Below, one piece after another: positions 1-64,000 of a DNA stretch of 64,000 nt. Below the pieces are notes generated by a model. That model saw nothing but the letters and a program-made list of their open reading frames with translations. It made no database searches and was not told the DNA's origin. The translations under genes were made by a program, and so were the position numbers. This DNA comes from Byssothecium circinans (lineage: Eukaryota > Ascomycota > Dothideomycetes > Pleosporales > Massarinaceae), in the NCBI GenBank assembly GCA_010015675.1, contig ML977026.1, forward strand, positions 175,940 through 239,939, in the 5' to 3' direction. Numbering within the stretch: position 1 is the first letter of the stretch; each line of letters starts with the position of its first letter.

Positions 1-345
1 AACTACTTAAGAAGATAGATTATCTTTCCTAATTTTTTTATTTAAAAAAGATAAAAAGATAATATAACTTCCTAGTTAGTAGTTTTACTAGAAAGAATAT
101 AATATAAAATATATTTTAAATAGTATACTTTACTCCTAAAAAAATATTATTTTTAAATTTTAGAGACTAAAGTTTTAGTACTTTTATACTTTTTTTATAA
201 AACTAATTATTATTAAAAAACTAAAATTCTAGAGTTAAAGAGATAGTCTTTCTCTATAACTTTAGTTAAAAAAGCTTTTAAAAAGAAAAAGTAGTTAAAG
301 AGTTATATAGCTTTAAAGTTGCTTATTTTCTTTAATTTTCCTAGT
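1..345. repeat. AT-rich, RIP-like block at the left edge
   Basis: This stretch is almost entirely A and T, with many TpA steps and no open frame of note. It stops abruptly near position 345, where ordinary GC-balanced sequence starts. That pattern fits the edge of a repeat mutated by RIP. No transposon protein can be recognised, and the element continues beyond the window. Confidence 0.55.
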
Positions 346-696
346 AAAAGATCGGGCGTTTCGCCGTTGCGGGCGTTTCGGGGTCATCCTCGGTAACCAG
401 CTGGAGCCGTCACAATAATAATGCCAAATGTGCCAAATGCCACGCCAACCGGCTACAGTAGCACGATGCATCCAAGAAAACCCACACCAGCGGTACTCCC
501 TCACTCACCAAACGTCATTGTTTCATGAATGAAGGACTGCAACCCAACTTCTGCTTTCGATGACTTTCCCCACGAACTCACATCTCAGCTCGTAGGCGAG
601 CGCCGAGACAGTCTAGCAGCCACTGGATACCCGCCGCACAGACGCCACACCCCGTGACTAGGTACAGTACAGTCATTATTGATCCGGTCCAAGAAC
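346..696. promoter_or_regulatory. Upstream region of VHC1
   Basis: GC-balanced sequence between the AT-rich edge and the VHC1 start codon. It contains two copies of gggcgtttc about 17 bases apart near 354-380. Otherwise I see no gene or clear site. It presumably carries the VHC1 promoter and 5' UTR. Confidence 0.3.
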
Positions 697-3600
697 ATGG
701 ACGACCAAGATGGCCCTCAGGCACGCAGGCGAATGCCACCAAGGTCTCACTCGAACTTTGCAACTCGCACTGCTGCCGACGAGTCCGAGCGCTTGAACCG
801 ACGAGGCTCCATCCTCCCGTTACCATCACCAGACGAAGGGACACCGCTACTCGCAAATCAGCCAGCACCTCAAGGCCGTTCATACGATGGAGTTGAAGAG
901 AGCTTGCAAGAGGAGAGCCATGGAAAAAATACTGGACAAGGCTGGCTCTCAAGAGTGTTGCTATCGCTACGTAGCAAGACTACCAAAAACCCCGATGGAC
1001 CAGAAAGCAAGCGAGCTTCAACTTCAGAAGCTGTCAAGCCACGACCTGGAGCCTTCCCAAGGCCAGTGGGAGGCACGAGTAAGCTCGGAACCTTCGCCGG
1101 CGTCTTCGTGCCAACGACCCTGAATGTCCTGAGCATTCTCATGTTCTTGCGTTTCGGCTTCATCCTGGGACAAACCGGCGTAGTGGGAATGATGGGTGAG
1201 TCGCACCATCATCTCGACAAAGTAGTCTATTGACATAGGTAGGTATGCTCGTTGCTTGTTATATCATCAATCTTTTGACGACCATGTCAATCTCTGCCAT
1301 CGCTACCAATGGCACCGTCCGCGGAGGTGGCGCCTACTACCTGATCTCACGAAGCTTGGGTCCTGAGTTTGGCGGCTCTATTGGTATCGTCTTCTATCTT
1401 GGTCTCGTATTCAATACCAGCCTGAATGCTGTTGGTCTGATCGACTGCTTCATCGAGAACTTTGGCTCCGAAACCGGAGGCTGGTCACAGTGGATGCCGC
1501 AAGGCTTTTGGTGGCAGTTTCTCTGGTCGACCACCGTGCTATTGATCTGCACAGCTATCTGCTTAGCTGGAAGCAGCCTCTTTGCAAGGTGTAGCAATGG
1601 ATTACTTGTTCTCCTGCTTATCGCTACCTTCAGCATCCCCCTCTCCGCTCTTGTCGTCTCGCCGTTCTCCGACCCAAAGGAAAAGATAGTCTACACTGGT
1701 CTCAACGCACAAACTTTCCGAGAAAACCTCATGCCACATTTCACCAGAGGTGCCGCCGGCGGTCAGCTTAAACACAAGCAGAACTTCCAGGACATGTTTG
1801 GTATCTTGTTCCCTGCCACGGGGGGTATCTTTGCGTAAGTACCTGAGCTTTTGGAAGAGTGCAAGTATTAACAGGACCAGTGGGGCTTCGATGTCGGGCG
1901 ATCTGAAGCATCCTTCCAAAGCTATACCAAAAGGTAAGAATTCAACTAAAGCAAGTCAGGTGAACATAAGCTGAAGGTTTACGAACAGGAACACTCTATG
2001 GATTGGGCTTGACGTTCGTCGCATACACCATTGTCATTTTTGCAATTGCAGCGACAGTCACACGAGAATCGCTGTATAGCAATACCAACGTCATTCAACT
2101 AGTGAGTCTGCACTGACCCCCGTTCCTAGGCCATACAAGGCCGAAGAGCAGAGGTTTTCTGCAATCAATGTATTATCCACACTCAAGGCATGTCTTGGGG
2201 CACCCAACCGACAACTGTTGTTATCTCCGGTCCTCCATCAACTCGCTACATCCATACTGCAATTTCATGCAACTGACAAATCCTAGACCAACATATCCGG
2301 AGTCGTCATTCTTCTTGGGGAATTTGCTACTGCCGCCTTTTCCGTGCTGATGGGCGTCATCGGCTCAGCAAAGCTTCTTCAAGCTCTTGCAAGAGACCAT
2401 CTGCTGCCCGGCCTCTCAGCGTTTGGTCAAGGCACGCAAAGGTCGGACGATCCAACCTACGCTATTTTCCTCACCTATCTCCTAGCTCAGCTCACCATGC
2501 TGTCAGACATCAATCAAATCGCCTCCTTCATCACTATGACCTACCTGATGACATTCTTGGTAACGAACCTGGCCTGCTTTCTTCTCAAGATCGGCTCGGC
2601 CCCTAACTTTCGACCGTCTTTTCACTTTTTCAATTGGCAGACTGCAGCTTTGGGAGCAGTACTCTCAGGTGCAACAATGTACTTTGTTGACGGCGTGTAT
2701 GCGTCGGCTTGTGTTGCGCTGCTGATTATCATCTTCTTGCTAATTCACTACACAACCCCTCCCAAGCCGTGGGGAGACGTTAGTCAAAGTCTGATTGTAC
2801 GTTCTTCTCGCTATTCTACGTATTGCGACTTTGAGGAACCTCAGCTCTACGAAGCTAACTAGCGTATTGCATCAAACTGACACCAGTACAGTACCACCAA
2901 GTCCGAAAGTATCTCCTGCGCCTTCGGCAAGAGCACGTCAAGTTCTGGCGGCCGCAGATTCTCCTACTCGTCAACGATCCCCGCCGTCAATTCAAGCTTA
3001 TCCAATTCTGTAATTCATTGAAGAAAGGCGCTCTGTTCGTCCTTGGCCACGTAATCGTCTCTCAAGATTTTGGCGCCGCAGTCCCAGAAGTCCGCCAACA
3101 GCAACAGTCCTGGACGAAATATATCGATTTTTCGAAGATCAAGGCTTTCGTCAACATCGCGATCGCTCCGACCGTAGAATGGGGGGCGAGAAATATCTTG
3201 CTCGGTGCAGGTCTTGGCGGCATGAGACCCAACATCGTCGTGATGGGTTTTTACAACCTAGGGGAGCTTAGACAATCCAAACCTCTGATCGAAATTCCCT
3301 CGCCGCAGCGGTCACGACCCACAAGCAAGGCCGCCAATCATCCAATTTCACGGAAGGCTATTCAGGCCATTGCAGCGCAAAGAAAACAAACGGAAAGGCT
3401 TGATGGCATACTACCTACAGATGCGATGAGGCCTGAGCATGCAGTCGGGATACAAAGCTACGTCACAATTGTCGAAGACCTCGTTCTGCGACTTCAGATC
3501 AATGTCGCGTTAGCCAAAGGCTTTCAAGAATTGGAGGTGCCTACCCCAAAACCCACAAGGAAGCAAACGTTTTTGAGCGCCTTTGGGCTGGGCGTGGTAG

Positions 3601-5288
3601 AGGATGAAGAGCCAAGCAAGAAGTATATCGACATGTGGCCGATCCAGATGTCTGCGGAGATTGCGAGTTCTAGCGATGATCCGTCGAAGAAGAATGTGCT
3701 CACAACAAACTTCGATACGTACACGCTCATCCTCCAGCTTGGATGCATTTTGCACACTGTGCCGTCATGGAAGCGGACCTACAAGCTCAGGGTAATCGTA
3801 TTCGTGGAATATGAGACTGATGTCGAGGAAGAACGCGGACGTGTTACGACGCTCTTGCGTAACCTGAGGATTGAGGCCGAAGTCCTCGTGTTTTGGCTAG
3901 CTAGCGGCAGTCTGAAGATGTATGAGGTCATCATCAACGGCCGCCATGGTGGAGACTTCGCGGAAGGCGCGCAGGATGTTGACAACGCACTAGAAGATGA
4001 AGAATGGTGGTCTGATATCCAGAAACTGCGTCGCCCACATAATATGACCGCAAGTCAAGAACTCGCCAACACCAATGACCTCCTTGAAGCCGTCAACAAC
4101 TGGCCCACAGCTTCCTTCCAATACGGTCGAACAGAAGCGCATCCCAAGCGTTTCCAACAACTACGCAAGATGCTGAAGCGAAGCCGAAAGACATCACTCA
4201 GCAACCTCCAAGGGGCAGGCGTTACAGCAGGCATGCGGACACAGCGACTCCCTGTGGACCTCTCAAGCGAAAGTTCCTCCTCAAGCGATGACGAGAACCA
4301 CCACGCAGACGACGAAGCCATCACGACGGAAAGTGAGGTCACAGGCAGTGATGATCGAAGCGAATACGACCTCGATGCCTCAGATGACGAAGAAAGTTAT
4401 TCACAAATCACTCCCGTCAAACGCAGCAAAAGCACCGGCACAACAGGAGGTATACCATTTATATCCCAGCGCCTCAACCTCCGCCAAGCGCTCTGGAGAA
4501 GCTCCTCGCAGACGCAAAATGACAGACCAACCAGCGATTCCGTCACCCCGTTGAGACCGCATCCAGGCACTATAACATCCGACAGCGCGCTTCCCATACA
4601 GGGAAAGGCATCGAAGAACGTACCTTCCATGAACACCCAACTCTCCTCAGGTTCATCCAATGTTACCAGACCGCCACCGCTTCGACAGCAGTCCCTGCCG
4701 AAATTCACCTCGAACCCTACACCACGGACTCAGGTCGCATCGGAAGAAGCATCAGGACCGTCAATCATGTTCGTCGAGAGCCCCACCGCAACGAGGATAA
4801 AAGACCCAATCGCTTCCGCGGAAACCTCCCCCGCGCAACTAGCTACTCAAGCATCAGTGTCCCCCTCAGCGGCAACAACAACACCACCACTCCCCTCCTC
4901 TCCCCTCCGAAACCCTTATATCCCCTCCGCCTCCCCCTCTTCCTCTAAACCCACCTCCACCCCCAGCCCCGCTACCAACACCACCCCACCATCCGCCCGT
5001 ACCCCGCCCCAGCAACAAGCATCAGGCTTCCCCCACCACGCCTCCATCCCCCTCTCCTTCAACGACCTCCCCTGCCGCGCCCAGCACCTCATCCTCAACG
5101 AGCTGATCCGCTCGCACTCGGACGACACGGCCGTCGTCTTCACCACGCTGCCGGCCCCCGTCCAGGGCACGAGCGAGAGCGAGCCCGAGAGCGTCAAGTA
5201 TGTGAGTGATCTGGAGGTGTTGTGTTTGGGGCTGCCGCCGTGTCTGTTGGTGCATAGTAATAGTATGACTGTTACTATGAATCTGTAG
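697..5288 (+). CDS. vhc1: Vacuolar cation-chloride cotransporter (SLC12 family, Vhc1-like)
   Basis: This protein is predicted to co-transport K+ and Cl- across the vacuolar membrane. Six exons are supported by splice sites and reading frame: 697-1195, 1243-1834, 1881-1933, 1989-2101, 2287-2796 and 2892-5288, giving about 1387 aa. The first in-frame ATG is at 697. A hydrophilic N-terminus is followed by the amino-acid-permease-type membrane core, beginning near residue 145 with LNVLSILMFLRFGFILGQTG and including NGTVRGGGAYYLISRSLGPE. The long cytosolic SLC12 C-terminal domain follows, interrupted near residues 1045-1085 by a Ser/Asp/Glu-rich stretch and a Pro/Ser/Thr-rich linker. The end, with LEVLCLGLPPCLLVHSNSMTV, is typical of the family. 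The 185-bp intron 4 is longer than the rest. It is convergent with MAK11. The length exceeds yeast Vhc1 because of the low-complexity insertion. Confidence 0.9.
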
Positions 5289-5360
5289 GATGGAGGGGGG
5301 GGGAGTAGAGGGGGGGAAGTAGAGGGGGGGAAGTAGGGGGGGGGAAGTAGGGGGGGGCAA
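5288..5360. repeat. G-rich minisatellite in the VHC1 3' flank
   Basis: Runs of seven to nine G separated by agta or aagtag repeat about five times directly after the VHC1 stop codon. Such a tract could form a G-quadruplex on the VHC1 sense strand. It lies between two convergent genes, so a role in transcription termination is possible but is only inference. Confidence 0.7.
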
Positions 5361-5579
5361 GAGGGAGATGTAAATTGCATGTCACGGAAATCCAGCAATT
5401 AGCAGTAGGCGTTAGCAGTAGACTAATCCCACACACGCACGAGAAGCCTGGAAATTTGACAGACAGACATACATACCATATAGTTACACACCAACAATGG
5501 CATGTATACTATACTATATTACACACTTTTCTAACTTTTCCAAATTTCCAACTTTCCGACTGCCCGGCTTTCGCATGCC

Positions 5580-7277
5580 TTATTCGCTCTCCTTACTACT
5601 CTCGTCATCACTCTCCCCCTCCCCTTCCTCGTCGCCGTCACCATCACGGTCCTCCTCAGGGGCACCCGTCATAGCAAAAGCCGTCAAACACGTAATACGC
5701 GTCCCCGTCGAATACGTTCCTAAAAGTGTTCCTACCTGTTTGGCTGCAAAGCCCTTGTCCTTTTCTTTTGCTTTTTCCTTTTCTTTTTCTTTTCGCACGT
5801 CATCCACGCCGCTCACCTCGCCCACACCATCCGCGTCTTTCAGATCCCGGGTATCCAGACTCCAGAGACGTACTGTGCCGTCGCTGCTCCCGGCGAGGAT
5901 CAGGAACGTTGATGTTGATATCGATGTCGATGTTGATGCAGAGACTGGGAGGACGGCGAATTGCTTGACGCGGCTTGTGATTCCTGCAGCGGGGCCGCCG
6001 ACTTGGGCGATGAGGGAGATGGAGGGGATGGTTTCGTTATCGTTGTCGCTGTCGTTGCCGTTGTCGTTGTTGCTATTTTGGGTGTTGGGCGAGGTGGTGG
6101 AGTCCGTGTCGTAGAGCATTATGCGTCCGTCCTCTGTGGAAACCGATAGCGTGGAAGAAGCATTATGCTCCCCGTCCCGGGACGGCGGTAGATACATAAC
6201 CTGATGCACCTTCGTCCTCGGCCACGGTAAAATCCTCGCCTTCGGCCTACAATCAACCCCGAAAACCACAACGCCCCTCTCGAACGCGACCGCGAACTCC
6301 TCTCCCCCGTGATCCCAAACCACGCCCCTCCCCTCCCCACTCGCGAACCTCCCCTCGCCGACAGAAGCCAAGATGTCGCGGTTGAAGTTCAGAACGCCTG
6401 CTTTCTTCCCCGTGACCAGGTTCCACAACCTCATGCACTTCTCGCCCTTGGACACGCTGACCATGAGCTTCATGCTGGGATGGACGGCGAAGGCGTTGAT
6501 GCCCGAGGGGACTTCGCCCGGCGCAGCGGTGTCGCCGCTCGGGCGGCCCTGCGGTTTGGGGATCGGGGCCTTGATGCTGGAGAGGGGTTCCCAGTCGCGG
6601 GTTCGGGTGATGGCTATCGTGCTGTCTTCCGAGGCGCTGAGGAGTTTTGCGCGCGAGGGGAAGAAGAGGGCTGTTACGCTGGAGGAGTGGTGCAGGAGCG
6701 AGCCTAGTTCTTTGTTTTTGGCGTTTTCCGTGGTTGTGGAAGGGCCGTTGAGGGTGGGGGGTTTGGGGGTGGGGGCGGGGTGGGGTTTTGAGCTCGAGGG
6801 GGCAGGGGGTGGTGTTTTGGAGAGCGTGTAGATGTTTATGCGCTCGTCGGTGCTGCCGGTTGCGAGGAGGATTTTTGTGGATTCTGGGGTGGGCGGGGAG
6901 AGGGCTAGACACCGGATTGAGGAGGCGTGGGCGTTGAAGAGGAAGGTGTCGGAGAAGGAGATCTTGGGTTGGTCGTCATCTTGGGTGGTGGTTGAGGTGT
7001 TGTCGGGTTTTGTGATTAGGTTGTGGGGGATGGTGGCGGTGAAGCCGTGGAGAACTCGCTCGTAGGATCCGGTGATGATTTGGAATGTGGTGGATTCTCC
7101 GGTTCCTTCTCTTGATGGTGTGTTTGTTGATCCATTTACTGCAGCTTCCTGGCGTTTGCTGGCTGGTGGTTCTTTCTGGGCTGGTTGCTTGGGCGGAGCT
7201 ACTGCCTCCTCTTTCCGACTCTTCAGCGCCTTCACCGTCTGTTCCCCATTCGCAGCCTCTCTCTTCCGTTTTGCCAT
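5580..7277 (-). CDS. mak11: WD40-repeat ribosome-biogenesis protein, Mak11/PAK1IP1-like
   Basis: Mak11 is a nucleolar WD40 protein needed for early assembly of the 60S ribosomal subunit. This is a single-exon gene of 565 aa. A Lys/Arg-rich N-terminus (MAKRKREAANGE), a possible nuclear signal, precedes the beta-propeller. Visible blade motifs include HASSIRCLALS, LLATGSTDERINIY, HHSSSVTALFFPS, LLSASEDSTIAI, CMRLWNLVTGKK and DGTVRLWSLDTR. The order and the GKKAGVLNF segment match the Mak11 family. Low-complexity insertions (a Pro/Ser-rich loop, an Asn/Asp-rich loop and an acidic C-terminal tail) make it longer than the yeast protein of about 470 aa. It is head-to-head with EAF1, 299 bp apart, and convergent with VHC1. 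Confidence 0.85.
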   Translation of the reverse strand: MAKRKREAANGEQTVKALKSRKEEAVAPPKQPAQKEPPASKRQEAAVNGSTNTPSREGTGESTTFQIITGSYERVLHGFTATIPHNLITKPDNTSTTTQDDDQPKISFSDTFLFNAHASSIRCLALSPPTPESTKILLATGSTDERINIYTLSKTPPPAPSSSKPHPAPTPKPPTLNGPSTTTENAKNKELGSLLHHSSSVTALFFPSRAKLLSASEDSTIAITRTRDWEPLSSIKAPIPKPQGRPSGDTAAPGEVPSGINAFAVHPSMKLMVSVSKGEKCMRLWNLVTGKKAGVLNFNRDILASVGEGRFASGEGRGVVWDHGGEEFAVAFERGVVVFGVDCRPKARILPWPRTKVHQVMYLPPSRDGEHNASSTLSVSTEDGRIMLYDTDSTTSPNTQNSNNDNGNDSDNDNETIPSISLIAQVGGPAAGITSRVKQFAVLPVSASTSTSISTSTFLILAGSSDGTVRLWSLDTRDLKDADGVGEVSGVDDVRKEKEKEKAKEKDKGFAAKQVGTLLGTYSTGTRITCLTAFAMTGAPEEDRDGDGDEEGEGESDDESSKESE

Positions 7278-7576
7278 TTTGTGGAAATTGTGATTGGGAT
7301 TGTGATTGTGGTGGAAGGAATTTTTGGAAATCCTGGCGAATTCTGCCGCGGCTAACCCCCATCGAGACTAGACAGAAGCTTATCGGCGGGCGGTGGCAGT
7401 GCGGCCGGGGCTCTCCTTCTCCACGACGACCTTCTGCGCCCGACGCCGTCCATCAGACCTGCGTACCGCGCGCCCACCCAAAAACCATCAACAACCACCT
7501 CGCCCACTCCTCACAAACCATCACATTGGCGGCACTCGTGGGAAACGGATGTCGGCCACCGATCGTCGGTTCTCAT
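7278..7576. promoter_or_regulatory. Shared divergent upstream region, MAK11 / EAF1
   Basis: The 299 bp between the start codons of two divergent genes must hold both promoters. It contains GC-rich sequence and the 5' leaders. I see no clear TATA box. Confidence 0.5.
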
Positions 7577-10500
7577 ATGTCCCTCGACGGTCTCCGTGAT
7601 GCGTTTTCCCGGGAGAAGAAGAATGAGATTGCGTAAGTCACCACCGAATTAATTATCGCACCGCGCCTCGTTCGAACTGCGAGCGCGATGCGACATGGGA
7701 AAATCGCTCGGATTGCGTTATTTCGGCGTCGTGGTGCTGATATCTGTCTGCACGTAGGACCTGCGAGTTGTCGCGCAAGCGCAAGTTGCGCGAGCTCTAC
7801 GGCTATACCGCGCTGCTGAACCAGAACCCGCCCCAAGTGCACTTGGACTGGGCCGTGCCAGACGAGCCGCGCGACGACGACGAGGCCCGCTTTCTTGACC
7901 AGAATGACATATCAAAGTAAGCCATTCTCTATTCTAGTTCAGTTCCAATTACTACTTTGTTCTTCTCAATCTCATCGCGGCCTTGTCGTCGCCGCATTCC
8001 ACTGACGGATGCTCGCGCAGAGGCCGACGCTTCAACGATGATTCTCTTCCCTTCCCAGTCATCACCCCGTATCCATCATTACCATCCACCTTACCGTTTC
8101 AATCGCCTGCGAAGCCCGCAAAACCTGCATTCGCAAAGTCGTCGCCGTCAGGCCCCAACCTTGAAGAGCAGTTGCGTGCCGCATCTGCATCGCCGTCTGT
8201 CGCGACTCAACCACCACCACCGCCCATCGATAAACCAGCGCAAACCGATGCACCTGCTACTGGAAACCGATCTTCGAAATCGCCACGTGTAGAGGCGCCC
8301 TCACCCGTTGACACGCCTCGGGTGGAAGAGCAGGCAGCAAACAAGCCCGCTGGCAAGACGCCGCAACCTGATCTCACGGACCCTGTCGAAGCTCCTGCTG
8401 TGCAAGACTCGAGCAAAGAAACGGCTATTTCCGATGGCCCTTCAGTCGACCCCAACGTCGTTATCCCACCGTCCTCAGAAGATGTTGCTGCTTTACCAGA
8501 GGGTTCTGTACCGACCCAACCGTCTGAATCCCGACCAAAGACGCCTAAGGTAGTGCATCTGCCTCCAAAAGAAGTGCAGGAAGCAAGGCTGCAAGAGACG
8601 GAACGAAGGCTGGAAAAAGCGGCGGAGAGGGAACTAAGAGAAGACGAGAGACTCGGGCTACCCATCACCAATGGCCCAACCGACCAAGCATCGTCTCCTT
8701 CATCGACCGTGGGTCCATATTCGCAAGCAACGCCGCGTGCACCCCATCATTCGCCTGATACAAGCCCAGACACCGAGTCTTTCGGCGATCGTCTCCCGCC
8801 AGCCGGGAATGCTCTTGATGACCCAGCTACGCGACAAGCCAAGGATGAGGGCGACCGCGCTTTTCAGGAACAGATGCGACAAGCAAGAGAAACGGCACGC
8901 GAAGAGAATACTGCAATCGATGATGTGGAAAAGCAGATTGAGGATGAACAATCTATACGGCTTGCAAGAGATGGAAAAGGACGATTAAGTGAACCAGAAT
9001 CGGCACCACCAGCTGGCCCAGCAGCGTTGACCAATCATGCCGAAGAAGTTGTGCGCGAAACGCAGGTTGAGGCACTGGCTTCCAATAATGAACAGAGTAC
9101 AGAAGCGGAGCCTGCCGCTGACTCATTGCCCACACCAACCACTACCGCCCCGGAGCCATCTACTGTTGACAACGACATTTCTGACGGTGGGGGTGCACAA
9201 GCGGACCACCCGCCTTTGGGTCCTGAGCATCCTACACCGCCTGCAGAAATTGATGTTGATATGAGTGAAGCACATGTTCCCAACGTCGAACAAGAGGCCC
9301 CTGCACCGCACCGCCAGGATCGCATGACCACGCGAGTCTCATCAGGCGCTCTTCGTCAAAAGTCCATTTCTGAGATCATCGAAGAGAAGAATGACAGGTC
9401 GGCACCTAAATCAGTACTCACACCACGATCGAGCAACCTCTCGACCTCCACTAGCCCTGGACGACCGCCTCGCGAGCAGAAACGGAAAGAGGTCTCGACT
9501 GTCATCTTTGCCAAACCAGATCTCTCCAAGGCGACAAAGGCGTTGCAGGCATTTAGTGAAGACTATGCTTCCCTTCAGGGCGCATCGCAGGATTCGGGCA
9601 GGGATTACTTGCAAGGGTTATTTCAGTATCAGGCACACCATGCGCCACGATCAAGACCTCTGCAGGAGCTCGTCAGTTCTGCACAAAAGACGCTTACAAC
9701 CGCTGGCACGCTTGCCATGATAAGAGAGCAGCAAGATTACAAGATTCTCAAGCGGGTCTATCACCTTCAAAACGCGAATCGATGGTCGTTGCGGCAATTA
9801 GCAAAGTCCGTGGAACCGGACCGCCCTATCACGCACCAGGACCATCTTCTCGCTGAGATGAAGTGGATGCAGACGGATTTTCGGGAAGAGAGGAAATGGA
9901 AGAAAGCTCTCGCGGCGACTTTTGCTGAGTGGTGCGCTGAGTACGTTAACAGTAGTGCTGATGATCGAGCTTCGCTACGAGTGAAGTCCTATATCCCGAA
10001 AACGGCACGAAGAATGAGTTCGGCAGATGAGGATATGAATGATGCCCCAACCCCTGACCTCGTGCACTCTGGCGCCAATGAGACGGAGAGTGAAACATTT
10101 CTCGACGACGATGAACCCCCCAGTCCCTGCGCTGCAAATTTCCCAGCCAACCTCTTCTCGCTCAAGTTCAATGATGTGGTCTTCAAGATTGACTGGACCT
10201 TGGCGAGCGATGCTTTGTTCGGAGAACTGCCACGTTACGAGCCCCTGCTTGAAGGATCTAGCGATGTTAGCCCTGTTTCGTTCGTAGAACCGCCCATATT
10301 GCCCGTCTCCAAGTTCGTCACCGGCAAGCTGGTCTCGCAAGTACGGGGTCCTCCCAGAAAGCGCAGCAGATACGAGTACGACTCCGAAGCCGAGCCTTCT
10401 ACTCCACCAAGCAGATCCGGAACTTCGGCTGAGCATTCCATGCCTTCGACGCCTGGGAGGAGACTATTCCACCGAAACGATCTGCCTCCGGAGATGAACG

Positions 10501-12290
10501 ATATCGCCTTGTTCAACCCCGACAATCGCCACATCCGTGATCGTCTGCAAGCCGCACATCAGTTCAGGCCACCCACGGAATTTCCGATGCCTTCCGTGTC
10601 TTTCTTCGAGAATCGGAGTTCTTCGCAATGGCTCTGGGATGAGGATCAGAAGTTACGGGCTCTTGTCAAGGAGTACACATTCAACTGGTCTCTTGTTGCG
10701 CAAGAACTGGCTTTGCCTTCTATTTTCGTATCGTCTTCAGGGCGGCGGACTCCTTGGGAATGCTTTGAGCGCTGGGTACAGTTGGAGGGTCTGCCGGCTG
10801 AAATGTCTAAGACACAATACTTCCGTACTTACCAAAGCCGACTGGAACAAGCTCAACGGACCGTGCTGGCTCAGCATCAGGCTCAGCAGCAATTGCTCCA
10901 ACAACAACAGCAGCAAAACGGACAGACTATTTCGACCCAACCCAGGAGAAGGACAACTCAACCCATTCGTGTCGAACGCCGAAGGGAGAACAGACATCTG
11001 GCTATCATCGATGGTATGCGTAAGCTGGCCAGAAAACGCGAATCGCTCGCCCATAAACAGGCCGAGTCACAAAAAGCCGCCATGCTCCGCAAGCAGCACG
11101 AACCGCAAACTCCGAAGAATACCATTCAAACACCTCAAGAGTTCAGCCGCCTGAAATGGGAGCGTGAGGAGAAGCTGAAGCAAAAGCATCTCTTGATGCA
11201 ACAGGAGATTCATGCAAGGGCAAGTGACCCCAACACATCGTTGCCTGTCGCTAACATGCCCCAGCAAATGGCGGCACGTCAAGCCCAAATGGCCCAGGCG
11301 GGTATGGGCAACGGCGTCAACCAGCAACAGCGCAACGGCACTCCTGGAAATGTTGTGAATTCCCCCGCTCACATGGCAAATCAACAGGGACTGGGCGCGA
11401 ATGCCAACGCTGCCATGGCGGCTCGAGCGCAACAAGGTCAACAAGCCATGCAGGCTAACTTTCCCAACGCCAACGTGAGCGGCATGTCCATGGGCTCCCC
11501 TGGTGTACCCCAAGCACAAATGCAGGCCAACATGCAGAACAACCAAAGGATGGCTCCTCCAGACCAGGTCCGATTGGCAATGCAAAGAGGCCAATTTAAC
11601 AACGCTAACCAGCAACACCAGTTCCAGCTGCAACAACAGCAGATCAACATGGCGAGCAACTTGACCCAGAATATGGGGATGAACGGCATGCCGAACGCAA
11701 ACATGATAGCCATGAACGGGCAAAACGTGACCGGCAACATGAATGGTTCTATGAACGGAATGGCTAACAACGCCGGATCCCCACGGATGAACCAGGCCAA
11801 TCCAAACATGCAAAGTCCAGTGCGACCTCTCTCCAGTGGCCACATGCCGCAGCTGCTCCAGCTCCAGAACAGTTTCAAGGTACAGCATCCGGATTGGTCC
11901 CCCGAACAGGTCCAAAAAGCGGCTTCTGATAGTCTCTCCCGATTCCTGGCTAAGCAGCGCGTACAGGCAATGAATGCAGCGGCAGGCTCCTCTAGTGGCA
12001 ACGCCCAGTCTCCTCAAATGGGCAACATGTATATGCAAAATGTCCAGAACGGCGGCAGCATGGGTGCCAATAGTCCCTCTCCAAACGCAGTCCAGAACTA
12101 CCAGGCCCAGTTGGTTCGGCAACAGCAGCAGATGAGCCAGCAGCAGAGACAGCAAGCTGGCAGCCCCGGTGGCATGAGCGCGATGCAAACAAGTCGGAGT
12201 GCGACGCCGCAGAATCCGAATATGCAGCAGCAGAGTCCTGGCATGCAGCAGGCACAAATCCATCGGGGTCCACAGGGTTCCCCGTCATGA
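7577..12290 (+). CDS. eaf1: NuA4 histone acetyltransferase scaffold subunit Eaf1/Vid21
   Basis: Eaf1 is the platform subunit of the nuclear NuA4 histone acetyltransferase complex. Three exons, 7577-7632, 7758-7916 and 8021-12290, give about 1494 aa. The N-terminus (MSLDGLRDAFSREKKNEIA, then LSRKRKLRELYGYT) and the exon junction into KGRRFNDDSLPF match fungal Eaf1. The HSA domain, which binds actin-related proteins, lies near residues 644-715 around KRVYHLQNANRWSLRQLAK. The Myb/SANT domain lies near residues 940-995, with WLWDEDQKLRALVKEYTFNW. After it come a poly-Gln run and a long Gln/Asn/Met-rich C-terminus, typical of fungal transcription co-factors. A Pro/Ser/Thr/Glu-rich linker fills residues 80-560. 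It shares an upstream region with MAK11. Confidence 0.93.
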
Positions 12291-13863
12291 GTGGATCCAT
12301 CATTATCGCCGGCCTCTTTTTGAGTTCTCACGCCCTTTACATCTTTGTACATAGCTTCTTTTAATGGTTGCGTCCCTTTTCCATTCTTTCACGGTAGTAG
12401 TTACGAGCAATGATGCGTGCTCGGGGATTAGCGGGGTCCATTTCGTTTGCTCCGAACCAGGGTCCCACACGAGGGCATGGAGTTATGGGCGTATTCAAAA
12501 GGCGTTACGAGCGGGTTGATATGGAAACGGTATGGGCCGGTATGGGTGGTCCTCTGGACGAGATGTGTGTTTGCGCACTCGCCGTGCTAGCTGTTCGTTT
12601 GAAGCTGAGCTGGAACTGGCAAAGATGGGAGTGAAACGGGTTAGTTTCGAGTGCTTGTGCGGCATGCATGTTATTGAATAGCGTGGACATTGGTGGTGGG
12701 GAACTAGCGGGCTATACGCGTTTGGGAAAATTCCGATGAATGCAGAGAAATTATCGCTTTTTGCTTAACCTATCTGTTGTCTGAGCGTCGGGGTCTATCT
12801 TGTGTGTTGTGCTGTTGTGGTGGGCTGGGAAGGGAGGGGGGAAGGGAGGGGGGAAGGGAGGGGGGAAGGGAGGGGGGAAGGAAGGGGGGAAGAGGGTGGT
12901 GAAGAACTGACTCTTATCTCTCATGACTGTGATAACTTGACCTGCAGCGGTATTCTTCGTATAAGACAAGGCATATCTACGTGTCTAGTTTCTAACTTTA
13001 GTATTTATGCGGCACGATCTAGAGGCAGACAGAGTCAGTAGAGCATTAATGTAGTACCTATACTAACTCTAGCGTAGGGAGATTTAGTGCAGGATGGATG
13101 GACGTTGGGTGTGAACGTAAAGCCTGACCTAACGGACCCCGTGGTGGAGAGTACGAAGGTGAGCTTGGAGGGAGGGGGGGGGACTAGGTCGGTATGATCT
13201 TGCCTTGCGGGGAAGTGGTGATGGGGTGTAAAGTCCATTATAAGCAATTGAAGAAGAAGATAAGAATATTAGTTAACTAAGAGAGTGGCCGTAGTCTACT
13301 AGTCTATAGTCTAATTACAAACCCTCTCTAGCGCAGCTATACTATAGTCTTGCACTATTTCTTTATTAACCCTAGTATAAACCTTTATACCTATATCTTC
13401 TAAGTCGCCTTTGCTTAGCTCGTTGCCTCCGCTCTTGAGAAAACGCCCGTTTCTGAGCCCATATCCCCGTGCACATACCTCTTTTACAAACCCCTCTATC
13501 AACGTACCTCCACTATTCAGCTAAAGAATTTCTGCTTAGAACGCAATGTATTTCCTAACCTAGTAAGGCGTTAGGGGGGCTATTATATTATAAATAGTAG
13601 GGATGGTTAATTTAAATTGCATAACATCTTTCGTATCCTCTTCCTTCGTAATCTTAACTGTAACCTTAAAAGTAGTTTTGACCCTAGTTATTATGTACAC
13701 CTTCTTACCTAATCTACACGTCTCTATATACTATACTCTATAACACCCACGCCTTTAATTGCCTTGGCTATATATTATAATGACAGCGTATTAACCCTGT
13801 TGTTTGTATAGTATTACAGGAGTATTCTATATTAGTAGCTAAACTGGACGCTGTCTGGTCTTC
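12291..13863. other. Intergenic region entering the accessory island
   Basis: The first 500 bases are ordinary 3' flank of EAF1. After a G-rich minisatellite the sequence becomes AT-rich from about 13,250, with frequent TpA and short broken frames. I see no supportable gene here. Confidence 0.5.
12826..12892. repeat. 13-bp G-rich minisatellite (about four units)
   Basis: The unit ggaagggaggggg repeats about four times with small variations. Closely spaced G runs make quadruplex formation plausible. It lies between EAF1 and the AT-rich island. Confidence 0.7.
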
Positions 13864-14109
13864 CTAGTCCAAGGGCACGAGCTGGATAAAGGTGCCGAAC
13901 AGACCAGCAGACCATTTCTGCGCCTTTTTTGCTGGACAGGAGAAGTGTTTTACCACTTTCGAAGAGGGATCGTCCGTTTTCGTGATGTGGGGTGGTGAAT
14001 CGGTTGATATAGCCTGGTTGCAGCCTTCAATTGAAGCTACGAGGGATCCTAACGGCATTTCGTTTAGGTGGATATTCCAGGAAGGCGAAAGGTAATATAT
14101 AGCCGGCAT
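13864..14109 (-). pseudogene. N-terminal fragment of a gasdermin-like protein
   Basis: This open frame of 81 codons starts with ATG at 14109 and ends at a TAG, after which AT-rich sequence follows. Its N-terminus (MPAIYYLSPSWNIHLNEMPL) resembles the start of the larger remnant at 15779 (MPASYFLGSSWDLYFDEVIP): both have the pattern MPAxYxL-x-SW-x5-E-x-P-x-G-x-VA. The later WSAGLFGTFIQ segment resembles the W/GLW-F motif I recall from fungal gasdermin-like proteins. Family members are usually about 250-300 aa, so this is a truncated 5' portion. Assignment to gasdermins rests on motif memory and the neighbouring protease, not on a search. Confidence 0.4.
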
Positions 14110-15042
14110 TAGTTTATAGGTTAAAGACGTAAATTATTAAGATGTAATAAAACTAGAGCTAAAGCATTACTATAGCATTATATTATAATACCTAAATACA
14201 TACTTTGTATAATCTAACATAGAGATAATAGTGCAGTAAATGCTTTATAGGTAGATGAAAGGAAAATCCTCCTTTTTAGAGTATCTGACGGACTAAAGGG
14301 TAGAGATATAAGAGTCTTAATCCTTTAATTATAGAAAAGGCTATGGATAGTGCGGGATATTAGAATATGTTATACTCCTAGCGTTATCTACTACTACGCT
14401 TTTAATCTATGCCCTTTAACGTCTACTACCTAGGAGAGGAGCTGAAGTAATCCTTGTAAGTGGCGTTTCTAGTCAGGCGTTTCTTATCCTTAGGGTTGAA
14501 AGGCTCTCGTTTCTTATGTGATACGTCTAGTTAGCTCCTAATAGCGAGAGGAGCGAAGCTAGACGCAGTAACGTGTGCAAGTTGCCTAGCAGTTGCATAG
14601 TGCAATTTGCACCATAGGGTAGCTAGGCTAGATGGAGTTCAGTGCGCTGGATTCCTAAGGTCCGTTTTTTGTTTAATAAAGTAAAGACATTCCCGCATAG
14701 CTAGAGAGGGTAAGGGTTAACGGGGTATTAGGGCTTAAAGGTATTCGTGCTTAGTGTTTATGTATAGGTAATTTGGAGGAAGCAACACACCAGTCTGGGG
14801 GCCTCTATTCCATACCCGTCTTAACTTCATCAAGCGACCTTATGGTAAATTGAGGAAAATAGCTAGCCCAGAAGACTTAGCGCGGAATTTTGCATTGTTT
14901 TCTCTATGGACACTGCGAGCACTGCGTAGTTTAAGCTCGCGACTGAGGGGTGAACTGTAACTCTGATCAGGAAGCTACTCCATAGGTGGTATAATTATAT
15001 TATAAGGTCCTTCTAATCCATCCTTAAATCTATCCTAAAGAG
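14110..15042. repeat. AT-rich degraded sequence between the two gasdermin-like remnants
   Basis: This stretch is rich in TpA and in stop codons in all frames. I see no coding segment or transposon motif. Alternation of moderately GC-rich patches with AT-rich patches is consistent with RIP-affected sequence of mixed age. Confidence 0.4.
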
Positions 15043-15779
15043 CTAATCCCCCTCAAGCCGATTCTCAGCTTTTTCAACAGTATATCCGTTCTCCGAGTTC
15101 TTCGCATGAGATTGTATAGGACCATAGATATACTCTCTGTGCGATGCCTTTCCTATGAGACTGAAGAGAATAGACTTAACCTCGAAAGCAAAGACTATTG
15201 ATCCATGGATCGAACGGGCGGTTCACCGAAGCAAATGCATCCTCCGTGATGCCCTAGGCGCGATACTCACCTGAGCAAATGGCATCTCAAATCCAATCTG
15301 CACGTATGCTTTTTCTCTTCTTCTGTTGTGGTCGAACTGACGTCGTGGGTGATCTTGACTCCAGTTATTATGAACGCTTTCACTCTTGTTCCTCCTATAT
15401 GAGATACCCTCTCACTCTCTATTCTTCCACGGATTTAGTGACAAATGATGTAGAAGGAGTGAGCTTTCTGGTCACCATCAACCTCGCAGCTATATTGTAC
15501 CTCAACCGTAGAGCTTGAAATCGTAGATATCTTTTCGTCTAATGCGGCGAACTACAGGAACGTTACAAAAGGTCAGAGTGTCCACTGCTTTGATACTTTT
15601 GCGACTCAAAAGATGTATTTGTCCTGCGTAAACAGAGAGAAAGGTGGCTCGATAGAGGAGGTAAGGTAAATAGATCAGAGAGCCCTTTCAGTGAATTGAA
15701 CAGTAGCCACGACAGTACCTGGGATTACCTCATCAAAGTAAAGGTCCCAGGACGATCCCAGAAAATAGGATGCAGGCAT
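15043..15779 (-). pseudogene. Gasdermin-like pore-forming cell-death protein, probably broken
   Basis: Fungal gasdermin-like proteins form membrane pores after proteolytic cleavage and drive regulated cell death. Three separate coding-like segments lie in order on this strand. The N-terminal piece is at 15675-15779 (MPASYFLGSSWDLYFDEVIP) and runs into TGA. A middle piece near 15265-15395 contains KAFIITGVKITHD, matching the [VF]-x-[IM]-TG-[LV]-KI motif I associate with the family, and ends beside a GTGAGT donor-like site. A C-terminal piece at 15043-15195 includes VFAFEVKSIL. The pieces are in different frames, and the expected mid-region with its GLW-type motif is not visible. I therefore think a deletion and frame damage have inactivated it, although unrecognised introns are possible. 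A subtilisin-like protease lies 2 kb away, which supports the assignment. Confidence 0.42.
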
Positions 15780-16332
15780 GTTATCTTGGATGTTTAGAGC
15801 ATAGAGTGAAAGTCCCAACTCGTTCGACGGAAGGAGTAGAGCCCAATTGAAAATCTGGCGATAGCACAAAGAACGAGTCCCAACGCTCCACTGCATCCAA
15901 CGGCCCCACCACTGCCATACCATCAATAGAGATGTTCCCAACCACGAAGCAGGAAGACTGTATTCCTGATTTTCGCAACGGCGCGCGGCTGCAAATCTGG
16001 CACATTCAGATTTAGTCTGCTTCCAAAACCCGTTGGCCCCTGATACGAAATGAGCGATCCAAGCCGTTAAACTAGCATCTTCTCTCACGCGCTTTTGGAG
16101 TCGCAATCAACACCTTGAGTACATAAGAATTAATTCTACACGAGAACCTAAACAAGAATTTCCACATGAGCCGTGTCCAGCACGACAAACACCCACACAA
16201 TAACAGCCACATCAGACCATTCATCCATACTCTCTGCATCCTTCCAACCTTCTGAAGCGTGTTGATGCAAAGGCCCATCGTTTTCTGACGAGCGCTACCT
16301 GGGTCTCCCCCTGCATCCCGGTTGGATGGGCT
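15780..16332. other. Unassigned sequence upstream of the gasdermin-like remnant
   Basis: On the minus strand an open frame continues upstream of the ATG at 15779 as far as 16106, but its protein has no family look. A second minus-strand frame at 15781-16005 is equally unfamiliar. It may be promoter sequence or remains of a further gene. Confidence 0.3.
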
Positions 16333-16967
16333 TTACAGAGTATTTTCTGCTCCCTTTTCCTGGGACTTTCCCCCCGAGGGAGCTGCAGGATCTTTTGCTT
16401 TATGGACGGCTTTCACCACTTCCTCCATCGTATTCATAGACTCTCCAATTCTGAGAAGCAATTCTAAGCGTGCATCTTCGCTGCATGATTGTTCGAGGTA
16501 TCGGAGGCAGAGGGCGGGGATTGTAGAGACAGGGGCTTTGAGACTCGTAACCATTTCTTCATCGGTGAGTTCGCGGCCAGCAAACACTATCAGGAATTAG
16601 CATTGGTACAGGAGAGCCTTTGAAGAGGAAGCATCTTACCACCGAGCATATCTGTGCAAATGATTTCTAGAAAGTTGATGATCAACAATCGTGGGAGGCG
16701 GTCGGCGCGAGCTTCGCTGCGAAGGCGGTGATCTAGGGAATCTGGCTCTGGCAAGAAAACCCGGCTAGTTGTTGCCCAGAGTTCGAATCTGTCGAGTTCC
16801 TTTTTCGCTTCCTCAAGAACGCGAGTTTGGTCCTTGGGAATTATCGAATAGTGGAGCAGGAGCTGGTGCGCTCGCTCGGCTGTTGAGACTATCGTTTCAT
16901 TGTCGAATTCCTTTAAGAAATTGAGCGCTACTGGTACTGTGGGAGCTGATCCAGATGGTGTCGTCAT
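16333..16967 (-). CDS. Small helical-domain protein of the accessory island
   Basis: Two exons, 16640-16967 and 16333-16586, are joined by an intron with a GTAAGA donor, a GCTAAT branch-like motif and a TAG acceptor. They encode about 193 aa. The protein looks all-helical with no signal peptide or membrane segment. Residues around 60-85 (RFELWATTSRVFLPEPDSLD followed by HRLR) follow the W-x-[TS]-x-x-x-[VG]-x7-[SP]-LD-[HY]-RLR pattern common in N-terminal helical domains of fungal signalling and NLR-like proteins. No enzymatic motif is visible. It lies between the gasdermin-like remnant and the subtilisin, and it is the only intact-looking gene in the island. A role in the same cell-death module is possible but unproven. 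Confidence 0.55.
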
Positions 16968-17836
16968 CGTGTTTGTATCTTTGGGCTTAGGATATTGACG
17001 GGTTGGTCTTCGATGGTGATAAAAAGGTATAGAGGAAGTGCTTGGGACAACGGTCTGTGACAGTGTGGAAGTATGAATATCAACTGGCCCTTAAGGTTAT
17101 CCCTCTATATATCGTTTGCGCTGTGTGAAGTATGAAGATGGTTGAAGAGAAGGGGAATCCTGAGCGCACGACAGTGACTCCGCTTGAGTCAAAGCACAAC
17201 CCCACAGCCGCCTGAGTCATCGTGCAACCAACATGTCTTGGTGCCCAACCGTCTTTCCCGTCGAGTTCTAAAACTGTGAGTAACGTCAGGTTTCATGTTG
17301 GCGGTTCAGCTCGCACTGACTCATTCCGCGAACGGGCCTGCGCGGAGTGTGTACCACGAGCTCCTTGAGCCGCTCCCCGATCTTTGCGAGTCCATGAATA
17401 CAGCAACAACACCTCGCACCAGCCTCAAAACTGAGAACCGGAAGGTCTTCCAACGTGCCCGGAGTAGCCCAAAATTGAAATGCAACAGATCGCGAATCTG
17501 GAAGCCTCGCGGATGGACTGCTGGCGAACGAAACTGAGCTCACCGACAAGTCAAAGCTATGCCTCACTGTTGTAATGTCCTGTAATTTACTCGACCTCTG
17601 CGGCAAGCCCTAATTTCCTAGTGGATGGACCGAAGACGGCATATGCGCTACACAAGCACAGTCACACATTTCCTTTCGATCAGCTCTAGTCGCACCAAGA
17701 CAGACAACCGCAGGTGAGTCACCTACAACTAACATATAGTTAACGACCTCAAACTCCTCTTCCATGGCATAATTCTCATGGAGATCTTTCGACAAGAGGA
17801 TTTGCCAATCACACCTACGCCTGGAAGGTCGATTGA
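16968..17836. other. Spacer between the helical protein and the protease remnant
   Basis: Contains the upstream region of the helical-domain gene. A minus-strand frame is open from 17795 to 17286 except for one TAG at 17610, and a plus-strand frame is open from 17295 to 17537. Neither shows a family I recognise. The plus frame could be a lost N-terminal exon of the protease. Confidence 0.3.
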
Positions 17837-19281
17837 TATCAAAAACACTCAGAGAAAAAGGCCGAAAAGGCGTTCAATAGTATTGAACGGGACGATCCTT
17901 AACGTTTCAAAGGCTTTGTCGGGGCGTGCATAGACGGATTCGAGGGTTCATCTGAGTCGGATGATGATTTATTCGCAATACGATTCTGTCAAAGAGTTAT
18001 TACTCCATTGCAGTCTATCTTTGCAGTTCTCTGGGGCAATAGAGATCCGGACGAGGTGATTTCCGTGATCAAAATGCCGACAGTGAAGCGCAAGAAGTCA
18101 CTTCCACCTCCAACGGCACCAAAGCCAGCACATTTCCAAGTATGTATCAGTCCAGTGGTCTTTAAATGCTTCTAAAATGTGCTAGACCAGGAAGCCAAAA
18201 CCTCGTGCACCAACCAGACATACCGTAGCTCCACTCAAGTTCTTCGACACGATTGATAAGCCCGAACAGAGACAGTAAGCAAGCCTAGCTATCTATACTC
18301 ATGCGCATTGACTTACTTTGCGACAGAATCTCCGGTGCTGCCAGATGGTTTGGATACTTCGAACAGGAACGTGTTCAGAATCAGCTTCCAAAACCCGCCA
18401 ATAAGAAAAACGAGAGAATCAAGATCGCCGTACTAGATACCGGTATTGACCTAGAGAATCCCTGGATCTACAACCACATCTGCAAAATCCGGTGTCGGCC
18501 AAACGAAATCGCTTGCAAGGACATCGATGGTCACGGAACCTAAGTTGCCTATCTTCTCTTGAGACTAGCACCGCATGCGAATCTGCGAATAGCCAAGGTC
18601 ACTAAATCCCAATATCTCGACGATGCCGATATTGGTAACATTGCCGATGCAATCCGTCACTTCGCAACCGAAAATGATCGAGTCGACATAATTAACCTCT
18701 CTTTCGGATTCCCCAAATATGACAAGAGACTGAAGCCGATACGAGAAGCAGTCCAATACGCGAGAGCGAAGAATGTGCTCATCTTTGCAGCCGCTGGTAA
18801 CGAAGGAGGCAATCACGGTATGTTCTGGCCGGCAAAGCTTCATGAAGTCGGCGACGTCATAAGTATCCACGCATCCGACAGCGACGGGAACGCATCCAGT
18901 TTCAATCCTACACCTGGATTAGGCGGCCCTATCTGTACGCTTGGAGAGGCCGTGCCTTCGTGCGAATTGGATGAGCGAAATCTCGCCGTACATCGAAGCA
19001 GTACTTCTTTTGCGACACCCATTGCGGTCGCTATTGCGGCAATTGTTTTGGGCTTTGTAGGGAATGTGGGTATGGAGGGTGTGCCAGAAGATTTTGAGTC
19101 GCTCAAGGAACGGCTGCGCACGAAGGCGGGGATGGAAAGAGTGTTGCGCACAACTTGTGTGCTCGCAGATGAGAAGAGGAGGGCAAAATTTTCCTATATT
19201 ACGCCGTGGTTTTTGCTGGATATTGAAGAGTGCTCACGGATACACATCATCGCGAACGAGTTGAGAGGTATTCCGGAATGA
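17837..19281 (+). pseudogene. Subtilisin-like (S8) serine protease with in-frame stop codons
   Basis: Subtilases of this type partner gasdermins in fungi, cleaving them to start cell death. Coding sequence runs 17837-18139, 18186-18274 and 18327-19281 with clean GT-AG introns; the first ATG in the undisturbed frame is 18074. The catalytic residues are all visible: Asp in KIAVLDTGIDLENPW, His in DGHGT, the oxyanion Asn in AAAGNEGG, and Ser in SSTSFATP, where the usual Gly of GTS is Ser. A TAA at 18541-18543 falls immediately after DGHGT, followed in frame by VAYLLLRLAPHA, the normal continuation. A second in-frame TAA at 17900-17902 interrupts upstream coding-like sequence (RFKGFVGACIDGFEGS follows it). 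Both fit CAA-to-TAA transitions. The upstream portion suggests a longer N-terminal domain than the ATG at 18074 would give. Confidence 0.72.
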
Positions 19282-20202
19282 GGTATACACGTGGACTTAC
19301 ATGTACCGTTCCTAGCAACATTTTAACAATGAAACTTCCCTTTCCATCTTCTCTATAGACTTGACAACCCAAATCTTTGACGGCAAACTGGCTAGTGAAG
19401 TGGGCCTTATACGACGGTGGAGCCGTGCAAATAATCTCAGGTTTAACGGCTCGTACTGGGGGAAGTGGGAAATGGATCTTATTAAAAAGAGTATACTAGC
19501 CTCCTATAATGCTCTCGTTTAGTAACGAAATGTCTTGTTAAAAAGCCTAATTAAGCTATTTAAAAAATCTACCTAAGGTAAATACAACACCTGGTACTCT
19601 ATATAAGATATTAGATCTTATATTTTCGTCATTCCTAGTATTTCTTTTCCGCAATGGAATGCTCTATATGCTATAAGTACTTTAAAAGCATCTTAGATAC
19701 GCATGTCACCTAGTAAAGTTATTTAAAAATATAACACTAGTAAGATTATAAGGCCTAAATCTATGCTGATTCGCTTCTCCCTTCGTTAGCTTTTTATCTT
19801 CCTTCTGCTGATCACCTTGAAACACCAGTGCGGACTCTCTGTAGTAACACTCACCAATACTTCCGGCTCGCTCCCATCCCCATCTTCATCAAACTCAACC
19901 TTGTTGCTACGAATTACCCCGAAAGGGTGGCCAGATGAAGTTTGATCACGTGTAAATATTCGCCAGTTAACTTCATGTGCGAAGTATCCTCTACAAATCA
20001 GATGCTAATAAACTATATATCAACACTACATAGGCAAGCCAGAATAGCTTCAAGGCACAATACCTAGTCAGCTCTCCATGTCTCAAGCCATCCAAAGATG
20101 TCTTCACTTAACAAGGATAATAGAGGAACATAAGCGCACACGGAAATAAACTCCATCTAGACCCCCTATGCCAGTTCCAATCTCATCTCTCTCCCACGCC
20201 CA
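19282..20202. repeat. AT-rich spacer with a degenerate dispersed repeat
   Basis: Mostly AT-rich without genes. Near 19,555-19,620 the sequence (ctacctaaggtaaatacaac and what follows) resembles the 142-bp repeat unit found at 31,950-32,387, in heavily mutated form. Confidence 0.4.
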
Positions 20203-21515
20203 TCAATACCTCCGATTCGCCTCCACCTTCACCAAATCCCTCTCCGCCTGCTGCGGATCCCCCTGAAACACCAATTCCAGCCTCCCCACCTCATTCTCCC
20301 TCACCCCCACAGGTTGCATAAACGTCCCCGTCTCCTCGATCCTCACGCTCGTATACCCCAAAAACTCCGGCTGCCGGGACTGCAAAGCCAACGCCACCAG
20401 ATCCGCAGGCGTAGACCAGCCTCGACACTGAATCGGTCGGAACAGCATACTTACCCAGTATATCAGGATACCGAGACAGTAGCTGCAGAGGAGCACTATG
20501 GAGAACTAGATCGTTTTGCCGTCGAAGTTCCAGCCCCAGCCCGTCTCGTAGACGGTGGCGCTGGTCTTGGTACAGTTGTCGAGGGCGAGGGAAAAGGACT
20601 TGGGACAGGCGAGGGTGGGGATGTTGGTAGCGATGGTGGTGCAGTTTTGATCGGTATCATCTTCATGCTCGTTGCACTTGTGAGGGCTTCTGTGAGAATG
20701 GTGTTCTGCTTTCGCATTTGCTAGAGCGTTCGCGAAGAGGGCGGCGAGCACCATTTCTTGGGATGCGGGTTGGCGTGCGTGGATGGCTTCGCTTTGGTTC
20801 CAGGGTTCGGGCATTTGGAGGAAAAGATCGGTTTTGTGGCCGGTTCTGTCGAGTACAGAGTGCCATAATTCCTTGGAAAAATCGGTTGGGATGGATATAG
20901 GGCTCTCCATGGCGTCGGGTTCGGGTTGTGTTGGCTGCGTGTGTACCAGGGGAATCGTCATCGTGGGGTTCGATATGTAGTAGGCCTGTTGCCATGTGGC
21001 ATGGATGCCGCACGCAACAATCGAGAGGCTCGAGTTGCCTGGGAAAACTTGGTTGGAGGAATTGATCGCGTCCGTTATGGAGGTAGTGTTGTTGCCTCCT
21101 ACCATGAAAGCGCTCAGTTGTATCACGGAGTAGTCGACTCCTGATGGAGGCTTCATCCATTGTCCAATGCGGTCATTCCCCGTGGAGTTGTTCTCGGACG
21201 AAGGGGGCTGTAATGTGTACAAGGATGCAGCAGACCACGGGTGAGCCAGCAAGACGTGTCACAAGTCAAGACGGGTGACTCAACTTGACCACAATGCACC
21301 TTGCCGTCCTGAAAATCCCTCATGCATTTTTGCGTATCACAATTCTGTCGATCATTAGCTTTTAGAAATGAGCTGGGAGAAACTATTGACCGTCCGTACG
21401 AGCACGTAAGGCTCCGTGTTAAACTTCTCAGCAATGCATACACAAGATGTACTGAACGTTCATCGAATTTTTCTTTGGCGAATTTGAGAAAATGCAAGCG
21501 GATAAAAGATTGCAA
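20203..21515 (-). pseudogene. Decayed fungal integral membrane protein
   Basis: A 248-codon frame (20506-21252) contains SVIQLSAFMVGGNN, several N-glycosylation sites (NNST, NSS, NQS) and an extracellular-type composition. After one in-frame TAG at 20506-20508 the same frame continues to 20203 with a hydrophobic segment (LLCSYCLGILIYWVSMLFRP) and an ordinary C-terminus. This layout, an ectodomain then a C-terminal transmembrane helix followed by QCRGWSTPADLVALALQS, matches a large family of uncharacterised fungal membrane proteins. Upstream, the frame is closed by a TGA and continues in another frame (cysteine-rich, to 21515), so the N-terminal part is missing or shifted. The TAG fits a C-to-T change of CAG. 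Probably a pseudogene. Confidence 0.55.
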
Positions 21516-21857
21516 GGAGGCGATAGTGGCACCGCTGTCCTCTTAGAACTGCCACGCAGGCAGTGTGTACGTTGTAGTGCACCAATCAATAACAAATCCA
21601 GGGTAGACAGTTTCAAATGTGATCTTCGTTGTCGTTTTTCTGTGGTGATATGAGGATGAACGTGTTTTAACTTGTCAAAATGTATTTTCCATATCTCCCA
21701 GGTGGAGACGGTATAATATGTACAGGTAAAACTACAGCAGAACGCCGGAAGCCCATGCATGGGATGCCGATAGCAATCGAACCCCTCCTCGCTTTTGTGT
21801 TGTTCGAAGATACCCTCATTCCGTCGGTCGGATCGATCGATCAGGACTTCGCCTCGC
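21516..21857. other. Intergenic, no gene seen
   Basis: Short unremarkable sequence between the decayed membrane protein and the next gene. No supportable open frame. Confidence 0.4.
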
Positions 21858-22261
21858 TCATTTGCCCTTAGGGTTATTATACTGCTGCTCGTAGAACTTT
21901 TCCGGCCAGACAGGCTGTAGAAACATTAGCATGCATTCATCACACCCTCGTTCATGCTCTCCTCTTCCCATCCACGTACCTGACTCTGCTGATCCGAGAT
22001 ATTCCTCTTATGGAAATCCGACTGTGGGCCCTTGCTCTCGCCCATCTGTCTGCTCTCCACATTCTGCGCGTCTCCCCTCATGGTGCCCGCGCCCGGGGTG
22101 TGATGCGGCGTTGCGCCCCCTGCGGAGAAGCGGTCCTCGATGTTCTGCACCTCGCGTGTCTTGTACGGGTTCGGGAACCAGTATTGTCGCATGAACATGT
22201 AGTAGGTAAAGCCGACGGCGCCGCCGGCCATGAAGATCTTGGGGATGGTGAGGGGTGCCAT
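21858..22261 (-). CDS. Small conserved fungal protein with one membrane segment
   Basis: Two exons, 21980-22261 and 21858-21914, encode about 112 aa. The intron has a GTACGT donor, a GCTAATG branch-like site and a CAG acceptor. Splicing replaces the unspliced tail with PVWPEKFYEQQYNNPKGK. The N-terminus (MAPLTIPKIFMAGGAVGFTY) contains a short hydrophobic helix and could be a membrane anchor or mitochondrial signal. It is followed by a conserved-looking hydrophilic part with NPYKTREVQNIEDRFSAGG and HHTPGAGTMRGD. I recognise the general type from other ascomycete genomes but not a function. It is divergent from ERD1. Confidence 0.7.
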
Positions 22262-22774
22262 TCTGCGTGGTGGGCGTGGTGGTCGTGGTGGCGAGAGGTG
22301 GGTGTGGATGTATGGAAGGGCCGTTTGATGGATCGGCCTCTTAGGAGCTTTGTTCGATGGATTGAAAGGATTCCGTAGGTGACTATGTAGTGTAGGTCGG
22401 TAGGTTTGGACCAATGGCTCCTTCTCCTTCACATTACTTTAAAGTGTTTGCGTCATGGCGACGTGCTTTGGGAAAAGCTCACATTTTTGGCTTGGCAGGG
22501 CTGAAGGAGATGCGGCTGAAAATTACGTCAGCTGCACTAGCCACTGTGGCGCATCCATCGACATTAGCTGGCCCTTTTTGCGACACCAATAATCTCCCGG
22601 ATGAGAACACTTTGTCCTTACCTACACCACGGGAAAAGAGAAGAGGAGGTCATCGGCTACAGTCCCTCGCTTAAAGATTGAAGAGTTGGAAAGACAGCAC
22701 GTCGGGATTGATGAGAGAAGAGGCGGGTCAGAAGGGCGCGCATACCGATAGGAGACTTCGGACGAGATTGAAAC
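22262..22774. promoter_or_regulatory. Divergent upstream region, small membrane protein / ERD1
   Basis: 513 bp between two divergent start codons. No other coding frame is convincing here. Presumed to hold both promoters. Confidence 0.4.
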
Positions 22775-24149
22775 ATGGACGGTGACCCAGCCGTTGAGCC
22801 GCAGCTCGATGGCTTCAGTCGCGTGCTCCCGCTGCCCTACCGGGTGGCTCTGATCATAGTAATGGGTACGTGGACCCTATCGCAATTCGCAACACCAAGG
22901 CTACATACTCACACGACGACGTAGGCATCTGGGCGTGGGGCCTGAACCTCCACTACCTCTCCCTCATACGAATCGACGTCCCAAGCCTCATCCGCTACCC
23001 CGCGCGCAACTCCCCCCACCACCCACCGCACTACCTCTCCTGCTACCGCGTCGCAACCGCCCTCTCCATCCCGCTCGTGCTGTCCCTATTCCTCTTCTGG
23101 ACCCTCACAAGCGGCAGTCCGAAGGACATAGTGGCCTGGGAAATCCTACCGAACCTCTACCTCCTTATCCTCGTCGTCGGCTTCATAATCCCCATCCCAT
23201 TCGTAAGCCGCAACGGGCGACACCGCACCCTCGCGACTCTGAAGCGGATAAGCATAGGCGGCATCGCCGAAGCGCAAGACGGAAAGTTCGGAGACATACT
23301 CCTCGCTGATGCTCTCACGAGCTACGCGAAAGTGCTAGGAGATCTCTTCATCTCTCTATGCATGTTCTTTTCATCTTCTCATTCGTCCACCGGCCCTCCA
23401 AACCGCAGCTGCGGCGGCGTTTACGTGGTTCCCTTCGTAATCAGCGTCCCCTCCCTGATCCGACTCCGCCAATGCCTGATCGAGTACGGCCGCGTGCGAA
23501 GAGCAAACAAGCAATCCGGTTCCATCAACCCGTCCACCGGCTGGGGCGGCGTCCACTTAGCCAACGCGCTGAAATACAGCACCGCCTTCCCCGTCATCGT
23601 TCTCTCTGCCCTGCAGCGTTCACCGGAGCCCTCTAAATACGGAATGTCAGAAGCCACGCTCTTTCGACTCTGGCTTGTCGCCGTCTTCATAAACTCGGCA
23701 TATAGTTTCTACTGGGACGTTACCCGCGATTGGGACCTCACGCTGTTCAAACCGAAAGAGAGGGATAGTCCGGAATATCCGTGGGGGCTGCGACGACATC
23801 GATGGTTCCATGCTAAGGAGTTCTACTACGGTGCAATTATTGTGGATGCGATGTTGAGGTGCACGTGGAGTTTCAAGCTCAGCCCGCATCTGGATCATTT
23901 CAATGATCTTGAGGGGGGTATCTTTTTGATGGAGGCATTGGAGGTGTTTCGGAGATGGATTTGGATCTTCTTTCGCGTGGAGTGTGAGTGGGGTGAGTAT
24001 CTCCCTTTAATTTTCTTCATGAATTGTGCCGTTGTTGGAGTAGGTGCTAATATTTCATAGTGCGGAATCATCGCGGCCCCGCTCCCGATGATATTCTTCT
24101 CGGCGACTTTTCGACGAACGGGAGATATATTAGTGATGAGAGTGATTAG
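22775..24149 (+). CDS. erd1: EXS-domain Golgi membrane protein, Erd1-like
   Basis: Yeast Erd1 is a Golgi membrane protein that recycles phosphate released by glycosylation and affects retention of ER and Golgi proteins. Three exons, 22775-22865, 22925-23992 and 24061-24149, give about 415 aa. Exon 1 (MDGDPAVEPQLDGFSRVLPL) leads into PYRVALIIVMG and, across the junction, IWAWGLNLHYL, the typical N-terminal motif. The EXS domain shows NSAYSFYWDVTRDWDL and FRRWIWIFFRVECEW. The spliced C-terminus (VRNHRGPAPDDILLGDF) matches the family. About eight hydrophobic segments are visible. Length is near the usual 360-420 aa. Confidence 0.88.
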
Positions 24150-24850
24150 ACTTGTAAGAGTAGGGAACTTGTTTGAGCATTGGCATTTGCGTGGGCATTT
24201 TCTGGCGTTTTAGCATGTCGTTTTCGCATAGATATATACCATCCATCTTCATTACAATTAAACTGTTAGAAAGAGTATGCAGATGTCTTGATGGCTTAGT
24301 AAATGTCCACTACGACGGTGGCCATCTCTGTTGTCCGAGTTTTCATACCCGCAGGAGTACTGCTCAAGCGCCTCGAGTTTATTTCTCTTGCATAGCTTCT
24401 CCAGGGGTTTGTTATAGCGTTACGTGTAGCATGGTTTTAGGGAGAATGAAAGGGTGTTACATGTGTTGCTTTGTCAGATAAGGTAAGAAGTTGTAGATAA
24501 CGAGTACTCATGCTAGTACAGGGGCACCGTTGAATTGATGTGCTAATTACGCGTTAATCCTCTAGCTTTCAACCAGCATAGGTTCCCGCCGCATTACTTC
24601 AAGCACAAAACTTCTTCCGTGTGTTTCTATTTACCTTCAATGATATTGGAGCAACAAAGATGCTCGCTTTCCGCAGGTCTAGTAGACTAGGAACTAACGT
24701 CAGGTCGTACAGACGATGTAACCGCTTTTAGTTAGCGGTGAATGCGGACATCAAATCAGGCTGCTATCTCGTTCCTTTATAAAACACCAGCACACCAAGA
24801 CGCCAAAACAAAAAACTCCCCATCACAATCCCTACCAAACCCCTCACACC
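24150..24850. other. Intergenic region, no gene seen
   Basis: 700 bp of mixed composition containing only short frames without family features. It includes the ERD1 3' flank and the F-box gene upstream region. Confidence 0.4.
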
Positions 24851-25696
24851 ATGCCATCCCCATCATCCGCACGATCCCGTGTCCTCGCGACCCCAGAACT
24901 CCTAGAAGCCATCCTCGCCCACCTCCCCCAACGCGATCTGCTGCTCACCCAACAAGTCTCCCACCTCTTCCAATCCGCGATCACAACATCGCCTCGTCTC
25001 CAACACCTCCTATTCTTCCGCGCATCCCCCGCCAGTACTTCCCGGAAATGGGCACTCAACCCGATGCTCCGCGAGCGCTTTTTACCCTGGTTTGTGACAC
25101 CCACTCCCGGGACCCCCGCGCCAGGATACTCCGCCATCGAGATGCTCGACGGCCTCGACAGCGCCAGCTCGCGAGAAGCGTTCCTAAGGGCGGAAGCAAG
25201 TTGGCGGCGGATGCTCATCGTGCAGCCTCCGCCGCAGACGCTGAGGGTCGTGCGGTTCGGGAACCACCAGCGTGAAGATTCCGCCGAGGAAGCTCGCGTC
25301 TCTTTCGAAGAGAAGGGGGCTGGGGGCGTGGCTATGGGTGTGGTTTACGACATTACGGAGTCTTTTTTGCGCAGCCGAACGGTCTCGTCTTTCGGCGTGT
25401 CCGTCACTGATTATGAAGATGACGTTGGGGGAGAAGCTGTCCCTGTCCCTGTTCCGCGGATCACTTTGTATATGACGTACACTTCGCAATGCTGTTTCTC
25501 CCCCTTGGAGCGGAAATGGGACTTACAATCCAAGGGCGCCGAAGTACAAGCCGGGGAGTTGGAGTTTGAGGATATGAATGTGGAGCGGAAAGAAAATTGG
25601 CATAGGATTAATATGGACTGGAGGAGCGATTTGACGGTCAAAAGAGGTGGAGTGAGTCAGGCGGAATTTGGGGAGTGGAAGGTAGTTCGGTCCTAA
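24851..25696 (+). CDS. F-box domain protein
   Basis: Single exon of 281 aa from the ATG at 24851. An F-box lies near residues 10-50 (ATPELLEAILAHLPQRDLLL, then QQVSHLFQSAI and SPRLQHLLFF), the Skp1-binding motif of SCF ubiquitin ligase adaptors. The remaining 230 residues show no repeats or other known domain, as in the many fungal F-box proteins with unknown targets. No intron is needed. Substrate is unknown. Confidence 0.75.
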   Translation: MPSPSSARSRVLATPELLEAILAHLPQRDLLLTQQVSHLFQSAITTSPRLQHLLFFRASPASTSRKWALNPMLRERFLPWFVTPTPGTPAPGYSAIEMLDGLDSASSREAFLRAEASWRRMLIVQPPPQTLRVVRFGNHQREDSAEEARVSFEEKGAGGVAMGVVYDITESFLRSRTVSSFGVSVTDYEDDVGGEAVPVPVPRITLYMTYTSQCCFSPLERKWDLQSKGAEVQAGELEFEDMNVERKENWHRINMDWRSDLTVKRGGVSQAEFGEWKVVRS

Positions 25697-28401
25697 CTTT
25701 TCTGATCTGGGACGGGTTGCGGATTACTAACTACAGGTCGCGATAGTGGGAGCGGATGCCGCTTGCTAAGCAGTTGCGTTATGTTAAGGAGGTAGATATG
25801 CCAGATAGGTATTTTATGCCGGTGGATTCTGGCCCCAATTTGAGAGGAATAGTCGGCTGGGAGGACGCCGGGTATGGATACGTGGGGTTTGGAGGAGATA
25901 ATTAGGGAGTACTGTCTTGTTTTAAATGCTTGAGAGAGGTTTGATGAATGGGGAAGTAGTACGGCTGTTCTACGACCACTTGTTTCGATCGTTAACATTT
26001 CTTAAAGCTTTACAATATCTTGCTCTAGGGAGCATAATGACTTTCAAATTATGTCTTAGGTGCTTACATCCAGTAAAAGCCACGCAATATGACAGATGAG
26101 TTAAACGATATCGAGAAACATTCTCATTCCTGTCTAACTGGCTTTAACTCGTCTCATTCCTCCTCCGTGGTTATAGGTATAAGAGCTACAGAGAATACCC
26201 TTCACTATTCTCACAATCCCATCATCTAACAGCCCATCCATCAGCGCAATGACATTCCACAGTGACAACATTATGCAAGACCTCTTCGCAAAAGCCAACG
26301 TCCTAGCTAGATTCCAACAAAAACAGAAAACCTAAAACCTAGGATTGCGTATCCGGGTTGCCGACAGAGAAGCTAACGTGCAGCAGAACAAGCTCTAAGT
26401 AAACTTCCTAATTAGTTATAAAGGAGTTAACAAGCACCAGAATAATGTCCTTGCCAACTAGCTAGTTAAATACAGAGTACGTAGCAAGCACCGATATAAT
26501 CTACTTGCTATTTTCCTGGACCATGTAGCCGCCATTTCAAGGGGAGGGGTGGCATAGCAGGCAAGAGGTAAGTGATTATAGCTATTATGTTCTAGATATA
26601 ACCGCTAATTACATACAGTATGTTACAACTCGCGCGAAGGTAACTACGGAATGGCATGTACTAAATATATTGCGATAAGCTTCTCCACCGTTATTAAGCG
26701 CTAATATATAAGTGCTACCTGAAAATCTATAGATTCTAAACATGCTAAAAATGGAAAAGGTAGAGGAACTGGAATAGGAGTTCCGCTAGGATGTTTCCTT
26801 AATGCTAATTAAAATAGTAGTTCAACACTAAAACCAATTCCGCTACTAATTCAAAATTCCTTTCCTCTTTGAATATGCAAAGGAAGCCAATTTCCTGAAC
26901 ACGAGCGCGAACTACAGCACTACCTCTGATCCCGAGGCTTCCCTTCACGCAGCCATGTATAAGGGTGGCGGAGCTGGTCAGTAATGTCAACCTAAAGGAT
27001 TCCGCATTTTAGCTGATAGCGCGTGCACTGCTTGAAGATAATCTAGGCCTGTTACATTTCATCAAGCTTGCGGATTGGGTTTTTGAGGGTAGGAGTAATT
27101 AGGTGTTCTAGCAGCCATGTGGTATACTTGCCAATTACAGTGCATTCTAGGCCCTAGTATGGAGCTAGGAGGATCTAGCACGATATTTTGAGCTTATTGA
27201 TTTGAGCAAGGGGACTTATAGCTGGTGGCATAAAGAGGTTGTAGTAGGCTTAGCGAAAGTTACTACGAAATATCCTTAGGCGGTGAAGAAGCGGTCGCTA
27301 GAGATTCTTGCTAAGTCCAATGTTTCAGTGGTACCGAAAGAGGAGGAAGAATTAGATAAGGAGGGTGGAGGAGATGAGGGGGAGGAGGAGGGATAAGTTA
27401 GTTAGTTCTATCATTATCGTGTTAAGAAATACTATAGATGCAGGTCATTGATAAGAGGAGGAAATCTAGGAACAACTACTAAACGCAGCAAAGGATCGCT
27501 GTACTAATGCAGAATTATTGCAAAGGTTTACGGTATGCATGTTTTGTAAAGCCTAGCCAGGAGCTTCACAGTAGAGTTTACGCGCAGCTTTATAGGGATT
27601 ATACAGTCATGCTCGTGGACTTTAAAAGCTATTTATGTAAGGTGTTCCCAAGACACTGAAATGCTGCGAACCTACGCAAGGAGTAATCTCTTTATCTCTT
27701 CTCTTCTTCCTCTTGTGACGGCATGCACAGGCACACACTATTCAGCAGTCTCGCTCTAGCAAATCGTTATATGTTTGTTACAGCATCTTTCCGCAAGAGT
27801 AGGTATAGCAATGACTCATTGGGAGTATCAATAGTGCGAATGGGGAGTGATGGGTAGTGGAACGTAAGTATAAATCTATGCTTTTATTTGTATTTAAATA
27901 GTGCAGGCTAGGATTGAATTGTATGCTTAGGATTTACAAGTTTAGATGCGGATATACAATAACGCGTTGGTATTATACGCTAATGGATGCTACGAAGGCG
28001 AGCTTTGGTAGGAAGAAGTGCTCAGGTAACAAGCTATTGAGGCTCCTGTTACTATTATAGCTCTAAGTTTGAGCGGAGTTTTAGGCATTGTATCCCCTTT
28101 AGACGAGCATTGCAAGGTATGGTTGCAAGTTCCCTTTTCGAGATCTCGCTACTACAAAAGGGTGGGGCGGTGGAGAAAACCCATGAGGCGACTCTCTATG
28201 CTGGAAGTTTTGGAATTATGCTGCTGCGGGGTACTTGTATCCTCAGTTCATGGCAAGCTTAACTTTTAACTATCCCTTTTAGCTCCTGTGTATATATATT
28301 ATATAGCTTCGAAATATTTTTTAAGGTAGTAATCTAACACATGCACTAATGTGGGCTTTTGAGCTGCTGGTTGAGAGCTGGCCTTGGAGTTAGCCTAACG
28401 T
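25697..28401. repeat. Accessory spacer with decayed coding relics
   Basis: A 2.7-kb gene-poor, AT-biased region. Around 26,990-27,395 the plus strand keeps a long protein-like frame broken by several TAG codons, with segments such as LLHFIKLADWVFEG, LSKGTYSWWHKEVVVGLAKV and a Glu/Gly-rich end. I cannot name the family. It looks like a transposon or gene relic hit by C-to-T changes. Confidence 0.4.
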
Positions 28402-28493
28402 GCTACCTTTTTTGCTGTTTTAAGGTTTCTTCTAAGAATGGTAAATTCTAAATAGGCTCGCAAGGGATAGGGGTTCGATCCACGCAGGTAGCA
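28402..28493 (+). pseudogene. tRNA-like relic, possibly tRNA-Leu
   Basis: The 5' gctacct pairs perfectly with 3' aggtagc, and a perfect B-box-like ggttcgatcc sits at the right distance before it. The total of about 92 nt and an extra arm of class II size point to a Leu or Ser tRNA. A loop of sequence ctaagaa would give anticodon AAG. The D-arm (A box) has become T-rich, and the anticodon and T stems contain mismatches, so it is probably a dead or SINE-derived copy. Confidence 0.4.
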
Positions 28494-28895
28494 ATATTTT
28501 TTGTATTTGTAGTTTTTATGCATTCTGTAATTCTTAAGGTCGATAAGACCTAAGAATATGTTTTAGGAGTGCTGGCGATCTTTGGGTAGTAGTAACAGTG
28601 AAGATGTACGTTTTATAGAGCAGTCTAGATCTTCTTGTCATGCCAACACGAAGGTAATAATCACCAATATATGGGCACATATAAGGGCTTTGCTGTTCAG
28701 CACGGTTGTCTACGGAACCCTTAGATAAGTGAAAAATGTACGTTGTCAACACTGACGCAGTGCCGCGTTGTTGCAGTCACTGCCATCTCAATCTTTGCAC
28801 GACCAAGCCGACTATTATAAATAGGGCTAAACGGAATCCCATGTTGAAAGAGACTAAAGAGAAAAATTACAAATGACAAGCAAGTTATTGTATTT

Positions 28896-30221
28896 ATGAT
28901 GAGTGATAAGGACTCTTACCGGCAAAGCATTATTGGTGTCCGGATGGAAGTCATAGCTCTAGCCTGCCTATTAAAACGCCAAAGAGGAGAATTGGCCGAT
29001 GATACAGCGAGCCCTTCAAACAATATTCACGCCGTTATTGATACACATCACCGAGCAGGACACATTCACACTGTGGACCCGGATATCGATAATGATAATG
29101 AGGTCTTGTCAGAAAACGTCCCTCTAGGGAGATTCCTCGACCGATTAGCGTTTGTATTAGCTGGTGGCGAGACGGGTAAACATGTCACTGAAACTGCGTA
29201 CGTAACAGTGAAGCAAGATAAGGAAGAAGATATTCCAAAGATATATGTCACGAAGAATAAGAGCGCGTATAAGTACCAGTCGCATGCCAACAAAATGCAG
29301 AAGTGGCTGCGGAATGTGGCTACGAAAACTGCAACAGAGGCTGAGAAGATACGTGCGTAGAAGTACTTCGTCGAGTTTAACAAGGGATCAATTGACAAGT
29401 ATGTTAAGGAGATTCAGGAGGTAGGTATGGATGGCGTTTGCTCGTACTTTGCGTCCTCGCCATCGAAAAACTTAGCCCGTGAATTCTGCAAACTCTGTAA
29501 GGAGTTCTCACCAACTGGAAGCGATGCAGCTTCCACTCGCCAATCCATCATTGATAAGGCACGAGAAATTCGACTCCAAAAACGATCTAAGAATGAGCTA
29601 GAACAGCCCCGCCCGCAACCTCTTACTTCCTTATATCTGCTTGGTCTTTACCGCGCTTCTTTCGAAACCTTTCAGACTTTCGCCAGCAAGCACTCACCCT
29701 TCCGCGACCTCCGTATTGAGTGCGTCCCAGATACCAATGGTCTCGGAGATCAAATTCTTTGGCCAGAAATTCTGGAGACGATGAAGTTATTTCGCCCTAA
29801 TCACCAGTTTCAGCTAAAGGAACGCACATGGGAGGGCAAAGTCCATGCAGAGATACAAATGCTCAACCACCTAGAAAGCTTAGGTGAGAACGAGACACCT
29901 CACTTATATATCGGATGCAGCAAAAAGGCTTGCTGGATGTGCCACGTTATGTTGCAAGAGTACACCCTCCAGTCTTGTACGGAAAGCATAGGCAGAAAGC
30001 TTCGGATGAAACACTCTTCTCTTCAGATTTTTAAAAGATGGGACCCTCCTTTCTTCGACTCGGAGGATATGCGGGATGAGTATTTGCGCTGCCTAACGAA
30101 GATGAGGGACTTGATGGTAAGTGAATTGGAAAGGACTGAAGCGCAAGTTAAGCGCAGCCAAGAAACGGCAGATCTTAGTCAAAACAATAGTGCTGATAAT
30201 AGTCCTAAAAGGGGTCTTTGA
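28896..30221 (+). pseudogene. OTT_1508-like nucleic-acid deaminase, one in-frame stop
   Basis: OTT_1508-like proteins are a fungal branch of the cytidine-deaminase superfamily, thought to edit or mutate nucleic acids in genome conflict; substrates are unknown. The frame from ATG 28896 runs 441 codons to 30221 and is interrupted once, by TAG at 29358-29360. The zinc site is visible: His and Glu in GKVHAEIQML (near 29,841) and the two cysteines of KKACWMCHVML (near 29,930). Downstream, LQIFKRWDPPFF is the expected C-terminal element. The half before the TAG is helical and charged. Sequence across the stop reads naturally (IRA, stop, KYFVEFNKG), so a single CAG- or TGG-to-TAG change is likely. 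If the stop is real, translation from an internal start such as ATG 29427 would still include the whole catalytic part. Confidence 0.62.
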
Positions 30222-30775
30222 GGCCTGTTCCGGAGAGAGTCGGGATATGGGTCTGGTGACCAGTCAGATGAGGCACTAAACAAGTAACTTTAGTTCATCC
30301 ATGGAAGTCGGAATCCGCTAAGGAGTGTGTAACAGCTCTCCCACAGCCAACTCCTTTCCGTCATTTCGAGGATCGAATCAGAAGAACCGTTCTCTGGAAA
30401 ATTACTCCAAGGTGGATACATGTTTAATACTTTGCTGTGTGAGGCTCCCCTGGCCATGTCAAGGTGTCCACCGAACATATGGATAGTCCCGAAGCTGTCT
30501 GTTTGTATACCTGCTCCAATTAAACAAAATAATAATAATTCATACCCGTGTAATTCAATGCTGTGCTTTCAGTGGTACCGTATAACGAGAAAAGTTACTG
30601 ATCAGTGATCAATTGCTGATGCCGTTCACCAGTGGCCCGAGCGCCACGGCCCCCATCCGATCACAAGCCGAGGTCCAAATGTCTTGGCAGCCAACATCAA
30701 CCATCGCATCGCATATTAACAATTATTCCTCCGCTCCTCATCCCGTCTTCTAACTACCCTCCTCCGTACCCCACA
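30222..30775. promoter_or_regulatory. Spacer with PEX10 upstream region
   Basis: About 550 bp with no convincing gene. The last 150 bases are C- and T-rich, as in fungal promoters just before a start codon. Confidence 0.35.
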
Positions 30776-31918
30776 ATGTCATCCTCGCCGCGATACGCGT
30801 ATCCCTTCGCGACCTCCCCCGACGTTATCCGCTCCCACCAAAAAGACGCGTATTTCAGCGGTGTACTTCTCGAGCAACTCTCCACGCTTCTCCGCAAAAT
30901 CAAAGGCGCAAGATATGCGCACACATATACATCTGAGACGCGCGTATTGAGTGAGCTTCTTTATCTCGGACTGACGACGTTGATTGGGAACCGGACGTTG
31001 GGCGAAGAGTACTGCGACATCGTACAAGTTGAGGGAGAGAATGGCCGGTTACCGGCGTTGGGGAGGAGAGCTGGATACATACTGAGCTGCATATTAGGCC
31101 CGTATGCTTTGGCAAAGATACTGCCGGCATTCAGAAGGAGAATAAGAGCGAAGCTGGAGGCGAATCTGAGGCGATATACGAGGCTACAAGCAAGGGCACA
31201 GCAGCAGGCGAAAGAGATTGGGAGCAACAAGGTTATATCCACGCCTCTGGGAGCACGCATTCAGAGCTACATTTTGAAAAACTTGGATACTATCACCTCA
31301 CCATCGCCTGTTTACGCGCTATCACTAGCGACCTTCTACTTCACCGGAAGCTACTACCACCTCTCAAAGCGGTTGTGGAACCTTCGATATATCTTCACGC
31401 GCAAAGTTCAGGACAGCGACAACCGGGCGGGCTATGAGGTCCTTGGCGTATTGCTGGTCCTCCAAATGGCCGTGCAAGCCTACCTACATCTCCAAAACAC
31501 AATGACGCGCGACACCATCAGCAGTGGCGCCCTCGGTACCGGAACCGGCGCGACAGCTGTCGTAGGTGGCGGTGTAGAAGTCTCACTCGACCCAAACGCG
31601 TACAGCGCCAACAACGCGCTTCTTTTCGATAGCCCAGCGAACCCTTCCTCAGCACCATCTGAGCTGCAGAAGTGGACGAATACGCCGTCCTCGGATCAGC
31701 CGAAATATGAGCTCAATGACGATGAAACGATGGCGTGGATAGGAGGCGGGAACAGGAAATGCACATTGTGCTTGGAGGGGATGAAGGATCCTAGTGTGAC
31801 TACTTGTGGACATGTGTTTTGCTGGACTTGTATTAGTGACTGGGCGAGGGAGAAGCCTGAATGTCCGCTTTGCAGACAGAGTTGTCTGGTGCAGCACATC
31901 CTTCCGCTGCGTGGATGA
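30776..31918 (+). CDS. pex10: Peroxisome biogenesis RING ubiquitin ligase Pex10
   Basis: Pex10 is a peroxisomal membrane E3 ligase that, with Pex2 and Pex12, ubiquitinates the Pex5 import receptor for recycling. Single exon, 380 aa. The ATG at 30776 is chosen because FATSPDVIRSHQKDAYF, the typical Pex10 N-terminus, follows. Membrane-embedded helices span roughly residues 70-250 (for example GYILSCILGPYALAKILPAF). A C-terminal C3HC4 RING occupies about residues 328-368, with CTLCLEGMKDPSVTTCGHVF and CPLCRQSC. All eight zinc ligands are present. It is an intact core gene between two damaged accessory genes. Confidence 0.94.
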   Translation: MSSSPRYAYPFATSPDVIRSHQKDAYFSGVLLEQLSTLLRKIKGARYAHTYTSETRVLSELLYLGLTTLIGNRTLGEEYCDIVQVEGENGRLPALGRRAGYILSCILGPYALAKILPAFRRRIRAKLEANLRRYTRLQARAQQQAKEIGSNKVISTPLGARIQSYILKNLDTITSPSPVYALSLATFYFTGSYYHLSKRLWNLRYIFTRKVQDSDNRAGYEVLGVLLVLQMAVQAYLHLQNTMTRDTISSGALGTGTGATAVVGGGVEVSLDPNAYSANNALLFDSPANPSSAPSELQKWTNTPSSDQPKYELNDDETMAWIGGGNRKCTLCLEGMKDPSVTTCGHVFCWTCISDWAREKPECPLCRQSCLVQHILPLRG

Positions 31919-31949
31919 TGCGTATCCTTTCGTAAAAATGATGTAAAAT

Positions 31950-32387
31950 GATTCCTTGTAACCCTATCCAAGGGGGGATGCAGCACCTAGTACATTACTT
32001 CGAAGACAAGCTTTTACTGTCTCAAGGGTGAGGATAGGTAGCAACGCTAGGTTCCCCTTTTAGAGATACGTTTTCAGAGGTAATCCAAAAAGATTACTGT
32101 GAAACCAATCTAAGGGGGATACAGCCCCTAGTACATAGCTTAGAAGATGAGCTCTCACTATCTCGGGAGTGAGAATAGGCATCCACGCTGCATTCCCCTT
32201 TTAGAGACGCATCTTTGGAGATAATACAAAAAGATTACCGCAAACCCTATCTACGGTGTATATAACGCCCGATACTTAACTAAGAAGACGAAATTTCACT
32301 GTCTCGAGGGTGGAGCTAGGTAGCTACGCCGCATCCTACTTTTCCTTACTACGCAAGATAAATCTTTAGAAATAATATAAATAGTTG
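31950..32387. repeat. Three tandem copies of a ~142-bp repeat
   Basis: Units begin at about 31,950, 32,092 and 32,233, each starting gatt and containing a core of the form ctatc-x-agggggata-x-ag, then cctagtacat, ctcactatctcgg-like and ttccccttttagaga-like segments. Units are roughly 75-85% alike by eye. Related single copies appear near 19,560 and 41,540. There is no coding potential. It could be a satellite or part of a non-autonomous element. Confidence 0.75.
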
Positions 32388-33049
32388 ATGGGGTTGACAA
32401 CTCGCTTGCGCTGACAGCTCGCTTGCCAGTTCCGTTATTCCGCGTCAGCCTTCATGATAAAATTCTCCATATCTTTTCCATCGTTCTTCCCCCCACGGCG
32501 ATGTCCCCGGCTCTGAAGAAACTTGATTTTCTACATCATTATGGAGATTACGGTCGTCTGAAATGGCACCCTAACACGGAATGAGGACAGCCAGGTTAGT
32601 CCTCGGAGCAACATTACGCAGTGCGACATCGAGATCGCCAAAGCACCTGCACTCTTTTCCAAATCCGGCGCTCCAAGCATTCAGCTCCTCGTGTTCTTAG
32701 CGACTTAGCGGCCGTTTTTAAGGTTGCGGGGTGGGGCGGGCCGCTGATTTGCCTACTGTTAATTTAAGGACAGCGAGCTATCCTGTATTTTAAAAGTAAA
32801 GCCCGCTCTTAGGCAGTTTCTATTCGCTAACACTGCTTTCAATGCTACCACACGGTACTATACTAGGTTCACTTCTAATTTATCAGCTCGCTAAGACTGG
32901 CGGCGTCCTCTACGCGCATTCTCGCTAGATCCTGGGGTTTGACTTGAATTAGGCTTTATATACATAGGCAGGGCCACCGATGGCGGATTCTGGCGTCGCT
33001 TCGATTACACTCATCTGTTGAAAACAACTTCTCGCACACAAAGGGCACT
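32388..33049. other. Spacer and upstream region of the ankyrin-SPRY gene
   Basis: No gene seen. Contains a short duplicated phrase, ctcgcttgc, twice near 32,400-32,425, otherwise ordinary sequence. Confidence 0.35.
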
Positions 33050-36000
33050 ATGCGTATCGCAGACACTCGCCTTGTAGCGGCGTTGCTGCTGCTGCTCATC
33101 GCGAGAGGCGTGGAAGCTGCCGACAATGACAATACTGAGTTCGCATTCAACCTTTTCTCAGATGTCGCTCCGTGAGTCCACGCTTAGCCCTGCTCGACAC
33201 CAACTAACTGCCAACCCAAAAGACTTTTGGCGTTATTTGGAGAACAATTCGCTCGTCAATTCCTCAGCGAGAGCTTCACATGGCTCGATCACTTCATCTT
33301 CGCCTGCGTCCCCCTCGGTATTTTAACAGCACTTACAGGTGCCATCCGTGTTCAAGGGCCCCGGTTCGCCCGGGCTTTCATCGGCCGTGCCAGAGAGAAC
33401 CGTGCAACCGCTGAAATTGAACTTATGTCTTCCACCTCTCCGGAGGTGTGCGAGATGTTTAACGGCCATGGAGTCGTCCGAACAATGGGTTATCCCAAAA
33501 TTGCCCAAATCGTCATCTTCCCCGACGAATACGATGCTCCTGCGCAGCGTCCGGATACTCTTGCGCAGCGTCCGGATACTCTTGCGCAGCGTCCGGATGC
33601 TCTTAAGCGGCATCTAGATGCTCGTAAGCAGCGTCCAGGTCCTGCTAAACCATCCTACGGCATTTATACCCTTCAAACAGCCGTCAAACCCAGATCTGAA
33701 AAACTTTCAATCATGATTTGTCAAGGTATGCAAATGCGGTTATGCATATGCTCCGAATGCACTGACCGGTCAATTGTATAGCGTACCGCAGTAAAAGCTA
33801 CAGAACCGCGGTCAGTTTCATGAGTATGTTAAAAGGGAAGCCCTTTCGCCAACACCAATCTGGGGGTACTGCAGAACCGGAATACTCATCATCCTTCGAC
33901 TTCCTCGGGCCTCCAAATCTTCAATTGAATGTCTCATCAGGAAAGTCATCCACAGAGAGAAAAGCGGTCGAACTCTTTATTGCCGTTGTCGTCGCTCTTG
34001 TCCTGCAGCTTTCGTTACTTGTTATCGCAGCGGTGACAGTCTATCACGAACCCACCAGGAGAAGGATAAAATATGAGTCACAACGATATGGACTGCCCTG
34101 TTACCTTGTCGGATCAGGTTTCCTTTTCGTAGGAATGGCTCTCTGCTCATGCGCAATTGAGAGCAGCACAACCGAGTTCACGTGGAAACGTCGATGCGAG
34201 GGCAGCGACGGAGGAAAGTCGCACAAAACGAAGGGAGAGCGGGAGCAGGAGAAAAAAAACCGTTCTCCTCGCCTAATATGGGTCCAACAGACCCAGCGGA
34301 TTAATGACCAAGCCTTTGATTCCTTTCTCATCCTAGGAGGTTCAAAGCGATATATCGTGACATCCAGTCACCGAGAGGAAGTGGAACGCTGCGAGCAATC
34401 AAGCCGTGAAGACAAGTCGAAGACAGCTAAAAACCAAGGCGATTTGGAATCAGACATTTCAAATCCGGTCAACTCCCGTGAAACGGTAAGTCTTTTGAAG
34501 AGATTATCTCTCGCACAGAGTTCGGCGTCGTGAAGACATTTGTTGACGAAACATAAGGTTGATAACAATCCACAGTCCAGTAAAATGAGGTGGAAAGTGC
34601 TCACTTTGGTGGGAGTCGTTTTAGGTGGTCTTGGATTTATTGCACAGCTCTTGGGACTTCGAGGTCTTCCATGGCTGTGCTCTCTCTCTCAGCTTGGAGC
34701 AATCTTTTCCATGGCGCTCACCAGGGCATTCGTACGACGTAGACTAGGAAAGATACCCTTGTTCTGTAATGCCCTAAAGGAATACGAACTTGACTTTCTC
34801 GCCGCCCGTATCGTCTTCAACTACCACTTCCGCGAATTCGAGGATGCCAGCAATCAGAACATCCACTTGAGGGAATTCAAACCGGAACATACCTGTGCAT
34901 GGAGAGTCGTTACAGCAGATTCGGAGGTGGCGAAGAGATTCACATTCCCAGTAGCAACCATAGCACATACAAACAATGTAACCGCAGATAGTATAGCTAC
35001 ACCGGCGGATACACAACCCAACAATTGTACGGTTGCCGGCGTTTTCAAGAGACTGAAGTCAATGTCGCTACGAAATCCATTCTCTCGAAGATCAATGGAA
35101 GAGGCAAATGGAGCGGGCACAGAAAACGGCTTTCGTCATGCTTCTAGTCTACAGCTAGTTAGTGTTCGGGAACGCCTGGGAAATTTGTGCGAGTGGAAAA
35201 ATAATGCCTCTCCTGCTGCTCTGGCTCTAGCACAGTCCATTGAACAGTTCATGTCGACATTCGCTCCCGACGACACGACGATCCAATGGGTCATCAAAGC
35301 AACGAACGTCTCCGACACAGAAGAACATCGCGGCAGGGATGGCGTGGACATATCCCTAAAAAATTACGCGCGAGGGAAATGGACGGTTGAAGTTGGAAAG
35401 CTTGAGGCGATCTTGTCCCTTTGGCTTGCGCACATTGAAGCCGGTACAATCGAAAGGGCCAAGGCAGCGACCAGGGGGGCGGCGAAGTCAGACAAGACCA
35501 CGCAGAGAGACGAGTTGGCCGACTGGAGACGATCGCAGGGCGGTATCGGGTCAAAGGTCGAATACTACAGGATCATCGGCGACAATTACGAGGATAACAT
35601 ATTAAAACGCGACACATCTTGGTGGGTAGGCGATCGATTCAAAGTCGAGAAGGTCGAGGGCAACGCTAAGGATTCTGGGACCAAGGCTTCTAGAGGTGGT
35701 CCGCATGTTACAGTCATAGGGTTCAGCGGCCCCTCAGAAGGTTAGAAGCACACTTTCTGTTACGTAGCCGCAGTGGCAGAATTCTTCAGCTAACTTCAAA
35801 GCTCCACAGTGAAATCAGCGACGAAAGACGATGAAAGAGAGGAGTTGTTTGTGTCCTCGAGCGATTATTTGCCGATCATTCTTGCTCAGCACCTCTTCAC
35901 CAGCTTCATGTGGACAGTGGCTGCGGAGCTTCCTTGGAGTTTCCTCCGAAAATTGGATAAAGATAGCGATGACTCCAAAGCTGACTTCGGCACATTCGAT

Positions 36001-39000
36001 CTGTACCGGTTCAAAGACACTTGGTACTGCCCAAAGCTGAGAAATGAACGGCTCGATACCTTTGTCAATAATGCAGAGTCCGCAGGGCTTGGTAGCGCCA
36101 GTGACATCCTCCTGTGCATGGTGCCAGCATTAAGCTTTGGAGACCGTCTTCCCAACGAGAAAATGCTGTCTCTGATGCCACGCGACCCCCCAAAGATTGA
36201 GAGCTTTGGCTGGGCGAGAACAGCTAGCTTCTATCTTGATCTTTTAGAGTCGATTACCGGAGCTGAGATAGACGATTACTTCGTTGTTGCTGCGGTCATT
36301 CACGCGATGGAATTTGTATATCTTGGAGCTAGACGTAGGACTCAAGGAACTTGTCAGATGTCTCGCCAAAAGATACTCTTCAATTTTGGGAAAACTGTCA
36401 CCGGTGTATAGCTTGCAGAAGCGATGCAAAGATTTTGAGGTAGTTTTCCACCACTATGCCGGGGATGGTGAAGTAGAAGAAAGCTTCCCTACAATCAGCT
36501 TCCCTCAACGGAAGCCTGAGGAGATCACTCCAGAGGAAAAGCGTTTTCTAGAGACGATTGGTGTCAGTGATACCCATCGTCTAGCGTGCGAAGAAAAGAA
36601 AGGTGACGAAAGACCCAAAGCCCAGCAAGTTCGTGAGATAGACCGTACGTGACCATCGAATACCTTATATGGTGCTTGCTGATAAAAGAATAGTCAATAT
36701 GGGCAATGAAGATGTTTTTGGCTGGAGGCCTCTTCACTATGCTGCCGCCGGCTCAAACCGGAGCAATCTAAATTTTGTATTGAAAGTTGCCGAAAAGAAA
36801 GGGTCGCAAATTCACCAGTGGAAAAATGGGTCCCAGAGGACCTTTGTCCCCTGGCAGCTTCCTGCGGAAATGATACGTCCTTGAGAACATGGCTCGATGC
36901 GGTGAGCAAGAAATCCGAGGACGTAACCTCCACCGGGAGGGCGAAAGGCTTGGATGGCATAACTCCACTCCATCTTGCAGTCAAGGATCAGCACGTAGAG
37001 GTCGTCGAGACCTTGCTAAAGTACCACAAACCTACCGAACTTGATTTTTGGGGAAGAGCCCCCATTCACCTCGCTGCAATATTCCCAAGTTTGGAGATCG
37101 CAAAAATGTTACTGAAAGAAGATTCCCGGTCCGATCAAATCGACAAATTTGGACGGACGCCGCTGGCATATCTGAAGTTCATGGGAGTTCGGCACAACGA
37201 CTCGGACATGACAAGTCTCCAAATGGAAATAGCCAAAGAGTTCATGGGGGCCTGGAAGAGCCTTGATGCCAAAGACGACGACGGCATGACCGCCCTCCAT
37301 CACATTGTTGAGTTCCTTAATGATGAGAATATCGAACGTTACTATCTGAAGAGAGACCGGGAGGCTAACAGTGCTGCAGCGAATACGGCCGATAAAGCTG
37401 GGAGGACACCACTCCATATAGCCGTATTGGCAGAGCGAGGAGAAGTTGCAGCTAGTGTCGCGAGCGTCCTGCTCCGGCACGGCGCCGAACGATCAACAAA
37501 GGACTCCTCAGGCATGACACCTCTAATGCTCGCCTGCAAGACCGGCCAAGCAGTAGTCGCTACAGTTTTATTAGACTACACCGGAGTTGACGCTGAACGA
37601 GATCATGGTGGCAAAACTGCCTTACATTACGCTGTTGAGCCGGAGAAATTTTCTTCTGGGCAAGATCTCGCGGCTTTGGTAAAGGACTTCCCGGAGACTA
37701 GGGTCAACGTTGAAATCCAGGCTCGAGACGGCCCAACCGCACTCGACGCTGCGATTATCGCAGGTAAGATAGCTGTTGCACTCAACCTCCTACATCATGG
37801 CGCTTACTCAGGGGTTTCAGACAATGAGGGAAAAACTGCATTGCACCACCTCTCTCAGGCGAAAACAATCAAAAGTGACGAAGCATCTCAATTGATTGAA
37901 AAACTCATTACTAGTTGCAAGAGCGAAGAGAAGATGGAAAACGCAAAGGAAGACAGCAACGTTCGATTTTCCTCAGCACAAGCTCCCCCGGACGAGACCA
38001 CACACTTAGCATCTATGGACATCATTGACTCATGCGATCATGATGGTCGTACACCACTTCACGAGGCAATTCTCGCAGATAATGCTACTGTCGCCCGAGC
38101 TCTTCTTGGCCATGGAGCTGACGTCAAACTCAAAGACAGGTTTGGTCGCAATTCTTTGCATCACGCAGCGGAGTCGAACCAGATTGGCAATCCGCCTGCC
38201 GAGGAGTCGCTTATATTCAATGTGTTCAACGCCATGAGGGCAGAAATCAATGACCAGGACAAAGACGGTCAGACACCATTACACGTAACCATGGAAGCAA
38301 ACAACGACTTCACTTCGCTTTTCCTTCTTAAACATGGTGCAGACCCTGGAATAACCGATGGGCGAGGCTACACTCCATTGATACTGGCCGCCCAAAAGGG
38401 TTTCTGCTTCGAGGCTGTTAAATTCATAGTCGGGATCAACAGTGAAGTAGCCAACCAGGGGGATGATGAGGATCTTGCTCCTCCTATAGCGTGGGCATGC
38501 GGATACGGGAACCAAAACACAGTCGAGCTCTTCTTGGGTGCTGAGAATGTGTATCCCAATCGACCAACGAAGAACTGGCACAACGCGACACCATTGCACA
38601 TTGCTCTCCAAAAAGATGGTAATGGGGGTATTGTCAAAACCCTGCTCGACAATCACCGTGTTACGCTTATCTGGGAAAGTGACGAAGTAAAAGATCTCAC
38701 TCTCGAGTCGCTCCGATATGCCGTTTACATGTCACACGAAGACTCCATCAAAGCTATGCTCCTTCATTCCCGAACAAGCCCAAAGACCCGCATCTTTTCC
38801 CTGAAGGTTATAGCTGCAATGGGCGTCCAGACTCACATGAGCACCATTAAAGAAGTTCTAGAGTCCCTTAAAGAGCAGGACTTGCCAAGCTCAGAACTTG
38901 ACATTATCATCCGTATGTTCCCCAGCCTCGACCCACCCAACCCTGTTCTCGATAGGTGGATGCAGAGAGTCAAAGATCGAAATATGTGGAAAGATCTACC

Positions 39001-40055
39001 GCACCCACTTCATATTTTGGCTCGGACTGGCCAAGGTAAGGAGATAAATCGCTTGCACGGCTTGGGGTTCAACATAGCCGACCCAGATGCTGACAATTGG
39101 ACGTGGGTCGATGTTGCGGAGAAGAATGGCCACCTGCAGCTAAAGAGCGAGCTGATGGAGCTCGTTCGAGAGATCCCAGAGGAGAAGGCAGCATATGCAC
39201 GGCCCTCGGTCTTTTCAAACCCCTTTGGTGTAGCGAATGTCAGCCTAGAGGCCTGCAGCAAGTGCACTGCCAACAGCGTTCCGTGCGCGGTGGCAAGTGG
39301 TAATGAAACCCGCCTTGTTAATGCAGTTTTGTGGATAATGAAGCTGATCGTATTTCAGAAATCAAGGTCAGCCGCGGAGAAGACGGATTCGGAAAGGTTT
39401 GTCTGCATACGCAGGAAAGCATTCCACTAGATGTCAATTGGTTCTACTTTGAAGTCGAAATCGTCACTCGTCCTAGTGAAGATAGGTATGTGTTAGGAGT
39501 GGAAATGGTTTAGGCTGTGGACCGTAATCCTGACCGTCCTATCAGTTATCTTGCTGTCGGGTTTACCCAGGTTGAGGTGCCTGGGGATAGCTATATCGGC
39601 ATGGTTAAAGGGACATGGGCTTATCACGCGGACGACGGACAACTCTATGTCGAGACGCTAGGTCAAGATTCAGAGTCTATGTGTCCCTACTATAAAAGTT
39701 ATGGCCAAGGCGACGTAGTAGGATGCGGTCTCAATATGGAGACTGGAGAAGGCTATCTCACGTTCAACGGTGAGCGGTTGAATTCAGGTGAGTGTTTCAC
39801 CTTTCTTCCCTTAGCCTGCATTTCTTGATCACACAATAGGGGATATCTTCGAGAACCGCAGATTCAAGAAAGGCAAGATATACCCCTGCATTGGCTTTGA
39901 GAACAACAGTGAAGGGGGGGGGTCTCCATCTGAAGGTCGTCCTTAACGATATCGACAACCACACATTCATGTATAAGGGGCCAGACACCCAGTGCAACTA
40001 TCCCTCGTCGGCCCCGATATCCTCTATTCCCGCCCGGGACCCCCCACCCAAATGA
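33050..40055 (+). pseudogene. Large fungal membrane protein with ankyrin repeats and a SPRY domain, frame-damaged
   Basis: Belongs to a fungal family with an N-terminal membrane region, ankyrin repeats and a C-terminal SPRY domain; function unknown, probably binding or sensing. Exons: 33050-33171, 33223-33725, 33782-34485, 34558-35740, 35810-36644, 36694-39299, 39359-39787, 39840-40055. It starts with a signal-like MRIADTRLVAALLLLLIARG; family motifs follow (FNLFSDVAP, LLALFGEQFARQF, GAIRVQGPRFARAFIGRARE, IAAVTVYHEPTRR). At least eight ankyrin units lie at 36.7-38.7 kb (DGITPLHLAVKDQHVEVVETLL, shortened here to DGITPLHLAVKDQH; DGRTPLHEAILADNATVARA). SPRY elements include WFYFEVEIV, YLAVGFTQVEVPG and KGTWAYHADDGQLY. 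Damage: frameshifts near 36,320 and 36,800, TAG at 39511-39513, and a G9 run at 39,914-39,922 that shifts frame by one. Probably a pseudogene; assembly error could explain some breaks, especially the G run. Confidence 0.72.
33542..33646 (+). repeat. 21-bp in-frame repeat, five units
   Basis: Three near-identical units gcgcagcgtccggatactct(t) at 33542, 33563 and 33584, then two diverged units at 33605 and 33626. In the ankyrin-SPRY frame each encodes a heptad like AQRPDTL. Length polymorphism between strains is likely. Confidence 0.85.
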
Positions 40056-40532
40056 AAAGGTGGACTGAGAGCTGTGAGTTTGCGGGAAACCTTTGAAGTA
40101 CGCTATTGCTAGCAAATCATCTGCTGACAATCAAGTACAGAAAAAGAGGTGACTGACTCCTCGACAAAGTGCCAGGGAATGATGTTCTCTGGTAACCAGA
40201 CTGTGTCTTGAATCGTGGCTGCAAAATCTTTGCATGGTTGTGTCGGCGGAGCTAAGGTAGGGCTTTTCATGGAACACGATTAGGGTTTAATGCAAGAAAA
40301 GTAATACAGGTGCGCAACGAAGAGCATGTAATTGTAGATGCTGTTATTGCGTGTACCATGCAACTAACTACGGCCGATTGCACACTCCATACTCGCATAG
40401 TCACGTGCGACACACCTGCGCACACTCCCCTCTTACAATCTATAAGAACCCTAAACGCTACAGCTATACACGTATCCCAGGTCGCCAACATATTACAATA
40501 CAGCCACAACCCGCATCATATACGCACCTCTC

Positions 40533-40756
40533 CTAAAACCCAAAAGCATCCAACAAGCTACTCGACTCCGGTTCTTGGAACTGCGTCGACGGTTTCTTCT
40601 TCTCCTTCTCCTTCTTCCTATCTCCCTCTCCGTCTGAATCCGCGCCACGACCAGCGTTATCCTCATCCTTATCTTCGTCTCTATCTTTATTGCTTTTACT
40701 TGATACCTCCACCAATCCGCCCCTGCTCGCTGCCAACGCATTACTCTGATGCTCTC
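40533..40756 (-). pseudogene. Possible last-exon fragment of an unidentified gene
   Basis: The minus strand has a branch-plus-acceptor-like CTAACTAG just before 40756, followed by an open frame rich in Lys, Asp and Glu (KSNKDRDEDKDEDN) ending QEPESSSLLDAFGF and a stop. A hydrophobic C-terminal tail after an acidic stretch looks like a real protein end. No upstream exons are visible, so this may be a gene fragment. Family unknown. Confidence 0.3.
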
Positions 40757-41539
40757 TAGTTAGTAAGTCCGTCCGCAACAACGAGAGACAAGTGACGCCG
40801 TAGCAGTTTCCGCGGGTTAAAATTGAAGTCTGCAGATGCTCGGTTTGCGTGGGAGGATGTACGTAGGAAAGCAGGGCTAAGCGGTAGACGATGGTTATGT
40901 CGCGGTGGATATATGGCTAGGATGCTCGGAGGATTGTTATCCCGGCTCTGTGTATATAGTCCCATCTGATCTCACTCCAATACACAAGAGCTTCGCTCTC
41001 CTGAATTCCTCTCCTGAGCTCGATTTCCCCCACAGGTTACTAGGGATATGCTTGTGCTTAGTTGGCGGTAAGGGCGTAAGGATTTCCTATGTTGTGACTA
41101 CAACGCGTTGGCATGATATGTAAATAAATGTTAACAATCATACTAAGATTAACCGTAAGCAAGTGATAGCCTATACGCTTATAGAGTCTTGCCGTGTATA
41201 GTATAAACTCCTACTCCTCGCGCATACCTACTATTATCGCTCCTCCTAGCGTTTATAGACTCTTCTTGCGGAGCTATTTATAAGGTAAAGCACCATCAAG
41301 CCCGCCATCCCATTGAGCTGGCCACTTTTTCCTTAGCATTTTCAACCCTTTATATTATTAATAAGCTGATAGACAGCTGAGCACCGAGAGCATGGAGAGA
41401 AAAGGATGAATTGTGTGTGGAACCGAGAGGCTCAGGAGGCTGGACTATATAGGCGAGTGGCCGAGGCTAGGCCGGATAAAGCTGGAGAACAGCGGAGAAC
41501 TGTTCGGTACTATAGGTCCGTTACGTCATAAAACTTATT

Positions 41540-41650
41540 AAAGCGGAATACAGAGCCTGGTCCTTTACTTAGGACACAAGCCCTTCCTGCCTCGAGAATA
41601 AGGCTAGGTAGCATCCTTCTTCTTCTGCTACGCGACAGGTATCTTTGAAA
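41540..41650. repeat. Degenerate single copy of the 142-bp repeat
   Basis: The sequence from gaatacagagcctggtcctt onward, through ggctaggtagca and the final atctttgaaat, aligns by eye with the units at 31,950-32,387, especially the third one. Confidence 0.5.
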
Positions 41651-42001
41651 TTATCTTGGCTCGGGTATTGCTGATTCCGACCGTGGCGGAGTTGTATTTA
41701 ACTATTATATGGACCATTAGCTGCACTTGAATACACCACGATGAATAATCATGTTGAGTTCAGTACGTTTATTCAACTACGCAGTCTCCAGAAACATTGG
41801 TCATAGAAGTTAACACAAGAACACAATCAGACACTTCAGTCGCGGCAAAGTAATCACAGACACGCACGCATACCATTGCAAAACCCAAGCTCCCAGGAAG
41901 AACAGTACACAATATACCCCCCCTGACACTCTTCGCAAAGGGCGGTAAAATCCCCTCCACCCCTCTCCCTTTCACCTCACACCATCCCAACCCCCAGTCC
42001 C

Positions 42002-43015
42002 TCACCCCATCTTTCCCCCAGCCTCCTCATCAAGCCTTTCCCGCAACCTCCTCACCACCACCGGCATCTTCCCCGTTACCTCCCTCAACCCCACAAGCGC
42101 CGCACTATGCCACTTTCCAAACTCTCCCATCCCCATACCCACCAAACTCACATACCCCCCCGGATCCTCCATCATCCAAACCAACCCCCAAAACGCACTA
42201 AACGTAGCCATCAGCCTCCGCACCTTCCCATCCTTATCATTAAACCCCACCCACCCCGTCCCTCTCCCTCTTTCCCGAAGACATCCTCAGCAAGAGCGAC
42301 GAACTGGACAAGGTCCAAACCTCTAAGCATCACGCGCCGTAACTTGCGGAACGCGGTGTCCATCAAGTCCTCGTCGCCTAGATGCGCGGCGAGACTGTAT
42401 ACGGAGGCGTGGAGATTCGCGGCGGGGATGGCGGTGTAGTTGTATTGCGAGGTGGAATTGAACGATTCGGATTGTTCGGCGTGCTGGAAGACATAGCGGC
42501 GGCTGGTGAAGGTGTAGTTTCCGTGTTTCCAGTGGTGCACTAGGAGGTCTACGAGGAGGGGGTCGCAGGATCGGATGTGGAGCTCTGTGTCGTGGAATTG
42601 CGTCTTTTTGGTTTCTGTTAGATTGGTCTGGGGGAGGCGGCAGGGTTGGAAAGGAGAGGAGAGGAAAGGAAAGGAGAGAAAGGGGGACGGGACGTACAAC
42701 GCGCTCTCTAATCAGCGTAGAGAAGCTTGTGGCTATTTGCTTGGAGACGTGCCACACACCACCGACACCGACACCGCCATCGATGCTGATCTCGAAGGCC
42801 TCGCCGCAGGTGTTGAGGAGCATTTTCTGCATCATGCTGGGGAGGTGTTAGTAGCCATGATTCTGTCTTGTAAATGCGGTGTATGAAGCATACCTGTTCG
42901 GTTTCCCAATGGGTTGGAGGAACGGCGCATCCTTCCGCTGGGTCTCTTTCGTGTACACCTTGGCCCATTCTACGTGGACGGTGGGGTGCGGCGACGATTG
43001 TGGACTGGTCGACAT
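42002..43015 (-). CDS. BTB/POZ-like protein, possible frameshift near its end
   Basis: Exons 42894-43015, 42698-42836 and 42627 downward, with canonical GT-AG introns (GTATGC, GTACGT donors). The start MSTSPQSSPHPTVHVEWAKV leads to a spliced middle with ISIDGGVGVGGVWHVSKQIA. Then follows LHIRSCDPLLVDLLVHHWKH with YVFQHAEQ and NLHASVYSLAAHLGDEDLMD, an arrangement seen in fungal BTB-type proteins that adapt cullin-3 ligases or self-associate. The exon-3 frame ends at 42211. A second, overlapping frame continues to 42002 with a plausible helical C-terminus (KVRRLMATFSAFWGLVWMME). Joining them needs a one-base shift inside a G-rich run near 42,255, so sequence error or a real mutation is possible. 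The BTB assignment is tentative. Confidence 0.55.
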
Positions 43016-43532
43016 TGTGAGGGTAAGTGGAAGAAATGACGACCTCAAAGCAGACTCTGGGTGTGTGTATGCAGTGATAGGCGCAGAGGGAGAATGGGCG
43101 AACGTGGGAAGGTGTGTGTGAGTGTATGTGTGGGCGTGTGATTGAGTAGGCTGGGGAAGAAATTGAAAATCGAGTGTGTGTTAACCGTTTGCAAGTGCGG
43201 AAGCGGAGAAGCTTGGGCACTCATGAATTGCAAACGGTCTGCTTTAGAGGCGCTGCTGATTCAGTTCAGAGCATATCCACGTCCCCTTCATTCTGCAAAG
43301 AGGTCTGAAACTCGATGGAGGAAAGTTTGCGTGACGAGTCCCGGCACTGCTCATGTCCTATCGCACCTATCGTCTCCATAACTATCATACGTACCCGGTG
43401 ATTCTTCTTGAATTTACTACTTTATATCCGCCTATTCAATACCTTCCTGACGTCCACCCCCCTCTCAACCCAAAGCCCCCGGACTCACTCCCCTCCTCCC
43501 CGAAACTCTCTCCCCACCCCCACCACCAACCC
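43016..43532. promoter_or_regulatory. Spacer between URC4 and the BTB-like gene
   Basis: 517 bp with the upstream region of the BTB-like gene and the 3' flank of URC4. Long minus-strand runs of TGTG-type sequence occur near 43,040-43,140. No gene seen. Confidence 0.35.
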
Positions 43533-45208
43533 CTAAAAAACCGTCCCATCACTCGCAATCAAAATCGGACTACTCTTCGTCCCGGGCCTCTTCCGTCCCG
43601 CAACCTCCCTCCCACTCTTCCACGTCCCCGCCTCGAGCAACTGCGCCATACTAATATCCACACCCTGCATCCGCTCCCTCACCATCCCATACAACCTATC
43701 CACCAGCACCAGCGTCATAGCCCTCCACTCGACCACCACATCATCACCCGCCTGGAACAGCGGCAACTCTCCCCCCTGCCCCGCAGCCTTCGCGGCCAGG
43801 AGCCCCGCTTCCAGTGCAGAAGGTTTGAGGCAAAGAACGCCCATGTCGACGAAGAGGCCGCCGTTGCGGTACTCGGGGAGTGCGGTTAGCGAGGAGGTCG
43901 AGGTCCAGGTTATGTCGAGGATGCGTTGGAAGGGGACTAGGAGGGAGTAGGTGAGCCATTGGGTTAGTTTGTGGAAGGGTTGGATATCCGCTGATGGGTC
44001 CTGTGATGATGATGGGGTTTGAGACTTCAGTGTGCTGAGCGGCCAGGCATCGCCGATTGCGTGGCCGTTGATGGTCGTGCGGTCTTTGGGCCAGACGGGG
44101 ATGAGGAGGGTTTGCAGGATGTCCCAGAAGGTGAGGACGCTGAGGGTTTGAGGGGAGGGGGCGGTTTTGAGGAGGTAGTCTGTTGGTTGTTTTAGGTGAG
44201 TGAGTGAGTGAGTGAGTGAGTGAGTGAGTGAGTGAGTGAGTGAGTGAGTGAGTGAGTGANNNNNNNNNNGTGAGTGAGTGAGTGAGTGAGTGAGTGAGTG
44301 AGTGAGTGAGTGAGTGAGTGAGTGAGTGAGTGATGGAAGATGGGGATGGGGAAAGGAGGGACGGACCAACAACGTTACCAGGCCGACCCTCTGGGCCAAA
44401 GACTTCAGGCTGCGAAAGCAGAGATGTGCCCAAGCCCCTTAGTAGCTCCGCGCGAGACTCAAGGCCGAGAATCGGATTCGTCTCCGTGATCTGGAAGTAC
44501 TCCGCTAGAGTCTGCGTCTTCAATCCTTCTAATCCCTTCCCTATACACGCAACCACACACACGTCAGTGCCATCCAAACCCACCCTCAATCCCAAAACAT
44601 CTGGAAAGAACTCACCATCAACGACCATCCCCCCCGCCTCCTTCCCCACCGTGAAAACCAACCCCTTAAACATCCACAAACTCGCCACAGCAATCCCCTC
44701 GCTCCGCTCATACACCCTCTCAGTCCCGGGCTCCTTGAACCGCCACTGATCCCCCGCCCCCGCATCCAACAGCACAGAAACGAAGAAGAGATCAACAAGC
44801 CTCCTCGTGATCTCCCTATCATCCACGCCACCGCCGTCAGCCGCCCTCCATTCAGAGAGGAGGCTGGCGATGCGCGGGATACCGCCGGTTTCAAAGTGTT
44901 GCCAGCGGCCGTGCGGCGGGATGGTGTGGTAGTTATCGGGGCCGAAGTCGCGCTGTGGAGAGACAAGACACGATGACGTTAGTAACGTGTGAAAAAGATG
45001 AGACCAGCATTTTTTCCAGACGGGACTGAACTGAACTGAGAGAACGCATTACTGTAATAACAGAAGTCACAAACTCAGCGACATCCCCCAGACGCTCTTC
45101 ATGCACGTCGAAGTGGCTCAGTTTCCCTGCTTCGGCGGCTTGGCCGACTTTTTGGGCGCGGTCTCGCACCGCATTGAGCGAGAGGAGGTATTTGACTTTG
45201 GCGTCCAT
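43533..45208 (-). CDS. urc4: DUF1688 protein, uracil catabolism protein Urc4
   Basis: URC4 is required for the fungal URC route of uracil degradation; its reaction is not settled. Exons 45053-45208, 44367-44952 and 43533-44179 encode about 462 aa. The start MDAKVKYLLSLNAVRDRAQK is typical. Conserved stretches include RDFGPDNYHTIPPHGRWQHF, DLFFVSVLLDAGAGDQWRFK, RVYERSEGIAVASLWMF and SLLSQPEVFGPEGRPGN. The third exon carries LTFWDILQTLLIPVWP and YRNGGLFVDMGVLCLK, and ends ILIASDGTVF. The second intron has a GTCCGT donor, unusual after GT, and contains a long (TCAC)n tract with a 10-N gap. The coding frame itself is intact. Confidence 0.88.
44196..44333. repeat. (GTGA)n microsatellite with assembly gap
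   Basis: Near-perfect gtga repeats over at least 128 bases, interrupted by ten N at 44260-44269. It lies wholly inside the second URC4 intron. The true length is unknown because the assembly did not resolve it. Confidence 0.95.
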
Positions 45209-45651
45209 GTTCAATGTTGATGGCTACAGACTCGCGTCTGCTTGCGTTGTGTGTGCGTGCAAGGGATTGACGGGAAGAAAGAGAAGTTTGTAAGCTTAGT
45301 GTAGGTGGGGTTGGGTTGGGCGACAGCGGTGTACGCCGCTGATAGTCCAAGTGGTACCAATGATGATAGTCAATCGGGTAGCTGCGTAAGCGTGCGTGTG
45401 GGTACTACTAGGGAATTAGCTAACCGCATCGGATGAGGTGCAGATAGGTACGATACGAGACTAGGTTTCTGTAATGAAAAAAGAAGAGTCCGATGGGAAA
45501 GTTATGAAATGGGACTTACGTAACTGCATGAAGAGGATTGGATTGCATACACTCATGCATCGTCACTTGATCTCAATCGTACTCCATCTCCAAAAGTAAT
45601 AAAATTCACATTCACATAACCCATAGAAAATCATATCATATCGCCCATCAT
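45209..45651. promoter_or_regulatory. Upstream region of URC4 and 3' flank of SVP26
   Basis: 443 bp with no gene seen. The part next to URC4 presumably holds its promoter. Confidence 0.35.
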
Positions 45652-46612
<961 letters not shown>

Positions 46613-46936
46613 GGCGACGGATGTGCCTTTATGAGGGAAGGGACGTGGAGCTTTAGAAGCTTCAGAACGGCGATGACGGACTGCCTGAGAGATGAGGTCA
46701 CATAGGTGGCTCTTAAGCCGGGCGGGGAGATAGTTTCTCCGGGGCCGGGGAGTGTGGGGCAAGAGCGCCGAGCTGGTGGAGAGAACCACTACCACCACTA
46801 AAAAAAGTTATTCGACATCTTGGCGTTCAACAACAACGACAATTGCGCGACAACGCTTCCAAAATACCACTCACCCTCTTTTACCACCACGGCTTCTCCC
46901 CCGAACTGGGATACCACAGCACTGCAACCGCCAAAA
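46613..46936. promoter_or_regulatory. Shared divergent upstream region, SVP26 / BUD23
   Basis: 324 bp between the start codons. The last part is rich in C, A and T, as in fungal 5' leaders. It must hold both promoters. Confidence 0.45.
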
Positions 46937-47810
46937 ATGTCCCGCCCCGAAGACACACTGTCCATCCCCCCTCCCCTCAACCCACCACCAACTAACCCCT
47001 CCCAGACCCCCCGACCTCTTCTACAACGACGCCGAATCCCAAAAATACACCACCTCCTCCCGCATCCAAACCATCCAATCAAGCATGACCCACCGCGCCC
47101 TCTCCCTGCTCTCCCTCCCCTCCTCCTCCCTAATCCTCGACGTGGGCTGCGGCTCCGGCCTCTCCGGAGAAATCCTCTCTCAACCCAGCTCCTCAGGCAC
47201 GCCCGGCGGGCCGCACATCTGGATCGGTCTGGACATATCCTCGGCGATGCTCAGCGTGGCGCTGGACAAGGAAGTCGACGGCGACCTCTTCCTCGCGGAC
47301 GCGGGGCAGGGCGTGCCGTTCCGCGCGGGGACCTTCGATGCCGCGATAAGCATCAGCGCGATACAGTGGCTGTGCAATGCGGAGACGAGTTTGGAAACGG
47401 CGGCTGGGCGCTTGAATAGGTTTTTTGGCGGGTTGTATGCGGCGTTGCGCCGGGGGGGGAGGGCCGTGTGTCAGTTCTATCCGAAGAACGAGGCGCAGAA
47501 GAAGATGGTGGCGCAGGCGGCGATTAAGGCTGGGTTTGGCGCGGGGTTGTTGGAGGATGATGAGGGGACGAAGAACGCGAAGACTTATTTGGTGTTGACG
47601 GTCGGGGGCGGGGAGATTACGGGGGTGGTGAGTGGGTTGGAGGGGGTTGATGTTGTGGATGGGAGGAGGGGGGCGGGGAGGAAGAGGGGGGAGGAGAGGA
47701 AGGGGGGGAGGGCGTGGATTTTGAGGAAGAAGGAACAGATGGAGAGGAAGGGGAAGGTGGTGAAGGCGAGTTCAAAGTATACGGGGAGGAAGAGGAGGGT
47801 GCAGTTTTGA
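46937..47810 (+). CDS. bud23: 18S rRNA (guanine-N7) methyltransferase Bud23
   Basis: Bud23 makes m7G1575 (yeast numbering) in 18S rRNA together with Trm112 during 40S biogenesis. A tiny first exon, 46937-46959, is joined to 47006-47810 by a 46-bp intron with an AACTAACC branch-like site. This yields MSRPEDTLPPDLFYNDAESQ, the expected N-terminus, which no single frame gives. The donor is GTCCAT, a weak site. The SAM-binding motif is DVGCGSGLSG near residues 53-62; SAIQWLCNAETS and the C-terminal Lys/Arg-rich tail (KASSKYTGRKRRVQF) fit the family. Length about 275 aa is normal. Confidence 0.92.
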
Positions 47811-48174
47811 TCTGCTTTTTCTTTTCGTTGCCCGGTACAGACTGGGGAACCTCGCGTTTCTCTCCGGCTCTGGAAGGTGGGTCTTCGTTTCTTTCAATAT
47901 CATGATTTACGAAGCATAGCGCGGCGTTTGCGGCTATAGGAAGGGGATAGAATCGATTCATGCATGCAAGCTATATACCAATAAAAATACAGCTCTATTC
48001 ACATCCGGAAGCTGCCTACTTGTACATGATGCCGTCGGGTCTAGTCGTAAAGTCAAAAAAGCAAGTGCAAGTGCAGTCAACCCAAATCGGGAGATGTCCA
48101 TCTCAGATGCGTTCGTTGAATGGGACTGTCCTCGTGCTGTCCAAAGTCAGCTAAATGAAAAATTCATGCTTGGC
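47811..48174. terminator. 3' flanks of BUD23 and IDH1 (convergent genes)
   Basis: 364 bp between two convergent stop codons. Contains caataaaaat near 47,980, which could act as a poly(A) signal for BUD23. No gene seen. Confidence 0.35.
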
Positions 48175-49549
48175 TCATGCCTTCTCCATCTGGGCGAGGA
48201 TGGCGCGGGTGAACTCGTGAGTCGTGGAGTCGCCGCCCATGTCGCGCGTCCGTACTTTGCTGGGGGATGTTAGCGTTGGTTTTTACTTGGTTGTAGGCAT
48301 ACGTACCCCTCCTCAATGACCTTGTATACGGACTGAGAGATGCGGTTGGCGTGGTCGTCGAGACCGAGGTGTCGCAGCATCATGGCGGCGGACAGGGTCA
48401 AAGCAGTGGGGTTGGCTTGGTCCTTGCCCTGGATGTCGAGACCGACGTGACGGCATCCAGGCTCGAACACGGCAACCTCGCGACCCATGTTACACCCGGG
48501 CACGATACCGGGGCCGCCGACCAGACCAGCACCAATGTTGGACAAGATACCTCCGTACAGGTTGGGCATGACCATGACGTCGAACTGCTGCGGCCTCGAC
48601 ACGCACTGCATGGAGGCGTTGTCCACAATCATGTCGCTGTATTCCACAGTCGGATAGTCCTCGGACACCTTCTTGCACGTGTTGCGGAACAGACCATCGG
48701 CCAGCTTCATGATGTTGGCCTTGTGGATGCAGGTGACCTTCTTGCGGTTGTTGGCGAGGGCGAAGGCAAAGGCGAATTTGGCAATGCGCTCTGATTTCGC
48801 GCGTGTGATGATCTTGAGCGACTCGACGACGCCGCTGACGGACTGATGTTCCAGACCAGAGTATTCGCCCTCGGTGTTCTCACGCACGATGCAAAGGTCG
48901 ATATTCTTGTGGCGCGTTTCGTAGCCGGGGATGTTCTTGATCAGGACAATGGACGCATAGATGTCGAGCTCCTGGCGCAGGGCGACGTTGAACGACTGGT
49001 GGCCGGATCGCTCGACGGGCGTGTGGAGGATGCCTTTCAGACCTAGTTTGTTGCGCTTGAGCGAGGCGATGGCTTCACGGAAGAGCGTCTCGGCATTCTT
49101 GTCGCCCGACTCGACACCGGAGACGTTGACCTGCTCCCACTCGACGGGCACATTGTCCGCCTTGAAGATCTCCTTGACCGATTCCGTCACCTCAGCACCG
49201 ATTCCGTCACCTATACATGTCAGCAATTGCCTGTGGGTGAAGGTGAATGTCCAGGCGGCGTACCGGGGATCAGGGTCACGGTGTATTTACCGCCGAACTT
49301 GGTGGGCTTGAAGATGTCCTGGTTGACGGTCGCGAAGGCTATCACGTATCAGCAGAGTCGGCGAGAGGTCAAAAGAGGAGCGTACTGCGGGAGGCCATTG
49401 AAGGACCCGCTGTCCATCGCGATACAGGCTTTGCGCCCCGCAGGAGCGTCTATCGCGCGTCAGCTGTGCCCTGTCCCTTTGGAGTTTCAATTGCTGGTAT
49501 GCAAGTGATATCGTACCTGGGCCGTCTTCTGGGAGGTCCTCGATAGCAT
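48175..49549 (-). CDS. idh1: Mitochondrial NAD-isocitrate dehydrogenase, subunit 1
   Basis: Regulatory subunit of the NAD+-dependent isocitrate dehydrogenase of the TCA cycle, in the mitochondrial matrix. Five exons: 49517-49549, 49386-49449, 49264-49338, 48307-49210 and 48175-48259, about 386 aa. The N-terminus (MLSRTSQKTAQ, then TLLRGAKPVSRW) is Arg/Ser-rich without acidic residues, a typical mitochondrial presequence. TVTLIPGDGIGAEVTESVKE opens the catalytic fold. The isocitrate/isopropylmalate dehydrogenase signature appears near residue 270 as NLYGGILSNIGAGLVGGPGI. The last exon ends RTRDMGGDSTTHEFTRAIL. Many early introns are usual for this gene. It is divergent from the neighbouring dehydrogenase. 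Confidence 0.95.
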
Positions 49550-50357
49550 TGTGGCGGTTGGACGTGTCAGAGTGGTGGTTGTGAGGGATTTGCGCAAGAT
49601 CAAAGACCAAGAACAAGCTGGAGCTTCGGGCGGCCGAAAAAGCAAGGACGCCTTGGCACGTCCATACCGGCAACTTACCGCGGGAGTGACCGACGCAGAC
49701 TTTTAATTCCCAGGTGCATCTTTGGAATAACAACGGATTGTTGACATGTTTGATGGACCATACCACTGAGCTTACTGTATGCTGATGCTAGTGTTTACCA
49801 GGACCTTTCCTGCGGTACCGCACCTTGTCATGCTTCTTGAGCCTCTTGTTTTCATCCGATGTCTGGCATGTGAATGTGCCCGTGCTGCAGATCCTCCCTC
49901 TGGAGATAAAGTATTGCGCTTTTTCTTTATCACGTTCGACTTCATCTTCATATACAACCAGATATTCTTCAATAATGTATCTGTGCACACAAGGTTTGAT
50001 ACTGGACACGGTGGCAACTGCCAACCTTGCGTCGCCCTCATCGCACTTGCCCGCTTCGTTTTAAACCATCTCTTTCACCTGGAGAACCCAATATATGCGT
50101 CCTGTACTCAACCCCAACCTCAACCCAACTTCTACACATCTTCAAATTGTTGCACATTCATCTGTATATTTGCATCTCCAACCTCCAATTGGCCAACTCC
50201 TCGCCACTTGATCATTGTGGGGTAGGCGGAATAGCTCCGCCTAAATACAATGCTGTTCAACGTCACTCGAGCTTAATATCTATCGCTGCGGCCGTCGGAT
50301 GTCATCCGAGCTTGTTTTTATTCCTCATGCTCTTCTTTCAACCCAACCCCCTCAAAC
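49550..50357. promoter_or_regulatory. Divergent upstream region, IDH1 / hydroxyisobutyrate dehydrogenase
   Basis: 808 bp between two divergent start codons. A long plus-strand frame (49779-50225) lacks any family character and is probably chance. Presumed promoters of two mitochondrial metabolism genes. Confidence 0.4.
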
Positions 50358-51419
50358 ATGGAAGAACCGACCATTGGATACGTGGGCCTCGGGAACGCCG
50401 GCTATCCCATGGCCGCCTGCCTCGCAAAGAAAGGATATCGTCTCCTAGTCCGCGATGCGGATCCCGCCCGAGGCATCAAGTTCGTCGAAGAATATCCCAA
50501 GTGCAGGATCGCTTCTTCCGAGCCGGACTCTTTCACCAACTGCGAAGTCGTCGTCACTATGTTACCGAATGGAAGTGTGGTGAACGACGTTCTGCTGGGC
50601 GAACAAGGCATCGCGCCGCATCTGAAGCCAGGCATGACTCTCTGATGGCTGCGGATGCCATATCTTACCATTACCAGGTTCGATTGTGATTGATACCAGC
50701 TCATCGTCGCCTTTTGATACACGCGCCCTGGGTCTTGAGTTGAGTCGGCTGCACGTCGATCTTATTGATTCGCCCATCACCCAGGAGCAGCTGCACGCCA
50801 TTGACACAGGGGGTGCAACGCTCATGGTCGGCAGCGATAAGCCCGACGTTCTGGGGAAAGTCTTGCCGATACTCAAAGACATGAGTACGCACGTATTTCC
50901 GATGGGTGGCCTCGGCGCCGGCCACACCATGAAGACGCTCAACAACTATGTGAGCGTTGGCAGCATCATCGCTCTCTGCGATGCTTTGGTCAGCAGGCGA
51001 CTAAATGGTATTGGCTATGAGGTTAATAGTCTCAGGTAACCGGTCAGAAGCTCGGTCTTGATCCGCAGACCATGATCGATGTCATGAATGTCGGCACAGG
51101 TGTCAACTTCTCTACAAAATACTCGATGAAAAACTTGAAGTCGTATGACACCGGCTATCAGCTCGAACTTCTTGTCAAAGACGTCAAGATCGCCAAAGAC
51201 GTCATCGACAAGTCCGGCTTCCAGTCTGACCTACCGGCGCTGGCATTGAAGTACCTCGAGGACTCAATGAAGAAGGTGTCTCCTGGGGCTGACCACTCCG
51301 AATGCTTGAAGAGCTGGGAGGAGCGTGCAGGTGTTGAGATCAAGAAGACCGAAAGGAGGGATGAGAATGGTAAGTGGGAGAGCGTCTCCCAGGAAGAACC
51401 TGTCTTGCGTATTCTTTGA
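50358..51419 (+). CDS. 3-hydroxyisobutyrate dehydrogenase-like (beta-hydroxyacid dehydrogenase) enzyme
   Basis: NAD(P)-dependent oxidoreductase of the 3-hydroxyacid family, of the type used in valine breakdown. Exons 50358-50631, 50678-50988 and 51036-51419, about 322 aa. The dinucleotide-binding motif is GYVGLGNAGYPMAACLAKKG near residues 8-27. DSPITQEQLHAIDTGGATLM is the substrate-binding signature in a diverged form. The catalytic Lys lies in AGHTMKTLNNYVSVGS, near residue 176. The first intron appears to be GC-AG (donor gcatga), and the second has a GTCAGC donor; both keep frame exactly. No clear mitochondrial signal precedes the Rossmann motif. The exact substrate is not certain, since related enzymes use other small hydroxyacids. 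Confidence 0.85.
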
Positions 51420-52114
51420 ACATTTTGCGCGTTTCCTTTCAGTCAAGTCACTCACTGCTGCAATTTTGTTCGTCGTTTTATTCTAGTCTTGGGCGCTTCT
51501 TCGATTTCCCTAATCCCGAAACATTGTTTTGGATTTCGCCTCCCATAGGTTGACGAGCATGTTGCGAAGGCTCTTTACCCTATAATTACGCCTTCGACAC
51601 CAAACGGCCGTGAGGACTCTTTTCTATCACTTGCCCATACGCTACTCTTACCGGGGAAGTCCTGTTTCTCTCACCTAGCCCCACTTCTCTTGGAGGCGAG
51701 GGAGCGAGTCCTATACATATATAGAACGTACATCCTCCATCCTCCATCCTTCTTACATCCCAATCTACAAGGGCAATCCTACCCACAACCTTCCAACGCT
51801 TAATGCGCTTCAACTGGACAGCACAATTTTCTAGCAAATACGAGCAAGCCGCGATACCAGTGTCAGCGACTCAATTCTCCATCCCAGCACTGCGGGGCTA
51901 AGTTTTGTGCTTCTTCACTCCGGATACGAGTTTGAGTCATCTCAGATTGACGGCCGAGAAGATTATCTTACTACCTGTCCTAGTTGGCACATATTGAACA
52001 CCTCCGGCCTCCAGAGATCCCTGCGTCTACTCTCCTAGCCATAGCTTCATTTCCGCTCTCCGACCGACAATCCATTACAGTCTCCACGCAACACCCAGAT
52101 CAACACTTCTCAAC
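51420..52114. promoter_or_regulatory. Spacer, upstream region of the DUF7918-like gene
   Basis: 695 bp with no supportable gene. Contains catcctccatcctcc-type short repeats near 51,730 and a pyrimidine-rich stretch before the next start codon. Confidence 0.35.
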
Positions 52115-53793
52115 ATGAAGGTGGAGGAGAAGGGAACCGACCGAAGGCTGGACGTCCACTTATATGTCAAAGGTCAGATGGATGCGCTCACCGAATATGA
52201 CGAGTACGTGGACGCCGGCGATGGTGCGATCTGCTGCTACGTTGCCGTTGCCGAGGACATGACACCGAAAGTCACGACGAGATTTCATGGAACGGTACGT
52301 GACGCCGCTAGGCAACAGGATTTTGTAGATACTGACAGGGCTAGACAATGAGCATCTTCCACGACGTCCTAATTGACGGGGTACTTCGAAAGTCGCATCG
52401 ATACAAGGGTAAATCGGTATCGCACCAAGCTAGCAAGAAGTACGAAACCCAAATCTTCCTCTATCAGACTGCGAGTGGAGACAGAGATACAGAGATCAAG
52501 GTCGCTCCGTTGGAAGCACTCGTTCCTATCCAAGGCGAAGGCAAAGAGACGGTCGGAACCATCGAAGTCAGGGTTTCTGTGCTGCGGGCCTTTGGTGAAG
52601 AGTACAGTATCGACGGTATACCCACTTATTTCAAGCAAGCGAAGGAGGAAGAGGACGCTGAGCCCGCTGCACTGACTTTCAAGAGGCTCGCACCAGAGTT
52701 CGAGATGATCGGCGAAGAGAATTGTCAAACCCTCGATAAGGCTGCTTCGAACCGTCATAGGAGGGATATGACATCGAAGCGACCAGGGAAGCAGCCATGG
52801 GCTATTTTCAGGTTTCACTACCGGAGCCAGGCAGCCATTGACCAGCAAGAGATGGAAGCGAATTACCATCCAAAGTCCAAAGACCGAAATGCCGCACATG
52901 TTCTGCAGCTCGAGCCCGTACCACAATTGAAGTCAGGTCTGAAGCCGCCTAAAATGGGCGACGACGATGCCTCTACTCAGGCATCTTCCATTCCTCCGAC
53001 TCCGCTTGTCATGAAGGCGCCGCCTAAATTCCCAACCTCGCCTCGAGCTCAAGAGGACGAAGACGAAAGCACTCCTGAGCGTTCGCCTAGCCCAGAGCTA
53101 CGGCGTGCCAGTAAAGACGAAGATGCCGATGAAGAGCCAACACATGCGCCTGCCACTAAAGCGGACAACGTCACGGCCTCCGAGGCTGCTGTCGAGCCCG
53201 AGAAATCCGAAGAGCAGCCCACACCGGCGCAAGAGAGTGAGCAGAACAGCAAGCTCGATACCGCAGACAAAGCATCGACACAATCCACGACTAGCGATTC
53301 CCCGTCTGAGCCTTCCAATATCAACGAGAACACAGTGCCCAGCCCAGCCAAAGAAGCCACCCCGAAGCCTTCCCAGCCCACTCCCGCAGCTGCGAAGAAG
53401 CGTCCCGCCCCTCTAGTCCTCCCCACGAAGCGCCCCGCACAGCAGAAAATGCCCCTCTCGCCCATCGTCAAGCGTACAAAACGACCCGCCACCGCTCCAC
53501 CGTCCTCCACGCCTTCCAACCCATCAAACGTCCCAGCAACCTCGCAGACGCAAATCCTCGCCGAACTCCGCAAGAAATTACGCCTCGCCAAAGCCCATCG
53601 CGAGAAAATCGCTACTAAGCGAGCGGAAGTCAAGGAACAGTTAGCTGTCTACGACGCGCAGATGGCTGAGGAGATTGAGCGCGCGAGCAAGGAGCTGGAA
53701 GACGAACAAAGGGGACAGAGCGAGGAGTTGCTGCATCTTCGTGAGGAAGCTAATTTGCTCAAGGCCTTCAAGGCGGCTGAGAGCAGCGAGTAG
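52115..53793 (+). CDS. DUF7918-like fungal protein with coiled-coil C-terminus
   Basis: Exons 52115-52294 and 52345-53793 (GTACGT donor, CTAG acceptor) encode about 542 aa. The N-terminal 270 residues form a folded domain with beta-rich segments (RRLDVHLYVKGQMDALTEYD, FHDVLIDGVLRKSHRYKGKS, GTIEVRVSVLRAFGEEY, WAIFRFHYRSQ), the pattern of the fungal DUF7918 family as I recall it. A Pro/Ser/Glu-rich disordered linker follows, with a Lys/Arg-Pro stretch (LPTKRPAQQKMPLSPIVKRT) that may be a nuclear signal. The last 80 residues are a charged coiled coil ending EANLLKAFKAAESSE. Function is unknown; chromatin association is only a guess. Confidence 0.68.
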
Positions 53794-54696
53794 GCTGTCA
53801 GATGCACAGTGCGTGGTTTTGGGGAAGAGGGGTAGGGGCTGTGGGCTGTGAGGTGAAGGATTTGGAGGCGCGGACGTGGGCGTGGTGGTGCTGGTGGTGG
53901 TGCTGGTGTAAAGTGTGGATTTGGTATCTTGGGTTTGGACGGGGAGTTTTCCACTCGATGAGTCCAGGGAGGGCGTCTGGAGTGGAAAATTTTCGGTCTC
54001 GTGGGTGGATGGGGTTGGGGATGCGTGGTGAGCTTGAGGGTTTTGGATGGGGGTGAGAGGTGCAATTTTCGATTTTCATTGGGGCTTTTTGAAAGGGGAA
54101 AATGTGGTCAAAGGCGGGGCGGGGGCGGATAACGGGTATGAGGTGAGGTTTATGGTTCTTTCTTTGTGGCGAGTGGGTTGGGGCTTGAACGGTGGGGTGG
54201 ATTTGAGGGTTCATGGCTGCTATGGCCGCCATGGTTTGACTCTCTAGAGAGTCGACTTCCTGCTTGCTCTTGCTCTTCCTTCCTTGGCCTGCTAGGTTTA
54301 CTCTCCTCCCCTTCCCTTCACCTTTTCCTTACTCCAGTCTTGTCTTGTTTCTCTACTCATCACATGCAATGGCAATCATAAAAGTAAAACCAATCCAACC
54401 ATCACATGACGTACGTACGAAACCAACAAGTCACAAGATTCGACATCAGACAGAACCCAATTCCAATTCCCAATGTCTACCATCCCATCCCATCCTATCC
54501 TTTCCCCTTACATATACCAATACCACTACCACTACCGCTCCCCCAATCAAACAATGAAAACCCCTGTCGTTATCGCGGATCGCGGGATAAACATCCAAAC
54601 CAAACCAACACTATCCCAACCCAACCCTCCATCTTCCGTCCTCCGTCCTCCGTCCTCCGCGCCCTCCATCCCCCTCTTGCCCAAACCAGGCCTCCC
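53794..54696. other. Spacer between convergent genes, low-complexity
   Basis: 903 bp. The first half is G- and T-rich on the plus strand, the second half C- and A-rich, with a run of cctccgtcctccgtcc repeats near 54,640. No gene seen. Confidence 0.4.
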
Positions 54697-55625
54697 TCAC
54701 GGTCGCGAAACCGAAACCCTCATGTTATCCCTGACCCGCTCTAGGAGGACGTCGCGCGTGGCGAGCGGGGAGGGGTGGAGATTGCGCTAAGGGGTGGAAG
54801 GGAAAGTTAGTGCGGGGTTTTGGTTGTGGTTTTGGTTTTGGTGGGGACGGTGTAGGGTGGGTATTGGGATGCTGGGGAGGAGGAGGTGAAAGGTGGAGGG
54901 GGAGGGTGGAGGAGAGGAGAGGTGGAAGATGGAAGATGGAAGATGGAGGAGGGGGAAGGGGGAAGGGATTATAGTTACCTTGTTCAACCATGTTAGGCAT
55001 TGCTCGTGGGTCCAGGATTCAGGGTCTGGAGGGGAGGATGTTAGTGGGAGATGTTAGCGAGGGAGGGGGGCGGAGAAGGTGCTGAGTGTGGATGCGTATG
55101 TGTACGGGTACGTGTACGTGTACGTGGGTGTGGGTGTGGGTGTGGGTATCTCTGTGATGATGAAGTGGGAGAGCTCCAAACAGGGCAGGGGGTGGAAATA
55201 GAAGGCGATGGGAGGAATGAGGGCGTGATACACCGCGGGCTCACCACCCCGCTTCCTGCTCTTCAACGCTCCTACTTTTCAACGCACTCCACCTCATCCA
55301 TCCCATCAAATCACATCCAGAACATGCGGAACACCAAAGCGGCAAGTAAAAGCATCCCAATGAAGAAGAAAAGAAGCAAAAGCAACGTACCGCCGGTGGG
55401 GTCTTGGCTCGGGAAGATGTCGTTGCCCCAGATCGTCCATGCAGCGACGCCGGTTATGATGGCGGCAAAGGCGAAGAAGGGGGTCTGGTGGTTTGGTGGG
55501 GTGAGTTTTGGTGTTGGACTTTGGTGGAGGGAGTGCGTGGGGTGGAGGGATTGGGGTGGGATAGGGAGGACGGATGGAGGATGGCTTACTCGGGAGCTTG
55601 TGGCGCGGTCGAGTGGTGTTGGCAT
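54697..55625 (-). CDS. Small membrane protein with a C-terminal helix-extension-helix-like segment
   Basis: Four small exons, 55590-55625, 55391-55484, 54979-55025 and 54697-54786, encode 88 aa: MPTPLDRATSSR, then a membrane helix (TPFFAFAAIITGVAAWTIWG), then DPESWTHEQCLTWLNK and RNLHPSPLATRDVLLERVRD. Phases match at every junction. The W-T-x-E-x-x-x-x-WL-x-x-RNL-x-P-x(5)-R-x-x-LLERV pattern is the helix-extension-helix type seen in Ish1/Msc1-related fungal proteins. Comparable short proteins occur in other Dothideomycetes as far as I recall. The second intron is long (365 bp) and contains simple repeats. It is divergent from RPL38. Function unknown; membrane location is likely. Confidence 0.72.
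55096..55149. repeat. Short GTACGT / GGTGTG tandem repeats inside an intron
   Basis: Four gtacgt-like hexamers followed by four gggtgt units. They fall in the 365-bp second intron of the 88-aa gene. Confidence 0.75.
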
Positions 55626-56082
55626 TTTGGTTGTTTGATGTTTTGATCGTTTGATATTTGGTGTTTTGGGGGATTCGAGGAGAGAGGTAGGTGAGCGGGA
55701 GAGGAGATATGGGATGTGGCTTTAGAGGAGAGAGGAGAAGAGGCGCGAGGTTTATGAGAGGCAAGGTAGCTTAGGGTGAAAGGTTTCAAAATAGAAGAGA
55801 CGTGGTATCAAGTAGAAAATAATATCTTAGGCAACACTTTCGCGTCCACGTACATACTATATATGTAGCATTCCCGTGGAAACGCCACACGTCGTCATCC
55901 CTCTAAACCAGACCATACCCCTTTCGCGTTAGCGCTGGATCCGAGGTAGTGGCCCGTGCGCGGCACAAGCGAATTTCCTCCGCACCAAAACAATTTCGCG
56001 AGGCTTCCGTCGAGAAACATTCCCACGATCGCTCCACGAACCCGAACTAGACGACTTCGATCCTCGAGCACATACCGTCACG
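55626..56082. promoter_or_regulatory. Divergent upstream region, 88-aa protein / RPL38
   Basis: 457 bp between start codons. The RPL38 side has a C-rich leader. No other gene is seen. Confidence 0.4.
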
Positions 56083-56554
56083 ATGCCTTCCGAAGTCTCA
56101 GATATCAAGCAGTTCATCGAGATCTGCAGGAGGAAGGATGCCAAGTGTACGTCTACTTCTCCGCGGCGCATCGCATCGCACAATGCAAGGAAGAGGAGGG
56201 GGAGAGCGCAATTGAGGAGGGGATTGTGGCGAGAGAACTGGAACAGTGGAGAGTTCTAGGAAATTGAGTGCTGACATGAAAATACCATAGCTGCCGGCAT
56301 CAAGAAGAACCAGAAGAGCAACAACATCAAGTTCAAGGTCCGATGCAACCGCTTCGTCTACACGCTTGTCCTGAAGGACAACGATAAGGCTGAGAAGCTC
56401 AAGCAGAGTCTGCCTCCGGGTACGTTCTATCCTCTACGTATCCCACAATCGCTCTCGGGATATTGGGAAATTGGGAGGACTGGGCTAATAGATGTCTGCA
56501 GGGCTCACCATCACCGACATCGGCAAGAAGAACCCCAAGGGCAAGCGCGCATAA
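56083..56554 (+). CDS. rpl38: 60S ribosomal protein eL38
   Basis: Structural protein of the cytosolic large ribosomal subunit. Exons 56083-56146, 56291-56419 and 56502-56554 encode 81 aa: [20 protein letters not shown], then [20 protein letters not shown] with [20 protein letters not shown], and finally [16 protein letters not shown]. Introns are GT-AG with GTACGT donors; length is as usual for eL38 (about 78-82 aa). Two introns in a very short ribosomal gene are normal in filamentous fungi. Confidence 0.97.
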
Positions 56555-56842
56555 ACGACTTCTCGCGAGCGGACGGTGCGTGGCGATGATGGGCTGCGAA
56601 TGCTGAGGAGAATGGGGATGATAGGGGAGGGGAAGTGGATATGATGCATGATTGATACGTGTCCGGTCGGTTGGTCGGATAGGCGGACGAGGCGTCTCAT
56701 CGGATACATTTCACTGAACTGGCATACTGGACCCGACATCATGGGCGTCCATCAGAAATGAAAACATCTCAAACTTCACACACGTTCCATGGCATGCGCA
56801 ACCTTTGTGGGAGAAGGGGATGGGGATGTGTTGAGATTGTGG
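56555..56842. terminator. Convergent 3' flanks, RPL38 / metallo-hydrolase
   Basis: 288 bp between two convergent genes. No gene or clear poly(A) hexamer seen. Confidence 0.3.
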
Positions 56843-57921
56843 CTAACGATTACTAGAAATGCCGTGCTGTACGTTAAACTTGTACTCGTCCTTGCGATCT
56901 AGATATACGACTTTCTCGCTCAACCCTGCCTCCTGGACCGCTTTCTTGAAGTCTGATAACGGCGACGTGAAGACGTCGTAGTCGTCATAGTGGATCGGTA
57001 TGGTTATGTCTGGATTGATGAGCTGCATCAGTTGAACACCCTGCTTTGCATCCATCGTCACCATCAACAGCGGCATGCTCGGGCCCGGAATCGTTGTGCC
57101 GCCTAGATGGATCAGCATCAAGTCGATCTGCTGGTCGCTGTACCGTTCCGGAATCTCCTTCAATTCATCCACCTAGACAGTCAGCCACGCTCACTCCACA
57201 CCAAGTACCAACATACCAGAAGCGTATCCCCCGAAATGTAAATCCGATACCCGCAATCGAACTGGTCCTCATTCCCCGTACTCCCGTACCCCAACTCCAC
57301 CATCCACCCATTCGTCGGCGGCACCGCTTTCAGCAAATCATTCGCCACCGACAACGGCCCAGGGGGAACATGTTTCCCCGGCATCCCCGTAACCTTCACA
57401 CTAGGTTTCTGCCCGCCTTGTATCTTACCCGTCTTGACATCCAACCTCATCGACTCGAAGAAATCCAGCGCATGAACAGCAGTAAACGACTCCTCGCCCT
57501 TGGCCGTCAGACAGCTCTTCGCATGCGGTGTCGTAATAATCGGAATCTCACGCTTCAGCTTCTCCTCAACCTCCCTGTCGAAGTGATCTTCATGGTAATG
57601 CGAGAGTAGGACTGCATCGATGCGCGGAAGTTGTTCTAGATCGATGGCTGGGTTCGTTTGCCGCGTTGCTGACACGCCAGGCCCGAGATGCACGTGGTCG
57701 CCTGCGTGGAGGAAGTTTGGGTCTGTGAGGATGTGTATGCCCTCCCATTCGAGGATCGTGGTTGCGGTGCCGATGAAGAAGAGGGTGGCGTTTGTGTCTT
57801 TGTTGTCGGGCGTTGTTGGGTGGAGTTGGGTCATTGTGGCTTCGGGCATGGAGGGTGGGACGAAGGAGATTGCTTTTGTGGGTGGACCGGAGGTCGTGGG
57901 GTCGATTTCGAGGTGCTTCAT
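56843..57921 (-). CDS. Metallo-beta-lactamase-fold hydrolase (lactonase / NAPE-PLD-like)
   Basis: Zinc-dependent hydrolase of the Lactamase_B_2 group, which includes ascorbate-6-phosphate lactonases and NAPE-hydrolysing phospholipase D. Exons 57217-57921 and 56843-57172 encode 344 aa. Zinc ligands are visible in SHYHEDHFD (His108, His110, Asp112, His113). Upstream come IGTATTILEWEGIHILTDPN and FLHAGDHVHLGPG; downstream lie the strand YRIYISGDTLL and the C-terminal histidine in IPIHYDDYDVF. The intron has a GTATGT donor and a CTAG acceptor. No signal peptide is seen, so it is probably cytosolic. Substrate unknown. Confidence 0.83.
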
Positions 57922-58744
57922 CTTTGGATTTTGCTGCTGGTCGTCTGGAAATGGGGAGCTAGGGAAGGGGCTCGTGTCGTTTAGTGGTCACAGTGTCGTT
58001 GCGTTCAAGTATTTTGTTCGGTAGCGGAATTATTAGGTCTCTCTTTTTGGGGAGAGAAGAAGCAGTGGTAGAGGCCTGGGATACAGGAACAGCATGCGAA
58101 TATGAGGAAACATAATTCTTCTTTTACGCACATGACGTTTATCGGTGTAATGGTGACGAAGTCGAAGGACGGGATGTGGCTTGGGCTGTTGGGGTTCTGC
58201 ATGGTGGTTGTTTGGTTTTTGATGGGAGTGGTTGCTGTAGTTCAACAAAGCTCTTGCTGTAATTGTGTGTTTACTAACGGTTTGGAGTTGAAATCGCCCT
58301 TTCCCTTCTCGTCCATGTCGATGAGGTGGCGCTACTTCAACGTTAAAGCCACAGTGGCTCGTGCAGAAAGTGGCGGAAGCTACATCCCTGACCTGCCGCC
58401 TCTCGACCAATCAGCCGAAAAAGCTTCGCCGGAGAAGAGTGAGAACACCTGTCCAAGCTTCCCCAGATGCACCTCCAGGCGCCATCGTTCCTCCATGATC
58501 AATGCATGAGCTCCCTATTGAGATTTTCTATCTCGTGCTAGACCCAGGGCTGCAAGAATTGGAACATCTCCGCGCCTAGGCAGGCAAGGGCGCAGAGAGT
58601 AACAGCACGTGAATGTCCTGCGGCAAAGCACGGTAAACCCGCACGCGTCGCAGCAGCACTCTCCCTCGTCTCGTCTACTGTGCCACCGCCGAACATTCCA
58701 CCGCCGCCGTATAATAAAGGCCGCCCTCGCCGTCCGACGCAGAC
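57922..58744. promoter_or_regulatory. Divergent upstream region, metallo-hydrolase / MNS1
   Basis: 823 bp between divergent start codons. Frames here are short and lack family features. The last 100 bases, rich in C and A, look like a 5' leader of MNS1. Confidence 0.4.
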
Positions 58745-60936
<2,192 letters not shown>

Positions 60937-63900
60937 AGGTAAAGTGCATTGGCGTAGTGCAGTCGTTTTCTTTTTTTTTTCAATGGGTGTATGGTACGGT
61001 ATGATTCCCCTTGTATAGTTAGGTATTAGGCGTGTAAGAGAGAGCTGGGGGTGGGCGAGGTGAAGAATGTGAAGTGTGAAGATGAGGGGGCTTGAATGCA
61101 TTTGTGGCGCGTGCTGATTTCAGAACACTGTTAACTGGTTTTTTGTGACTGTGGGTTGTGATTGTAGAGGTAAAAGTGGTTGTGGTGACGCGCATTGTTG
61201 GGCTTTTGGTGTGATGCGGCGAGGGTAAAGTGAACGTGAAAGTGATTCTATGTATTCTGCCTTAGCACAAAGGAGTCAAAACTACGCAAGGCGAAGCGTG
61301 TGGACGCCCATCGCGCTCAAGACAAGCCTGGTCTCAGTCACTCATTCCGAAGGTTGGCGGCGTTGTTTTCCTTGTGAGAAGGATGGTGAAAGCAGTGGAT
61401 AGGACAGGGCTAAGGCGAGGGGGTTTGGAGGTCGTATAGTATGGTATTAAGGGCAGGGGAAATCCGAGTCGGTTGAGCGATTGGGGGGTGTGTGTGTGTA
61501 GGAGATGTATGCGTGCGTGGTGTTCTGATCGTGTGCCTGGTGGAGGCGCAGACGTGATCTTGTTGGATGGGAAGACTGGGTGCGTGCTGTGGATTGTTCT
61601 ACATGCAGTGGTCTAGTAGGGGTGCGGAAATAAAAGCATGGAAGAAGGATGGTAGCTGCAGTCTTTCACTACGGTAGTCGACGTACGGAGTGCATGTAGC
61701 TGGTAGGATATCTGCGGTAATAATACCGTATGCCTACATGTTGTGGTCACAGAACCTCTCGCGACTCAGAGAAGACTCTCTGCGAAATAACGCTGGGATG
61801 GTAGTGAACTTTGGAAGCGCCCCGCTGAAGGTGCGACTTGAAGAACTCGGATGTAGGGCCACGAGGGCCAGGTTTGTAGCAGTCACCACTAATATGTTGC
61901 TTCGCGGTGAAGGAGTTCTCTCGGGCGGTAGTTTAGGCACGTGCTCGGTGAAGGTCGCACACTGCGTTGTTCAACATTTCTCTACCATAGAGAATATTAT
62001 TGCACTATATATATTTAATTCGGTGCCTACATTATTGCAACGAAAGGACTGAGCACTACAGGAGCGTCTGGTCTAACAGCCAGGCGCAACGGGAATTATC
62101 TTTGATACTATTTGACTGGTTCACCCCGCAGATCCCCTACTATGTACGGCGCCTGGGTGCAAAACGAAAAACCGTTGCCTATTTTTTGCACGGTTCGATT
62201 TGTAGCTGTGGCGTGAGTTATCTTTATTTTTGCAGCGGGTTTGTGGTGAGTGAAGGTGGTAGATGAGTCATGTGACCGCGTAATCCACGGTCTTGGCGTG
62301 CCCTCAGTTGAGGGTTCAGGACACCGATGATGATGTAAGTATAGCGCGGAATAAGCTAGCAGCTATACTCAGGCAAACTTTTTCAAGGGGTTTTAACGCC
62401 TGATCTTCTACCTGATCTTCAAGCTTCAATTGGACGCGAGTTTTGGCGTCTTGTTTCTTAAGACCAACCTTTCCGCGAGAGAAGTAGTCCTCACGTCTTC
62501 TGAATTTGTACACATGAATTTCTGGTCCTTGGCTTTGCAGTCTTCAACTTCTAGCTTAGCATAAAGACGGCTTTACTGAATCCCCCGTTTGAAGCGCAGC
62601 TTAGCGCTATGTGATTAGATTCGCATCCGGGTAGGGAATGACTGTACTCGCTTCCTCCAATTTTCTGCGCATGGTTTTATAAATGAAGACAGGAAGCGTC
62701 GCAAGTGCAAGCTAACCTATCCCCTTGGTACCGAAACTTGACCTCCCTCTAAGGAAGGCCATCTACGCATCTACACCACAAGTGAATGTTTGTCGGCGCT
62801 TATGAAACATGGTACGAGAAGTCCTTGCTACCTCAGATAGCTTCTAAGAAACAGAACGCTCCAGGAGTTGCTATCAGCTACCGATGTTTGTGGTTTACAA
62901 TGGCTTCACCCAATGCGAGGGCATTATGTTGGAAGACGTGAACGGCTTCAATTGCTCCCTGGAAACATAACCCTACTTTCTACTTATGAGAATAGCTAGT
63001 TGATATGTTCGAATTGTGTTACTAAATTGGCTGCTCATTTGATCAACGTGATGTGCGAGGTATACCTCCCAGTGCGATGCATCAGAGCTTCTTGTGTAAG
63101 AGTTATTAATACAAGTCTAAAGTGACTGGCGTAGGGACCTTGTAAAAGTGCGCCTGTAGTTCTTTGTTACATGGAAAAAGGTTGATTACTGCTCTTTGTA
63201 AAGCTATCAGCGTGGTTTGGGTTGAGGATGTAGCAATGTAATAGACGAGAAAAAGTGACTGCGGGAAGACGCTACGATGTGTCGAAGTCTCTCTACATGC
63301 AAACACATTGGAACAGGTAATCAGGGTAGGTTTTGGGTTAATACGTGTTAGAGAAGGGTCATCATGACGAAAGGTGGGGTGCACTATCTTTCTGTGTCAG
63401 TCGCGTTGGCATTCACGTGCACTTACCTTATTGTGACGAATCTACATGCCGTAGAATAAATTCCAGTATAATTCTTTAATTGGCAGCCAGAAATATCGTA
63501 GCGAAAGGACTCTTCTCCTGGAGGGGATGTCTGGTGTAGTGGGCTGGCCCCTACATCAGGCATCACGTGAACTATTTACGATTTTAATTGGCTTGCCACC
63601 CCCAAGAACCCTGACTCGGTTAGGACTCTTCGGACCTGGGGGAATCTCGTTGCTTTTTTGCGTTGGTTCGAAACTCACGGTGATCTCCCTTTCTCAAGGC
63701 AATTATTCTTTTTTTGCGGCGCTCTTGACGCCACTCATTCACTATGGGTCCTTGCCCGGATCACAGCCACGGGGACAAACGAGTGTGCTTACTAACCGTT
63801 GCCCCACTATTTCTACCTCCACGCTATTTATGTTTCTAGATATCCCTCGGACACACTCCACATACTCCCTCAACGCGACCAGCTCTTCAATCTTTGCAAT

Positions 63901-64000
63901 GGCACCAGACACTGCGGATTCCACCACCACTCGCAGACTCTTGCAGCTCGCATTCGGGAAGCACCCTCACCCCCGAGTTGCTCTGTCCTACAGAAATTTA
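60937..64000. other. Gene-poor right end
   Basis: 3 kb with no gene I can support. Short frames at 61690-62052 and 62316-62513 lack family features. The sequence is of mixed composition, neither strongly AT-rich nor repeated, with a short TG run near 61,490. Confidence 0.4.
63742..63985 (-). CDS. Possible partial gene at the right edge
   Basis: On the minus strand a frame from about 63985 to 63742 reads FPNASCKSLRVVVESAVSGA followed by IAKIEELVALREYVECVRG and NINSVEVEIVGQ, which has a plausible helical coding character, then a donor-like GTTAGT. On the opposite strand an ATG at 63899 opens a frame to the window end (MAPDTADSTTTRRLLQLAFG). Only one can be real, and neither is recognisable. 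Weakly supported. Confidence 0.2.

What the first reader, a model, noticed from the sequence alone, without database searches (positions are those of the whole stretch)
13864..19281. Candidate gasdermin/subtilisin regulated-cell-death island, apparently inactivated
Within 5.4 kb there are two gasdermin-like remnants on the minus strand and a subtilisin-like protease on the plus strand. The remnants share MPAxYxL-x-SW-x5-E-x-P-x-G at the N-terminus, and one also has the KAFIITGVKI motif. In fungi, gasdermin genes are often next to protease genes whose products cleave and activate them (het-Q1/het-Q2 in Podospora is the described case). Such pairs act in allorecognition and tend to be polymorphic, so an AT-rich, decayed copy flanked by conserved core genes could be a dead allele of a polymorphic locus. 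The gasdermin call rests on motifs and context.
Basis: partly seen in the sequence, partly recalled or inferred. Interest (0 to 1): 0.85.

Follow-up and report, generated by a model that had tools for sequence, protein, structure and literature searches.

The report
Dead fungal gasdermin and protease cluster
Two neighbouring fungal genes for cell-killing pore proteins (gasdermins) and the protease gene beside them are broken relics of a known kind of self-destruct module, while at least one other such module in the same genome still looks intact.

Summary
Two homologous minus-strand frames, 14109-13380 and 15779-15046, are decayed fungal gasdermins of the RCD-1/HET-Q1 kind. A profile of both found an intact Botrytis protein, then 30 fungal proteins. 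A profile of 28 of these matches only gasdermins in the PDB (7 of 7 at E<=10) and matches the window's broken pieces in order. The modelled homologue folds like RCD-1. Best alignments count 5 stops and 2 frame jumps in copy 1, 6 and 3 in copy 2, and one in-frame stop in the S8 protease, right after GHGT. Copy 1 lies in DNA with a RIP-like bias. Genome searches found three more gasdermin loci; all four lie within 8.1 kb of one of 20 S8 loci, and the 16 other S8 loci showed no gasdermin nearby (about 5 kb each side). So this is a dead member of a known class, the fungal gasdermin-S8 cluster. Whether it is a dead allele of a polymorphic locus could not be tested. An intact 193-aa gene of unknown role lies between gasdermin and protease.

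The parts
13380..14109 (-). Gasdermin copy 1, decayed: 5 stops and 2 frame jumps in the best alignment; best-kept pieces 14109-13867 and 13730-13563
   Evidence: Profile of external proteins: 14133-13867 E 1e-16, 13730-13563 E 1.5e-6; alignment to P0005 77 of 241 identical
15046..15779 (-). Gasdermin copy 2, decayed: 6 stops and 3 frame jumps in the best alignment
   Evidence: Profile matches in order: 16106-15678, 15538-15422, 15434-15270, 15411-15226, 15222-15046; alignment to P0005 101 of 243 identical
18289..19281 (+). S8 (subtilisin-like) protease domain, interrupted by an in-frame stop at 18541 directly behind GHGT; D, H, N and S motifs all encoded
   Evidence: PF00082 9.8e-15 for 18544-19278; stop and motifs; no other lesion against the S8 domains of C13 and C11
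17733..18288 (+). Probable N-terminal part of the protease gene, structure uncertain (possible introns; stops in the frames)
   Evidence: Read from the three-frame view; no Pfam match for 17903-18172
16333..16967 (-). Intact gene of 193 aa with one predicted intron (16587-16639), between gasdermin copy 2 and the protease; role unknown
   Evidence: Open reading frame after splicing; no Pfam match near a cut-off; no counterpart beside the other S8 loci
12501..15000 (.). Stretch with a RIP-like dinucleotide bias that covers copy 1 and the gap between the copies, not copy 2
   Evidence: 1-kb windows starting 12501-14001: TpA/ApT 1.36-1.58, (CpA+TpG)/(ApC+GpT) 0.70-0.90; by feature; the window starting at 14501 is 1.08 and 1.09, so the bias fades there

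Best explanation
The interval is the relic of a fungal gasdermin-protease cell-death cluster: two tandem gasdermin genes of one subfamily and a divergent S8 protease gene of the HET-Q2-like kind. In life (inferred from the known class) the protease, once triggered, would cut the C-terminal tail off a gasdermin; the freed N-terminal domain would assemble into membrane pores and kill the cell or hyphal compartment. Shown here: the gasdermin family, the S8 domain with its catalytic motifs, the linkage of gasdermin and S8 genes at four loci of this genome, and the lesions. Inferred: cleavage, pore formation, the trigger, and that the locus now does nothing. The gasdermins are far decayed while the protease domain has a single stop, so the protease probably broke later or decays more slowly. 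The other gasdermin-S8 loci of the genome may explain why the loss was tolerated.
Against: No curated family accepts the copies: PF04598 has no match in the genome and reaches at most 14.2 bits (cut-off 25) in the homologues. Single pieces and the two-copy profile found no gasdermin in the PDB. The fold model is of a homologue, of middling confidence (pLDDT 65, pTM 0.68), and its Foldseek TM-scores are modest (0.57 at most). The whole-genome searches used single proteins and can miss gasdermins. No function was tested.
Confidence: 0.92

Rival explanations
1. It is the null haplotype of a polymorphic allorecognition locus: other strains carry intact gasdermin and protease alleles between the same flanking genes, and fusion of unlike strains leads to cell death. 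This can be true together with the best explanation.
For: Fungal gasdermin pairs are known allorecognition genes, and a pseudogenisation model of their origin is in print (PMC10197012, passages). Loss of the killers with a less damaged protease fits such a model.
Against: No strain data. Several lesions in both gasdermins and a RIP-like bias also fit plain loss.
Confidence: 0.2
2. Part of the locus is still used: the intact 193-aa gene, or a truncated protease product, keeps a role after the gasdermins died.
For: The 193-aa gene is open with a good intron, and outside the RIP-like stretch.
Against: No known domain and no counterpart beside other S8 loci. The stop splits the protease before its N and S motifs, so neither part holds the full catalytic set.
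Confidence: 0.15
3. The genes are intact and the stops and frame jumps are sequencing or assembly errors.
For: The protease shows a single stop, which one error could make.
Against: The gasdermins carry 11 stops and 5 jumps in 1.5 kb, while the 1138-codon flanking frame, the 193-aa gene and the 1483-codon C13 frame are open.
Confidence: 0.03
4. The minus-strand frames belong to an unrelated family or are chance frames.
For: Direct Pfam and PDB searches with the pieces and with the two-copy profile gave no gasdermin.
Against: Intact intermediates link them to RCD-1 and HET-Q1.
Confidence: 0.01

Closest known systems
HET-Q1/HET-Q2 of Podospora anserina
   Same: Gasdermin and S8 protease at one locus; the profile of the homologues matches the HET-Q1 pore sequence at 9.9e-6
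   Different: Here two gasdermins, a 193-aa gene between, and everything but that gene broken; het-Q1 and het-Q2 are idiomorphs, different genes at the same locus (PMC12881547, passages), here gasdermins and protease lie on one haplotype
RCD-1-1/RCD-1-2 of Neurospora crassa
   Same: Closest solved structures by sequence and fold
   Different: RCD-1 is activated by meeting its other allele, without cleavage (PMC12881547, passages); the C3 gene of this genome is far closer to RCD-1 (3.4e-24) than the window copies are
Fungal gasdermin-Q2L (S8) two-gene clusters
   Same: About 63% of fungal gasdermin genes are reported to be clustered with S8 genes (PMC10197012, passages); same linkage here
   Different: Reported Q2L proteins are often multidomain; no repeat domain was found on the window's protease. 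This cluster is dead
Gasdermins C13, C11 and C3 of the same genome
   Same: Same wider family, each near an S8 gene; C13 and C11 proteases with TPR-like parts
   Different: Other subfamilies: 13.7% and 16.5% identity of copies 1 and 2 to C13; C13 is open throughout
Uncharacterised fungal proteins P0001-P0030
   Same: Same subfamily; both copies group with P0005 (Clohesyomyces aquaticus), P0015 and P0027, support 0.974
   Different: 24 of 30 are 270-285 aa long; their neighbourhoods could not be read here

Membership tests
Fungal gasdermin (RCD-1/HET-Q1 family) | Sequence homology to the pore-forming domain | tested here: met
   Through intermediates. Direct searches without intermediates found none
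Fungal gasdermin (RCD-1/HET-Q1 family) | Gasdermin fold | tested here: met
   For the intact homologue P0001 with 27 relatives only; the window's broken copies were not folded
Fungal gasdermin (RCD-1/HET-Q1 family) | Short C-terminal tail removed by a protease | tested here: inconclusive
   Copy 2 aligns to near the end of P0005 but not over its last residues; no cleavage site was sought
Fungal gasdermin (RCD-1/HET-Q1 family) | Working gene | tested here: not met
   Stops and frame jumps in both copies: pseudogenes of the family
Fungal gasdermin (RCD-1/HET-Q1 family) | Membrane pore and cell death | not testable with these tools
   Needs experiment
Pfam PF04598 Gasdermin | Score over the curated cut-off | tested here: not met
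   No match in the genome; 3 of 28 homologues match weakly, best 14.2 bits against 25. The model also misses the C13 gene, which matches RCD-1 at 5.1e-12, so it is blind to these fungal gasdermins
HET-Q2-like (Q2L) S8 protease | S8 domain with D, H, N and S motifs | tested here: met
   interrupted by a stop
HET-Q2-like (Q2L) S8 protease | Gene beside a gasdermin gene | tested here: met
   3.1 kb from copy 2
HET-Q2-like (Q2L) S8 protease | Sensor part such as TPR, ANK or WD40 | tested here: inconclusive
   No Pfam match for 17903-18172; the 5' end of the gene is unsettled
Allorecognition (het) locus | Polymorphism among strains and incompatibility on fusion | not testable with these tools
   One genome only
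RIP-mutated DNA | High TpA/ApT with low (CpA+TpG)/(ApC+GpT) | tested here: met
   Copy 1 1.38 and 0.80, gap 1.57 and 0.77; copy 2 0.77 and 1.15; the usual thresholds of 0.89 and 1.03 are recalled
RIP-mutated DNA | A second copy of the DNA in the genome | tested here: inconclusive
   None found, but that search skips very common words and the partner may be lost

The most novel reading that the evidence does not exclude
The cluster was a three- or four-gene module (two gasdermins of one subfamily, an S8 protease and a small 193-aa protein) that segregates as live and dead haplotypes in the species, with the 193-aa gene as an unrecognised regulator kept after the killers died.
Probability: 0.08. 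Interest if true: 0.65.

Novelty: new member of a known kind. Interest (0 to 1): 0.4.

Why it matters
It is a clear case of loss in the turnover of fungal gasdermin clusters: the killers far decayed, the protease domain with one stop, in a genome that keeps other gasdermin-S8 loci. If the killers died first, as the lesion counts suggest, that would fit a protease that is harmless without its target, and it can be tested by dating the lesions across strains. It also shows that the standard gasdermin model PF04598 finds no gasdermin in this genome, although at least three further ones can be recognised through RCD-1.

Tried and rejected
Intron reading: I first took the breaks in copy 2 for introns, because a good donor-like site lies near 15274. 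Rejected: the frame runs on through that place in register with P0001 and P0005. The first composite query, built on that idea, had 53 candidates and no hit at E<=10.

Direct searches with the window's pieces against Pfam and the PDB found no gasdermin, nor did the two-copy profile. P0001 alone has no PDB or Pfam gasdermin match either. The link came from the 28-member profile. The single-sequence fold of P0001 (pLDDT 31.6) was not used.

The 193-aa gene: my first splice was off by one base and was corrected. No Pfam match near a cut-off; no counterpart in 20 fetched loci; one weak genome hit to its first exon on C2 (E 0.042) was not followed. That it looks like the N-terminal part of some fungal NLR proteins is recalled and comes from no call.

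Weak genome hits of the C13 gasdermin on C2 and C8 (E 0.029 and 0.24; loci L025, L027) gave no match to the profile at E<=10. Two precomputed PF26164 labels (P0010, P0020) were not reproduced by the Pfam scan and are unexplained.

Not done: synteny in related fungi (no tool here reads the neighbours of the fungal homologues) and naming of the species.

Rows left out: A4 holds 28 of the 30 proteins (P0019 with 364 aa and P0030 with 155 aa left out); the tree leaves out P0028 and P0030. The control covers about 5 kb on each side of 16 S8 loci (two stretches are shorter, 6.7 and 6.6 kb in all); two of the four positive pairs (5.6 and 8.1 kb apart) would not have been caught by such a stretch, so the control is weaker than the positive count.

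Full report
What is in the sequence. On the minus strand two frames begin with MPAxYxLxxSW, at 14109 and 15779; the motif occurs only these two times in six frames of the 64-kb window. They are homologous: the 81 codons of copy 1 find copy 2 in the 48.4-Mb genome at E 4.9e-4, second only to the query itself, the third hit being 0.52; the local alignment scores 103 against a best of 48 in 5000 shuffles. The later pieces alone are less clear against each other (4 of 5000 shuffles reach the score). Pfam and the PDB searched with single pieces gave no gasdermin.

Back to the window. The A4 profile was run over 3171 translated fragments of the window and eight loci. It picks copy 1 at 14133-13867 (profile 4-81, E 1e-16) and 13730-13563 (129-178, 1.5e-6), and copy 2 at 16106-15678 (3-37, 7e-5), 15538-15422 (99-121, 0.015), 15434-15270 (129-161, 4e-9), 15411-15226 (157-183, 0.004) and 15222-15046 (191-246, 2e-10), in order. 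The external proteins were gathered with a profile that held the window copies, so this confirms the register rather than being a wholly blind test.

How broken. A frame-tolerant alignment to the Clohesyomyces protein P0005 covers 15779-15046 with 101 of 243 residues identical, 6 stops and 3 frame jumps, and 14109-13380 with 77 of 241 identical, 5 stops and 2 frame jumps; P0015 and P0009 give the same counts, P0001 gives 5 and 3 stops over shorter ranges with the same numbers of jumps. Copy 2 has no intron; my first reading of one was wrong. Copy 1 and the gap between the copies show a RIP-like bias; copy 2, the 193-aa gene and the protease do not. No second copy of 12400-14800 was found. In a tree both copies fall with P0005, P0015 and P0027 (support 0.974) and next to each other (0.80) on long branches; long-branch attraction may add to that last pairing.

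The protease. The plus-strand frame 18544-19278 is S8 (PF00082, 9.8e-15). Motifs for D, H, N and S lie in one frame from 18289, interrupted by a stop at 18541 directly behind GHGT. Against S8 domains of C13 and C11 that stop is the only lesion found. The N-terminal part is unsettled. Between copy 2 and the protease lies a 193-aa gene with one predicted intron and no known domain.

The rest of the genome. Searches with P0005, the C13 gene and the C3 gene show three more gasdermin loci: C13, one open frame of 319 codons, RCD-1-1 at 5.1e-12; C11, 4.4e-9; C3, 3.4e-24 for its first part. PF00082 finds 26 matches, which I merged into 20 loci. All four gasdermin loci lie 1.8-8.1 kb from an S8 locus; with uniform random placement the chance is about 2e-9. 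In 16 stretches around the other S8 loci no gasdermin match appeared at E<=0.5, but these stretches reach only about 5 kb to each side, less than the distance in two of the four pairs. The four matches that the window's own S8 frame finds at E<=0.001 are itself and the S8 genes of C13, C11 and C3, that is, the gasdermin-linked ones. At C13 the partner is one 1483-codon open frame with TPR at its start and S8 at its end; at C11 a TPR-like part below Pfam's cut-offs and an S8 domain in two frames precede the gasdermin on the same strand.

What it did. From the known class: a protease, often part of a sensor protein, cleaves a short C-terminal part off its gasdermin, which then forms pores and kills the cell; about 80% of fungal gasdermin genes are clustered with a protease gene, about 63% with S8 (PMC10197012, passages; PMC12881547, passages; PMC10989679, passages; RCD-1 pore work PMC11760362, passages). 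The primary paper on HET-Q1/HET-Q2 was not held and is known to me only through these reviews. For this window the mechanism is inference; the present state is a dead cluster. One review proposes that allorecognition systems can arise by pseudogenisation of such pathways (PMC10197012, passage); whether dead and live versions of this locus coexist in the species is open.

Novelty. A new, dead member of a known kind. Two searches for print on such loci (gasdermin + pseudogene + fungi + heterokaryon incompatibility, 2 papers; gasdermin + repeat-induced point mutation, 1 paper) showed no description of one in the listings; I read passages of one of these three papers (PMC9262711). That is a small search and proves little.

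Noticed in passing
L020:1877-2836(-) and L020:4114-8565(+) (own genome C13): A divergent pair that looks intact: a gasdermin in one open frame of 319 codons and a 1483-codon frame with TPR at the start and S8 at the end.
   Followed up: partly
L021:1690-4166(+) and L021:4570-5628(+) (own genome C11): S8 domain in two frames with a TPR-like part before it, followed by a gasdermin. Introns were not worked out, so whether both are intact is not settled.
   Followed up: partly
L028:4525-5094 and 5098-5439(+); L022:4432-5462(-) (own genome C3): A gasdermin close to RCD-1 (3.4e-24) about 8 kb from an S8 gene in two frames. A withheld stretch lies between, and nearby frames look to me like transposase (recalled, no call). 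Intactness not settled.
   Followed up: partly
16333-16967(-): Intact 193-aa gene with one intron and no known domain, between the dead gasdermin and the broken protease.
   Followed up: partly
26001-29000: A second AT-rich stretch, GC 0.41-0.42 in its 1-kb windows, with TpA/ApT near 1.2 but no drop in the second RIP index.
   Followed up: no
20506-21156(-): Open frame of 216 codons between the dead cluster and the EXS gene, no Pfam match.
   Followed up: no
P0010, P0020: Precomputed label PF26164 that the Pfam scan did not reproduce.
   Followed up: no
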